Source of the DNA: Glutinoglossum americanum
Taxonomy: Eukaryota; Ascomycota; Geoglossomycetes; Geoglossales; Geoglossaceae
Assembly (NCBI GenBank): GCA_020080175.1
Contig: JAGHQL010000101.1
Location: 1 to 64,000, forward strand
Direction: 5' to 3'
Length of the DNA stretch: 64,000 bases
This document shows positions 1 through 64,000 of the stretch, piece after piece. The notes under the pieces are model-generated. The model did no database searches. It was not told the origin of the DNA and saw only the letters and a list, made by a program, of their open reading frames with translations. The position numbers were made by a program, and so were the translations under genes. Positions within the stretch are counted from its first letter, which is position 1, and every line of letters starts with the position of its first letter.

Positions 1-1050
1 GCCCTCGAGCGTCTGGAGCGCTGCTCCTGTGGCCGGGTCCCACAGCCTGACGGTGTGGTCGCCCGATGCCGATGCCAGCTGCTTACCATCCGGCGAGAAG
101 GCCACGGCGCTGACCCAACCCGAATGGCCCTCGAGCTTCTGGAGCGCTGCTCCTGTGGCCGGGTCCCACAGCCTGACGGCGCGGTCGTCCGATGCCGATG
201 CCAGCTGCTTACCGTCCGGCGAGAAGGCCACGGCGCTGACCCAACCCGAATGGCCCTCGAGCGTCTGGAGCGCTGCTCCTGTGGCCGGGTCCCACAGCCT
301 GACGGTGTGGTCGTCCGATGCCGATGCCAGCTGCTTACTGTCCGGCGAGAAGGCCATGGCGCTGACCTTACCTGAATGGCCCTCGAGCGTATAGAGCGCT
401 GCTCCTGTGGCCGGGTCCCACAGCCTGACGGTGTGGTCGCCCGATGCCGATGCCAGCTGCTTACCATCCGGCGAGAAGGCCACGGCGCTGACCCAACCCG
501 AATGGCCCTCGAGCTTCTGGAGCGCTGCTCCTGTGGCCGGGTCCCACAGCCTGACGGTGCAGTCGTCCGATGCCGATGCCAGCTGCTTACCGTCCGGCGA
601 GAAGGTCACGTCCTTGACCGTATACGAATGGCCCATGAGCCTCTGGAGCGCTGCTCCTGTGGCCAGGTCCCACAGCCTAGCGACAACGTCGCCCGATGTC
701 GACGCCAGCTGCCTACCGTCCGGCGAGAAGGCCACGGCGCTGACCCAACCCGAATGGGCCTTGAGCGTCTGGAGCGCTGCTCCTGTGGCCGGGTCCCACA
801 GCCTGACGGTGCTGTCACCCGATGCCGATGCCAGCTGCTTACCGTCCGGCGAGAAGGCCACGGCGCTGACCCAACCCGAATGGCCCTCGAGCGTCTGGAG
901 CGCTGCTCCTGTGGCCGGGTCCCACAGCCTGACGGTGCCGTCGTCCGATGCTGATGCCAGCTGCTTACCGTCCGGCGAGAAGGCCACGGTGCTGACCACA
1001 CCCGAATGGCCCTCGAGCGTCTGGAGCGCAGCGCCCCAATGGTTTTGCAG
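1..1050 (-). repeat. Tandem near-identical WD40 units (126 bp each)
   Basis: About eight 126-bp units encode the motif GHSGWVSAVAFSPDGKQLAS followed by a variable stretch and TVRLWDPATGAALQ. Units are almost identical in DNA. Differences gather at the residues after LEGHS (GW, GK, GV, YT) and in the S-x-D-x segment after LASA (G/D, then H, R, C, G, S). High internal conservation with a few hypervariable columns is the known mark of HET-E/HET-D repeats, where those columns face the ligand. Copy number is likely to vary between strains, and the array continues out of the window. Confidence 0.9.
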
Positions 1051-3388
1051 CTTCGATAGTCTCTGGACCCGTTGAGGCATCTGGTCCTTGAACTGTCTTC
1101 TAACCATACTCATCTCCGGTGCGAATATAAGAGCAGAGTAGTATATTTGGAACGGAGCTTGTTCAATCGCTAGCCGGTTATACAGAGCGAATCGCTTCGC
1201 ATCATGGACAAATGCGAATAAATGAGGACTTTCATCGGCCTCCATGATTAGTTAGCATAATCCCTAGCATATCCCGCGAGTCAACTTACGGCAATCATAG
1301 ACTCTAGCAAGGCTATCGCAAGAATCCCTTCCGATATCTTACACATCCAGCCCAAAGCTTCGAACCAGTATAGGAGTCTCTCTTTCAGAAATTTATAGAC
1401 TTGGCTGTTGTCATGTAGCTGGGCATCACCCTGATGAAGATGCTGGACCCAGTAGAGGCATGCATACTGAACCTCTGGAGAAAGGTATTGCTCGACCCGG
1501 CTGTTGTCGATATCGTTTGTAAGAACCCCGGGAGCGCGCACGCCGCGGACATCTCGCTCCAAGCCACAGACATCCCGTTCCAAAGTAGACATAACCCGTA
1601 TGCACCTATCGGCCAAGTTTCTATGCGTTTGCTTCTCGTCGATCCAAAATGGGTTTGTCTTGCGCTTCTCAGTGTCGAGGAGGAAGTCCCGGAACGACAG
1701 GTGGAACAATCGCACTGGGATATCCGGATTAGAAGGGATACTTAAGACCGAGTGGAGGAGATCTAATTGGCTGTCGACTTTCGGTTTAGAGATATCAAGT
1801 AGCTGAGCAAGGGATGCAGTAGAGAGCGGGCTGGCGAGAATGACGATCGAGCCGATAATTTCTCCGAACTCCCGTACTATATCGCGTCTCTCCGATGCAG
1901 TAAGCCCGACGAGTAGCTGGTTTAGGACTGGGAGATAAGTTGCGTCAAGCTTAGACTCCTGGCTTTTAGTCAGATATTTGAGGACCTTAGTAAGTTGCTC
2001 CTCTGGTTGGCCGCACCTCCGGTCCTTAATAAATCGACAGACGGTTGCGGCAAAAATGAATAAAGGGATGGCCATTTTGACCAGGTGTTGAATGTTAGTT
2101 TCACCTGGCCAACCTGGGGGTAATTGTCGGTCTTGTATGACAGATTTGTTGTAATCATCTCGGATTCTTGCCAGCTCGTATTCCAAGAACACGGAGATGT
2201 CATGCTCGATAATAGGTTTAGGAATCTGATGAAGAACCAGACCCTCATACCTGCCGCTTATATCCTCAAAGCCGAGGCGAATCGGTAACTCTGGCCTGCT
2301 CGTTACAAATAACTTGAGGCGTATCGATTTCAAGTATTTCACTTGTGAGAGAAGGTAAATTATGACCCTGACGTCCTCTTCCCGCTCGCACTCATCGAGG
2401 GCATCAACCACTATCACTATCTTCAGGAAATCCTGAGGATCACTGTGCACCTTGTCTAAGGGCCGTAAAATGAGCTTCTCGAACTGTTCTTTCAAGGTCT
2501 TTCCAGAGATAGCCGGGTCGGCCTCGATCGCATTTCGGACGTGCAGCGCTAAGGAAGGCAGCTTGTGGACGAGCTGAGCAGCAATCGTAGTGAAGAACAA
2601 CGTTGCATGGCCACGGTCACCTTCGCCCCTCTTGTAGAAAAAACTAGCGCCAAGCTCTCCCTTGTCGGCGAAGTTGTAGGCCACTGTGCGGGAGATTGTA
2701 GACTTGCCCGTACCAGCCATGCCATTCAGCCAGAATATACATTCGCTGTCTAGATCGCCGGCCCAATTGTCTATCTGGTGAAGAAGGTCAATCCGAGTGT
2801 CTGGATGGCATCTAGGGTCGTGTTCGTCAGCATGGCAGTCGAACGAGGCGCCTTCGGCGGTGCGGAGTTTGGCAAGAACGACCTCTTGATGGATGTCAAG
2901 AGTTAGTGCCCTGTAGGCAAAGTTGTTAGTTTTAGCTGCACGGGGAATGTACACGATGTCGCTTACGCCTGGTCAACGTGGAGGCCAAGAGATATCATCT
3001 CCCTACATCTTCCAAGGTCCTTTACAATGCCCTGAACCTCTGTGTTCTTGAAAGGCCACTTCAAGGCGCGAACTCCAAAACGCCTCATCACCCTGGGTCT
3101 TCGTCCAGGCTCCAACTTTGTCTCCAGGTCGACGAGCTGCGAGAAGCAGTCATCGACGCCATTACGCAAGGCCCTGGACGCCTCGAGTTTCGCACTATTC
3201 GGACCATTCAAGAGCGACTGTACCTGTTTGAGGATGTCCTTTAATCCGTCGGCTTCTCTTGAAAGGCGTGTGATGTCGTCTCTTGCATTCTTGACGTCGG
3301 TATAGTACTTTAAGCATAGCGACGAAACCTTTGCGGACAATTCGACAACCGCGATAACGCTTGCGGCAAGCGCAAGACCCTCCGCCAT
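1..3388 (-). CDS. NACHT-WD40 NLR (STAND) protein, 3' end outside window
   Basis: Fungal NOD-like receptor of the HET-E/NWD type; such proteins act in nonself recognition and heterokaryon incompatibility. Model on the minus strand: exons 3388-2967, 2910-1290 and 1239 to the window edge, with introns of 56 and 50 nt, phases consistent, 954 codons visible. Residues 1-140 are helical and look like the HeLo-like/fungal STAND N-terminal domain. The NACHT follows, with P-loop GMAGTGKST and Walker B VVDALDEC. The third exon opens with the NACHT-WD40 linker (HDAKRFALYNRLAIE, FAPEMSMVRRQFKDQ) and then WD40 units of 42 residues that continue past position 1. The gene looks intact. The start is the first ATG of the helical domain. 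The biological partner cannot be read from sequence. Confidence 0.9.
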
Positions 3389-4399
3389 CCCTTGTCGCTA
3401 AGGAGATCGACTAACGGAGGCGAAATAGCACTAGAGTGAGGGGTTGAGCAAGCTTTATCCTAAATCGTAAGGCTGCGGGCTTGGCTCACGCATAACATAG
3501 AAGCAGCTAGCCATAATAATGCTAGTGCGGCTAGGAGCGTCTTGCCCTCATCATCCAAGGCTCCAGTGGTGTCGAGGGCAAGTTAGGACACCGCTGAGTT
3601 TAAAAAGGCAGCATCGCAAGCTTCGTGACAGCAGCTCTGGGATCATTAGACCTTTCTACTCCTAATCACGAGGTAGTTGATTATTGCGCGCAACTTTTGA
3701 GGTAAGACTCTCGTAGCCAGGCCGAGTTTGCTCTTCTTGTTTACTCCCGCGACATGCTCCGGCCGTCCTAGGTGACGACCTCGTAGGTTTGCCGGATAGT
3801 TGGTTTACCCTGGGACACGAGCGGTGCGAAGTCTTGTAGGATAGGAAGCATAGAATTATATTAATTAAATTATCACGAGAGAGCGGTCCTAGAGGTTCTT
3901 AAGCTCGAATTTGAGAGACGCTAACAACAAGGTGATTGAATGCGGGATGCAACACCATTCCGCCAAAGCAATGGATCCGAATACTAGCATAGATTCTTCC
4001 AGATCTGCACACTTGCAGTCGTAACTAAGAATGCTTGCAGCCACTCCAATGCGTTCATCCCAACAGTTTAACGCTACGTCTCTGGCGCAAGCTTAGGGTG
4101 AGCATCACCTCGCCCACTATTTATGTAAGAGCGGCGCCGACTGGGTGTGCTCTCCTGCAAAGACGTGTGTTTCCACCCAGTAAACTGTTTTTTGCTCACG
4201 GTGAATTACGGCTTTGTATGTTGAAAATATTCCACCTAGAACAACTCTACATGACTAAGGAGTTTCCAGCCAGGTCGCCGTACCCTCTTTCCGAGGACCG
4301 CTACCTGCCCCGTCATGGCATAATCTCAATACAGGCCACTGCGCAACCTTAGCCCTCTCGGCTCCCCTCCTTCAGCCTTTCTAGCGATTGGACTCATCC
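3389..4399. other. Intergenic, no gene seen
   Basis: Upstream region of the NACHT-WD40 gene (minus) and of the decayed NACHT-ankyrin gene (plus). The short open frames here have no recognisable motif or splice partner. It may hold promoters for both, but no specific site can be supported. Confidence 0.5.
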
Positions 4400-5986
4400 A
4401 TGGGCGAGGCTATTGGAGTAGCAGACAGTGCTGTCGGTATTATCTCGCTCGGCATAGAGACAGAATAAGGGATTCTATGGTACCATAGAGCTTGGAAAGA
4501 TCAAGATGGCGATATCTCAAGGATGTATGCATTGCTTGGTAACCTGACCGAAATTCTGGAGGTCCTGTCGGTGGCTATCGCGCCATCCGCCGCATTTGGT
4601 AAGAGCGTGAAGGTCAGTGCGGAAAATGGCATCAATACTTTTCGGGGAACTCGAGAAGCTCGAATATGAACTAGAAAAAAGTAAAGGACACAGAACTCAA
4701 GCCAGGAACGCGGTCCACAATTCTAGGTCAGGTACGGAAGGCATATCACCATTAAGACCGAGAAACTCGAAAGATAGTTGATCGGCTATCACCATTGAAT
4801 TCTTGGCTAAAGCAGGCGGATATCTCTAATCAAAGGCAAACTGGCACTGGGCAATGGCTGTTGGACGATCCAATCTTTCTTGAATGGGCCTTTGGTGCTG
4901 GGAATGAGTGCGTGAGCCGTGCTCTGACAAGAGTTGTGTAAGACGACCACTAAATAAGCATCAGCCGGGGTTGGCAAGACTGCCCTTACATAAGTGGAAT
5001 CTTCATATAAAATCATATCGATAGTTGGACAGCTGTAGTCGAATTTCTCGAAAAAAGACTTGCCGATTCCGAACATCGGGTGAGCATTCATTTATTGCAA
5101 TTATAAAGAGAGGCTGTCACAGAAAGCCGAATACTTTGCTGGTACAATTTGTTAGGCAATTAGCGGAACAAAAATCAGCCATCACTGACGAAGTGCGCGG
5201 ACTACATAAAAAGCCGCCGTGGAAAAGGGGTGAGGCTTAGCTATGCAGAGTATTTGGGACTGCTTCAATCTCTAGCCAAGAGATGCTCTGAGGTGTACAT
5301 TATTACCGATGCGTTGGATGAATGCATAGACAAGTATGGAGAGTCTATTTTGAGCGGTTTCCTCACCAAATTAAAGGCTTCCCTCCCGAATCCGCATCTT
5401 CTTTATATGTCAAGACATACCAGTACCACCAGAGGAAGCTTAGCGGACCCGACTCATCAAAATCCGCGCAAGCAATACAGCCATCAAGCCCTACGTCCGA
5501 GAGCAAACTAAACCAAAAGATCGTCTGCCCGGATTTTATGGAGAGAATGCCGCCCCCCAAAACGAGGTTCCGGAAGCAGTTGGATTAAAAAATCCGAGGA
5601 AATGCAAGGCTCGCCATACCCCTACTACCCCGTCCCGCGTAGAAACCCGACTTATCTACTGTACATGTTTCCTGCCGCTCAGCTCCATGTCGAACCCCTA
5701 GCCGAGAAGCAAAAATCCTAGAGCTGTTCCAAAGGCCTTACATAAATCGCCAGAGAGGCCAGACGGTATTCATCACGGAAGCCATGGGGAGGGTCGAGGC
5801 TTGCCTTGCGGCTTTTATCGTGGATGGTATGTGCTGTTAGGCCTCTCCAGCTCACGGGAATTCAGCATGCCGTGGCTGTTAATGACATCGAGCCTGGAGA
5901 CCGGCCCGTTTCAAAGGGTTGTTTGGCATCTTGGCGCATCATCATCAACACTTGTGCAGGGATGATAGAAGTTGATGGAGAAGGTA
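4400..5986 (+). pseudogene. NACHT-ankyrin NLR pseudogene, 5' half
   Basis: Decayed plus-strand NLR gene. The ATG at 4400 opens an N-terminal helical domain (AIGVADSAVGIISLGI, then WYHRAWKDQDGDIS) with a stop after about 22 codons. Further on, in shifting frames, come the pre-NACHT motif WLLDDPIFLEWAFGAGNEC (about 4855-4915), a P-loop remnant GVGKTAL, the Walker B block VYIITDALDEC (about 5295-5330), a conserved post-NACHT stretch (YVREQ, GFYGENAAPQNEVPEAV, about 5485-5580) and a winged-helix-like block ending INTCAGMIEVDGEG at about 5984. Stops and frameshifts are scattered. The coding relic stops exactly at the TA where the TIR element begins and resumes at 10266. Confidence 0.85.
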
Positions 5987-6027
5987 CAAGGCTGTCGGCC
6001 GCCCTCCCCGCGAGCGCGGGCGAGGTG
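5987..6027 (+). repeat. Left terminal inverted repeat of the NLR-bearing element
   Basis: Starts CAAGGC directly after the TA at 5985-5986 and pairs with the reverse complement of 10229-10265. The shared core is CCTCCCCGC followed by AGCGC one base later. Seven mismatches and a 4-nt insertion in this copy point to an insertion that is not recent. Confidence 0.75.
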
Positions 6028-6231
6028 TCAGTCGCCCTTGCCAGTGGCAAAGATAAGACGGCTAGCGAAACATTCTAGAAGATACACCTCTTGCAATATG
6101 AATGTTTACGGTCCCCACACCCCTATGAAACAGAGAATATAAAGAAATAACATAAACTTATCAGACTGTGTATTAGAGAATAGCCGATATTTTGCGTCTC
6201 GTATCTACTACTTCCCAAGCTATCACTAAAG

Positions 6232-9200
6232 CTACATTTCCCGCATCATAGAAGAGTAATCCTTAGAGCATGCGAGAGTAGTAGGATGTTCTGCGCCAAG
6301 TACCCGTTTGTATCCATTGCATGCCCTCTGGTATAGCTCTGAAGCAGCTTCATACTTCCGCTGTTGATGAAGAAGGAAAGCCAGACAGTATACGCTGGTG
6401 AGCGTGTGCGGGTGTTCTGGCCCTAACACCTTCTCATATCCTTTCAGCGCCCGCCGGTACATCACTTCGGCCTCTTCACACTTGCCCTGGCTCCCCAACA
6501 CCGAGCCAAGGTCGTTGACGCTGGTGAGCGTGGACGGGTGTTTTGGCCCTAGCACCTTCTCATATCCTTTCAGCGCCCGCAGGTGCATCGCTTCGGCCTC
6601 TTCACACTTGCCCTGGCTCCCCAGCACCGAGCCAAGGTTGCTGACGCTGGCGAGCGTGGACGGGTGTTCTGGCCCTAGCACCTTCTCTTTTCCTTTCAGC
6701 GCCCGCCGGTACATCGCTTCGGCCTCTTCATACTTGCCCTGGCTCTCCAACACCGAACCAAGGTTGTTGATGCTGGTGAGCGTGCCCGGGTGTTCTGGCC
6801 CTAGCACCTTCTCTTTTCCTTTCAGCGCCCGCCGGTGCATCGCTTCGGCCTCTTCATACTTGCCCTGGCTCCCCAACACCAAGCCAAGGTTGTTGACGCT
6901 GGTGAGCGTGTGCGGGTGTTCTGGCCCTAGCACCTTCTCATACCCTTTCAGCGCCCATCGGTGCATCGCTTCGGCCTCTTCATGCTTGCCCTGTCTCTCT
7001 AACACCAAACCAAGGTTGTTGACGCTGGTGAGCGTGCCCGGGTGTTCTGGCCCTAGCACCTTCTCTCTTCCTTTCAGCGCCCGCCGGTGCATCGCTTCAG
7101 CCTCTTCATACTTGCCCTGTCTCCCCAACACCGAGCCAAGGTTGCTGACGCTGGTGAGCGCGTCCGGGTGTTCTGGCCCTAGCACCTTCTCATATCCTTT
7201 TAGCGCCCGCCGGTGCATGGCTTCGGCCTCTTCATACTTGCCCTGGCTCTCCAACACCAAGCCAAGGTCGCCGACGCTGGCGAGTGTTGATGGGTGTTCT
7301 GATCCTAGCACCTTCTCTCTTGCTTCTACTGATATTCGAACAACTTTCTCCGCGGTTTTGTACTCGCCTCTAAGGTATAGGTACCAGCCTGTGCTGGAAG
7401 CAATCTTTGCCTGATTTAGCACATCCTCCTCATCTCCTGTTACATGGCTAATAACTTCTCTCGCGTGGGGAAGGAGTACTTGGCAGTCTGCCCATGCCTT
7501 ATAGTCCCCGCTAGGGAATGCCGCTGTTAGAACTTTTATTGACTCCTTTATCCATTTACTTAACTGCTCGTTCGCCTCGAGCCAACTTTTCACCGATAGC
7601 TGAACTAGACGGTGCATCTCGAACGACTGCTTTCCGGTCTCTGCCCGCACAAGGGAGAAGCTTAGCAGCGGCGCCAGAGCATCGTCAAAGTCTAATTGAC
7701 TGGTGTTGTTTTGCAGCAAGGATATCGGAACCCCCTGTCTATCGAACATGCTCATCAGCGCAAGCAAATCTGCAGCTGACTGCTCCGTCTTCTGGATCTG
7801 GGTGAACGAGATCTGCAACGTCGCGATAACCGCATGCCGTATGCTGTGGTCTCGCCGAAGGTCTTCTAAAGCCTTCTTGCCTAGGAGACGCACCTGATTT
7901 GCCTCGCTCTTGCGGAACAGCTCAAGGTAGTCCGACATGGTTGTCACAGGTGCTCTTGTATCGATGTACGCCGCGGCGTGGGTAATTGCAAGAGGTATGT
8001 GCTCTAGAGCCTGGACAAGCGCCCTCGCATCAGTTTTGCTGGACTCGCTAAATGGCACTCTGGTGTTGAGCAGCGCTAGCGCGTCCTCTTCATCCATCGG
8101 CTCCACCTGGACGATGCTACCGCATGTCCCCACGAGATTAATCGCTGCAATTCTGTTCCTTGAGGTGATGAGGATCATTCCATTCGGCGTTTGAGGGAGG
8201 AAGCTTTCGAGCGGCCTCGTGCGGCTTGTGATGTCGCCTATCTGCGCAGTGCCAGCGTTATCTTCGAAGAAAACGCTATCGTCGTCGGCATTATCGAGTA
8301 TCATAAGCCACTGCCCATTCCTCCTATCTGATAGCCACGCACATACTAGTTGCAAGATGTCAGCCTTTGGATCTTCTCGCCCGGGAATTGGAATTTTGTC
8401 GGCAATGTTTCTATATCCTTGCTCAAATCTGGTAAGATTGCTTGCATGTGTCCAGACCACTAGGGTCTGCGGCTCCACTTGTTGAATTCTATACGCATAC
8501 TCGATTGCGATCTGCGACTTCCTAGAGACGTGTCAGAACGCCATCTAAAAGGATGCCGCGGACGGTATTTACCCTATGCCTCCCAGCCCGACAAGAGCTA
8601 TGCGGGTGTGGTTCCGCGAGGCTGCCTGTCTACGTTTCTCGCTAATCTTTGCGATGATATCCCCTCGGCCAACGAAGAAGTCGTCCCTCGAAAAGGGGAC
8701 CATGAACAGTGCATCAGGCGCTAGCAAGAGTAGATTCATAAGCGTTCTATACCAAGTACTTGATAATCTACTTTACGTACAGGAAACGTCCGCAGGCCTA
8801 GCGGGTGATGTCCCTTTACCGCCCAGCTCCTGTCGAACAAAGCCCTTAAGAACACCAGAGATGGCGCGGTAGCCATGCTCGTCTTTACTGCAGCATCTGG
8901 CCATCTGCATATGATTTGCATCGATACTTTCGACAGTCTCTAACTCCCTTGGAAGATCGAGCTTTGAGGAGAAGTCATCCACAACCTTGAATTATTAGTC
9001 GTTGCTTAAAAGAAAGCGAAATATGTGGTGTTGCTGGGGAGCATACTTTTCCATCTAGTCCCTTCATGCCGGCAATCCCCTTTGCCTCCTGAAAGGAATG
9101 AATCTTCATTCCGCCCTCAAACACGAGATTCTTAAAATTCTCATGGATATTATCCAGTACCTCACTGTTCACTTCCAGCGTTTCTAGTATCTTGTTTGCG

Positions 9201-10007
9201 TCTTGGAGGGCGACGCGAGCGAGATTTGCCGCAATTTGGCCCCAGCCAGCATACATGCTCCCTCGATGTGGCGTTCCAAGAAAAACGATAAGCTTCGTCC
9301 GTTCGCGGCATCTCTTCGATCTGTGTATGGCCTGCGACGACAAGTAAGCACGGTTCTCCCTTGAATCACGGAATGCCGAGGCAAGAATACATCTTTCACA
9401 ATTATGCCACCGAGACTATGCGCCACGAACACGATTGGCTTCTGTAAATTGGTCAGGATAACTGCGCTGCTTTGAAGTGCCAAGCGATTGGGGTATTACC
9501 TCATCCTCGATATCCCTCTCGAGTCTAACTTCCAAATCCCGGCCATGCTGTGATATGCTGTTCCTGCTGTTTGCCTGAAATAAGCCTCCAATCACATCTG
9601 CATTGTACCCGTACGTCCATATCCTAGCCTGGGGGATATCAGGCGCGAGGTATTGTTCCGGCCAGAAGATTTTTGATGAATAATTAGAGGCCTGCGACTG
9701 ATCCGTACCTGTTGGCGGAGACGCGCCGGCTTGCGGCTTGAAAAACGACTTGAAAAGGAACTTGGGGCTTTTGTGCTTCTTGGTCTCGCCGATGCCGTGT
9801 GCACTGCTCGACCCGCTGCTCGTGGCCGGCGCGGTTTCCCAGGTTCCCCGTGGGTGTCCTCGAAGACCATGAACGAATATTACACTAAGCAAGTCAGTAA
9901 ACGGCTCCGTAGCGTCTAAAAGCGAGGTCTAACTTCAAGCTGAACTGGTCATCGCTGCCGTTCCCACCTGACAGCCTCGTGAACCCCTCTCGGTGGACGT
10001 TCGCCAT
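6232..10007 (-). CDS. Lipase-like/NB-ARC/TPR NLR protein
   Basis: Seven-exon model, 1,132 aa: 10007-9934, 9884-9500, 9441-9391, 9331-9047, 8985-8820, 8720-8573, 8521-6232; all introns are GT-AG (49-99 nt). The N-terminal alpha/beta hydrolase (DUF676/lipase-like) shows VIFVHGLRGHPRGTWE, nucleophile motif VAHSLGG, FLGTPHRGS and a late DANHMQMA that could supply the catalytic His. The NB-ARC follows with P-loop GLGGIGKS (split by an intron), LMILDNADD and ITSRNR. Nine kinesin-light-chain-type TPR units of 42 residues end the protein. This domain order is known for fungal NLRs with patatin/lipase-like effectors. Every exon looks intact, unlike the NLR it sits in. It almost fills the TIR element that carries it. 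Confidence 0.88.
6265..7400 (-). repeat. Tandem near-identical TPR units (126 bp each)
   Basis: About nine 42-residue TPR units of the form QGKYEEAEAMHRRALKG-x-EKVLGPEHP-x-TL; units 2 to 8 are nearly identical in DNA. Variation sits mainly at the residue after ALKG (Y, R, K), the residue after EHP (D, G, H, S), the LG[LS]VL[EG] segment and S/N before LG. This matches the high-internal-conservation class of NLR repeats, in which a few surface columns diversify. Opposite-strand open frames here are shadows of the repeat. Confidence 0.85.
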
Positions 10008-10228
10008 ATAAGGTGTGGCATTAGGTAAGGATCAGCTCGTTTTAATGGGACAGAAAGGGTGCACTGCCGCGAGCCCGCTGTATTCAGAACGTCGGTAACA
10101 TGCATACACCTCGAAACGGAAGACTCGAGGAGTCGTCATTGTAGACACGCGGGGTTTGGAAGGCCTGCGGAGATGCGTTCAGCTGATATCCGATTCATTT
10201 TTCCCCACGCCTGATTGGATGCTTTCTG
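10008..10228 (-). promoter_or_regulatory. Putative promoter of the carried NLR gene, inside the element
   Basis: About 220 bp lies between the proposed start codon of the lipase-NB-ARC-TPR gene and the right inverted repeat. If the gene is expressed, its core promoter probably travels with the element. No TATA box or known factor site stands out, so this is inferred from position only. Confidence 0.35.
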
Positions 10229-10265
10229 CAATTTGCCTGCGCTAGCGGGGAGGATGGCCGCCTTG
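10229..10265 (-). repeat. Right terminal inverted repeat of the NLR-bearing element
   Basis: Ends GCCTTG directly before TA at 10266-10267. It is the inverted counterpart of 5987-6027 with seven mismatches and a 4-nt gap over about 37 aligned bases. Confidence 0.75.
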
Positions 10266-10857
10266 TAATATCGTTCGCTTGGTTCATCCGATACACAAGA
10301 ATACTTTGAGCGAAGCGGATCCGTTTATTTTCCCCATGCGCAACGGAACACTGGAGTAACATGTCTCAAATATCTATCGCTCGGCGTGCTTGATGAGGGT
10401 TATTGTCCCACTAGTGAATTATACGAACACCGATTGAAGGCAAACCCACTACTTGATCACGCCGCTCGAAACTGGGGAGCCATATCCGTGAAGAGAGTAA
10501 ACAGACTGTCCAGGATCTGGCTTCCAAGTTTCTGCTAGACGACTTTAAAGTGTCAAGCTCAAGCCAAGTCTTACTAATGGGGAAGTATAGGTATCCTAGG
10601 TATTTGTCGGCAGGCTCCCAAAAATTTTCAAGGCGTACATTATGTAGCCTATTTTGGGTTAAGAGACTCGGGTTCTAAGGACGGCCACGGCAAGACTCCA
10701 CTGTCGTGGGCGGCCAAGAATGGCCACGAGGCGGTCGTGAAGCTACTGCTCGCGAAGGACAGCGTCGACCCGGATTCCAAGGAGAGCCACGACCAGACTC
10801 CGCTGTCGTGGGCGGCCGAGAAAGGCCACCAGGCGGTGGTGAAGCTGCTAGAGCCAA
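10266..10857 (+). pseudogene. NACHT-ankyrin NLR pseudogene, 3' half with ankyrin repeats
   Basis: Continuation of the pseudogene cut at 5986. It resumes with NIVRLVH, then in shifted frames QEYFERSGSVYFPHAQRN, KYLSLGVLDEGYCP and the signature NPLLDHAARNWG (about 10440-10480) that precedes ankyrin arrays in this family. The block GVHYVAYFGLRDSG leads into two clear ankyrin units (10680-10852), both with TPLSWAA and GH-x-AVVKLL and nearly identical in DNA. After the second unit the similarity ends abruptly, so the gene is also truncated at its 3' end. Confidence 0.82.
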
Positions 10858-12649
10858 CCCTACAACCTCAACAATGCCCCCCCAGACACCCCACCCACCG
10901 CCGCTGCATATACATGATTTACATATGGGATAATTTCCCGAACACCACGACTTTTCCTTTTATTTACCTGGATGCCACAAAAAGCTTACCGGAATACCGT
11001 GATTTCGGCTTCGGTCCTCTTGCTGCTTTTCAGGGGGCGTGCCTAATGGCCATGGGAGCCCCTCCCAAACATATGCGCCGTGGTAGCGATACGACGGCGG
11101 ACTTCGGGGGATGCCCGCGGTCATGTGGAGTCCCCCAATCGTATACTCTATGGCGCACCACAGTGGCCCTTATCTTGGAGGCTATGGCTCAAGGAGTAAT
11201 CGCATGTGTGGCATTCTCGTAAACAAGACCTTAGCAGCCGACGTGATGGCGTGCGCGCCCAAAGCGAAGCTAGAACTCGCTATGATTTTAAGAAGCCGTA
11301 CTTCAAACACTCCAGAACCTCTCCCGCACCGCCCGATCTACGCATTCGAGCACCGTTCACAGTTCACACACAGCAATCATGCAGCCAACCCATCCCAGGA
11401 GCCAAACCCCCGGAACCCCGATACGATTTCCCCAGACCACCAGGGGTATCTCCTCCCCCCTATTAATTTCCCCCCCGCATGCTGCTTAGCAACTAAGAGC
11501 TCACCTCAACGACACACGGCGGGCCAGCCAAGGGCGCGCAATAGACAGTTCTGGACGCAAAAAACCACAAAGAGACCCGATAGCCCCTTTCTGCCGGGGT
11601 TTCGGAAAACGGCGGGCGACTCCCGGTTAGGGGTATGTCGTTGGGGGGACTCACCAAAACACCGTGAATTTTTTTTTTTTTTCGGTTTTATTACTGCAGC
11701 GGTAAAGCTATATATCCCTAGTATTTTGGTGAATCTCCCTGTATCATCTGGTGGTCCGGAGAGGGGTGGGTTCCGTGCCTCCCTGGCCACCCGGCGAGTT
11801 GATCTTAATACCCACGCAGCGTCTTCAACCCCGTTGGGCACGCGCCTCCAGGCAATTCGATACCAAAACGGCAGTCTGGCTCCTGCTAGAGATCTGCCTG
11901 GACTTCGTTTTCCCGCCAAGCAACCAACGGTGTCTCTGTCGTCGATGGTACAAGCAAACTCGACGTTGGCCTTCCAGCCGTCAAGCTTCACGTTTTGCCT
12001 ACCTCCGCACGGACGGTCAATGGGTATGTTTTCTCTCATTCGAAGCCTAGCCGTCGGGGTATTTGGCGGTGTTGGTTTGGATCGATTCTAATTGGTGTCG
12101 GGGGTGGTGTCTACGAGGGGCCAGCTTTTTTTTTTTTGGATGGATGGATGGTTAGAGCTGCTCGACAGTAGCACAGGAGGTAGGGGATGAGGTCCTGCCT
12201 CCTTAGGTATTCTTGAGGGGGCCACATCCACGTAGATACTCTCGCCACGATGCTAGCTTAAGGGCCGGGCTTTAGTTGATCAACAGCTCGCTTTCCTCAC
12301 TCCCTCTCTTCGCAGAAGGCCCCTCCCTTGTATCTATGCTGTCCTTTGTGGGTGGTAGTTGCGCTTAGAACATCAAGCAAACAGATGTTATGATTGGTTT
12401 GTGGCGTAAAGTAAATTGAATTAGATTAAGACTCATAAAATAAAAATAATACTATCCCAATTCACAATGGATCAACTTGACTTTTGTTGTTCAAACTGAT
12501 GCATCTTGCTGCGTAATGGTGGAATAGAGAGGGAGAAGATGGCTTACGACTGACTCGACAGCAAGTTTGCAGCGAATTGACGGCGGATCATATGTTGTTG
12601 GATCAATGGTGAGAAGCACCTGCCCCTTTCACTTCTCCCCTCACTTCCC
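10858..12649. other. 1.8-kb interval without a supported gene
   Basis: Holds GC-rich, low-complexity sequence, a run of T at about 11669-11682 and another at about 12127-12137. A 326-codon plus frame (11111-12091) and a 177-codon minus frame overlap each other, are rich in Pro, Arg and Ser, and show no motif, so neither is called. The right part is the 3' flank of the membrane protein gene at 12650. Confidence 0.5.
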
Positions 12650-13525
12650 TCACTTCTTCCCCGCCACCGCATCTAACTCTGTCGCCGTTTTCGGAAGACT
12701 ATCCGCCTCCGGTACACCCCCTTGCTGGGGATGATATGGCGGTGCGGGCGCGGGGGCTGGACTGTACGTGGCTTGTTGCTGAGGAGGATATGTGGCGTAG
12801 GGTTGTTGCGGGGAGTATGGCTGTTGTTGCGGGTACGGCACTTGCTGTTGCTGTTCTTGCGCGAGTGCAGGGGCGGCTCTCCTTTTCTTGACATGGCTGT
12901 ACCAGAAGAACACCAGGAGGGCAAAGAAGATGAGGACCAGGGGGACGCCGACACCTACCCCGATTGCGATGGCTTTTGTGTTGTTTTTTGAAGGGACGGG
13001 GGTGGATGTGGGTGTGGCGCCTGAGGTTGAAGAGGAACCAGTGCTACCGCTAGTGGATGACGGCGAAGGAGTCGCCGTCGCAGTCCCCGGAACAGAAACC
13101 CCTGTCTGCCCGTAATCATTGATAACCACCCCAGGCTCGACCGAAAACACCTTCGTCGAATTCGTACAGCACGTCCCTCCCGAATCGCTTAGTAGTCTAC
13201 AGCAATACTGGCCCCCTCCACACGACGTCAATGTCTGCCACTCCGACGGATTCGTGCTGATGCAATACTTGGGACACGCATCTGAGGACCAGGTAAGGTC
13301 GGTGCAGGCGCCGCGGAAAGGGTAAGCCCCTTTGGGGTAGTAGCAGAGACCATTGGAGAGGCAGACGTCACCTTCGTTGGGGATGCAGCAGGAGGAGAAG
13401 CCGTCGCCGACACAAGGTACGTAGGTGTAATCGGTGGGGACGAGGCCGTCGGGGTAGTAGCATTGAATGGCGGCGACAAGGAGGGGGAAAGAGACAAAGA
13501 GGAAGAGGGGGAAGAAGTGCTTCAT
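12650..13525 (-). CDS. Single-pass cell-surface protein with Cys-rich ectodomain
   Basis: Single-exon frame of 291 aa. Residues 1-19 are a hydrophobic signal peptide ending near AAIQC. The ectodomain (about 20-125) has many cysteines, including CCIPNEGDVC, SCGGGQYCC and GGTCC. A Ser/Thr/Pro-rich stalk follows (about 140-180), then a transmembrane helix (AIGVGVGVPLVLIFFALLVFFW, shown here in overlapping parts AIGVGVGVPL and FFALLVFFW) and a basic stop signal HVKKRR. The cytoplasmic tail is rich in Gln, Pro and Tyr. The layout is common in ascomycete surface proteins and resembles wall-stress sensors in shape only. The function is unknown. Confidence 0.85.
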   Translation of the reverse strand: MKHFFPLFLFVSFPLLVAAIQCYYPDGLVPTDYTYVPCVGDGFSSCCIPNEGDVCLSNGLCYYPKGAYPFRGACTDLTWSSDACPKYCISTNPSEWQTLTSCGGGQYCCRLLSDSGGTCCTNSTKVFSVEPGVVINDYGQTGVSVPGTATATPSPSSTSGSTGSSSTSGATPTSTPVPSKNNTKAIAIGVGVGVPLVLIFFALLVFFWYSHVKKRRAAPALAQEQQQQVPYPQQQPYSPQQPYATYPPQQQATYSPAPAPAPPYHPQQGGVPEADSLPKTATELDAVAGKK

Positions 13526-15439
13526 CGTGTTGCGTCGTTGTTGGGTGTGTGCGCGACGACGGATGGGGGAATTTTTATACGGACGATCAAGATATTTTAT
13601 ACCCGTTGACCCAGAGCCGCACTCTTTCGCCCTCTCGAGCTGAACTTAGGGCTGGGTATCTTCGGAAAAAAGAAAAGAGGAGAAATTCGTGAAGTGACAT
13701 AACTTTAACGGTGGCTTGGCTATGAGGGTTCGTCCCGAGTGGACGCTTGACAACCATCCCCGCCGCCAGGGCTGGACTGCATGTGATCCTTCATGCTTTC
13801 TTTTTTCCGCCCTTTTTATCCTTCTCGAGGACGAGTTTCCCTTTCTTCCCGCGGGGAACAGAGAGATGCTGGATGAAGCAAAAAGAACTGGAAAAGTTTG
13901 GAGAGATCCGCGTGGTTGGTGCTGTTGTCTGCGTTTTGTGTGAATTGAAGCGCGGAGGAAGGCTGGTCGCCGTCGAAAAGGAGCCTCAGGCGGGAAGATA
14001 CCTCGATCAATGCCTCAATGCCCCGACGCCCGAAGCCCGATGCCCATGCTCAATGCTCAATGGCCTTGATGCTTCAACGCTTCAGCCTCGCGTGATTCAT
14101 CAGCGAAACGCGTGTGATCACCCGTCCAACGTGCATACGAGGCGTTTGTGAAATTCATATCCTCGTCCTTCGCTGCAGATGATGCTCGTTGCGTTTTGTC
14201 GTGGTGCGATGCGGTCGGTATACAGAGCACTCGGTCTGGAGCCTGGTGCCAAGACCCAAGACCCAACCCCCACCTGTAGAGTCAACCTGTTCCCGACCAA
14301 GACCCTGCAAGTCCCACCTGCAAGAACCATGCCCCACCAAAACAAAACCCACGATGTCCCTCTGCAGGACCTCCTCCTGCAAGACGTCCTCTCCAATATA
14401 TCCGGTATATATATATACAAAACTCCCCAAATCCCAAATCCCAAATCGCACCCTCTCTCTCTTCCCCTCACAAATCCCCAAGAGTCGACTGACGAGGAAT
14501 AAAAATACTACCGCATAGACCCTGATGACGACGAGCTGCTCCGGAAATGCTGGCCTTTGAACGAATGCGGCTGGTGTTTGGGGAGCCGTGACCCTTGCGG
14601 GTGGTGTCCTGTTGTATGTGTCCATACTCCCGCCACTATATCATGAACCAGACAAAAAAACGACCAAACACACGTCATCGAGCTAAAACTAAACAGTCCT
14701 CGACATGCGTCCCCGCCAAATCACACATCCCGGCCCTCCTACCGGTTCTCAACCCAGATGTCTGCCCGCTTTGGACAGAGCGCTGGGAGCTACGTACTAG
14801 ACCGTTGGGCTGTGGCGTTAGTACCGTGACGGCGTTGACGGGCGTCGGGGCTGTGGTGGGGACGTTGGGGGTGCTAGGGTTGGGAAAGGCGGGGTGGGTG
14901 TTTGGGAGGCGGGTTGGGGGGTGGTGGAGGAGGAGGAGAAGGGGGATGCGGAGGGGGTGGTGGAAGTGGAGGTGGAGGAAAGAGGGTCGGGATGTGGAGC
15001 GGGTGGGCGAGAGGAGGGCGTTGCTTGGAAATGAATGAACAATATGGGGCGTTAGGGGCAGTGTTATTCTTATCCCTATTCCTATTCTCTTCCTTTTCCA
15101 CACTATAATGCACAGCTCAGGAATATCCAGCACAGTGGCCAGCCTCCCGCCATCAGGAAGGGCCAGCTGCATCCCCAGGGGGGAGGAGGCAGAGAGATCG
15201 GACCCGCCACTTCTGCAGCCTGGTCAATAGTAGTAGTAGCTTCTAGCCCCGCGGTTTCGAACAGAACGGAGAGTCCGCGAAGCAGAATAAAGAGGCCTAC
15301 AAAAGGACCACGACACGCCATCAGCCAGACGCTCGGGCCAAGACTACATGTGCTACTTCTAGCGAATCTTGTAGAAATTAGCAGAACCACAAAAGACAAT
15401 ACATAAAGCCACCAAGCACCGTGGGTGATGGGCTAGAGC
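13526..15439. other. Long interval with only weak coding candidates
   Basis: Starts with the upstream region of the surface-protein gene. A (TA)n stretch lies near 14407-14417. Two overlapping weak candidates were seen. One is a minus frame from 14625 whose first 55 residues (TPPARVTAPQTPAAF, then a hydrophobic segment VYAVVFLFLVSRLLG) resemble a small membrane protein but which has no clear second exon. The other is a plus frame 14595-15038 with one hydrophobic segment and a Trp/Arg-rich tail. A minus segment at 15100-15399 (GPSVWLMACRGPFVGLF) also looks faintly coding. None is called. Confidence 0.35.
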
Positions 15440-15860
15440 GGGTTGGTAGCGTTATTAAGGCTCTTTGTTCGGCTTCTTTTTCTCCAGCAGCTTGATAACC
15501 TCCGAATGTCCTGTTTCTATGGCCCACGACAGCGGCATTTCACCATAACTATCTTTAAAGCTTATACCGACGCCTTCCCTCCCGACCAGCAATTTGACGC
15601 CCTCAAAGTATCACCGTCTCTCCGTAGAAGCACCACAGTGGTGCCAGACCATAATTATCCTTTTAAATACACCTTCTCTCCCAACCGGAAGATCAATGAT
15701 CTCTACGTGCCCTTTCCCCGCAGCCCACACGAGAGTGGGTGTGTCCTACCATCCCTATCTTTTGCGTCCACATCGATATCCCCCGAAGCTCGACGAATCT
15801 CTAACCAGAGTATCCGACGAGGTTCACGGGCATCGGTTTTCACTCATCGCAGCTGATCCC
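15440..15860 (-). pseudogene. Ankyrin-repeat relic
   Basis: On the minus strand three degenerate ankyrin units can be read in two frames: KGHVEIIDLPVGREGV, then NYGLAPLWCFYG with EGVKLLVGREGVGISF, then SYGEMPLSWAIETGHSEVIK followed by a Lys-rich end and stop. At least one frameshift separates the first two. There is no NACHT or start domain beside it, so it is a detached fragment of an ankyrin protein. It is probably related to the NLR relics at 4.4-10.9 kb but lies in the opposite orientation. Confidence 0.65.
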
Positions 15861-16358
15861 GCAGTAAGTGCTTGTGGAATCGTCTTTAGGAAAAACCATC
15901 ATCCCAACGCTGCCTCTATCCAGGGGGTAAGAAACGAAACGTTATCATATGTCTTTTTTGTGCGACGCGATACAGAGCGATGGAAATAAAAAAGTCACCC
16001 CCGAAGAGGGAGGGAAAGAGATAGAATGGCCCAAGAAGTAAAAAAGCAAAAAAAAATAAAGCCATCCCGTCCCTTATCAAAGCAATAAAAACAAAAACAA
16101 AGTAAAGCAATACGAAGCACAGCAACCCCAGAGAGAAGTCTAACTGATTATCGATCAATCAATCAATCAACCAAATCCCCGCCATCCCCATCCATAACTC
16201 TCCACCTCCACCCCATCCCCCTAACGACAGACCATCCACAACACCCAGCACCTCACAACCACCAACTCCCTCCCCCCCCCAAAAAAAAGAAGAGCAAATT
16301 AAAAAAAACCCCCACAAACCAAAACCCAACCCCCCACCAGAAAGAAAAAGAAAAAAAA
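15861..16358. other. Upstream region of the agmatinase gene
   Basis: A-rich and C-rich, low-complexity sequence with several poly-A and poly-C tracts just before the ATG at 16359. It probably contains the promoter and 5' leader of the agmatinase gene. No other gene was seen. Confidence 0.45.
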
Positions 16359-18926
16359 ATGCACCTCCACCTCCTCCCGATCCTCCTCCTCCTCCCCCTC
16401 GCGCAACCCCGCGAAATAGTCTTCCCCCCCGCCTCCCCCGTTCACCTCCAACAACAACAACAACACCACCACCACCTCAACGACGAAGACCAATTCACGG
16501 TCCAGCGCTTCCGCGGCCTGACCACGTTCGCCAACTTGCCCTACGTGGATTGCTTTGGTGGCGGGGAGGAGGAGGAGGGGGAGGGGGAGGGGGAGAGGTA
16601 CGATATTGCGATTCTAGGGGCGCCGTTTGATACGGTGAGTTTTTTTTTTATTATTTTCATTTCGATCGAGTGGTTGGGAGGAGGAGGAGGAGGGTGGGGA
16701 TGAATGCGGTTTGTTTTCTGTTGTCTCTTTAGGAAGAGTCCCTTTTTCTGTTTCTTTTTTTTTTTTTTTTTTTGGCTTCTCTTCTTCCCTTTAGATTTCC
16801 TTTTGGTTTAGGGGTGTTTGGTTGCGTAAAAGGAAACGCAGACGTGCATAACGTTAAGTAGTTTTTGCTCGAATGTTAGACGGATAGAAGTATATAGTCG
16901 TATTACTCTACGTTATTCAGGTTTTTGGTCTGTAGATGTATATAAAGAGTAGAATATGGATATCTGACAGGATTGGTCGTCGGGAAGAGGGTATCTGCTG
17001 TGGTTTGGATATCCTCTGCTTTATGGGATGCTGGGCAACTTTTTTCGTCCTGGGCCTTGTTCAAACTTGACTGGAAGGATCTCTCTCTTCTTCTCTCCTT
17101 AACCTATCTACCCTCCTCTGTTCCCTTACTACTGGCTCAGGCGGCCATGCGTGCTATGCCATCGCTGGAACGATACGTTCGCTCATGTTTGCTGATGTCG
17201 CGAGCAAAGGCCGTAACCGCCAGGCCAGGGGCTCGATACGGCCCACAGGGCATCCGGCTCGGGTCTCAACGCATCGTACCAGAAGCGAATTGGGACATGT
17301 ACACAGGTCCGCTATTCCTATTTTGCTCTGTTCTACTTTGTCACTATAGAGATATTGGTAAGCTGAACTTCTCTCAGGGGAGAACTCGTTCGTGGATTGG
17401 GCGAAGATTGTCGACTGCGGTGATGCGCCTTTGACATTCCTGGATAATACGGTTGCGCTAAAGCAACTAGACAAGGCGCATAAGGTGTGTACAACGCGTT
17501 GATGGGTTTCGGCTTTCTCCCTTCCTTTGATGTGAGAAGTAATAGCCCGGAGGATTACTCATATGATGGGGGTGTCCTTCGCGTATCCTGGTCGATCCAA
17601 TAGCTGAGAGGAAGACAACAGGTTGTATCGGGCCGCAAAGCCAATGCGACGTTTAAATCCACAGTCCCACGGATTATCACATTCGGAGGCGATCACACCA
17701 CCACGCTTTCGGCCTTGAGATCAACTTACCTAAGGTGGGGAGCTGTTAGTGTGATCCATTTTGATAGCCACGTCGGTTAGTAGATCCCCGCCTGTGCGAC
17801 GTGACATAGCAGGAGCCTAAGGGGGGTAGCCAGACATCTCGCAGGAGGCTGACCGGATGCCAGACACTTGGGATCCGAAAGTGCTTGGAGGTGGAGTTTC
17901 CCATTATGCGTGAGTCAGTCCTAGCGCAAAAAGAACCAGCCAATGACTCTGTATTCACCATCCCACATACAACCGTGAAATGTTTTACTTATTCTGACCT
18001 GTAATCCGCAATTAAGTGGCGTCAACCACGGCACATTCCTCCACTTGGCGCACGAGGAAGGTCTGATCCTAAATTCTTCAATCCACGCCGGCATTAGAGC
18101 TCCCTGGATCCGACCCAAAGGCGATCTGCGAAATGATCTGCGATGTGGGTTCGAGATAGTTAAAGCTAGAGACCTAGATCGTCAAGGGACAGCTGGAGTG
18201 GTCAAGACACTTAAGGAAAGAGTAGGCAACTCGAACGTGTACATCAGCGTTGACATTGATGTATTGGATCCGGCTTTTGCGCCTGGTAAGTGCTCCTGCT
18301 ATGGTAGGACCCGTATAGATTCTCTTGACCGCTTGTTTTGCATGCTACTAGGTGTCACCTTGGTCGTATCCTCGTAGCGAGAGTAGGCTATTTCTTTCAA
18401 AGCTGCGAAAGGATAAAAACGCCGAGCCAACAGAGGTAAAACGGAATACTTCTCTGGTATTAGGACATTTCTTGGCGCCTTGAGACTTGTCGATGACAGT
18501 GCGGCCAAGAAATTCCCCAAGTCCTGCACGAAGCAAAGATACCCCTGGCCAATAGGACAGGAGGCATGGGGGGGGTGAGAAAAACGACCCTTTGGATGGG
18601 ACGCTCGCTTTGTGGCACGACATCATCGAGTTATTGCACGCACTCAATCTCTCATTTTCAAGTAGTTTCTGAATGCTGATGACAGGAGTTTTCGCTAATC
18701 ACCTCGCTGAGTAGCGACTGGTACGCCTGAGGTTGGCGGGTGGTCAACGAGGGAGTTGTTGACAATCATCGATGGACTCGAAGGGGTAAAGCTCATTGGA
18801 GCAGATGTCGTCGAGGTGGCACCGATCTACGACGATGCTGGAGGGATCACAGCGCTCGCAGCTGCCGAGATCGCCAATTCGCTTCTCAAGCTCATGGTGA
18901 AGACACCAGTCGAAGCGGCAGCATAA
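16359..18926 (+). CDS. Secreted-type agmatinase (ureohydrolase family)
   Basis: Seven-exon model, 386 aa: 16359-16634, 17210-17306, 17378-17484, 17622-17775, 17864-17909, 18017-18285, 18715-18926. Enzymes of this family hydrolyse agmatine or a related guanidino compound to urea with a binuclear Mn centre. Metal-ligand motifs are visible: GGDHTTT, HFDSHVDTWDP (the family often has DAH at this place) and SVDIDVLDPAFAP, followed by TGTPEVGGWSTREL. The N terminus (HLHLLPILLLLPLAQP) is a good signal peptide, so export or vacuolar delivery is likely. A Gln/His-rich stretch and a Glu/Gly-rich stretch follow it. Introns 1 (575 nt) and 6 (429 nt) are much longer than the others here, and intron 1 contains a long T run. 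The acceptor of intron 1 is the weakest call. Confidence 0.85.
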
Positions 18927-19782
18927 ATCCCGATAGCCAGGGCCTTGGGGTGGGAACGTAGATCGGGTTGACACAGGATCCAGCCGGACCAGTGAGCGTG
19001 GAACTGCACCATAGGGTTGTTGCCTGGTAGACACCTGCAGAATACCTACTAGAATGACATGCAAGTGCAAGTGTAATTGCTTCCTTGCTACTCTTTCGTC
19101 CAGAAGACCGTGGAGTCATTCCTTTCCTCTAACTGTTTTGAATCATAAATCTACTCGGTCCGCGGAGACTTCCCCCGAAGACGAATCACAAGTGATAGCA
19201 TTTTCCGCCAGGTATGTGTAGAGAGGCGTTGGAGAATCATCCCGATGCCGAAACACATGTTGTCCTCTTGGCATAGGCGGTGCGCAGTTGGTGATGGATT
19301 GGTTGAGGCCCGTATAAAACTTGGTGTTGTGGCGTATGAGAGCGAATCGTGAGAGAGCCGAGGGAAAGGATTAGTCCCATCGATGCATCTCGATCATCTT
19401 GCATGCATGAAAAATTTGATCTTGGATAATGGAGAAGCGGCCGGTCCAATCGCTCAATAGGCTGCACAAGACAAGAAATGCACTCCATTCACAATTCCAC
19501 AGATACAGGCACCGATGCCATGAGTATAAGCGCGTCGTCCCACTTAGACGAACTGCAAACCCCATTGCCCACTCCAGCAACCTCGGGTGCCCCACCAACG
19601 CTCGCAACCACAACCACAGACCCGCCAACACCTTCTCTCCTCCCACCAACCACTCCGCCGAATCTGCCTTCGCCCACTTCGCTTGATACCAGATCGAAAT
19701 TCCTCTGCAGAGTCACATTTACATACACAGACGCACGCACACATCATAATTAGTCCCGAAGCAAGGCAAGGCAAACAAAAAA
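18927..19782. other. Intergenic between agmatinase and Dap1
   Basis: 3' flank of agmatinase and promoter side of the Dap1 gene. Short frames on both strands have no motif. No RNA gene or repeat was recognised. Confidence 0.45.
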
Positions 19783-20686
19783 ATGTCAACAGCAGCACCC
19801 AGGAATTTCGAACCCAAGCAGCCCGTGCAGCTTGCACCTCCCAAGGACGACCCAATTGAAAAGGACTACCTAGAGAAGTGTGACGGTGAGCTGCCCGCTT
19901 TCTACCTAGTAGACTATTCCCCAAAAATAGCCAAAGGATCACAGAAAAGGCAGCGGTAGGACAGTGGCAGACAGAGCCGCCGTTACACAGACGCAAGGAC
20001 TAGCACACCTATTTTCTTTTTCGGTCTTCTTTTGCCTTCCTGCCACTCGCCACTGCATCAAAAAACACTAAGCGTAGCTAACGTGCCGGCCCTACCAGGG
20101 ACCAACACCGAGTATCCAACCTACGTCGCCATCAAGGTGAGCAAGCCAAGAAATGATATCCATTTCCTAACCGACGATACCAAATATCCCGAAGTCTCCG
20201 TTTCTACCTTGGCCGTCGTGTTTGCTTTTACCTCTGTTCTGCCTCACGCCTAGTTAGTCTATTATCTGCGCCGTGGCTACGACTAACACCAGCGGGATGG
20301 GATAGGGCACAGTCTTCGAAGTGACCGGCAATCCTGCATACGCAGCCGGCGGCCAATACCACGGTACGTAAGCTTGTCCCGCTCATCCGTCCCCGCCATC
20401 TTCCTTGTCCCACATGACAGCTTCCCCCACAAAAAAAAACCCCTTTCAGGATGTAAAACTAGAAAAATTCTACTCCTTTGCCTAACTGAAAACAATACTA
20501 CCTACAGTCTTCGCCGGGAAAGACGCTTCTCGCGCCCTCGCAACTTCCTCCCTCAAACCCGAGGATGCTAGGCCCGACTGGTCCGACCTCGGAGACAAGG
20601 AGAAGGGCGTCCTGAACGACTGGTACACCTTCTTCTCCAAGCGGTACAATATCGTAGGGCAGGTTGCCGGGGCGACTAATTTGTAG
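19783..20686 (+). CDS. dap1: MAPR/cytochrome b5-like heme protein (Dap1 homologue)
   Basis: Four-exon model, 125 aa: 19783-19885, 20099-20136, 20306-20363, 20508-20686. The protein is almost entirely a membrane-associated progesterone receptor (MAPR) cytochrome b5-like domain: YPTYVAIKGTVFEVTGN, then AAGGQYHVFAGKDASRALA and SLKPEDARPDWSDL. Dap1 binds heme through a tyrosine and supports Cyp51 (Erg11) in sterol synthesis; that role is inferred from the family. There is no transmembrane helix before the domain in this model, unlike animal PGRMC1, but like yeast Dap1. The large share of intron sequence is typical of small fungal genes. Confidence 0.9.
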
Positions 20687-21315
20687 CGAGATGCCGACTA
20701 GACCGGTCAGGTCTTTTAGGGGGGGAGGGTGGGTCTCCCCTCTTTCTCGAGATTTTGTTGGGAGCTAGCTGTGCGACGGGAAGAGGCATGCTGCATATGT
20801 ATGCGCATGTTATATTCTGCATGGACCTCATTCGTGCATTCCTATATCTCACCTCTCGCTTCCTGCTCCTCTCCTACTTTCGCAAGATGGAAGGTTTCTC
20901 GTGCATTTCTTTTTTTTGCGCTTGATTTTGGAAAAAAAAAGGATTCTTTGCTTTATCGTTATCGGGCTAACCCCGTCTCTCCTTCCCTTCTCTCCTAAAG
21001 GGGTTAAGGAGATTGATTCAAATTACTACGACCCCGACGGTGACCCTATCGCCCCACCGCGCCACACATGGTACGACATGAAACCTCATCATAACTAAAC
21101 AAGGATAGGAGAATAAAAAGAGTGACCCTAATATCTTCCCGAAAAAAGAAAGAGGAGCCCATCTCCTAAACTAACCAAACACACATTTCATTTTCCCGTA
21201 ACATCAGGATCTCCGATCCCTCCATCGTTCCTTGAAAACATAATCTCGACCATCGTTAAATAAAGTGTTAATATATTTCCTAAAAAAGTCACCCCCTATC
21301 CCATTCTCCAACAAC
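20687..21315. other. Intergenic with one short coding-looking tail
   Basis: Contains 3' flanks of Dap1 and of the minus-strand gene at 21316. A plus-strand stretch at about 20997-21098 (EIDSNYYDPDGDP, PPRHTWYDMKPHHN, then TAA) follows a good acceptor-like TCTCCTAAAG and looks like a last exon, but no partner exon was found. Confidence 0.35.
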
Positions 21316-21513
21316 TCACTCAACAACAAGCTCCGGCAAGTCCAACTTGGGACCCCCGCACTTCTCGCATTTCTGTGAGAGGACATTGTCCTGCTTGTAC
21401 TGCTTGACGCCAAAGCACTGGTGGAAGGGGTCGTTGCGGGCGAAGTGGCAGTAGGCGATGAGGCGGGAGAAGGTGTCGCCGCAGGTGAAGACGAGTTTTT
21501 CGTACTGGCACAT
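21316..21513 (-). CDS. Small conserved-looking Cys-rich protein, 65 aa
   Basis: Single-exon 65-residue frame starting MCQYEKLVFTCGDTFSRL. It has seven cysteines, in the pattern CQYEK, TCGD, AYCHFARND, HQCFG and QKCEKCGG, and a His/Cys spacing that could bind zinc. Small fungal proteins opening with MC-[QR]-[FY]-E and containing YCHFARNDP-like strings are widespread and uncharacterised; that likeness is from memory and was not searched. No signal peptide, so it is probably intracellular. The long upstream interval suggests a long leader or promoter. Confidence 0.7.
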   Translation of the reverse strand: MCQYEKLVFTCGDTFSRLIAYCHFARNDPFHQCFGVKQYKQDNVLSQKCEKCGGPKLDLPELVVE

Positions 21514-23972
21514 TTCCTTACTCTTTTTAGCTTTCTTTAGCCTTTCCTTTTTTCGGCGGTCTCGACGGTCGGCGGCTAGTCGCGCGGCGGGCAGTTGATG
21601 TTGTTGTTTGTGTCCGCCTCCTTATTTTTGGATTTTAATAAATTTCTCTTCTTCTCCGCAGAACCGGTTTTAACTTTTTTTTTTATTAAGTGGGGTCGGG
21701 AATTGGCGTTTGGATAGGCTGGTCGATAGGAGGTGGTTTTTTTTGGGTTGTTTTGTTGACTCTTCCGATCATGTTAGTTTGGTTTGGTTACATTGTGACG
21801 GAACTATGGGGGGACAAGGCGGGGGGTAGCGCGAAGGGTGATTGCATTACCAGACAGAGAGATCGCAGACCAGGGATGACAGGTGGGTGACTAGATGGAC
21901 GAACGGAGAGACGAGGGAATAGGTGAAGGGTGGCGTCGGTGGCTAGGACAAGAAAAGTGAAAATGCTTCTTGGCTCGATGATCGATGAGTCCAACTTCGT
22001 TTGGTAGACTGTTGCGGTGCAACGGGTGGAAATAGCGGAAGAAGGGCCAGGCGAGAGATATCTCTGAAGATTGATGGCGGCAAGTACTCCTTTTGGTGTG
22101 CAACAATCGAAATAAATTCGGTAAAATGAATATCCCAGCCGTGTCTGAAGAAGTGAAGACCAGAACCAAAAACCAGATGAAACCCACCGGGGGCCCCTTT
22201 ATATTCTCACCCCTCGACAGCCCTCCCTCCACTAGTTTTCTCGTTTTCCTTTTTCTTTCGAACCTGAGAGAGCTAGTATGGAGACTGCCGCAATGTCATA
22301 TTCTGAAAACCAGATATCAGAGCGTTTGTTGTGATGGATAGGCGGAGTGTACGATCGCCGGCTCTTCGGAAAGCCGTGCTGATCTCCACAAGGAATCAAA
22401 CTTCCTAAGTTTACGCACAAGTCCGCTACCTATCGAGTTGTTCTGGGGAAAGACTTCCCGCACCATCAGATGGTTGGAGGATGGACGATGGAGAGGGAAC
22501 ATGGATCTAACCGCCCATCGTAGAAGTAATTGGCGAGAGGAGCAAAAATGTGATCTGTTATTTTGGTGGTCCTTGGAGAGGGAGAAAAAGAGGATGAGCC
22601 AATGACCCTTGTAAAGGAATCAGGCAGATTTTAGATCATGTTTAATGGATGGGTAGCAAAGTCGATGACGACGATGAATGGACAGGGATCGAGCAATGAC
22701 AAACTGGACGAGAGACGGAGAATACCATGGCCGATTCGCCCATCTCGCGCACAGAACCAAAGGCCCCCAATCTGTGGATGCCTACAATTCCTGTGGATGC
22801 CAAGGGACCGAAGTCGTGCAGAGGGGCGTTGTGGTGAAGGCCGGCGTGAAGAGTAAGGGAAAGAGAGAAACGAGGGTAGCAGGATCAGGTCGTTCAGGCC
22901 AGCCAGAATCAGGGAAGTGAGAAAACCGGCCTCCCTAGGGGATATTTTGCTTCTCGTAGCAGAACGAGGGTTTTGGGAGTTCTCTGTCGGTGAGGCCCTA
23001 AGGCAAAGCCACGATCATGAATATCGAAGGCATTGGGTAAAACTTTCTACAACGGTGCGTGTGCTGCTAGGGTTTCTTGATTTCGCCATGTGGGCGGCCC
23101 AAAATGAGCTACGATTCTCAAAGTTTCGTAATTCTGTGCTGTTGTATCTCCGGGGGGGAAAACCACCCATCGTCGAGTTCTGCGGCTTTGGCCGTCGTCC
23201 CTTTAGGGTGTCACAGCGGCGAAGCTTGGTCTCCTGGGGCACGGAGGCGACGCGTACGATGGATGGTTGCTAGTTAGCGCGAGCACCCCGAAACCGGGTT
23301 CGGAAACGGGACACCCGTCCTTGACTTCACTTTCCATTCCCTTGCGCACACCAAAACCCTCTCCCTGGAATTGTAGACAGGGAGGCAGACGTTCCTGTAC
23401 ATGTTTCGTTTGTGCTGACGGCATTGCCGGCGGTATTGCAACATCCAAAGCCGCCTCTCTCTCGCGGGATGGGTGGTTGTAAGTGTGGATGAGAGGGGGG
23501 CGAGGGACTCGGCGGTGCGCGGATCGCGGGAGTCTGAATGCAGGCTGCCGCTCGGGTTCAAATCTAGTTGGTGGTGTGTGTCGCTCTTGCTCAGCTCCGG
23601 ATAATCATGTGTTGCCAGAAAGCTCGGACACTCCTCCCCGTTTCCAAGCGAAAGTACGCAAATGAACAACCGGCTGAGGGGGACCATCACAAGATGGAGC
23701 AGTGATCCGAACCTAATCACCGTCTGTGGAACTCCTGATCAGTAATTCGAAACATACCGAGTTCTTGCGGTCCCTATGTACCACCGAGGTAAACTTGGAT
23801 ACGTTAGGATCAAAGAGGTCTTCGGCAGAACGTGCCATCGAGAGTCATCGTAAGCAAGCACAGCAAATGCAGAGGAGGTAGTCACGTCAGTAAACCAAAA
23901 GCGTACGGTCATGGCGATCTTGCTTTATTTTTCACGCTAGGTTACCTGTTCGAAGATATAAACGATCAATAA
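21514..23972. other. 2.5-kb interval without a supported gene
   Basis: Lies between the small Cys-rich gene and the 3' end of nop4. It contains a T-rich tract near 21675-21685 and 21734-21745, and several open frames of 60-150 codons with no motif or splice structure. A tRNA B-box-like GGTTCAAATCT at about 23556 lacks a matching A box and cloverleaf. It may hold a long regulatory region or an unrecognised non-coding transcript. Confidence 0.4.
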
Positions 23973-26324
23973 TCAACTTCTTGCACCCTTCGCTCGAGAT
24001 CGTCTCATCATCCGCTTCCTCGCAATTATCTTCTGTTTTTTTGCCAGCTTCTCTTGCTCAACAGGTGATACCTTGTCTTCTCTAGGCTTTGTCTTGGAAG
24101 ACCCTTTGCCGGCGCTGCCGTCGCCATCATTCTCGCCACCTCTCTTCCGTTTGGTTCCCTTTCTCATCTTGGCCATTAGGGCGTCCTTGCTGAGAGTCTC
24201 CTTGCCGACAGCTGGCAGTTCGCCCTTCATTTTCTTCTCAGCTACAACCTTCGACCTCTCCCTCGCCTTTGCCTCATTCTCCCTCCTCCTCACCACAACT
24301 TGTGCATTCTCGATGGCGAACTCGACGACCAGCCTCTTCTTTTTCTCGGACCTATCCTCTTTTGCACTTACTCCGCCTCCTCCCCCCGCTCGTTGCCCAA
24401 CCGCATGCCCATTCAACCACCTCAGCCCCATCAGCGCCCACCGGTGCGAGCTATACTCAATAAACCCATAGCCTCGGCTCCTCCCGGCCCCACTTGACTC
24501 CGTTACCTTGTTGCCCTCCCTCCCCTCAAAAACAATCTTTGCCTGTTTGACAATACCCTTTCCTTTCGTCTTCCTCAACTTCTCCGCCTCTCTCATCTCA
24601 TTCCCTCCTCTTGCTTCTTCCTCCTTAGATAGCTGCTCTCGAAGACCCGCTTTCACGTCCTTCGCGAACCCAACGACCGCCTCGCGCGCCAGCGCCTTGA
24701 GGTCTTTCGACATTATGTTGCGAGGGATATTGCGGACGGAAAGACGAGTGAGGCTGAGATGTAAGGCCGGGTTGCTTTGGAGGAGGGACTTTCGCTGCTT
24801 TAGGCTCGCCTCTCGCATGGTAATCTCCGAAGGCGCAAGGGCGTCGTACATAGGCGATTTGGAGGGGATCGTTCCCTCCGACAAAAGGTAAAGCCGCCGC
24901 TTGTCCGTATCGCGGCGATTCCGTAGCTCGCTGCCCATCTCGTTCAATTTGGCCGCTTCATTCCTGTCGACCGCTCGAGTAACCTGAAGCACGCGCCCAT
25001 CTATCGTATAGAGCCCTGTCGGATCGTTCCCTTCATCTTGCAGGACGGACTGTTTGATGAAACCCGCTCCTGGCTCATTTCTCTTCCCTCCTAGTGTCTG
25101 AGAAAACTGCGATCGTGGTGCCTGGCGTATGCACGAGTCGGCATCCTCGTTTTTGTAGAAGCAGACAAATGCAGTTCCCCGCGGTCGTTCTGTCGCATGG
25201 TCCATGACAACCCGGGCATAGCGGACAGCGCCAAACTGACGGAAGTGCTCGTGGAGAGAATCATCTGTGCTACTAAATGGAAGATTGCGGATGAATATCG
25301 TCGATGAGTTGTCTGGAGTCCTCCGAGGCGGTTTGTCACTATCGCCATCAATGCTGGAGACACCATCGTTTAGGCTACCTTCGGTGTCTTCATAATCGCC
25401 CTCAGAGTCACTGCCAGACCCTTCCATACCAGAGTCTTGTTCCTCGTCACCCAGTCCCACTCCACCAACTTGGTCATCTTCGCTTCCCTCTTCGAGCTCG
25501 CTAGTCACATCGCCGTCTAGATCAGCGTCTACTCCTTCCTCCTCGTTCTGTAGGCCTTGCCACACGTTTTTCTCCACTGCCCAGTCAACTGCAATTTGCC
25601 GGCCGTCCACCTCTGTCCCATTGACGCCAGCAATCGCTTTCTCTGCATTTTTCCTACCCCTCATGACCACGAACCCAAACCCAGAAAGCAATCCTGGCTT
25701 CTTGGTGGGTATAAATACCTGCTTTATTTTCCCGTAGCTTCGGAATAGTGCCTCTAGCTGCTCGGGCTTCTTGACGCTCCATGGTAGATTCCTCACAATC
25801 AACTTCGGAGGCCGCCTCGTCTCCAATTGCTTCTTCTCCCGCTCCGCCTTTGCTTTAGCAGCCGCAGCAGACGGCACGCTCTTCCTATGCCCGTCGACGT
25901 CACTGCCTGCGGCGATCTCACGATTCCGCGGCTCTGCTACCTCGATCCTGATCTTGCGACCCTCGAAGAGCGAGCCATTGAGCTCCTCTCTCGCACGCTG
26001 AGCATCCTCGGCATCAGCAAGGGTTACGAAGCCATATCCCTTGGACTTTTTCGTGGTAGCATCTAGGACTACCGTAGCGTGTTTCAACGGATACGATTGC
26101 GAAAAGAACCCTGTGAGGCTCTCAGTAGTAGCCGTAAACGGAAGCGAACGCACAAAGAGCGTCCTTCTCTGTTCGACGCTGCTCGACGGACCCGCATGCT
26201 CCACGGTTCCTGCAGCGCCGTCTTTTGTCTCTTTTATTTCTTTCTCTTTTCCTTCATGAGAGATGGCCACCGCCAAATCAGCTTCCTCGGCAGAGAGGCG
26301 TTGCCTCTTGCGTCGTGGGGCCAT
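23973..26324 (-). CDS. nop4: Nucleolar RNA-binding protein Nop4 (RBM28 family)
   Basis: Single-exon frame, 783 aa, on the minus strand. It has four RNA recognition motifs: about 53-130 (RRTLFVRSLPF, GYGFVTL), 174-250 (LIVRNLPW, GFGFVVM), 340-480 (TIFIRNLPF, TAFVCFY, with a long insertion) and 540-650 (LSVRNIPRN, RGYGFIEY). An acidic Glu/Asp/Ser stretch separates RRM2 and RRM3, and the C terminus is Lys/Arg-rich (KKQKIIARKRMMRRSRAKG), as expected for a nucleolar protein. Nop4 is needed for 27S pre-rRNA processing and 60S assembly. The length is close to fungal homologues. It is divergent from the bHLH gene at 27074. Confidence 0.93.
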   Translation of the reverse strand: MAPRRKRQRLSAEEADLAVAISHEGKEKEIKETKDGAAGTVEHAGPSSSVEQRRTLFVRSLPFTATTESLTGFFSQSYPLKHATVVLDATTKKSKGYGFVTLADAEDAQRAREELNGSLFEGRKIRIEVAEPRNREIAAGSDVDGHRKSVPSAAAAKAKAEREKKQLETRRPPKLIVRNLPWSVKKPEQLEALFRSYGKIKQVFIPTKKPGLLSGFGFVVMRGRKNAEKAIAGVNGTEVDGRQIAVDWAVEKNVWQGLQNEEEGVDADLDGDVTSELEEGSEDDQVGGVGLGDEEQDSGMEGSGSDSEGDYEDTEGSLNDGVSSIDGDSDKPPRRTPDNSSTIFIRNLPFSSTDDSLHEHFRQFGAVRYARVVMDHATERPRGTAFVCFYKNEDADSCIRQAPRSQFSQTLGGKRNEPGAGFIKQSVLQDEGNDPTGLYTIDGRVLQVTRAVDRNEAAKLNEMGSELRNRRDTDKRRLYLLSEGTIPSKSPMYDALAPSEITMREASLKQRKSLLQSNPALHLSLTRLSVRNIPRNIMSKDLKALAREAVVGFAKDVKAGLREQLSKEEEARGGNEMREAEKLRKTKGKGIVKQAKIVFEGREGNKVTESSGAGRSRGYGFIEYSSHRWALMGLRWLNGHAVGQRAGGGGGVSAKEDRSEKKKRLVVEFAIENAQVVVRRRENEAKARERSKVVAEKKMKGELPAVGKETLSKDALMAKMRKGTKRKRGGENDGDGSAGKGSSKTKPREDKVSPVEQEKLAKKQKIIARKRMMRRSRAKGARS

Positions 26325-27073
26325 TGAGTCGAGCCGTTTTTCGTAGAATGGAATTATGTATTAAATTTTCCCAGAGCTTTGTGGGTGGTGCGGAGTGCGA
26401 GATGGATCAGCAGCGCAGAACTATCTGCCCTACCGTAGTAAACTACTCTCCATTCCGCTTCCCGTACTGTGCCTTACATAATTCTCCGGCTGCCGAACTG
26501 TTAAACTTCCACTCACTCGAGCCTCCTGCAATCCTAATCCGTACGGGTTATTTTTCCTGACCGGATCTATATGTATAGGTACATCCACGTCCAAACTTCC
26601 GGCTGCCCGGTAGTTCATCGGCCTGAGACGTTGATGTCGCTGTCATGGTCAGATCAATCAATCGGCATTTGAAGTGGTTAGAGCCCTAGACAACCAATCA
26701 TATGGTCGTCTCGCAACATGTGCGACCTGGCCTGTGCTCAACTCTTCTTATTCTGAGCCTATCAGCCTATCACTTAGAGCACGAGCACGCGACACACTAC
26801 AAGAATTGTGTTCGTTCGGACCTACTAATCTATCTTCCATCTTATCCCCCCCCAAGGGACATCACCCAAAGTCATGTCTGTTCACCGCGTTACAGTTTCT
26901 TTCTCTCCTCAATATCTCCTCTGCGTCATTGGCGTGTCTCCGCCGCAATCCTCTTCCACCGTCGACTGCTGCGGCGAATATAAGGAGAACTGAGGGAATC
27001 GCAAGTGTCATTTGCCCTTCCGGTGAAGGACTTGATAGCCTACTGGTGTACGAGGTCGCTTGCCCTTGTCACT
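26325..27073. promoter_or_regulatory. Divergent intergenic region between nop4 and the bHLH gene
   Basis: About 750 bp separates the two start codons and must contain both promoters and the leaders. The stretch from about 26990 to 27073 is open upstream of the proposed bHLH ATG, so an upstream start is possible. No named factor site can be supported. Confidence 0.45.
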
Positions 27074-28266
27074 ATGCCTCCGCCGGCTCTTCCACCCACG
27101 CCCATTTCGTCCTCCGATATCACTGCCAAAGATGGTCTGAATCTCTCCTCGCTCGAGCTCTCCTTTACCCTCCCCCCTCCAGCAATTGCCCGTGACGATG
27201 GCTCCCGATCTTCCTGTGCCTCGAATAGCTCGTCCTCATCCTTTCGTCCCATGTCACCTAAATCTCCATTGAACACCACCGCTGAGCATGCCATGTCCCG
27301 CCGACGGCCGTTAGCGGCAGTTGCGGCGGTCAAGGAGGACTTTGCGCTTCCACCGCCCCCGACCAGATCGCGGACGATTATCCAGATGAAGCCTCGGCCA
27401 GACGAGACGCCAGTTCAGCAACAAGTAAACCTGCCGACAAAAGGAACGCAGAATAAGGCAGCAGCGAGTCAGAACACCGGAAGCAACAAGAGGAAACAGC
27501 CAACCCCAACGAGCGTCGCAGGCCGCAAGATCGCGCGGAAAACGGCACACAGCCTGATCGAGCGACGACGGCGGTCGAAGATGAACGAGGAGTTTGGTGT
27601 ACTGAAGCAAATGATCCCGGCATGTCAGAACCAGGATATGCACAAGCTTGCTATTCTCCAGGTACGCATTTTCATATTTCTGCATTGAGTGAATGTATTT
27701 ACTAACACATAAACATCTGCTCAAAGGCCAGCATCGACTACCTCCGCTACCTCGAACAATGCATCGCAGATCTCAAAGCCAACAACACCAGCAACTCCCC
27801 TCGTTCTTCCCCACCATCAATCCGTGTCTGCTTCTCCCCTCAGACCCACCAGTCAACCCAACCAGATAACGAACGCGACGACGACCCTGACGTAGAACTC
27901 GACGTAGATATGGCAGACACTTTCACCCCATCCTCTGACGACATTGCCTCTCCTCTCCCGCAGCAGGAGCTCCACCAGCAACTCCAAGAACGGCTCACCA
28001 CACACTCCGCAACCGCAACCCCATTGATATCTCCCCAACAACAGCAACAGCAACAGCAACAACAGCACCACTACGTTCTCCCCGCAGCCTCCCTCTCAAC
28101 AACAACACCGCCAGCTCTACAGCCACATTCACCCTCTACATCACCAACGATACTACCACAACGAGACGTGGACCAGGAGGCAGCGGGTGCGTTGTTACTT
28201 CTGGATAAGAGTAGGAGGGGAAGTAGCGGTCGTGGAATGAGCGTTAAGGACTTGTTGAGCTCGTGA
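27074..28266 (+). CDS. bHLH transcription factor
   Basis: Two-exon model, 375 aa: 27074-27661 and 27727-28266 (intron 65 nt, phase 0). The basic helix-loop-helix spans the intron: RKTAHSLIERRRRSKMNEEF, LKQMIPACQ, DMHKLAILQ, then ASIDYLRYLEQCIADLK. The H-E-R spacing of the basic region (H of AHSL, E and R of IERRRR) predicts E-box binding. The N-terminal region is Pro/Ser-rich with PPPPTRSRTIIQMKP. The C-terminal region is low-complexity with a polyQ run and ends MSVKDLLSS, a tail I recall from related fungal bHLH proteins. The start is set at MPPPALPPTP because upstream residues look like leader; an in-frame ATG at 27005 is the alternative. Targets are unknown. Confidence 0.88.
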
Positions 28267-29325
28267 GGGAGGTAGAACTAGGGTCTTTCGCAGACACAAC
28301 ACCGCCTAGTGAGGTGCATCTAATGAAATACGGGGAGAGAGGAAGAGCCCCCGAAAAAGTTTTATCTTATAAATTAACCTATCTATCCTTACACCCACCA
28401 CGTGGTTATCTACGGATCAGCCCATTATCTGCAGACCAAGCGGGCTCTTATCGCACCTCACTCACCGGGGTACTCAGAGAAAAGCGACTATATTTCTTTT
28501 CTTTTCTTTTTTCCCCCCTTATTTCTTTGGCCCCTCTCTTCCTCCCTCCCCCCGCAGGCACAGGCGGGGGCAAAACAGATTTATGAACGGACTGCCCTCT
28601 AGCCCTTAAGGGAGGCTACCCTCGGTGCTGGAGAAGAGGTAAGGAAATAAAGAGAGAAAAGTCTCCATCGCACCCCCGCTTTTTATTTATATCTTTGTAT
28701 ATACGCGCATACACCCATCTCACTTAGAGTGAACGCTTTTTTTTTATATATATCTACAGATTGGGGGCTAGGAGGTGGGAAGAGGTTCGAGTTCTGAGAG
28801 GCAAGCGGACAGATGGGGCGCGGTGTGAAGGCGTCAGGTCTTTGGTTTTTGCTTGAACGACTTGTGACCCCCCGATGAGGATAGATAATAATAAAAAAAA
28901 ATCAGTTTCTTCAGACAATGCATGACGAGATTGTACGTTTTTTTTTCGTTATATTTTGTGTAAATTTTCGCTTCCTCTCACTACGGATATCCCCTCTTAT
29001 CTACAAGACCACCATTTTTTAATCTTGTAGGTACGTATGGGAGTTTTTTTTTAGGAGAAAAATAAAGGGGACAAGTGGGTAGGGGTAGGCAGACGCCGCC
29101 ACTCCAGCCAATGCGCAGATGGTGATGATTTTGATGTCGATTGATGATGCATGACAGATTTAGGGCGAGAGAGATGAGGGGAAAAGGCACCATATCTTTA
29201 TCGTTTCGATGAATAAAAAAAAAAGCCCCTTGGTATAACGTTTGACCGTCGTGAAGACTTTCTTTTTTTTTTTAATATATCTTTCCCATGCAAAAATAGG
29301 AGAGCAACGGGTGTTCAATCTGTAA
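28267..29325. other. Tail-to-tail intergenic region
   Basis: 3' flanks of the bHLH gene (plus) and erv29 (minus). It contains T-rich runs and a TATATATAT tract near 28745-28755, typical of fungal 3' regions. No gene was seen. Confidence 0.45.
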
Positions 29326-30618
29326 CTAGTAGACCTTCTTTTTCTCGTCAACGCTAAACTGGCCTGGGCCCATGTTGACTAGGAGAAGGAGACCGCCGCT
29401 GTTGGTGTTGTAATATATGTCAGCCAAATGAGAACACGTATGTCTTAATAAGAGATAAGTTGACCAATAGACTTACACGATGGATAAGATTTGGAAGAAG
29501 TCGTATTTGGCAAAATCCTTGTGGGGGTGGTCGGTATGTAGCTGTATGGGTGCATTCATTAGATCTCAACAGTTTAATCGAGAGAGCACCCGTATTTTAA
29601 GTCTCGGTCCCCACGAAGGGAGATTACCGGAGCGGGTGGAGAGGAGGCGAGGGGGGCTTACCATCCAGAAGTTATTGACTACGAGGTTGAAAATGCTGAG
29701 AATGAGGACCAGCATCACCGCGCTCCACTTTGCCTTGAAGCCCACCACAACCATGATACATGCCACAAGGCCAACCAAGCTGACAAGAACCCGCCAAAAG
29801 CCCCATTCACCAGAGAATACAAATCCGACGAAGAGGAAGATCAATAACACGCGGCCAGCCAGCTGGATATACATCTTGCGGTCCTTTTCGTCAATCTGCG
29901 GTAAGCCTGCAGGGGCGAACCGCTTGCGAACCCACGAGTCTGAGAGAACCATCAATAGACCGCCCATAACGGATAGGTTTCGTAGGAAGAAATTTAGGTC
30001 AAAGATTAGACCGTAGCCGAGAGCTTGGGTGATGACAACTCCAATAAGGCCGGCCACAGCATGTTCGGAGTATTTGCGGGCGATGACAAGAACAGACGAT
30101 ATTGTCATCGCGACGACATTGACAATGAGGAAAAGGTGAGTGAGACCCGAAGGAACTGAGACAGTCAGTAAGTTACTGTTGACCTAGTTCTTACTCCGTA
30201 CGTAAGGAGCGGAGAGAGCCGGCGACATACTGTGTCTGAAGTGATTGAGATACTGTAGCTGATCGCTCCATTGAGTGATGATCCGTAGCGCATCTTCCAA
30301 GAAGGTCACCACGATCAAAAATCTCCCGATAGCAGGTAAGTACCTAGGAGACGGGATGTACGGGTTAGCTATCCAAACCCTTCCGCATCGCGCCATAACC
30401 AGCGCAAGCGAGTGTACTTCGCGTCCGCTGCCTGGAAGAGCTGCTACATACGGTCTAATCGGATCACTTATTGTATCCAGCCAATCCTCAATCTTGCTCG
30501 TCTGCTCCCGAATCGCATCTAGCGGACTCGGGTCATTCGTGGCGTCTGCCCTTCCTGGGCCACCAAACGGATTTTGGTTGCCCAAGTTATAACCCGCCGT
30601 CCCTCGAATCTGTGCCAT
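29326..30618 (-). CDS. erv29: ER cargo receptor Erv29 (SURF4 family)
   Basis: Four-exon minus-strand model, 339 aa: 30618-30231, 30155-29662, 29541-29477, 29398-29326. Multi-spanning membrane protein of the SURF4 family, which packs soluble secretory cargo into COPII vesicles at the ER. Family strings are clear: RFLIVVTFLEDALRI, WSDQLQYL, GLTHLFLIVNVVAMTIS, FFLRNLSVMGGLLMV, LVVNNFWM and FAKYDFFQILS. Yeast-like proteins end in a basic retrieval motif; this one ends DEKKKVY, close to the KKxx type but not exact. Introns are 75, 120 and 78 nt. The third exon (65 nt) was placed by its DHPHKDFAKYDFF match to the family. Confidence 0.92.
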
Positions 30619-31775
30619 GGTCCTTGGGAAATTACGGTAGTGATCGTGCCGATAACCTTAGGAGGAGGAAGTGAGGAGCAAAGCCCGCGGTCAGTTGCTG
30701 AGAGAAGGGAATGTCGCAGTTGGGTTTGGTCTTTTTGACGTTATGAAGGGCTAGCGGGGAATGTAAAGAAAAGGCCACCGTTAGGAAAAGGAGCCGATGA
30801 ATGGAAGGTCACGGGAAGGCTATTTCGAAGAGCCGCACGTAAGCGATGAGCTGAAGCCTGCTATTAATGGCATGAATGGCAGGACCCCAATGCACTGCAA
30901 TACCAACTACGGTACTTTATTACGCTGGAAGGGTCTAATGCGCTTTTGCTCACCAAGGATGCGGGTGGTGTGGTTCGCCACCTATCATTGCCAGTCTTTG
31001 GCAGCTGCGGCAAATTTTATAGCCTTGACAGTCTACGTCCTGTTGGAGACTGAGGTTCCGAGAATAGCCCATTGCGCTTCAACATTGCAACGTCACCACA
31101 CAGTTGATATAGGATATGTCTGCGCTGACTTGGAGATCGTCGTGGAAGATCTAGGATGGGTGGCATAGCATATGGTCCGATGAGTAGAGGCGCACCTCAA
31201 ATTATCTCGGAAGAGTCGGTGTACTCTGGAGCGGATGAGCGCGAGAAGATCGAAGCTCACGAATTTCACAAGCGCTGCACAGAAACCATATGGCAGAATC
31301 CAATAGAGTTCCTATTATGGAGTTATCTCCATCGCAAGTTAAGCGCCCCTTGACCCGCTACCAGCTGATTGTTTCCCGCCGGAAGTCTGAAAAGTGTCAA
31401 CTGTTGTGACAACCTCTGAAAATGCAAACAAACTTTTATACATGTGGAGACTTTAGCTGGAGCCGGCAGATCCTTGAAGCAGAAAAGGAAGTTGAAGCGA
31501 AAGCGTACACGAGAGATTTCTGGGGGAACATGCCCAAAATACAACGCGAAAAAAAATTGATAGTCTGCCGTCCATATCCCAGGAAACACGAACGCTAGCC
31601 ATCGATATCCTGCAAGAAGCAAAAAGCGTGAAAATCGTTATTGTAGTCTCTAGCCAATAGAGGTCGCAATGAGTGAACGGTTGAGCATGCGTTCGGCAAA
31701 TTGGGTTGTTGCGTGAGTAAAACTGCGGTGCTAGTAGTAGGGCGTGAGTAGAAGCTGCAAATAGACTGTATGCAG
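30619..31775. other. Intergenic, no gene seen
   Basis: Upstream region of erv29 (minus) and 3' flank of the gene at 31776 (minus). A 123-codon plus frame (30797-31168) has no motif or homology that I recognise and is not called. Confidence 0.45.
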
Positions 31776-33245
31776 TTATTGCTTCTTGCTCTCCCAGCCT
31801 CCATCCACCGCCCAGTCGTCGCCATTCACACCATCGTTCTTGACAATACGCGGAACAGCATTGCCAAAACCCCAGACATCAGAGTTGCCTGCTTTGGATG
31901 TAGAGGGGTCTTTGGCGGGCCCGGTGCTCTCCACCTGCCTCTCTGGGCCACTACTCTCATTGCTGGCGTGATCACTACCGATTGCACCCTTTTTCTTCCC
32001 TTTTCTAGTACCAGGCACGGTATTCCATCCTCCATCGTTCATCTCATTAATGATCCTTAATTGCTCCTCCTCAGAAGGCAGATCTCGTTCCCAGTTGTCT
32101 AGAGGTGTGCCCTTTGCGGCGACTGCGAGAGAGGAACCTCCCGCGCGAGAGTTCTGGTTACTCTCAAATGTGTCCAGGTAGAGAATGTCACCAGTCTCCA
32201 ATGAAGCTTCTGACTCTGGTCTGCCGTTGACTAACTCCCCCGAGCTTGCCCAAACAGAGGTAACAAGAGACTTGGAAGCAAAGCCCATTCCATTTCCCAT
32301 CCCATTCTTGGCCGGGCGCCCTTCCGCTTCTCTAGCTGTGCGTCGCTGTTTTTCTAGAAGAATGCGGCGTTCATTCTCAGCTTCCTCACGCTCTGCTTTC
32401 TTTGCCTCATTTTTCTTGCGGTTCTGGCGTTGCTTTTTGGTCTCCTGGATTTGGGAGACTTGCTGCTTTGGCCTCTGGGTACGGGCAGGCTGCGTAGGTT
32501 CGGTAAGGCGAAGGACGGATGGGCCAGACGGCGGGGCCTCGAGCATGTCAGAAAGTCCAGCATCTTCGTAAGCTTCGCCCACGGGTCTGGCTTCCATGAA
32601 GGGCGATGCGACTGGCGAAAGGTCATCATCTGCATCTGCGCCGGTGGTGGATGACGTTGTGGAGGCATTGCGAGGGGCTGAACCAGCGGGTTCAGTAATG
32701 GACAGATGAGTTCTACCCCGAATTGCACCATTGACCTTTGTCTCTTCCTCCCGAACCCTTTTCTTGGCTAGATCCTTGACTGGCTTGTTTGATTTAAGTT
32801 CTGATAACATCTTTGCAAACTCCTTGTTGTCCAAATCCTCATCAACCCGGTCCTCACCATTCACGGGTCCCTTCTGTTTCTCTGAGTTGCTGTCCGTAGT
32901 CTCTACGGGCTTTATGGTGGACCCAACACCTGGCTTCTCCGTCTTGGCCTTTGTGCCTTTCCCTTTCTTTCCTTTGTCCTTCCTCAGTGCCGGAACCTTG
33001 GATGTTGCCGCCGTAAAGCCCTCAGCGAAGTCGCTCTCGCTGAATTCCTTTGTCGTGACGACACCATCTTTTCTACTCTTCGCCTTGCCCTCTTCGCGTT
33101 TCCTAGCCGGTTTATTCCCAGCCTCCACAGAAATAGAGGCTGCACGGGCTGTCTTTGATTTAGGTTTATTTTGTGTATTATAATAATACCATCCAGCACC
33201 AGTGCCGAGCACAACAAATGCAGCCCACGACTTCCATGGCTCCAT
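31776..33245 (-). CDS. N-terminally anchored, charged low-complexity protein
   Basis: Single-exon frame, 489 aa. Residues about 5-23 (KSWAAFVVLGTGAGWYYYN) form an N-terminal signal anchor. The rest is hydrophilic and predicted disordered, with Lys/Glu-rich blocks and a coiled-coil-like stretch at about 275-315 (KKQRQNRKKNEAKKAEREEA). Short conserved-looking Trp motifs occur near the C terminus (NDGGWNTVPG, SDVWGFGNAVPR, DDWAVDGGW). It probably sits on the cytosolic face of the ER or another membrane. I do not recognise a named family. Composition is even with neighbours and nothing suggests transfer. Confidence 0.8.
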   Translation of the reverse strand: MEPWKSWAAFVVLGTGAGWYYYNTQNKPKSKTARAASISVEAGNKPARKREEGKAKSRKDGVVTTKEFSESDFAEGFTAATSKVPALRKDKGKKGKGTKAKTEKPGVGSTIKPVETTDSNSEKQKGPVNGEDRVDEDLDNKEFAKMLSELKSNKPVKDLAKKRVREEETKVNGAIRGRTHLSITEPAGSAPRNASTTSSTTGADADDDLSPVASPFMEARPVGEAYEDAGLSDMLEAPPSGPSVLRLTEPTQPARTQRPKQQVSQIQETKKQRQNRKKNEAKKAEREEAENERRILLEKQRRTAREAEGRPAKNGMGNGMGFASKSLVTSVWASSGELVNGRPESEASLETGDILYLDTFESNQNSRAGGSSLAVAAKGTPLDNWERDLPSEEEQLRIINEMNDGGWNTVPGTRKGKKKGAIGSDHASNESSGPERQVESTGPAKDPSTSKAGNSDVWGFGNAVPRIVKNDGVNGDDWAVDGGWESKKQ

Positions 33246-34483
33246 TGTTGTGTGAGCGAAATGTACAAAACGATTGAGCGTTCAGCTTGAGTGTTCGGAG
33301 GTTGCTTGTCCTTATGCGTACTTTCCGTTTAGTATGTTGTGTATGGGAATTATGCAAATTGCGAACGAGTCGGTGGCGATTGTGGGACACGAGAGGATGT
33401 CCAAATGATTTAGTTGGCCAGCCGACGCAAATGTGATAGCTTAACGAAGGAGCACGAACTATATTGACGGCATCAAACGAGCGTTCCGTAGAAGATCTGC
33501 ACGAGGGCGGAGAAGCAAGGAGTTGACAAGATAACGAGCGATGGTGACGGCCGACCAACCGTCGACAAAAGCCGATATTCAGAGGCGATATCTGAGAAGG
33601 ACTTCAGTTTTAGGCTATATTGAGGATGCTGACTGAAAGAGCGGCAGTGAGGAGGTTGACAAATCCTTAAGAACCTGTCTAGTCGAACCGGTAGGGATCG
33701 AAAATGGTACGAAGGGGGTGGATGGGTCGCAAGAATAAAGAGCGCTAATCAGGGAGTGTGATGAATTATTCTTCGGAGCTCCGACCGGCGCCATTAGAAC
33801 AGCTCCGCACTGACTTACTGACTTGTTGGCCACAGTGTCTTCAAGAATTTTCTTATTGGGGCTCTGGATTCTGGGCTGGACCTGCAGGCTGCTTAACACC
33901 CTGGAGATGGCATTTTATTGGCGGTTGCGGCAGCCAAGGTTATTGCATCGCGCGGCTGCCAATTCCGGGCATGAATCCTCCCCGCAAAATTAATCTCAGT
34001 CGTGTGCCCAATCTATTTTTCTGAACTTGGTAGGGGGTGGATAGATTTCTTGCCGGAATGCTTTTTTCAGAGATGCCAGAGCATGATAATGAGCGGTGTT
34101 CCGTACTCCATATGGAGGGCGCCGCTTAGCGTATGTCCTCGGCTTGAACTACAAAGAGCAAGTATAGAGTCAAGCATGGTTCCGTATCCCCTTGGGCCCC
34201 AAAAGTAAATCCCACGACACCAATGTAGACTGCCTGGCGGGTCTTGGTGTGACCGGCAGCCATCCCGACGCATTGATCCCCTATGTTCCACAGAATTTCC
34301 TGCTCCACAAATCATTGTTCGCGTCGGATAGGAAAGACCAGATAGTGATGGTGATGAGATGCGCAATTACGTACGGAGTATGCGGGGGCGATGGCCAGGC
34401 ACGGGCTTATCACTGGAGCAAGAGGACCCCACCACTGCATAGCTGCTCGGCTCTGAATTTTAAACAAACGACGTCTCACCATT
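33246..34483. promoter_or_regulatory. Divergent intergenic region, 1.2 kb
   Basis: Separates the divergent anchored-protein gene (minus, start 33245) and the nucleoside hydrolase gene (plus, start 34484), so it holds both promoters. Short frames on both strands have no motif. The bases just upstream of 34484 (TTAAACAAACGACGTCTCACC) include a CRE-like palindrome GACGTC at about 34470. Confidence 0.45.
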
Positions 34484-36212
34484 ATGGCTCCCATCCGACG
34501 TATTATTATTGACACTGATCCTGGGTAAGAAGGCCTTTGACTACATCTCTCTCCAGGCTTCATCCTGGAAGTGCTCACAAGTGTGTAGTGTCGACGACAT
34601 CCTCGCCATACTTCTAGCTCTCGCTGCGTCTCCCCAGGAAGTGGAGGTTATCCTCCTATCCGTCACCTTTGGAAATACTGACCTGCAAAAGTGAGCATCT
34701 ACTTAGTCTTCTTTTGAGCTCAGCTACACTCTGTCGAGCCCGAGTTGACCTCTCATAAAGCTGTCTACGCAATGCGGTGTCAATGTTCCACGTTATCGAG
34801 AAGGAGCTTGAATGGCGTAGGAACCGTGGGCAATTGGAAGGCTTTGATAGCCTGAAAGTCTTCAAGCCTATCGTTGCTGTTGGCGCGGAGCAGCCACTGG
34901 AAGATCAGTTGTTGATGGCGGATTACTTCCGTGCGTTCTTAAACAATTGGTTTCAGAAACAGCTGCCTGTGTGGTGCTGACTCAAATTCAGATGGGGTGG
35001 ACGGTTTAGGGGGGGTGCATTCGACTGTAGGTGCTTCTGAACATTGGCTGTCTCGTCTATCCAATTCACTAGTTAACATTTCTAGCATCCGCATTTGACG
35101 CCAGATGAGTCATGGAAGACCCTCTTTGAAAAGACTTCATGCGAAGAAGATGGGCAAGTCATTGCGCCCCAGGATTCAGTTTCTTCTATACCCTCGTTCA
35201 CGGCTTCGAAATTGGTAGCACATAAGGAGATACTACGAGTCTTGCGTGAAAACGAACTGGACACGATCACTATTGTTGCGATTGGGCCGTTGACGAACCT
35301 TGCACTAGCTGCAGCAGAGGATCCAGAGGCATTCCTAAGGGTGAAGGAAGTGGTCGTGATGGGTGGAGCGGTAGATGTCGAAGGAAATGTGAGTGCCCAG
35401 AAATCGTTGTCTTCGCTGGTTTAGCCCTTCTAACTCTAGGGAAATAGATAACGCCTGTTGCAGAATTCAACTGTTTTGCAGACGTAAGCTATGCACATGC
35501 TCCCCCCGGCCGGGTTGTGGGTAACATTGTCTTAGGCCGTTGCTTCTGCTCGCGTCTACGCGCTCACCTCTCCTGATCCCTTAAGTACGCTTCCTCCCTT
35601 GCCGCCTCCATCTTCACATACCCCCAGCCCCGCCAAGACCTCGCTAGGGCCTTATCCGCCCAATTTATCACGCCCTCTGAAACTCACGCTTTTCCCGCTG
35701 GACATAACCACCGGACATCTACTGATGAAATCGGACTTTGAGGCGAAAGTCAAGCCTATCGCTGGGCTGGGAAGTCCGTTGGCTGAGTGGGTGTGTGCTT
35801 TTGTCGAAAGAACTTTTCAGAAGATGGAGAGTTGGAGTGTTGTGGGAGGTGAAGTAGGACTGAGCTTGCATGACCCGCTTTGTATATGTTCGCAATCCTT
35901 CTCTTCTACTATAATGATCTAAGCTCTAATTACTGGCACAATCCAGGGTACATCCTTACCTCCACTTCACCCACTTGGATCCTCTCTCCCTCCTCTCCCG
36001 AAGACGTCCGCGTCGAGTGTGCTGGCCAATGGACACGGGGTATGTGCGTCGTAGACCGCCGCCTCCGCCGTAAAGCCGCAGACGGAGAAGAGATTATCGG
36101 TGATACAGACGGCTGGCTGAACCCGCGGAAAGGCAATCGCGTAAGGAGGATGGCGGGGAGTCCTGGCGAAGACGCATTTGCGCATTACCTCCTAGAGAGG
36201 ATTTTCGGGTAG
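34484..36212 (+). CDS. Inosine-uridine preferring nucleoside hydrolase
   Basis: Eight-exon model, 434 aa: 34484-34524, 34589-34690, 34761-34930, 34992-35026, 35086-35388, 35448-35483, 35536-35887, 35947-36212. The family cleaves the N-glycosidic bond of ribonucleosides. The Ca-binding N-terminal motif IIIDTDPGVDD is split by intron 1. DGLGGVHSTHPHLTP, ITIVAIGPLTNLALA, VVVMGGAVDVEGN, ITPVAEFN and LHDPLC follow in family order, giving the expected catalytic aspartates. It has a Ser/Pro insertion after SPDPLS (about 255-275). There is no signal peptide, so it is probably cytosolic, in nucleoside salvage. Exons of 35 and 36 nt were placed by motif continuity and phase. Confidence 0.9.
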
Positions 36213-36565
36213 GTTCAAGTTGGCTTGTTTGAGCGTTCGATCGTTTGGTATAGTATAGTGGGCGTCGGGCTGGGGAAATGAAAACGCAGGGAGTACATGC
36301 ATTCAGAATCGGTAGAACCAATAGAGGAGGTTGAGTTTCCAAAGAAGATAAAGGGTTTTGCGGGCTAGTAAAGCTGTTTTCCCCGAGAATCGGGTATGCA
36401 AAACCTCGTTTCACCGGGTGGCTCCCTTGATTGTGTAGTGCGGGCGACTGGCTTCGCATATATCAAGGAGGCATCTCACGCATTCTCGGGGACGGCGGTC
36501 CTAGATATCGATGGATGGGACGAATGGTAATACATACATACGCGATTATATACAAAACCCCCTCC
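36213..36565. other. Tail-to-tail spacer
   Basis: 3' flanks of the nucleoside hydrolase and the rhomboid genes. Nothing else was seen. Confidence 0.5.
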
Positions 36566-38478
36566 TCACCACCTCCCTTCCCTAACCCTATCCAACCATC
36601 CCTTCTCCCCCCTCTTCTTCCTCCTCTCCTCCTCCACCCTCCTCTTCTCCCCAATAATCCACGCCCCCACCAACCCTCCCCCATACCCCCCTAAATGCGC
36701 CCAGTGATCCACTCTCCTCCAACCCCTCCAAACACCCACAAGCTCGACCCCAACCAACGCCGCCAAAACCCCCATGCCCGACAACTGCGGCAACCAATCT
36801 TCGGGGACGAACAAGAGCTTGAACCCCTCGTTCCAGTGTATCGAAAACCACGCCGCCAGGATCCCGGCCACGGCGCCCGAGGCGCCGAGGGACGAGGTGG
36901 TGAGGCGATTCCCGAGCACCGCAGCGACGAGCGACGTCCACGATCCCAGCGCCCCGCCCGCGAAATAGACGCCCAGAAACCCGCCCCTCCCCACATCCTC
37001 GTGGACCCTGGTGCCCACGACCCAGAGGACCAGCATGTTCATGAGCAGATGCCGGACCTGCTGATGGCTGAACATGTTCCCGAGGAGGCTCCACGCGAAG
37101 GGGTACCCGGGGACGCTGATGAAGTAGCGGTTCAGGAACGGCCAGGCGGGCGGGAAGCGCCAGAGGAGGAAGGTTATGGAGTTGAGGGATATGAGGGTTA
37201 GGAGGGTCGTCGCGGTCGGGGGGGTGTCCGGGAAGAGCCGGGAGGTTGGAGTAGGGGCCGTGTAGGCTGTGAGTAGGAAGTAGGAGATCAGGAGGACGGG
37301 AAGAAGGAGGAGGGTACTGGGGAAGAGGCGGCGGAACTAAATGGGCGGGGAGGAGGGTTAGTTGGGGGGGGGTTCGCGGGATTTTTTAGGGGGAAGGGGT
37401 GGTACTTTGCTCATTTCTGGGGGAGAGGTGTCTTTTGTGACGGTGGCGCGTTCGCGGTAGTAGGCTACCCATTCAGGTTCTTTCTGCTCAGCTGTGGGGG
37501 GATTAGGTGTGGTTAGCTAGTTGTTCATCTATCCCTTGCATCTGGAGATTTGTTCCTGGGGTCATGACAGGAGATGGGGAGGTGCGTACTCAGCTCGCCG
37601 ACCCTCCCGCTGTTACCCGGTTGAATTGTCGTTGATTGTTTATTCTCCACTTTTAGTGAATCTTCCATTTCCTTCTTTTTCCTCGCGTTTTCCTTCTCCT
37701 TCCTCTTCTCCTCCTTTTCATATGTCTCCCTAATAACCTCTAACCCGCTTTTCCCATACACACTCCCCCCCTTAACCCCCTCCTGCGGCTTATAGTACAG
37801 CCCTAGCCTCTCAGCCCTCTCCCTCAACTCTCGCTCCTCCTCCCCCTCCATTACAGCTTCCTCATCAATAGGATAGTTTTCCCGTAACCATTTTAACGCC
37901 GGCTCTGCGAGGTGCGGTTGGAGGAGAGGGAATTCGCTATCAGGAACGGAGAGGAGTCCGTGGAGACGTCGACCGTGTTGGATTTTTAGGGTTAGATTGC
38001 CGAGGGGGGGGGAAACGGTGGAGGGGAAGATTTTGGAGAGTTCGGAGGGCGTGAGCGGAGTGGCGCGGAAGGGGACGCCTTTGTCGGGATCGTAGGATGG
38101 GAGAGATGTGCGGTTGGGTGGGGGGTTGCCCTTGGGGGGTCTGGCCGGGGGTTGGGGCTTAGGACGGCGATTCTTGGAGGTTGCGAAGGTGGCGCGGGGC
38201 GGTGATGTAGCAGGTAACAGTGTTTGTATCTGAAGCGGGATGAGGATACCGACAGCAGAATGGCATTGTAGCAAACCAACACCATCTAGCCTTCGCCGGA
38301 ATGGCTTAGAGGTTATAGAGAAATGCCGGATTGACTGGTTGACATGCTGGGGGTATCTGAACAGCATCATCAGCGGCGCCACGCCATCGCCGAACAACGG
38401 GCGAGAAGTCCATTGTCCGCGGGCCACGGCGGTGATCGAGTCCCGCAGCAGTGCCGGCATGGCATTAGCCATCGCCAA
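36566..38478 (-). CDS. pcp1: Mitochondrial rhomboid protease (Pcp1-like)
   Basis: Three-exon minus-strand model, 581 aa: 38478-37590, 37491-37406, 37336-36566. The N terminus is rich in Arg and Ser with few acidic residues (QSIRHFSITSKPFRRR), a likely mitochondrial presequence, followed by a Pro-rich segment. The last exon gives the rhomboid core: a first membrane helix (TLLLLPVLLISYFLL), the loop GYPFAWSLLGNMFSHQQVRH, the HLLMNMLVLWVVG helix, the serine nucleophile in SLGASGAVAG and the catalytic histidine in DHWAHLGGYGGG. Pcp1/PARL-type enzymes cut single-span proteins in the inner mitochondrial membrane. The long N-terminal extension is typical of filamentous ascomycetes. It shares a 274-bp divergent promoter with the gene at 38753. 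Confidence 0.88.
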
Positions 38479-38752
38479 CCTGGGGCGTTTGCTGTGTGCT
38501 TTCCTAGCGTTGATGCAGAAAAATATAATTATTTTGGCTGGAAACGGAAATATGGAGATGGGGAGAAATAAATTTCAAGCGCACAGACCAATTATCGACC
38601 ACCGAAGTTCGATATTTGGGTGTTAGTATTCGCCGTCGCCCTTTGAACGATTCTTCTGGTTTTAAGATATTTCTATATAGCCTCCGAGTAGAGCCTCTCG
38701 GTGGTTTCAGAGAGGGTAGGATCTCTACAACTTCTTCGTCCTGTAAACAACA
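38479..38752. promoter_or_regulatory. Short bidirectional promoter, rhomboid / Tma17-like
   Basis: Only 274 bp separates the ATG of the rhomboid gene (minus) from that of the Tma17-like gene (plus). Both promoters must overlap here. No canonical TATA box is evident. Co-regulation is inferred from spacing only. Confidence 0.5.
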
Positions 38753-39325
38753 ATGGGCACCCCGATCACCCTAGTAAATATCCACAACTACCCCCTCATT
38801 CCTGCATACATACATACTAACCCCTCACAAAACCAGACAGCATTCATCGCCGCGCTCCCCCCTCTCCCGCTCTCAACTCTCCGCCTCAAAGCCCACGAAC
38901 TCCAATCCAACATCGCACACCTAACGTCCTCGAACGTCCAGCTGGAACCCTACGCTGACGCCGGGGACGAGGTATGCAGAGAGGCTATCGTGGAGAATAG
39001 AGATGTGATCGGGAGGATGGAGGAGAGGCTGGGGGCTGTGAGGGCAGAGGTCGAGAGGAGGGGGTGTAGGTGGGAGGAGGAGTGGGGGGTTGTGGATGGG
39101 GTGAGTGGGGAGGCGGGGGTGGAGGGTGATGCGGGGGAGACGACGGAGGTTAATGGACGGGCTATAGAGGGGGAAGGGGAGACGAATGAGAACTCTGGGG
39201 TTGTGGATGGATCGGAGACTCAGCAACAACAACAACAGCAGCAGCAGGAGAGAAGAGGTCTATCGGACTCAGAACTGTCCCTAGCGTTGCGACAACGCCT
39301 ATCAGAAGAAGGCATAGACCTCTAA
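38753..39325 (+). CDS. tma17: Tma17/Adc17-like proteasome assembly chaperone
   Basis: Single-exon frame, 190 aa. The N-terminal half resembles fungal Tma17: LPPLPLSTLRLKAHELQSNI, HLTSSNVQLEPYADAGDEVC, REAIVENRDVIGRMEERLGA. It is mostly helical and likely a helical hairpin. Yeast Tma17 (Adc17) helps pair Rpt6 with Rpt3 during 19S base assembly and is induced by proteasome stress. The C-terminal half is Glu/Gly-rich, has a Gln run, and ends SLALRQRLSEEGIDL. The assignment rests on remembered family pattern, so the symbol is tentative. A generic small coiled protein is the alternative. Confidence 0.6.
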   Translation: MGTPITLVNIHNYPLIPAYIHTNPSQNQTAFIAALPPLPLSTLRLKAHELQSNIAHLTSSNVQLEPYADAGDEVCREAIVENRDVIGRMEERLGAVRAEVERRGCRWEEEWGVVDGVSGEAGVEGDAGETTEVNGRAIEGEGETNENSGVVDGSETQQQQQQQQQERRGLSDSELSLALRQRLSEEGIDL

Positions 39326-39998
39326 CCTTCCACCCTTTAAGAAAAAAAAAAAAAAACCTCGGCGTTCAGGCTCTACTCGGGACTTACATACGGCAGTGGC
39401 TTTTATACCATAATAGTAAAACGACCAAATCCCGGGAAGGCTATTTTACATAGTCTGTCTATCTTTCATCATTCCTTTATTTTCAAATATCGGTTTGGAC
39501 CATAGGGGAGAGATCCATTATTATTTCTCATCCCTATTTTCCTACCCCTGCTAGCTCACCGGGCATCCCCACACTCCAGACGCTCCAAAATGGCTCTTAA
39601 TCCTCCCCCCAATCTCATTACCCCTTCTATTCTTACATAGACAATACCCTCTCTCTGTCACTAGGAAGACCTTCCCCAGTGACTATCCAACGGAGCGGAT
39701 AATAGCAATAAGATAAAGGGTTAGGTTTTGATAACACAGCTCCTCCAGATTGAAGTAAGGGGAAGCAAAATTAAAAGAAAAAAATTGCGAGAGCATGAGG
39801 GGGAAAGTATCTTGGGGTATTTCTTGAATTAAAGCACCTACCCTATCCTTGTGGAGGAGAGCCTCGAGATGGGAATTAAAAGATGTGGCATGTGGGGTAT
39901 TTGGCGAGAACAGCAACAAGGGATGGAGGAGAGAATCGGGGGGAAATATAGTCGGGCGAGAGGGAGCCGTGTCTCCGGTACATCCAAAAGGCGGGTCA
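39326..39998. other. Tail-to-tail intergenic region
   Basis: 3' flanks of the Tma17-like gene (an A run at about 39341-39356 may mark the poly-A region) and of the PhoD gene. A 112-codon minus frame (39683-40021) shows no motif and is not called. Confidence 0.45.
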
Positions 39999-42337
39999 TC
40001 AGTGCTGTTGAAAAGTTTCACTTTCCACTTTGGGAGGCCGGACTAGGCACGGGACTACCCACATACAAGTTAGTTCCTCACCAACCCTACCTATCACCTC
40101 CACTCACTGGACGTCCCCAAATGGACAAGGAAACACGAGAAGAGCATCCACTCACTAGTAAACCCATAGCCCTCAGTCCTCCCATCCCTATCTCTGTTGG
40201 CGTTAATCTCAACTCTATAGGTAATATCTAACCCTCCGCCATCCCCCAACTCTGCAAAAATTCCGCTCTCGTCTACGCCCGACGCAGCAGGGTGGTCCGT
40301 CCCCGCTGCTTCCTCGCCGGCATGGAGAGCGGAGCGCCCGCTTTTACCAGTTGCGGTTGCCGTGGTGGTATTGGAAGGTAGAAAAGCGTTCTTGTTGTCG
40401 CCGCCGTTTGCAACAAGGGCACGGTGGGGGTTGGTGGATTCGGTAATGATGGCGAAGTTTCGGGAGGGCATGGCGCAGCGGTTGTATTTTGCAGTCTTTG
40501 TAGAGTCTCCTGGGTCTTTGTTAAATAGATCCAGGAGAGTCTCATCGGTTTCTTTATCGAGATGATGGATCTTGTTCCGTCGGGCTATCATGTTCGCAAT
40601 CGCTTGCGGGGGCGGCTTGTTCGTGATGGCGGAACTGATGACATTGACCATATACCGATGGTCCTGTATCGTGGGGATTTTAAGGTCTGGTTCGCTATAA
40701 AGACGACCCGCTGCTGCCAGATGCACGTCCCCACCGAGAATGGTGATGCGGACGCTATGCTGTTGCATAAGCCCTTGAAGGCGGTGGAGAAACAGGTTCC
40801 GTTCACGCTTGTGTGTTTGTGCGGTGTAGTGGTCATCGAGGTCATCGAGGAGGTCGACTTCGCCATCGAATTTGTTGAAGAGGCTGTTAGCGATACCGAA
40901 GCGCTTGTTGAAGAAACGTATCAGGCCAACGATCGGGGATCGAAAGATGTTTTCGAGCCAGACGAGGCGCGGATAGGCGATCGGGACGCCCAGGAGGATA
41001 ATGAGGTGTTTGATCTCACCGGGAGTCCGCCCGAGTTCAAGGTTGAGGCGGTCGAAGATTAGGTCATAAGTCTCGTCATAATTGACCTTATGGCGTGTGC
41101 GTTCCGTCCTTGCATCCACTCCCAAGAAAGCAATTCTCTTACCCAACTGCGTATAGATGTTCCGGCTTTTCTGTGTGAGATAGGGGCCAGGGCTATTCCC
41201 TAGTATCCAGCTGGGGTCAATCTCCGTCTCTGGCATCACGTACGCATTATATCCATCTCTCATAGAGTCGAGTCCAGTGCCATGGTTGGTTATACGGGGC
41301 GCACTCAAGATATTACTCGCCACTGGCGGAGGTGTATGGTGTTGAAAGAGCATATAATATTTAAAAGCAATATGTCCGATACCCACGAAAACTGGGGTCC
41401 TCATAAAATGATCCGTATAGCTTCCAAATCCATCAATGATATCATGGTCATCCCAGATGTTCACTTGGGGTATCTGCCCATTGGCCGTCGCAAACGGCTC
41501 TGTCATGAACCAATTCACATAGTTGTTGAAAAAATAATCATCACAGCCCTGTCTGAGCTGCTCATCGAAAGGGTGGATCCGTCTCTGGTGAGGACTCTTC
41601 TCCTCCGCCCATTCCCTTAAAGGCCCATCGACTCTAATGTGGTCATTGTAAAGCTGATCCCCCCCGCCAATCATTACATGGAATGGCTTGCGTTTGTGGA
41701 TACGCAAGACGTCGTTCCAGAGCGTAAGCCCGGCCCAAGCGTCCACATCTGTGCCTACGGAAAAGCCGTTGCAGGAATTGAACATTATACGCATAGATTG
41801 GTGCTTCGAAGGGACGTAGAAATCGCGGGATATGAGATCATTGCTCACTGAGCCAGAGCCGTAGTGTGCACCCGGCAAGTCATATCCCCAATGTGCCTCA
41901 TTCTCTTGCAGGGGGATTTCTAGGTCGAAACGCCAGAAAACCATCTGGACGTCCTCAAAGAGCTTTTTGGCGGGGACGTTGGTTGTTGACTTGACGGATG
42001 CGTAGCTTCCACCTTCAGACCCGTCTGTAATTTGCCCGTCGAGTCCATTACTCATTGTATTCTCGCTGATACCATCTCCACCTATTCTACCAACACAACT
42101 CAATCTTAGCCCCGGTGTCCCTGATCCAGAATTCATCACTACAAGTACCGATCCATGCCAGAGCCGAGTATTGTCAGACGCGGTGCTCATCCTCGTGTAC
42201 CGAATCAGTGGCCCACACTTAATCTCTAAATCTCCTGTCCGACCCACACCTTGATTACCTGAAGACTGCCGAACCCCATCACTGCTGTGTTGACGATTGT
42301 GCGAACCCGGCAGCCTTTGTTCTCGAGGCTGAGACAT
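39999..42337 (-). CDS. PhoD-type metallophosphatase domain protein
   Basis: Large first exon from 42337 with a proposed small last exon: 42337-40156 and 40042-39999, giving 741 aa. The 113-nt intron has donor GTGAGT, branch-like GGAACTAACT and acceptor CCTAG, and total length is divisible by three; without splicing the frame ends at 40094 (747 aa) with an atypical tail. Metal-site motifs of the PhoD-like fold are visible: FNSCNGFS (about 185), MIGGGDQLYND, NIWDDHDIIDGFGSY and ILGGDVHLAA, plus FLGVDARTER. The N-terminal 130 residues form a beta-rich domain found in the fungal family. There is no signal peptide, so it is likely cytosolic. Substrate unknown. Confidence 0.85.
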
Positions 42338-42997
42338 AATTGGGTTGGTTCTGACCGTTCGCAGGATGGCCGGCTGTGACGATAATAATATATAACAAGC
42401 AAGAAGGTAGTATGATTAAGTTGTGATGAAAAGTGGCAATAATAGCGAGGGAGAGCCAGTGTTCGTAGTATATGTCACGCCCTTGCTTCCTATAGCCCCC
42501 GGAATGAAGATTAATAAAACGATGTGTCTCCCGAGCAACGGCAGGCAGCGGCGGTGAATTCCGGTCAGACAGAAGGGGGTTATGAGGGGTTATGAGGCCG
42601 GGCGCTCTACTAGGCAGTTGGCAGATAAAAACTAGGAAACGAGGCAGCTAAGAGTATTGTTAAAGGAAGGAATGCTGCTAATTCTTGTGCCTGGGAGGGA
42701 TCGATCGGCCGAGATGAGGATGCGAGCACAAATCCCATTGTCGAAACCAGCCACAACAAGCGACGATGCACCACCATATGCGCCAAGTCGCGACCCGCTA
42801 GGTCGATGCTTCAATCTCTTGGCCAATCACCCGTAACAACACCACTGTCGGAACTTATCAACAATATTTACTAGAGGAAGCTATGATGATAGCTTAGAAA
42901 TGCTGAGAGGGCACCGCGGTATATGCAGTCGCGTTGTGAGTGATCCGTCACTTCACGTATGAATTATTATTACTTTTGTCGCCGCAATTTGCCAAAG
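42338..42997. other. Intergenic region between PhoD and ccc1
   Basis: Upstream of the PhoD gene (minus) and 3' of ccc1 (minus). No gene, RNA or repeat recognised. Confidence 0.45.
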
Positions 42998-44098
42998 TCA
43001 CTCAAACACCTTTACCAGTCCCATCGCCGCACCTGCCGCCAACCCGCCCACGACCACCATCTGCACCCCACCCCGAACACCACTCCACACATTATGCCTA
43101 CCCACCCACCCCTGCACAATGCACGTCTTGATATACCCAAATGCGAACAGCGATATGGCCATGACTATAACGCTCCACCACAGTGCCCGAAGCACCTCGT
43201 TCTTGCCCACAAAAAAGTACGGCAGCAACGGTACAAAACCGCCAATGAAATAACCCAACGCAATTGTTATTGCCGACATGAGCGCACGGTTGGCCGGTGG
43301 TGGAGGGAGGTTGTGGTAGAACTTCATGATGAAGCATTGGAGGAGCTGGGCAGATTCTCCGAGATGCTCCGCAATGGGTTCCATCATTCGGTGTGGAATG
43401 TGGTATGAAGAGAAGATGTGGTAGATTAGAGCCGTGGTTTGTTCCGGGGACCTGTCGATCAATTCCTGAGTTTCCTTGAATGTGGCGTTGTAGGACTCAC
43501 TACAGACGGAAATAGGGAAGTTAGCACCACCACGTCTCGCGAAGGATAACAAGGGCAGCCCATACATCTCACTTTGCGCCCCTAGATAGCCTCCGAGGCC
43601 CATGGAAATAGCACCCGCAGTCAATTCAGCCAGTCCACCAAAAATAACCACTTTAACATCCCCCAGGGTCGACAACCCCGCCGTCAGGGCAAACGGGACA
43701 GTCAGACCATCAGACAGGCCGATAATAGCATCTGAAATGATCTTCGGATCGACCTTCGCCCGCGTCTGCGACGAACTCTCTGAATCTCCATCAAAACCAC
43801 GTCCGGTGCGAGACCGCTTGATGGAAGGGCGTGAAGAGAGCAGGTTCTCTCTCTGCTGAGCTTCCAGATCGACGTCGGTAGCTTCATCATCTCGGTGTTC
43901 GATATCCGATTTCCGGCCTGGGCCATCCAAGGGTTCCTCTAGCTGCGCACGGCACTCCTGCGAGCTACTGGAGCTTGGAGGATGATTCGCAATGGCTCCG
44001 TAACTTCCTCCCGATCGCGAAGGCGACCGATGGGCTTCTCTTGACGGCGGCCGTTTCGTTAAACCGAAGAGCAGGTTCTTTAAAAAGACGATGGACAT
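42998..44098 (-). CDS. ccc1: Vacuolar iron/manganese transporter Ccc1 (VIT family)
   Basis: Two-exon model, 344 aa: 44098-43566 and 43499-42998; the 66-nt intron (donor GTATGG, GTGCTAAC branch) joins GAQSE to ESYNATFKETQE, as the family needs, although the frame is also open through the intron. The VIT1/Ccc1 core has DAIIGLSDGLTVPFALTAGL (helix 1, with the transport Asp and Glu region), ELTAGAISMGLGGYLGAQSE, the cytosolic metal-binding helices with MMEPIAEHLG, and three C-terminal helices (SAITIALGYFIGGFVPLLPY). It moves cytosolic Fe(II)/Mn(II) into the vacuole. The start at 44098 (MSIVFLKNLLFG) is preferred; an in-frame ATG at 44263 would add 55 atypical residues. An iron-regulatory site lies upstream. 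Confidence 0.9.
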   Translation of the reverse strand: MSIVFLKNLLFGLTKRPPSREAHRSPSRSGGSYGAIANHPPSSSSSQECRAQLEEPLDGPGRKSDIEHRDDEATDVDLEAQQRENLLSSRPSIKRSRTGRGFDGDSESSSQTRAKVDPKIISDAIIGLSDGLTVPFALTAGLSTLGDVKVVIFGGLAELTAGAISMGLGGYLGAQSEMYGLPLLSFARRGGANFPISVCSESYNATFKETQELIDRSPEQTTALIYHIFSSYHIPHRMMEPIAEHLGESAQLLQCFIMKFYHNLPPPPANRALMSAITIALGYFIGGFVPLLPYFFVGKNEVLRALWWSVIVMAISLFAFGYIKTCIVQGWVGRHNVWSGVRGGVQMVVVGGLAAGAAMGLVKVFE

Positions 44099-44259
44099 TA
44101 CGCTCTGTTCTCGATATTCTCCGGAGATATTAACACTGGGAGGTATCCATAGCAAATGTCCGTCTGAGAGGAATCGACCTTTTTGTGGTTCCGAGCAATG
44201 CTTGTATACATCTTGCTGGTTAAAAAGAGTATAGCGTTGGGGAGGAGGCGGCCTCAGGG

Positions 44260-44279
44260 CCAATCAGAAGCTTCGTAAT
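44260..44279 (+). promoter_or_regulatory. CBC:HapX-like bipartite site upstream of ccc1
   Basis: CCAAT at 44260-44264, then 12 bases, then AAT at 44277-44279. This fits the CSAAT-N12-RWT motif described for joint binding of the CCAAT-binding complex and HapX at the iron-storage transporter gene cccA in Aspergillus. It sits 162 bp upstream of the preferred ccc1 ATG. With that role, iron excess would raise and starvation would repress ccc1. The match is short and could be chance. Confidence 0.5.
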
Positions 44280-44894
44280 TGTAATGATTTGCTTCTAGGC
44301 CGAACTAGGAATTTCCGCCAGTCAGGTGGTATGACGTCCACCTTTCCGGCCCTGCGGCGACCCGCCATGTCCTACACTCGTAGTTCTTCTCGCAATGATC
44401 CGCAGATGCAATGAAGCTTATGGGGTCTGTGGGTTGATTTTCGTTGGATCGACTCACCCGAACGGCTGGATGGCCTTATCGGTCATCTGCGAGGTTGTTG
44501 TCTCTGCTGGCATGATTCTGCCCGTTCTACATGTATCCTCCTTCACGATAAATTCGAGGGAATCCCTAACTAACCCCCATAGAAATTAGAGTGTCCTACT
44601 GAGGATACTAGGCAGAGGACAAGTTTACCTTGCACGTTTAGCCTTCCGGGTAATTGGCCCGAGATGGTTGCATTGCAGGGGGAGGGGCCGAAGGCTAATC
44701 GGAAACGCCAACAGATCGCCCCTTGCTACCCCGTATGCGAGAGATCTTAATGATCTGTTAGAGCACTCCAACCCTGAACGTATCTACACAGATCCCTGGT
44801 TTATGGTAATGGTACCTGAACCGACCTCCAGTCATGTGAAACGGATGTCGCATGGGGATGATCTACGAAACGCCATCATATCGCATTCATATCA
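44280..44894. other. Intergenic region upstream of ccc1
   Basis: Contains the rest of the ccc1 promoter and the 3' flank of rad10. The short plus frames are not supported. Confidence 0.45.
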
Positions 44895-46076
44895 TCATCG
44901 ACCCTGTTCTCTTAGTTTAGCCAAAGCGGCCATCACGCCTCCACTCAGCTCCTCGCCCCCTCCAGCAGTGTTTATAGAGTCCATTCGATTTGTTCTCTCG
45001 TTCTCCTTCCCCTTCCCTAGAGGTCTCCTGCGTGAGTCCTCAGCGATAACAGCGGCAATCATTGCTTCTTCATCATCCTCGCCAGGTTCCCATATTGCTG
45101 CATCCTCAGGAGCTTGTAGGGGCGGGGGATTTTGTGCATATGAAGCGGTCTTGTCCTCCACAGCCCTTGGTCCTTCTAACACTTGTTCGAGCCCTGCTCC
45201 TAGTCTCGCTGCCACGCTGCTCTCGTTTCCACCTGCACTCACGTTTCTCCTTAAAGAACCGCCGCCTCCTAGAGTATTTTTTGCGGCTTTTCTGACCCTA
45301 AATTTCTCCCCTACAGTGCTCGTCCATCTCTGAACTTTCTTCTCGCCCCATCCGGCTATCAGTCCTATTTCTTCCGGCCTTGCATTTACCGCCGCCCTCA
45401 CACTACCAAATGCACCCACTAACGCCACAGCGTCCGTCTTATTCACGCTACGAGGGGTGGTTACGAACTCCACCAAACTCTCTGCGTAACTGGCCGCTGC
45501 GTGACTCTTGATTGCTGTTGGTGTCGCGTGCTCCATACCCTTGTACAACTCTAGATATCGGCCTGCCTCAGCAGCGCTCCAGCACAGCATCAATGTGAGA
45601 TCATTGATCAAACCTGTTTTGGCCAATTCGTTGAGAGAGGCCTCGTGATTGTCAATGTCCACCATGACTAAAAGCACCCGGAGGAGATACTTGTGCGCTA
45701 GGGCACGGATACGCGAATAGATGTATTCAGGATGCAAACGATGGTACTTGAGCGAAAGGAACAGCGCACATGTTGTTGTGCCGAGGAGGTAGTCGGCTGG
45801 GATTTCGGAGTATTCCCAGGGAAGTGAGCGTATATGCGTGAGAATCGGGTTGCCCTTTTGACGGGGAGACACAAGAATTGCGGAAGGAGCGGATCGATTG
45901 GGAAGGTGTTGCGGCACGGGCTGCTGTATTTGTGGCTTGGTGGCGTTGTTATCGGGATACGGTTGTCTTGAAGTGGGTTGTAGACGAGATGGAATTGATA
46001 AATTGGAGGGAACAGAACACTCCGTTGCTGCTACTGCAGCAGCAAAGTCTGCATCATCCTCAAAACAATCATCCAT
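44895..46076 (-). CDS. rad10: Rad10/ERCC1 subunit of the XPF-type structure-specific endonuclease
   Basis: Single-exon model, 393 aa, with start at MDDCFEDDADFAAAVAA (46076); the open frame extends upstream to 46205 but those residues look like leader. The central domain (about 75-195) is the nuclease-like fold without a catalytic motif: SAILVSPRQKGNPILTHIRS, LPWEYSEIPADY, CALFLSLKYHRLHPEYI, LVMVDIDNHEASLNELAK. The C-terminal helix-hairpin-helix region (TPRSVNKTDAVALVGAFGS, LIAGWGEKKVQRW) binds XPF/Rad1 and DNA. The 140-residue tail is low complexity. Works with Rad1 in nucleotide excision repair and crosslink repair. Divergent from med19. Confidence 0.93.
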   Translation of the reverse strand: MDDCFEDDADFAAAVAATECSVPSNLSIPSRLQPTSRQPYPDNNATKPQIQQPVPQHLPNRSAPSAILVSPRQKGNPILTHIRSLPWEYSEIPADYLLGTTTCALFLSLKYHRLHPEYIYSRIRALAHKYLLRVLLVMVDIDNHEASLNELAKTGLINDLTLMLCWSAAEAGRYLELYKGMEHATPTAIKSHAAASYAESLVEFVTTPRSVNKTDAVALVGAFGSVRAAVNARPEEIGLIAGWGEKKVQRWTSTVGEKFRVRKAAKNTLGGGGSLRRNVSAGGNESSVAARLGAGLEQVLEGPRAVEDKTASYAQNPPPLQAPEDAAIWEPGEDDEEAMIAAVIAEDSRRRPLGKGKENERTNRMDSINTAGGGEELSGGVMAALAKLREQGR

Positions 46077-47090
46077 GGCCAGAGGCTGTTTGGTGGGTGA
46101 TGGCAAGTGCCCTAGGAACTTGGGTTCAACAAGGACGAGCGGTATCTGAATGGTGCATATGCTTTGTTGGTAGTTATTAATTGTCTTTGTAACATCGAAG
46201 CCCACTCATGAAAGGAAAACTCGCTCTCCATCGAGCATGCTCTCCCACTGAATCAACACTTTGTTGGTTTGTTCACCTGGAAGAAACGAAAGCTATTGGG
46301 GTTGTTGTAATGGGCGGGTGAGTTAGGCGTGGCTCAAGGTCACGAGGAGAGTGAAACCCTCATCACAAAGGCGACTAGACGTTAACTGACATCAATCGAC
46401 AACCCAACCTCCCTTCGCCACCACCAACCAACCCACAACGCAACCTTCTATCCTTCAGCTCACTTCCACTAGCCCCGGCCGCCTCATATATTGACGACTG
46501 GGTATTATATTGCAAGTGGTGGCGAGTTCTGCGCTCGAAGTTGTGGTGGAGACAGCCGCTGGGGATGTAAATCGATCGGACATCGCTTCCAGCCGCATTC
46601 GTACGAAACGCGATCGTCGATCTTCAGTTGCGCGACACCAGAACATCACTCGCCCGGAAAACAGGTGATCCATTAGGCCCTTTACAGGCGAAATATTCGA
46701 GGAACTGGAGGGAGGACGAGCAGCGAGGCGAGTCGGGGAGGCTACACTGCGGAAATCTGGAGACTCTGTTGAGGCGACGGCTTTGGCGAAGATAACCAGC
46801 GGCTCTCAGAGGTGATAAAGACTTGGAGAGCCGGGTCTTTCGTGAATTTGATGCTGAAACTAGTGAATTCTTAGTCGATCCGGGACTTCGAGGTCCGATC
46901 AAGTCGTTAAGATTCACTGTCGGATCAGTCCCATTAAGAAGCCTATCTCCAGCGCCTCTCTAAATCATTGGTCAGAATCATCTACCCTCATCTTCGACAT
47001 TTTCGACTCCCCCTTGCGACTCTTCTACTCTAGCGCTTGGACGACTCGTGGTCAAAGGGCTCTATCCACCTCACCGAGAAGCCTCCATCT
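46077..47090. promoter_or_regulatory. Divergent intergenic region rad10 / med19
   Basis: About 1 kb between the two starts, holding both promoters and possibly an upstream exon of med19. Short frames at 46455-46673 and 46624-46917 have no motif. Confidence 0.45.
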
Positions 47091-48583
47091 ATGTCCATCT
47101 CTCTCACCGCAACCCCTCATCATCATTCAGTCCCCCTCTCACCATCAACGCCATCTCCAGATTCATCACAACTACTTGGAAAACAGAAACTGCCTCTCAA
47201 ACACCTTCCGCGGACGCCAACGTCCCCACAATTGATGTCATCTCAAAACCATGACTCGCCCTCATCCACAACATTTACATCATCTGCCGCGGCGACGTCG
47301 CAACAGTTCTCCTCTACACCACCATCCACAATGGCAATATCTACACAGCAATCCCAACAACCAGTGAACGCTTTCCCAACGCCTGCTAGCAGTGTCGCCG
47401 GTACAGCGCTATCAAATACGCAGCCGAACGAGAACGAAAACGAAGACGGGGATAGCGGCTTGCGCATCCGATTTGACAGGGACGAGTTTGATGTGAAACC
47501 GCTGCTAAAAGAGGAAGAAGGTGGCGACCCGATGGACATAAGTATTGAGAAATATAGACGAACCGACCACGACCGGCAAGGTAGCTCTACAGCCTCTGGC
47601 AAACCTGGGGCAGGCTCCCCATACCTGCTCTGTAATATACGTAAGGTCCCCTACTCCCACAAAATGAGTCCCATGCCCTTCACCTGCCTCAACAGTTGAT
47701 TGGGTTAACATGGGGCTACTGCATAGCTCACCCTATGTCCAAACCGCACCCAACGCAGGATCTCCTGTCACTCTATTCACTACAGCCACTTGCCGCCTCC
47801 GTAGCAAGATACGACCCTAAGACAAGGGAGAAGCGCAAACTTCGGAAGTCTTACAAAGGTAAAATTCAAGCGTTTGACCTAGCAGGTCGAAATGATTCCG
47901 TCAAACACCCTGAAGGACAGCCAGGAGGCCTTTTAGAAATGCTTGATTGGCCAGACGAGGAATGGCAGAACCAGAAAGTCGCTGGAAGAGAGATCGAGAA
48001 GGGTTTTGGCGAGGCGATGCTTGCCAAGCTCAATAAGGCGTTAAAAATGGAGCCCGGCCCGTTGCCAGAATTCGACGAGAGCATCCTAGGTTTGGACCTC
48101 GAACCACCCCCAGCACCCGTTGGTGTATCCTCTTTGAAGCGACCTTTGCCGCAGGCGAATCATGGCTTTCGACAACCTGTCGCGGCTGTCCATACAAACG
48201 GCGCAACACCCAGGCCTATCGAATCCCCTTCGGCTGACCCTGCGAGACCCAAGCGAGCTGGCAAGAAGCGGCGATATGATGAACGAAGCTTTGAGGGGTA
48301 TGGAGAGGGTTATGTAGACGATGATGTTGATATGGGCGCGGGGGGTTATTCGACTGGCGATGGAGAGGATGGCAGGAGGTCGGGGAAGAAACGGAGGAAA
48401 AAGGTGGGTTCCCGAGCACACCCGCTCTTGACCCCCAGGTCACTGGATCATTCTGACCACTCTTAGACTCTAGATGATTACGGTGGAGGCAACACGTCCC
48501 CCGGGTTGGGCGAAAGGGGCGGAAGCTATGGTGTCGGCATGATGGGGGTGGGCACCGGGATCGGAGCCTACAGCGGCCGATGA
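47091..48583 (+). CDS. med19: Mediator subunit Med19 (fungal Rox3 type)
   Basis: Three-exon model, 447 aa: 47091-47640, 47727-48403, 48467-48583. The family core spans the first intron: PYLLCNI joins PHPMSKPHPTQDLLSLYSLQ, then LAASVARYDPKTREKRKLRK, SYKGKIQAFDLAGRNDSVKH, GGLLEMLDWPDEEWQNQKVAG and MEPGPLPEFDESILGL. A basic RPKRAGKKRRYDERSFEGYG block and a Gly-rich tail end the protein. Med19 is in the Mediator head/middle junction and links activators to RNA polymerase II. The Ser/Thr/Pro-rich N terminus is poorly defined: the ATG at 47091 is the first in frame, yet open codons continue upstream to about 47040, so an additional 5' exon is possible. Confidence 0.88.
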
Positions 48584-49328
48584 CCAGCCTGAAAGCCTTC
48601 TAGGGCATGGTGATGAGAAGCTAATCTGGCATGAGCTTCGCCAATACGGAGTGCTACTGAGCAGAGATTTCGGTGGAGGGGCGTCTATGTTATAATGAGC
48701 GAGCAGTCCGCCATCATGATGGTAACGACGATAACGCTTGGCCAAGAGTGTCGCATCTTCTTGTGCTCACTATTTTCTTTAGGGCTCTTATGAAACACTA
48801 GGGTTTGGGAATACCCTTAATCGGTGATATCTCGTTTACATGCTGAAAGGAAAGTGGGGGTTTGCAATGGCGGAAAAGCGAGAGCCCCTAGATCCAACGA
48901 CAGATGAAAGTGGAAGGGCGTGCACCGTCTTTTGTGTGCATGAGAAAGCATGCAGGCTTCCTTGTTGGCATTGATAGCCGGGGAGTATGGGGGATATAAA
49001 AAAGGCGCATTTTGTGATCCTGTACACAGTCGATTTGAGCACTTGCTCGTTCAGACGAATGGAAGAACTTGATTCTATGTAATGGAGAGAGGGAATGGCG
49101 ATTGCGCTTCTCTGACACACAGCTCATTCCCTGTGAGGGAACGCTCTTCTAACCCGTTGAAGACCCTCTGGGACCACGGGCTGCTGCGTGCTGATGAGAT
49201 ATTGACTGGCACGTTCCCATTCACTGACTGGTTATGTTGCCCGCCAAGTGGTGGTCAGAAGAGTATGCATGTACTACCCCTCGTAGGGCTGAATGGATCA
49301 TGTCGATTTGGGGATTAGTGAAGGGCGG
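48584..49328. other. 3' flank of med19 up to the MULE
   Basis: No gene recognised. The last 9 bases before the MULE (GTCTGAGAT, 49329-49337) are its left target-site duplication. Confidence 0.5.
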
Positions 49329-49337
49329 GTCTGAGAT

Positions 49338-49446
49338 GGCTCCCACTAGGCGGACGGGTCCGTCCCAATGAGTCAGCACAATTCCGCTTAGTCAATGAAA
49401 AAATGCATCTAACACAGCAACCTCATATGTTAGAGCTACGCAATGG
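49338..49446 (+). repeat. MULE left TIR, 109 bp
   Basis: Begins GGCTCCCACTAGGCGGACGG and ends GCTACGCAATGG. It is the exact reverse complement of 59164-59272. The last 24 bases carry the final codons and TGA stop (49423-49425) of the transposase. Confidence 0.95.
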
Positions 49447-50226
49447 ACACACCCTAGCACCTCTTCTATGACCTACAGTATGACAGTCACTACATGTAGG
49501 AGGCTGCCGTGTTGCCTGTACCTCAACAACCTCGAATTGGCTAGGCTCATGCTTTGTACTTGACTTCGGGAGACCCTTCTGTGTAGTCTTACGCTTTTCT
49601 ATACACTGAGGCTCCAGGAGGTGAAGTGGAGCCCCATTACGTATTAAACGCCAATGTGAGTAGAAGTCATCAAGAAGAAAAGGCTGGCCTTCACGCATAG
49701 TTAGTATATGTACACAGGGCAGCCCGTATATATGTGTGAAGGTGCCAGTACATATAGATGATGCAGGGGGGTCCTTCCACTGTAGCTGCCGTTGTTCTTC
49801 AACCTTCCGAAAAGCCTCATATGAAACCCAGCCTTGTACAGCCCTATATAGCACCTTATCAAGCTCGAGGGGCATACGAATCTGTTGCTTCGCCTGATTT
49901 GACTGTAATTCAGAAAGTTGATTATTCAATGCGAGCCGAATCGCCTTCCATGCTTCGAATAGATCAAAGGTTGACCTCCGGAGGTATGATTTAAGGAGCG
50001 CGTGGATCTCTTCGATACGGGAAGTAGCTATATTGCCAAAATGGGTCCGTTGATGGACCCATGCAGCCACAAGCTTCTCCTTATATGGTAAAAGCCATGT
50101 TTTCTTAATATAATCAACCTGCTCGAGGTTTGTTGAGACATACTTCTTCTCAAACTCCTTAAGGCGCTCCTTGTATGTTTCTTCAACCTCCGAGTTTAAA
50201 ATTGAGAACCAAAAGCTGTAGAATTC
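49423..50226 (-). pseudogene. MULE transposase, C-terminal half
   Basis: Minus-strand continuation of the transposase begun at 59167. It opens with FYSFWFSILNSEVEETYKE and contains the conserved SRIEEIHALLKSYLRRSTFD segment, whose glutamate is the expected third acidic residue of the DDE site. Then come a SWIM-type zinc motif (CTGTFTHIYGLPCVHIL) and a C-terminal zinc knuckle (CSDCHTVGHRRGARVC). Apart from the LTR element the two halves are in frame and total 597 codons plus stop, so the gene was probably intact when it was split. Confidence 0.9.
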
Positions 50227-50698
50227 TGTCATGACCTGCAGTCGGTTACCCGGCGAGGCCATTTAGGCCTCCGCGGCCGGGTAACTAGCTCGGGTTACGC
50301 AAACGGCGACTCGCCTATATGGCTATATGGATTCCGCAAGCGTACATCCTTATTGCTTTATGACGTCTATTCCATTGTTGAATGCCCATCGTGTATATAA
50401 GCGGCTCGCTGGCCTCCCACTGGAGGTCAGCGATCAGTTCTTCTACATCTCCGGCTTACTAGAATCAAGTCTATTCCGTCTACTCTACATTCTAAATCGG
50501 GCCGACGTCAAGTCGCCCTGAACCATCGACCATTAAGTCCATCCATTAGTCCTCGTACATCTAGACATTACCTAGACGCAGACCAGTCGCCCAACCATCG
50601 TCATCGCTGCGGGGTGCGACGTCACACTGTTATCGAACCCTCTAGATCCCTCGACGTCGGAGTGCCTTCGTGTCGCCTTGGCATCGAGAGCTCTTACA
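50227..50698 (+). repeat. 5' LTR (472 bp)
   Basis: Starts TGTCATGACC and ends CTCTTACA. A TATATAA box at 50394-50400 places the expected transcript start near 50425-50432, defining U3 before it and R/U5 after it. Confidence 0.95.
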
Positions 50699-50701
50699 AC
50701 T

Positions 50702-50710
50702 CTGATCGCT
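50702..50710 (+). other. Putative primer-binding site, self-priming type
   Basis: CTGATCGCT, three bases after the 5' LTR, is the exact complement of AGCGATCAG at 50429-50437. That site lies about 29-37 bases downstream of the TATA box, where the transcript should begin. Tf1/sushi-type Gypsy elements prime reverse transcription by folding the 5' end of their own RNA onto this place. No tRNA-like TGG start is seen. Nine paired bases is slightly shorter than the 11 of Tf1. Confidence 0.5.
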
Positions 50711-50758
50711 CTTATCTTTTGAGACAACAGTCCGACGATCTACCAATAGCACGACATC

Positions 50759-53700
50759 ATGGTTGGCAGTGACAAGTCTATCTATGAGACTCAACAGCTC
50801 ACGGAACCCTCGTCAAGTGGCATAACTATGCTGCCCGATAGCGAGACGACGAAACAATGCGTTAGTCGATTGACAAAAGAGAGGCAGGATCTCCTACAAA
50901 AGGTGAAGGAGATCAGGAAGCTACAAGAGGAGATTCGGTTGTTACGTGGGCAGGCTGAGGCCAGGCCACCGCAGGATACCGTTTTCATAGCGGACGGTGG
51001 CAGCGAGTCTGGTAGGAAACGCCGTCAGGACGAAGGCCAGGACGACGATGTTCCGTCGTCCAAACGGAGTTCCGGCGGGTATGATGCCAAAGTGGTGGAC
51101 CCCGACCGGTACGAAGGCAAGTCGCTGAGTAGCTTGAAGGATTATATTCAACACTGTGAGACTGTGTTTCGCCTGAGACCCGAACGCTATGCAACTGATT
51201 CTACTCGAGTCTTATATGTATCGCAGTTCTTGGGTGGCGAGACGTTTAGGGCTTTCCGATGGCTTGAGAATTCGAATGGCCGGGACGCTACTTCGTGGGA
51301 GGACTACAAAACATATTTGCGGAACCTTTTTCAAAGTCCGGCAATCCGCGCAGCGACGCTGGCCCGACGTTTCCACGAGGCGGTCCAACGACCCGGCCAA
51401 ACGGTTACACAATTCGTTAATTATCTAGATGACCTCGAAGGCGAAATGCCGTCCTTTGATGACGAGCATTGAAGGCTCATCCTACTCGGCAAACTCTCGC
51501 CAGAAATAACTCATGCTCTTAACAATTACCAGGCCGTCCCGGACACAAGGGCTGGGTTAATCGCCTTAACCATGCAGCTAGAGGCAAACCTACGGAAGTC
51601 TAATCCTCGCAAAGGGAAGTCGACGGGGACACCGCGGAATGGTGGTAGTAAGGGGAAAGGCAGGTCCCACGGAAATTCTACCAAGAATCCGGAACCGAAC
51701 TTGAAGAATGTGGCACCGCAGCCCGCCCCTGCAACCCCGGCAGGATCAAAGCGTTCTCAGCTCAGAAAGGAAGAGCGAGACCGTAGGGCAAAAGGGGGAC
51801 TGTGTTTCAGGTGTGGAAAGGAAGGCCACTATGCAACAGTATGCCCCACTCGCACCGACTCCCCCGACAAGGTTAAGAAGCAGGAAAACTCCAAGTCCCA
51901 GTAGCCGACGCCTCTGCGGCGCTGGGACGAATGGGGTTCCGAGGCAGTCCACAAAGCCTGGAGGCTGAGGTAGAATGCCGAACCAGCAGAGGTTGGAACA
52001 AGGCTAAAGCTTTGATTGATTCGGGCGCTGAGCTGAACATGGTGTCCCAACTCCTGGTCAAGGAGGCGGGGTGGCAGCTGCGGCCCGACGGGGTGCCGAA
52101 GGTCGAAACGATTGACGGCCAGAAAGTTCGAACTTATGGGTCATTGAATATTATGACCAATATAACCGATAGGCAAAAGCAACAAAAGACTAGACAGGAC
52201 GACTACGTCGCAACGGACCTCCAGGACTATAATCTAGTATTGGGAGCGCCGTAGCTCCAAACCCGAAATCCAGAAATTGACTGGAGAGCAAGGACATGGG
52301 CATATACCGAAAGAGCTGAATCCCCGGAACCAATGGGGGCTGAGGCTTTCTTCGAGGCTGCCTCGAAGGCGAACCGCCTATGCGCCGTCCGATATGTGTC
52401 AACCACTTCTAATGGGGCGAACGAACTGCCTCCGGAGTATGATGATTATCAGGACGTCTTTTCTGAGGATCTGGCGAACGAACTACCGTCACGAGGCCGC
52501 CCGGAGCATGCTATTGAGCTGACGGGCGAGCCGCCATATGGTCCTATATATAACCTATCGGAAAAAGAACTGAGAGTTCTTCGAACTTATATCCAGGATA
52601 GCCTGGATAGGGGCTGGATCAGAGAATCCAAAAGCCCGGCAGGAGCACCCATACTATTCACCCCTAAAAAGGATGGAGAGCTTCAACTATGCGTTGACTA
52701 CCGGGGTTTGAACAAGGTGACCATCAAGAATCGATATCCAATCCCGTTGATCGGAGAGATCATGGATCGGCTATCGAAGGCAAAAGTCTACACGAAGTTT
52801 GACTTGTGCAATGCATACCATCGAGTGAGGATCCGGCAGGGCAATGAGTGGAAGACGGCCTTTCAGACGAGGTATGGCCATTTCAAATATATGGTCATGC
52901 CATTCGGATTGGCCAACGCTCCAGCGACCTTCCAGGCGTATATCAATCGTGCCTTGGCCGGATTGGTTGATGTGACTTGCATCGTTTACCTGGATGATAT
53001 ACTCATCTATTCGGACAATCCCGCGGAGTACCATCGGCATGTAGTCGAGGTGCTGGAATGCCTTAGGAAACATGGATTGTTTATTAAAACGTCGAAATGC
53101 AAATTTAGCGTCGACATAGTTGACTTTTTAGGGTTCGTATTGGGATCCGACAGTGTTGCGATGGAGTCGAGCAGGGTGCAGGCCATTCAGGAATGGCCCG
53201 AACCATGCACCTTCCGGGAGGTCCAAGTCTTCTTGAGATTCGCCAACTTCTATCGACGCTTCATTGCTGCTTATTCAAAGATAGTGGCACCCTTGACAGC
53301 TATGCTCAAGGGAAGCAAGGATGGTAAGAAGTTCGGGCCCTACGACATGACGCCGGAGGCTCGATGGGCATTTCGGAAGCTGAAAACAGCCTTCCTAACG
53401 GCCCTGGTATTGCAACATTTTGACCCAGAAAAGCCAATACGTTTAGAAACGGATGCTTCTGGGTTTGCCATTGCTGGCATATTGAGTCAGCCGGGCATTC
53501 CGACGACGGGCCGCCGCTCGGACGCGCATTGGCATCCAGTGGCATTCTGGTCTCGGAAAATGATTCCGGCGGAACGGAATTATGAGACGCATGACCAAGA
53601 GCTTTTAGCTATAGTGAAAAGTTTTAAGTATTGGCGCCACTACCTAGAGGGTAGTCGGCACCCCGTCGCCGTCCTGTCGGACCATGCTAACCTCCGGTAC

Positions 53701-55827
53701 TTCATGAATATGAAGGAGCTGTCGAGACGCCAAGCGCGATGGGCAGAATGCCTAGCAGCTTTTGATTTTGAAATACAATACCGGAAGGGAACAAGCAACC
53801 CGGCGGATGGACCCTCTCGGCGCCCTGACTACGAGGTGACGTCGGAAAAAGAGAACCAATTGCTACTACCCACCCTGAAGCAGAAGCTTAGGCTGGGATT
53901 GGACCCGGAGAAAAAGGGGCCATGAATGGTAGCTATACTGCGGGAACAGGCAGCATGTGGAAGGGTCGCGATCGACCCGCCACAGCGACTGAGGCAAATA
54001 GCCTCGGAGGTCGTAATAGAGACTGACGAATCTGAAGGCATCTGGGAATGGGTGACCCTAGGAGCGGTAAGGTGGAAGCGCAAGGCTCCGCCGTCTCAAG
54101 AAACCTCAGGAGAGGAAGCTGCAGGATCCGAACCCGATTCGGGTGAGGAATCAGACGAAGTGGAAGTGGTCGACAAGACGTCGACCTCCCTTCGGCGTGG
54201 TGATGGAGTCAGTCCCGTCACTGGTACTGGTGGTCTAGAACACCTCGTACCACGGTGGGTAGCCATGGAGGCTATTTCTACCGAAACGGCATATGAAGAG
54301 CCAAAAGAATCGTTCACAGAACTTCTTCTTGAACTCCAGGCGAGGGACGCCTCAATTGGACAATGGAAGAGTGACTTTTCGACGGGTTGTCTTCAAGTCG
54401 CCGGGTCCCCGAAGGACAACTGGGCAATAGACGGTAATGGTCTATTGTGCTTTAAGGGGGCCGCTTGCATGCCAAATGATCAGGTAGTGCGGCAAGAAAT
54501 CATGAAAATAAACTATGATGACCCTTATGGCGGCCACTTCGGCGCAGTTAGGACTACGGAGTTAATCCGTCGGAAGTACTACTGGCCGACGATAGTGGTG
54601 GACATAAAAGAATATGTCAAAGGATGCGACGTATGTCAGAGGACGAAGGCTTCCCGACATCGTCCATATGGAGAGCTGCAACCACTCTATATACCAACCC
54701 GTCTATGGAAAAGCATTTCAATGGATATGGTTGTGGGGCTACCACCGAGTGCCGACAGCGACTCGAAAGCATATGATGCTATCTTCGTGGTGGTAGACCG
54801 ATTTACTAAGATGACTAAATACTTCTCGATTCGAATGACTATTACTGCGCCTGAGCTCGCTGACCTTTTTCATAGGAGGGTGATATGCGAGTTCGGGACG
54901 CCAAGGTCTATCGTGTCAGATAGAGGTAGCCTCTTTACCAGCCAATTCTGGTCAAGCCTATGCTTCTATATGAAGGCAAGACGCCGCCTGAGTACTGCTT
55001 TCCACCCTCAAACGGACGGTCAAACGGAAAGGCAGAATCAGACGCTGGAGCATTACCTTCGGTCCTACGTCGTATACCGGCAGGACGATTGGGTAAGCCG
55101 GCTGGAGCAGGCAGAATTTACATATAATAATACAGTTCACGCCTCGACGGGAGTAACACCATTCTACGCCATGTATGGCTATCATCCAGAGTTTACATGG
55201 GATGTCGAGGTCGACATCCCTGAAGGGGAGGCACCTGCAGCACGCGAACATGTAGCAGCGATAAACGACCTAAGAGTCAAACTGTCGGAACGCTTACGGG
55301 AGGCAGTCGAGTACCAAGCAAAGTACTATAATCAACGACATACCCCTGAACAGTATAGCGTCGGCCAAGAAGTCCTCCTATCCTCGAAGAACATTGCATT
55401 AGCCCGACCAAACCAAAAGTTGGATCATCGCTTCTTAGGACCATTCGAAATCCTCGAGTCTGTCAGAAAACAGGCGTATCGACTAAGACTGCCTAAGATG
55501 TTGGAACGAATCTACCCTGTGTTCCATGTATCACTCTTGGAACTATACCGACGGAGACCTGGCGAGGTTCCGGCGACTCCCCTACCCGCGATTCTGGTGG
55601 ATGGTGGCGAGGAGTATGAAGTAGAAGACGTTCTAGACGAACGCAAGCACTATGGAAGGACGCAATATCTGGTCAAATGGGCTGGGTATCCAGACTCGGA
55701 GAACTCCTGGGAGCATGAATCGAGTCTTGGAAATGCAACGGCACTATTACAGGCATTCAAGGATCGGCCTGTCGTCGTCATGCCGCCGAAATCCAAGGGT
55801 CCCCCGCGCAAAAGACGCAAAGGCTAG
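50759..55827 (+). pseudogene. gag-pol region of the Gypsy fossil
   Basis: Gag domain in the first 1.1 kb, ending with a zinc knuckle (CFRCGKEGHYATVC). An aspartic protease follows with ALIDSGAELN. The reverse transcriptase has LCVDYRGLNKVT and YLDDILIYS, and the RNase H has ETDASGFAIAG. The integrase has an HHCC zinc finger (CDVCQRTK) and core (IVSDRGSLFTSQFW, HPQTDGQTERQN). A C-terminal chromodomain (YEVEDVLDERKHYG, YLVKWAGYPDSENSWE) marks the chromovirus lineage and in relatives steers insertion to modified chromatin. The region is broken in about three places and is treated as a fossil. The change of frame between gag and pol may be the family's usual arrangement. Confidence 0.93.
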
Positions 55828-56264
55828 ATACTCTTTCTGCGCTTTTCCCCAAAGGGGTTTTTACGCAGTTTTAATGAGGTTAGCCGAGGAAAGACACATA
55901 TTGTCGACTACCCTTCGGGCCCCTGTCGGGCTTCCAGCGTACTGGGAGCAAGGGGTTAGCGACTCGTCACACGGACAAGTCCTACAACTTTATGGGTTAC
56001 TAATATTACTCTACGAGTCTACGGCGAAGTCACTACGGTATGGGAAAGAAGTTGGCAGTCATAAAAAACCTTCTATTCTTTATAATAGAAAGAAGGAAAA
56101 AGACGCCAAGGAGTGGATGGCCCAAAGCCCACACGAAAGGAAACGACAAAGGAAAAAACAAAGGAGGGGACGGCCCGAAGGCCACACGAAAGGGAAGACA
56201 AAAGAAAGGACAAAGGGAAGACAAAAGAAGTGAACGGCCCGAAGGCCCACCGACACCACCGCCA
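55828..56264 (+). repeat. Purine-rich direct repeats downstream of the integrase region
   Basis: About 2.5 copies of a roughly 60-bp purine-rich unit lie at 56120-56250, each containing GGCCCRAAGGCC or a close variant followed by CACACGAAAGG and AAGACAAAAG-like strings. It is non-coding on the plus strand and sits just beyond the stop of the antisense frame, so it may be its 3' flank. Confidence 0.5.
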
Positions 56265-57157
56265 CTACTCCTCCCCACTCTCCCCCGCATCCTCCATCTC
56301 TTCGTCCTTCTCCTCCTCCTCCTCCTCTTCTTCCTCCTCCTCATGTCCCCCTTCCTCCTCCCCGGGGTCCTCATTGTCGTCCTCCGTGTCCTCGACGGAA
56401 CCGGAGGGGGGAGGGCCGGGGGTGGGAGGCAACTGGGGAAGCTTGGCCTATGCCGAGGGTTAGCCTAGGGATCGCCAGGGGAGAGATGGAGGGAAGAGGA
56501 AGTGACTTACCTGGTAGCGGAGTAGACCAATGACTTGGTCCATCTGCTCGACCAGGCGAGCAAGCATTGGTATCGCGATGGAATCCACTGCCTCCGGAGA
56601 GGAAGGGGCTCCACGCACAACGGTCTCGACAGCACGAGTGTACTCGCGCTGTCGTCCCGCTAACGTCGAGACAGCCTTCTTGAGGAGAATCCTCCTGTCG
56701 GCAATCCCGCGGTTGCGGAGCAGACGCAGCCGGAGAACACGCCGGGCTGACCGTTGTACGCTCCGAAGGGCCGCGGTGCAAGAGGCAGGAACCTATAAAC
56801 GATGGTTAGCATATAGTCTTCAGGGGGGAGCAAGCAAGGAACTGGCGAAGACAAGGCGAAGGAACTACTTACCTCCTCACAGCTCTTCTTCAAGTGAGTG
56901 CAACGACTGCACTTGAGACCTGGTGCGGGACGCATACAGGCGAGCGAGGGTATCTCTTGATACCGCTTGCTGCATCGGAGGCAGCAAGCCCGAAGGAGAG
57001 TCAGAGGGGCGATGGGGTCTGGTGGCGGTGACGGGCGAGAGACAATCGGAGTCGTAGGGGCCGGCGGAGAGGACAGCAACGGACGACGGTGCCGGATCGT
57101 TGGTGCGGACCTCGCCGGCGGAACGACCAAGGCCCTAGCTGGGGTCTGGAGTGCCAT
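56265..57157 (-). CDS. Antisense accessory frame of the Gypsy element, Zn2Cys6-like motif
   Basis: Between the integrase and the 3' LTR, on the strand opposite to gag-pol, a spliced reading frame can be followed through two short introns with GTAAGT donors, GCTAACC branch-like sites and TAG acceptors. It would give 249 residues with no interruption. The N-terminal part is Pro/Ala-rich. A cysteine motif follows (C-x2-C-x11-C-x8-C-x2-C-x6-C) that resembles the fungal Zn2Cys6 DNA-binding cluster except for longer loops. The middle is Arg-rich and helical, and the tail is strongly acidic. Extra antisense frames at this place are known in some plant Gypsy elements. Whether this is conserved in fungal copies needs comparison; function is unknown. 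Confidence 0.55.
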
Positions 57158-57684
57158 GTCAAGAGGCAGGGCCTAGAAGAAACAAAGACACAAGAGGAAT
57201 TGCCGCGAGGCAGAAAAGAGGTTGTGAACAAGTCGACGGGGGCTAAAAAATGAATAGCTACGGCGTAGCTAGAAGGTGGTAGAAAAGTGAAGGAGAAGAG
57301 AAGTTGGCTGGTACGAGAATAACATATCATGTTGTTGGCGCGTTGACGGGGTAACCCCTGAGGGCTGGAACCCTACTCGCAAACGAGACATGCCGCTAGC
57401 TATGGTGGGTAGCCTTGGTTGCTTAAGCAACCCGACAGGAGGGCTTAGCCCTACTCGATCACGCCATTCGCTTAGTCAATCCATTTCGAATTTCTCTAAG
57501 TCCACCACTACCTTCGTATGGGGGGCCGCCTGCTCCCCGATGGATCCTTTGAAGACGTTCGATTTTACCTCCTATTCTACCCCTACGTCCACTGGAGTCA
57601 CATACCATACACCCGTATGGGTGACACCCGAGTTAGGATTAGCCAGGGGTGTCCGATACTCATATAGACTTGGGGGCCAGGTCT

Positions 57685-57700
57685 CTAGGAGGGAGGCAGT
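57685..57700 (+). other. Polypurine tract before the 3' LTR
   Basis: AGGAGGGAGGCAG-type purine-rich stretch directly before the TG of the 3' LTR at 57701, the usual place for the plus-strand primer of LTR retrotransposons. Confidence 0.7.
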
Positions 57701-58172
57701 TGTCATGACCCGCAGTCGGTTACCCGGCGAGGCCATTTAGGCCTCCACGGCCGGGTAACTAGCTCGGGTTACGCAAACGGCGACTCGCCTATATGGCTAT
57801 ATGGATTCCGCAAGCGTACATCCTTATTGCTTTATGACGTCTGTTCCATTGTTGAATGCCTGTCGTGTATATAAGCGGCTCGCTGGCCTCCCGCTGGAGG
57901 TCAGCGATCAGTTCTTCTACATCTCCGGCTTACTAGAATCAAGTCTATTCCGTCTACTCTACATTCTAAATCGGGCCGACGTCAAGTCGCCCTGAACCAT
58001 CGACCATTAAGTCCATCCATTAGTCCTCGTACATCTAGACATTACCTAGACGCAGACCAGTCGCCCAACCATCGTCATCGCTGCGGGGTGCGACGTCACA
58101 CTGTTATCGAACCCCCTAGATCCCTCGACGTTGGAGTGCCTTCGTGTCGCCTTGGCATCGAGAGCTCTTACA
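57701..58172 (+). repeat. 3' LTR (472 bp)
   Basis: Same length and ends as the 5' LTR, about 98% identical to it. It is followed directly by AATTC, the second copy of the target duplication. Confidence 0.95.
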
Positions 58173-59167
58173 AATTCCTTCCACTTCTCGGTTCCCTGGA
58201 AAGCTGGCTGACATCGCGCAAGGACTGCCTTATTTGCATGCCAGATGCAGAGAGACGTTGAGGTTGGAAAGAGGACTGAAGCCACATTCATAACTGCGAA
58301 GCATCGATCAGTCAAAATGACTGATGGGAAAACCCCACCGCATTGTTCATACAATGTCTTTAACCGCTCAAGGGCCCACATATAATCCTCTTCACCCTCA
58401 CCACTCAAGAACGCAAAGGCGATACAGAAGGAACGCCCTGTTGCATCAACGCTGATCATATCAAGAAGCGGCATGCCGTATTTATTCGTCTTATATGTAC
58501 AGTCGAGGAGAAGGACTTCGGGATATGCTTGGAGGTAGAGAAGGGAATCGGGGTGTGCGAAGAGAACTGTCGTCACATGGCCATCTGATGCGAATTGTAT
58601 ACGACTCCAGAAGCCTTCTTGCTCAAGCTGATTTGTGAGCGCATGAATCGGGCTCTGGCCCTGACGGGCATCTCGACGGACTTCGACAATGCGGTTATAG
58701 ATATCTTGATGTGTAGCTAAAGAGTTACTTTGCCGTACGATCATCTGAATCTCCTTCGGAGCGAGGCCAGCATTTGAGAGGCTTTCTAACTGTGGTGTAC
58801 GCGAGAGCTGTCGGTGAATAGGGTGCGCAGACGGGTGTAGGCTCGGCTCGTGGTTATGGCTTGTATGGCGTACATCACGGCGATACTTTAGAGTCCAACC
58901 TTCACTAGACTCCTTAGCAAGGACTGAAAAGGGGCATTCTGTCATCCGAGTAGTCGTCTGCCGTCTACGCATTCCCTCAGAGGGTAGCTGACGGCTACGG
59001 TCGCATGCAAAAACGACAGAGAGGTGACCATTTTTCTCCCGTGTTGACCTCCGTGTAATAAAAGCGTAACCTCGAGGCTTTGCATATAGGTTAATTGATT
59101 CGAATAAAGCCTTGCGGGATTCGAAAAAGCCTTCAGGAGGCATGCAGTCATCTGGGAAGGTAGCCAT
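58173..59167 (-). pseudogene. MULE transposase, N-terminal half
   Basis: Starts at the ATG 59167, inside the right TIR. The N-terminal FAR1-type zinc domain (FESRKALFESINLYAKPRGY, TECPFSVLAKE, RHTSHNHEPS) is followed by the MULE DDE domain: VLLLDCTYKTNKYGMPLLD with the first Asp and VILTDRCFAVMNVASVLFP with the second, then LCIWHANKAVL. The frame is stopped by the LTR element after EKWKEF and continues in the other half at 50226-49423. Confidence 0.92.
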
Positions 59168-59272
59168 TGCGTAGCTCTAACATATGAGGTTGCTGTGTTA
59201 GATGCATTTTTTCATTGACTAAGCGGAATTGTGCTGACTCATTGGGACGGACCCGTCCGCCTAGTGGGAGCC
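59164..59272 (-). repeat. MULE right TIR, 109 bp
   Basis: Exact inverted copy of 49338-49446. It contains the transposase start codon (59167-59165) at its inner edge, so the transposase leader and promoter must lie within the TIR. Confidence 0.95.
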
Positions 59273-59519
59273 GTCTGAGATCCACCAGCATGAGTCAGCT
59301 GCCTAGCCGCCCAACAACACAAGAAATCGAACATTACACAAGAAAACGTTGCGACCACAGGATATATAAAGATGCAATTATCTCTCCTCCATTTCCTTCC
59401 CCAATCCCAACTCCAAGCGCGGAATTATCGTTTCCCGTATCAACCTCCATAATTAACCACTGCAGAGAATTTGTCTGTTCTCCATCAGGATTCGAACGGT
59501 GCGAATTAGGAGGACAGCC

Positions 59520-60308
59520 ATGTCCACCTCCAGCCCCGCCAAACCCAAAGACCTAACCACCTTCACGACACTCTCCTTCGACATATATGGCACCCTGATC
59601 GACTGGTCCTCGGGACTCCTCCAACACCTCTCCCCCCTCCTAACCCGCACCCCTTCCCCCACCACCCCCACCACCGTCCTAACCTCTTTCCACGCCCTGG
59701 AATCCCAACTCCAACGCGCAAACCCTACCCTGACCTACTCCACCCTCCTAGCACAAACCTACCTCCTTCTTGCGCGCCAACTCAGCGCAGACACCAACAT
59801 CTCCACCCCAGCCCTCGAGGCCGAAGCCAAGGCCTTCGGGAACTCAATCGGCGCCTGGCCCGCATTCCCAGACACAGTCTCCGCGCTGGAATCCCTGGGT
59901 AAGCGCTACACTCTCATCGCGCTCTCCAATGTCGACCGGGACTCCCTTCAAAACTCAATCTCGGGTCCCCTCGCCCCCGCGCCCTTCGCGGCGACCTACA
60001 CGGCTCAGGATATCGGGTCCTACAAGCCCGCGCTGCGGAACTTCGATTACCTCCTCGAGCACGCGAGGGAGGAGTTTGGCTGCGGGAAGGGGGAGCTGCT
60101 GCATGTGGCGCAGAGCCTGTGGCATGACCACGTGCCGGCGAGGGAGGTCGGGCTGAGGAGCGTGTGGATTGCGAGGGAGGGTGGGGGGAATAGAGCGCTG
60201 GGGAGGGAGGAGGAGGGGGAGGGGAAGGTCGGGTATGAGTGGAGGTTTGAGACGCTGGGGGAGTTCGCGGAGGAGATTGAGAGGGCGTTCGCTGAGAAGG
60301 AAACCTAG
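59520..60308 (+). CDS. HAD-superfamily hydrolase, haloacid dehalogenase type II-like
   Basis: Single-exon frame, 262 aa, starting MSTSSPAKPKDLT. HAD motif I is FDIYGTLIDW, giving the nucleophile Asp with the Y-G-T that marks the 2-haloacid dehalogenase type II group. Motif II is IALSNVDRD (Ser-Asn), motif III includes the Lys of DIGSYKPALRNFDYLL, and the last motif is VAQSLWHDHVPAREVGL, where the haloacid dehalogenase group has S-x-x-x-D. The C1-type helical cap lies between motifs I and II. The cytosolic protein may act on a small 2-halo acid or another substrate; members are broad. The MULE ends 247 bp upstream of the ATG. Confidence 0.9.
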   Translation: MSTSSPAKPKDLTTFTTLSFDIYGTLIDWSSGLLQHLSPLLTRTPSPTTPTTVLTSFHALESQLQRANPTLTYSTLLAQTYLLLARQLSADTNISTPALEAEAKAFGNSIGAWPAFPDTVSALESLGKRYTLIALSNVDRDSLQNSISGPLAPAPFAATYTAQDIGSYKPALRNFDYLLEHAREEFGCGKGELLHVAQSLWHDHVPAREVGLRSVWIAREGGGNRALGREEEGEGKVGYEWRFETLGEFAEEIERAFAEKET

Positions 60309-60715
60309 TATGATAAGGGGTCGGTTTTTATTGCGTGTAGGGAAGGAATAAAGCTTTCGCCGAAGATCTCGACACAAACTATCCCCAATCTCGAAAGTAT
60401 CTTCCTAGGAAGCAATTTCCCCTAGGCGCCCTCACAACCGCCCGAGCGTTGCACACTCGCCCCAAATAAGGTACTATTTCTGTAGAGTCATTGTGTTCAA
60501 TTTTCCTCGACCTTCAATCGATATATACACATGATAGGCCCCCGCGAGGGAGGAAGTCTTTCAGCCCTTACTCCTTCCGTTCCCGTTTTATCTAAAGTTA
60601 ATGTGGAGACCCCGAAAGAGCTTTGCTGCAGAGGTTAATAGTCTGCGATCGGAACAATACTCTCATCCCCCCGGACGGAACCATCCCAGCCATTCCACTC
60701 TTAGTCAATCAAGTA
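60309..60715. other. Tail-to-tail spacer
   Basis: 3' flanks of the HAD gene and of the large minus-strand gene. Nothing else was recognised. Confidence 0.5.
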
Positions 60716-63044
60716 TCAATGGAGCAGCCCCTCCGCTGCCCCCTCGGCCTCCTGTTTTGTCAACTCCTTAAGCCTTGCCTCCTCTTTTCTCTTAATCACA
60801 CCCTCTTGTTCCCTTCTAGCACCATCTTTCATCCATCTCGTAATCACTGCAGCCCGGTCTGTGCTAATCGGATACTCCTTCCCATCATCCTGCGCCCACC
60901 GCCTGGGTAACCCACTATCCCCGGCTCTGAGTTCCTCTTTTTCCCTCCTCTCGATTACCGACAGAGCAGCTGCAAAGCTCTCCTCGTCATGCACGTTATT
61001 GTTCTCTAGGACCTCCGCCACGGTATCTTCTCTGCGGCGCTTCTCCTGTTCCTCAGGGCTAACGGGACAGTTGTGTCCCCGGAGAGGCGCCGGTGCGCAC
61101 AACACCTCCCAACTACTATTTAATCCAACCCAATTCCCAGAACGCCGTATAACTTCCATCCAGTCTGCGCGGGCAGGGCTCCGGGCCGCTAGAAAGATCG
61201 GGTAACCGTCACATACACGCGCGAGGCGGGCAACCATGTAGGCATGCCGTAAGAGTTCTTTAGAAGATGTCTGCAGGAGGCAGTGACATAGAAGAAACGA
61301 GTGCAAGGCATCAGTTAGCAGTGGGTGGTAGGTGATTGACTCGTGGGAGTCCTGAGCGGCAAGTAGAGCTGCAGCGGCCGAGGTGGTGGGGTTTTCAGGG
61401 ACTGGGTTCGACGGTTTCTTGATAATCGTAAGGTCGGTAGACGGATAAGTAGGTAAGTTCGAAGGGGGGGTTGAGGAGAAGAGGCTAGAGACTGTGTAGA
61501 TGTCTGGGGTGGGGAGGTTGGGGAAGCCACTGTTGGGGTTTCTCGTCATCTCAATCAATTTACTGTTGTTGAGAGCGTCGGTCTCCTTTGTGATACCGTT
61601 GGCAGCGCTATTAACGGCACGGAGAAAGTCCTCTGAAACCTCGGAAGGTAGGCCAGGGGTGTATTCAAAATGAGAGAGGAACTTGATGTAGTCTCTCAGC
61701 GCGCGCTTCGCATTTGCCTTGACGATCTTGCGTGCGTTCTCACGCTTAATCTCTACAGCTTGTTCTGCTGCGGCTTGTATAGCAGTAGTAGCAGTTCTTG
61801 CGAGGGCTGTTCCCTCTATGCCAAGCGTTTCTGTCCCGTCAACAATGGATTCGGTCGTGACTTGTACCGTAGGTGGAAGTGCATCATCAACGTGCTGAAT
61901 GGCAATCGTTAGGCAGATGCCCGCCCGGTGAAATAGTAGCTGCTCCTCCAAACTGCTTGGCTGGTCCTCCTCAGCAAGCTTCATATCCGATCTCCAGTCT
62001 CCATTCCTACTTCCCCGTGCAAGGCTAGGGCTGGCCCTACCTAGACCTATGCTTTCAGTATCCTGTTTTCGATGCTGCACTTGCCTGAGCCTGCACACAG
62101 ACAATGCTTCCGTCAAATCCCTTGCGGCCCCAGTGAAATCCTCCTTAAATATTCTGGTCACCGCTCGGGTCCTTAAGGGAGCAGCTTCGCTCGGCCGGTC
62201 AACAATCACATCATCCAGGGGCTGCAGAGAGGTGCATTTCGCCAGCATGCGTGATGGTATTTTCTCGTGGAAAAAATGAACGTATTTCGCATCGCTATCG
62301 TTACTGCTCCGTTGCAGCACCAGCTTAGCCACTTCCTCTAACGTAGACGCCGATTGCATTGTTGCCACGCTAGCTGCGATCTCATCAAGATGGTAGGCTC
62401 GCGACAACTTCTGTGTTGCGAGTTCTCGCATTCTGTGTCTCCGCTCCTTGCTAAGGCGCGAATTGCCACCACCGCCACCTAGCCCCAGCCCAAGCGCTGC
62501 GGCGCCAGTGCCACCAAGGAGGCCATTGTTGGCATTGAGGGAGTTATTTAGATATGATGAGGTGACTCCACTGGTAGCGCGAACCGCCAGCGTTGTCGCC
62601 TCTTCGACAAGGCGACGAATCTTCACCAGATCATAGAATACAGCGGGATCAATTGGGTGCGGACGAGGAGCGAAATAATTGCTATGCGCGAGAGATTCGA
62701 GAACTTCCGGGGGAAGTTGAAGCCAAGGGCCGTGAAAGGAGGAGATATATCGCCAGTGTCTGCCAGCCAGTTAGCCTTATTTTCGATATCGGCTCAAATG
62801 CGATGGCCAATTAAACACATCCATCAGCGCAAGGGAAGAAATTGTACTTGTTGCGACAGATAATGAGCGCCGAGCTAGAAGGATCTTTACCACCGTCCTT
62901 ACTCGAGGCTACAGAACTTGGACTTGATGTTTTCTCGCGAGTTGGAGCAACTATAGATGCGGTCGAGCTTGAAGGCGTTGTTGTGGAACTATCTCTGGCA
63001 TCCTGGCCCTTCTGACCCTTCTGGCCCTTCTTCTTTCTCGTCAT
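60716..63044 (-). CDS. Large conserved fungal protein (often labelled histidine kinase group protein)
   Basis: Two-exon model, 746 aa: 63044-62848 and 62759-60716 (88-nt intron). The first exon is Lys/Ser/Thr-rich (MTRKKKGQKGQKGQDARDSS). The second opens HWRYISSFHGPWLQLPPEVL and contains SNYFAPRPHPIDPAVFYDLV, YVHFFHEKIPSRMLAKCTSL, RTRAVTRIFKEDFTGAARDL and LLFHRAGICLTIAIQH, which have a TPR-like helical character. I recall this pattern from Pezizomycotina proteins named histidine kinase group protein, but no histidine-kinase H-box, N-box or G-box is visible, so that name is probably a misnomer. The C terminus is Glu/Arg-rich and coiled. No membrane segment. Function unknown. Confidence 0.88.
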
Positions 63045-63770
63045 GGTCTATAGTTCTGCAGCATGAGCTGATTTTTTGGGCCTAACGCTGTGGCGATGAT
63101 TTGCACTACTTCAAGTCGAGTTGCCGATTGTGAGATTATTAATGCTGATAGAGAATGAAAGATACTCAGATCCCCTCTCCCGCGTACCTATGCAAGAAGA
63201 ATAACTCGATTCGAGAGAAGACAGAAGAAAACATGGGACATGGTGCCTCAAGCGCAAGAAGTTGTTGTCTCAAGTACCACCCCGGCTATCCCAAATCCGG
63301 AAATTTCATATCGCGGAAGTCGGTAATGGCTGATTGGACGAACGAACTTACTCCATTAGACGCAGAAACGATCATCAGGCACAACTAGGTCAAAACCCAA
63401 ACACCGTGATTGAATGCTGGCTAAAGTACACTCCTGCTATGTATATAATCGATCCCTCAAGAAATCTCTGCATGGATTAGCTTCACCAAGCCGAAATCGC
63501 ACCACACTGAACCCCAATCCAAGACAACTGTCTAAACCATATCCTTAAGAACTAAGCGCTAAGCAAACATCAACCGCCAATCCGACCCTATTTACGGATG
63601 AGTACCATCAGTATAACTACCCAATACGGCTAGCCCGGCTTGTGCGGAATAAATACTGACCTTCCTTGCTGACTTCGAACAACATCGTCAATGACCTCTT
63701 TATCTAAATCGGGGAACATGCCTGAGAGCGTCCTAGAGGGTAAATCACTAAGTTAATATATTCGCTTTTA
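63045..63770. other. Intergenic region
   Basis: Upstream of the large minus-strand gene and 3' of the partial gene at the right edge. The 77-codon plus frame (63155-63388) has no motif and is not called. Confidence 0.45.
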
Positions 63771-64000
63771 TCAGGAGGCCAGATTTTGAGGGGCGGCATA
63801 CTCTACAACATCCGCATGCTCGGCTCTTTGTATCCTTTGCGCCTCCGCCGTCTCCGCGCTGGCTTGTCTTGCCGCTGATTCTTCGGCGCTCAATCTTACT
63901 CTTTCTCTTTTTTGAGCTAGATCCACAACTTGCCCCATTTCGCTCGGCTCCCACCTGGTTTCTCCGTTGTTCCTACTTGGCAGAGGCGGGGCCGGAGATA
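63771..64000 (-). CDS. C-terminal end of an unidentified protein (5' part outside window)
   Basis: A minus-strand frame open from the window edge to a TGA at 63773-63771 gives 75 codons. Its content looks coding: a Pro-rich start (SPAPPLPSRNNGETRWEPSE), then a helical Ala/Glu/Arg/Gln stretch (DLAQKRERVRLSAEESAARQ, SAETAEAQRIQRAEHAD) likely to form a coiled coil, ending YAAPQNLAS. The family is not recognised. The other frames here are shadows. Confidence 0.6.
   Translation of the reverse strand, partial: SPAPPLPSRNNGETRWEPSEMGQVVDLAQKRERVRLSAEESAARQASAETAEAQRIQRAEHADVVEYAAPQNLAS

What the first reader, a model, noticed from the sequence alone, without database searches (positions are those of the whole stretch)
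5985..10267. A complete NLR gene carried on a TA-duplicating inverted-repeat element inside another NLR gene
Seen directly: a 4,279-bp segment has imperfect inverted ends opening CAAGGC, TA on both sides, and sits inside a decayed NACHT-ankyrin gene so that removing it rejoins the codons of V-D-G-E-G and N-I-V-R-L-V-H in frame. It holds one intact-looking seven-exon lipase/NB-ARC/TPR NLR gene (1,132 aa) and no transposase. TA duplication and inverted ends are known for Tc1/mariner-like transposons. Inference: an immune-type receptor gene may travel as the cargo of a small non-autonomous DNA transposon and has broken a different NLR by landing in it. This would help explain presence/absence variation of fungal NLRs. 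I know of giant Starship elements carrying NLRs, but not of this compact form.
Basis: partly seen in the sequence, partly recalled or inferred. Interest (0 to 1): 0.92.

Follow-up and report, generated by a model that had tools for sequence, protein, structure and literature searches.

The report
Mobile-looking cassettes carrying fungal immune-receptor genes
In a fungus related to earth tongues, a 4.3-kb piece of DNA carrying one complete immune-type receptor gene sits neatly inside another receptor gene, and its distinctive inverted end sequence also frames receptor genes of several other designs elsewhere in the genome, which may be a compact way to move and reshuffle such genes.

Summary
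Window 5987-10265 (4,279 bp) has inverted ends, TA on both sides, no recognised transposase, and one intact-looking seven-exon lipase/NB-ARC/TPR gene (1,131 aa). Joining the flanks over a single TA restores a winged-helix motif of a decayed NACHT-ankyrin gene.

The ends recur. A ~45-bp box (shortened in the window) gave 23, 34 and 23 matches in three overlapping pattern searches of this genome, 0 in each reversed control. Among known boxes, seven convergent pairs lie up to 6 kb apart (cut-off set afterwards). All seven frame NLR-type coding sequence, 5' part at one box and 3' part at the other: lipase-NB-ARC-TPR, SesA-...-TPR, NACHT-WD40 (two), decayed HET/WD40, PNP...ankyrin (two). So the window element looks like one of a family of NLR cassettes.

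Against a simple Tc1/mariner reading: TA flanks 4 of 42 box ends; 29-30 of 42 have a recurrent 'arm' outside; no transposase sharing the ends was found; the host gene has other lesions, so 'broken by the insertion' is not shown. CA...TG ends plus TA also fit ESTA/EnSpm-like elements.

No relative's DNA was available, so strain-level empty sites are untested. Searches of the held library listed no description of such elements.

The parts
5987..10265 (-). Box-bounded NLR cassette (4,279 bp), gene on the minus strand
   Evidence: Inverted ends and TA flanks read directly; right end has a second copy on contig C180; 42 box ends aligned genome-wide, these two included
5985..5986 (.). TA on the left side
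   Evidence: VDGEG-NIVRLVH is read in one frame only with a single TA
10266..10267 (.). TA on the right side
5987..6021 (+). Left terminal inverted repeat, shortened box (3' side of the NLR gene)
10235..10265 (-). Right terminal inverted repeat, shortened box (5' side of the NLR gene)
9961..10260 (-). 5' subterminal region of the cassette, 83% identical to a stretch of contig C180 starting at 23134
9968..10007 (-). NLR exon 1 with the proposed start codon
   Evidence: N-terminus MANVHREGFTRLS shared with Geoglossum simile P0001
9500..9915 (-). NLR exon 2 (lipase/DUF676 region)
9391..9441 (-). NLR exon 3 (VFVAHSLGG lipase motif)
9047..9331 (-). NLR exon 4 (lipase region)
8820..8985 (-). NLR exon 5
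8573..8720 (-). NLR exon 6, into the P-loop; P0001 has 13 more residues at the exon 5/6 border
6232..8521 (-). NLR exon 7: rest of NB-ARC, DUF7779, TPR repeats, stop
6392..7317 (-). 126-bp tandem array (7.3 copies) coding for TPR repeats
4394..5984 (+). Left part of the decayed host NACHT-ankyrin-type gene (N-terminal region, NACHT/NPHP3_N remnant, first part of the winged helix)
10268..10850 (+). Right part of the host gene (rest of the winged helix, then ankyrin repeats)

Best explanation
The window holds one member of a genome-wide family of compact cassettes: an NLR-type gene between two inverted ~45-bp boxes whose outermost bases are (T)ACAAGG. SHOWN: the boxes recur, with 0 reversed-control matches; several lie convergently around genes of different NLR architectures; in the window the box-bounded unit sits inside coding sequence that rejoins when the unit and one TA are taken away. 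INFERRED: the box is a transposase recognition end, and the cassette moves by cut-and-paste DNA transposition driven in trans by an enzyme encoded elsewhere, inserting at TA in this case. Different NLR genes would come between the common ends by capture or by recombination between copies. In many copies the box is flanked by, or is the inner part of, a longer end ('arm'); the window copy appears to have moved with the box alone.
For: Ends align better than 2,000 of 2,000 shuffles and 5,000 of 5,000 random pairs, best random score 30 against 32. Right end has a second copy on C180; the aligned piece stops inside the box, and C180 has its own TACAAGG further out. Boxes: 23, 34, 23 matches in overlapping searches at up to 3 mismatches, control 0 each time. 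Seven of seven convergent pairs up to 6 kb (cut-off chosen after seeing them) frame NLR-type sequence: C4 4,279 bp lipase-NB-ARC-TPR; C267 4,285 bp, NACHT and WD40 in long ORFs, introns not modelled; C241 3,158 bp, SesA and DUF7779-TPR by Pfam, NB-ARC by 48% identity to the window gene; C268 4.6-4.8 kb, NACHT by Pfam, WD40 by eye; C158 4,487 bp decayed, HET E 5.7e-4 under the cut-off, WD40 by eye; C21 5.3 kb and C1 5.1 kb, PNP_UDP at one end (Pfam for C1; C21 by 79% DNA identity) and ankyrin at the other. Of 26 ends with 0.45-1.5 kb of inside sequence, 19 have NLR-type coding sequence inside, at least six of them by eye or DNA similarity only. One outside ORF tested at each of 12 ends: 0 of 12 with an NLR domain. 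The stretch GCGCAGGCAAAYTGCA next to the box is shared by the lipase cassette and two NACHT-WD40 cassettes. Host gene rejoins with one TA.
Against: TA flanks only 4 of 42 box ends (both window ends, C253:151512, C180), and the C180 one looks like a mutated arm end; no other pair has TA at both ends. At 29 of 42 ends (30 with one intermediate) the outside is a recurrent arm, so most copies may not end at the box. No transposase with these ends was found; the Plavaka model gave 0 hits, but its control was silent. Of the 26 ends, 4 show no recognised NLR in the inside sequence, one a CHAT gene, one a Tet_JBP gene, one (C180) only a homologue of the window's 5' region. Wider pairs are less clean: C43 (6.8 kb) has CHAT at one end and nothing recognised at the other, C1 (8.7 kb) nothing recognised at its read end, C253 (9.4 kb) an ankyrin 3' end and a WD40 3' end, so more than one gene. 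Box matches also occur unpaired or as same-orientation neighbours (C285, C43). Among 26 non-self loci of relatives of this NLR, a box was seen in 3, within limited flanks. No strain comparison was possible. The PF22939 match over the junction is below Pfam's cut-off. The middles of C21, C1 and C268 were not read.
Confidence: 0.64

Rival explanations
1. Long-end element (not exclusive of the best explanation): the true mobile unit is larger, arm (about 560-1,020 bp, outer terminus TA followed by A[C/T]NTCC) + box + NLR + box + arm, a DNA transposon with long inverted ends; the box is the inner part of its ends. The window copy is a derivative that used the inner ends.
For: 29-30 of 42 ends have an arm class outside, judged by eye on the last bases. 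Of 17 arm-1 matches, 12 lie within about 0.65 kb of a box, 12 of 12 with the same end towards it. TAA[C/T] stands at the outer terminus in 13 of 13 copies read. Contig C43 has arm 1 on both sides of its box cluster in inverted orientation (32637-33197 and 48967-49553, 80%).
Against: The window copy has no arms, yet the box-to-box unit interrupts coding sequence exactly. Three arm ends that differ from each other meet the box at the same base, which looks like a junction between units. No complete arm-to-arm element was read end to end, so TA duplication there is not shown either.
Confidence: 0.4
2. Cassette exchange: boxes (and arms) are recombination landmarks; NLR genes are swapped between pre-existing box pairs by gene conversion or ectopic recombination, without transposition of the box-bounded unit.
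For: Mixed combinations of arms and cargo at the same box junction; tandem boxes at C69 and C268.
Against: The window site is the middle of a coding gene with no box or arm seen in the flanks; exact rejoining needs insertion of the whole unit.
Confidence: 0.2
3. Ordinary duplication of NLR genes with their conserved flanks; the boxes are promoter or terminator sequence of one gene family.
For: NLR genes duplicate often (recalled); C267 and C268, and C1 and C21, carry similar genes of one class.
Against: The same box in opposite orientation lies at the 5' and the 3' side of genes whose recognised N- and C-terminal domains differ; the window unit interrupts another coding gene.
Confidence: 0.06
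4. A non-autonomous Tc1/mariner element.
For: TA at both window ends; 30 DDE_3 matches in the genome (candidates capped).
Against: TA at 4 of 42 box ends; none of the 30 DDE_3 matches is inside any of the seven box pairs; CA...TG ends with TA fit ESTA/EnSpm-like elements as well (PMC12730594, section 16).
Confidence: 0.12

Closest known systems
ESTA / EnSpm-like (CMCT) DNA transposons of fungi, PMC12730594 (abstract, sections 16, 22, 25 and search passages seen)
   Same: CMCT elements share 5'-CA...TG-3' termini in most cases; ESTA makes TA duplications and carries an accessory gene (TET/JBP). A Tet_JBP gene lies near box C43:42727 here.
   Different: No transposase recognised in the cassettes; the cargo is an NLR-type gene; most box ends are not TA-flanked. 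That study describes ESTA under Pucciniomycotina, whereas this is an ascomycete.
Starship giant transposons (listing and start of abstract seen, PMC12134995; NLR cargo recalled)
   Same: Fungal cargo-carrying mobile DNA, with NLR genes among the cargo (recalled)
   Different: Starships reach ~700 kb, with a tyrosine recombinase; the seven pairs here are 3-5 kb with inverted ends.
ToxhAT (start of abstracts seen, PMC6737239 and PMC12506042)
   Same: A cargo gene carried by a DNA transposon in an ascomycete
   Different: 14 kb and hAT-type (type recalled from the name); the cargo is not an immune receptor, and it is not known to me as a family with varied cargo.
Pack-MULEs and other gene-capturing non-autonomous elements (recalled)
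   Same: Non-autonomous inverted-ended elements carrying host genes
   Different: They usually carry fragments of arbitrary genes and make 9-11 bp duplications (recalled); here NLR-type genes of one functional class.
HNWD NLR family of Podospora anserina, het-d/het-e (PMC12222747, passages seen)
   Same: Fungal NLRs; the text says association with transposable elements can fragment assemblies at NLR places
   Different: A term search of that text found 'inverted repeat' and 'target site duplication' 0 times.

Membership tests
Fungal NLR (STAND) protein | N-terminal effector domain, NB-ARC/NACHT with P-loop, C-terminal repeats | tested here: met
   DUF676 E 2.2e-4 (21.2 bits, cut-off 20.3), NB-ARC E 3.4e-4 (20.4 bits, cut-off 23.5, so under it), TPR_12 E 1.2e-122; GLGGIGKS motif read
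TIR-bounded DNA transposon (non-autonomous) | Inverted terminal repeats shared by several copies | tested here: met
TIR-bounded DNA transposon (non-autonomous) | Target-site duplication in several copies | tested here: inconclusive
   TA on both sides in the window only; TA at 4 of 42 box ends; TA at 13 of 13 outer arm termini read
TIR-bounded DNA transposon (non-autonomous) | Empty site | tested here: inconclusive
   In-frame rejoining and a PF22939 match over the junction, below the Pfam cut-off; no strain with an empty site available
Tc1/mariner | TA duplication throughout the family | tested here: not met
   4 of 42 box ends; the outer arm termini do have TA
Tc1/mariner | Autonomous relative with the same ends and a DDE_3-type transposase | tested here: inconclusive
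   30 DDE_3 matches, none inside the seven box pairs; their own ends could not be read because the loci were not cut out
ESTA/EnSpm-like (CMCT) | 5'-CA...TG-3' termini with TA duplication | tested here: inconclusive
   Termini CAAGG...CCTTG; TA on both sides in the window only; definition
ESTA/EnSpm-like (CMCT) | RAG1-like transposase with C(2)C and H(3-4)H motifs | tested here: inconclusive
   No model for ESTA at hand; Plavaka PF18759 gave 0 hits with a silent control
Starship | Tyrosine-recombinase captain, giant size (recalled, and PMC12134995 listing) | tested here: not met
   The window unit is 4,279 bp filled by one NLR gene

The most novel reading that the evidence does not exclude
This fungus keeps a good part of its NLR repertoire, of about five architectures, in a dedicated mobile format: interchangeable single-gene cassettes with common ends that move as transposons, land in genes (other NLRs included) and swap cargo, so the ends work as a platform for moving and diversifying immune receptors.
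Probability: 0.38. Interest if true: 0.94.

Novelty: new variant of a known kind. Interest (0 to 1): 0.82.

Why it matters
Fungal NLR genes vary strongly between strains (recalled), and how they are gained and lost is largely open. A ~45-bp sequence that can be searched for in any assembly, and that frames NLR-type genes of different architecture, makes the question testable: compare strains for presence/absence of box-bounded cassettes, and look for the enzyme that recognises the box. If it holds, it is a compact route for mobilising immune receptors beside the giant Starships.

Tried and rejected
Left end as DNA query (211 bp): only itself, so the family became visible only through gapped and mismatch patterns. 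Pattern CAAGGC with free bases was uninformative. tRNA origin of the box (A-box-like look): ARAGORN found 0 genes in 13 loci. The arms as LTRs (TATA-like motif; two copies begin TG and end CA): rejected, since most copies read begin TAACGTCC and they flank in inverted orientation. Plavaka transposase: 0 hits, control silent. Tc1 partner: DDE_3 matches exist, none inside the seven box pairs, and their ends could not be read. One exact box pattern in genome contigs and viral contigs: 0 and 0. Literature: (held library only, judged by titles and starts of abstracts) listed no paper on compact inverted-ended elements carrying fungal NLR genes; one search asked for the organism and listed two metagenome papers. 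Subscription journals are mostly not held. Rows dropped: C85:42850 (layout unlike the box, taken as chance) and the inner tandem box at C69:2699 are not among the 42 ends. Two of the 42 (C51, C238) have outer halves unlike the box. I read no relative's DNA. On rechecking I lowered two odds slightly (best explanation 0.66 to 0.64, novel case 0.40 to 0.38): the 6-kb cut-off was set afterwards, the wider pairs are less clean, and the best random end pair scored 30.
Full report
CHECK OF THE OBSERVATION. The coordinates are right. TA stands at 5985-5986 and 10266-10267, CAAGGC begins at 5987, its complement ends at 10265, and 4,279 bp lie between. The top inverted repeat listed for the stretch is formed by its two ends. 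The alignment score of the two 60-bp ends (32) is not reached by 2,000 shuffles (highest 24) or 5,000 random pairs (highest 30). The gene on the minus strand splices into seven exons and 1,131 residues, with lipase-like DUF676, NB-ARC (20.4 bits, below the 23.5 cut-off), DUF7779 and TPR repeats. The model is supported by a Geoglossum simile protein of 1,137 aa, 85% identical over 99% of the query and 90% over the first 726 residues. The two differ at the first and fifth splice borders.

THE HOST GENE. Left of the element lie remnants of an NLR N-terminal region and a NACHT-type domain; right of it lie ankyrin repeats. With one TA the flanks read MIEVDGEG-NIVRLVH without interruption; with zero or two TAs they do not. 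The joined peptide aligns to the winged-helix model PF22939 over positions 11-77, while the left flank alone reaches only 39; both scores are under the model's cut-off. The host pieces lie in different frames, and a one-base frameshift follows VRLVH. So the gene is decayed, and it is not shown that this insertion killed it. Note also that TACAAGG...CCTTGTA is symmetrical: a TA duplication, and an insertion without duplication of an element starting ACAAGG, give the same rejoined sequence.

A FAMILY OF ENDS. The right end has a second copy, 83% identical over ~300 bp, on contig C180; the aligned piece stops inside the box, and C180 has its own TACAAGG further out. A gapped pattern then found the same end beside a WD40-repeat gene on contig C253. 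The fuller box gave 23 matches, the inner half 34 and a variant 23, each at up to three mismatches. These sets overlap; the reversed control gave 0 each time. The window copy lacks about 13-18 bp in the middle of the box at its two ends.

WHAT THE BOXES FRAME. Sorting the known boxes by contig gives seven convergent pairs within 6 kb, a cut-off I set after seeing them. All seven frame NLR-type coding sequence, with the 5' part at one box and the 3' part at the other. C4 (window): lipase-NB-ARC-TPR. C267: NACHT and WD40 in long ORFs, introns not modelled. C241: SesA, NB-ARC by similarity, DUF7779, TPR. C158: HET-like start (below cut-off) and WD40-like remains by eye, decayed. C268: NACHT start and, by eye, a WD40 end. 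C1 and C21: PNP_UDP start and ankyrin end. For C21 the PNP start rests on 79% DNA identity to C1. The middles of C21, C1 and C268 were not read. Three wider pairs are less clean: C43 (6.8 kb) has a CHAT gene at one end; C1 (8.7 kb) shows nothing recognised at its read end; C253 (9.4 kb) has an ankyrin 3' end at one box and a WD40 3' end at the other, so more than one gene.

CENSUS OF ENDS. Of 26 ends with 0.45-1.5 kb of inside sequence, 19 have NLR-type coding sequence inside. Two of these (C268:56027 and 56208) are tandem boxes before one gene. C157 (HET; Pfam found nothing), C194 (ankyrin), C21:18166 (PNP) and the WD40 ends of C268 and C253 were judged by eye or DNA similarity; C140, C268:34084 and C197 are under their Pfam cut-offs. 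One end has a CHAT gene, one a Tet_JBP gene, one (C180) only a homologue of the window's 5' region, and four nothing recognised (C134, C70, C1:35334, C43:33198). One outside ORF at each of 12 ends gave no NLR domain. The outside of C253:152020 does reach a WD40 gene, because the neighbouring unit lies 0.5 kb away.

WHAT IS NOT SETTLED. Outside the box, 29 of 42 ends (30 with one intermediate) have one of three recurrent flanks ending in ...GCCACCTCA...GTATATCTYRA or ...CCATCGCAA/CCATCATCA (classes assigned by eye on the last bases). The first extends ~560-620 bp ('arm 1'): 17 genome matches, 12 of them within about 0.65 kb of a box. Its far end reads TAA[C/T]NTCC in 13 of 13 copies read. This looks like a longer end of the same element family. 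Yet the window copy, which gives the cleanest insertion, ends at the box. The base before the box is A in 36 of 42 ends, and the last two are TA in 4 of 42; of these four, C180 looks like a mutated arm 1. I therefore do not claim TA duplication as a rule of the family.

MECHANISM. The anatomy (inverted ends, a cargo gene, no enzyme, exact interruption of coding sequence, many copies) points to transposition in trans of non-autonomous units. Cargo of different architectures between common ends points to replacement of the cargo. The enzyme is unknown. CA...TG ends with TA fit ESTA, an EnSpm-like group (PMC12730594; abstract, sections 16, 22, 25 and passages), as well as Tc1. Tc1-type DDE_3 matches are common in this genome (30), but none lies inside the seven pairs. 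A Plavaka search found nothing, with a silent control.

ORGANISM. A homoisocitrate dehydrogenase beside the C21 cassette is 99% identical to that of Glutinoglossum americanum (Geoglossomycetes). This rests on one gene only. No name Glutinoglossum appears among the 120 listed NLR matches (some rows carry no name). That may mean absence, or only missing annotation.

NOVELTY. Cargo-carrying fungal transposons are known. I found no description of compact inverted-ended cassettes that carry NLR genes of several architectures (search listings; held library only). I file it as a new variant of a known kind.

Noticed in passing
G000:C43:32637-33197(+) and 48967-49553(-); other copies listed: A ~560-620 bp 'arm' repeat with outer terminus TAA[C/T]NTCC, a TATA-like motif, and the end ...GCCACCTCA meeting the box; found on both sides of a box cluster in inverted orientation. 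Its nature (long end, separate element, or preferred target) is unresolved.
   Followed up: partly
L063 (C140) and L067 (C268) outside the box; L078, L081, L102: A retroelement-like ORF (zinc knuckle in the C268 copy, PF00098; the C140 copy is 80% identical DNA) begins close to the box at two loci. A short repeat CGTATGTATG... is inserted next to some boxes with the 11-13 bp outside the box repeated on both sides, as if retroelements target the box boundary.
   Followed up: partly
G000:C43:41230-41850 (L070): Tet_JBP dioxygenase ORF (PF12851, E 5.5e-9) about 0.9 kb inside a box; such genes ride on DNA transposons in other fungi (PMC12730594).
   Followed up: partly
G000:C43:38462-39719 (L059): CHAT-domain gene (PF12770, E 3.7e-34) ending beside a box: a possible non-NLR cargo of the immunity type.
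   Followed up: no
window 1-3400: A further NLR-like gene at the contig start on the minus strand: DNA similar to the NACHT part of the C267 cassette gene (ORF 1281-2972) and 126-bp repeats at 1-1029 similar to WD40 regions; the box scan of the window found boxes only at the two ends of the element.
   Followed up: no
window 50402-50698 and 57876-58172: Two similar ~300-bp copies 7.5 kb apart, 89-90% identical to the end of contig C180 and with relatives beside C253:142082; possibly repeats of another mobile element.
   Followed up: no
L056/L068 (C268:56001-56208), L071 (C69:2699-2813): Tandem boxes: two boxes in the same orientation about 181 and 72 bp apart, suggesting repeated insertion or recombination at the same end.
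   Followed up: no
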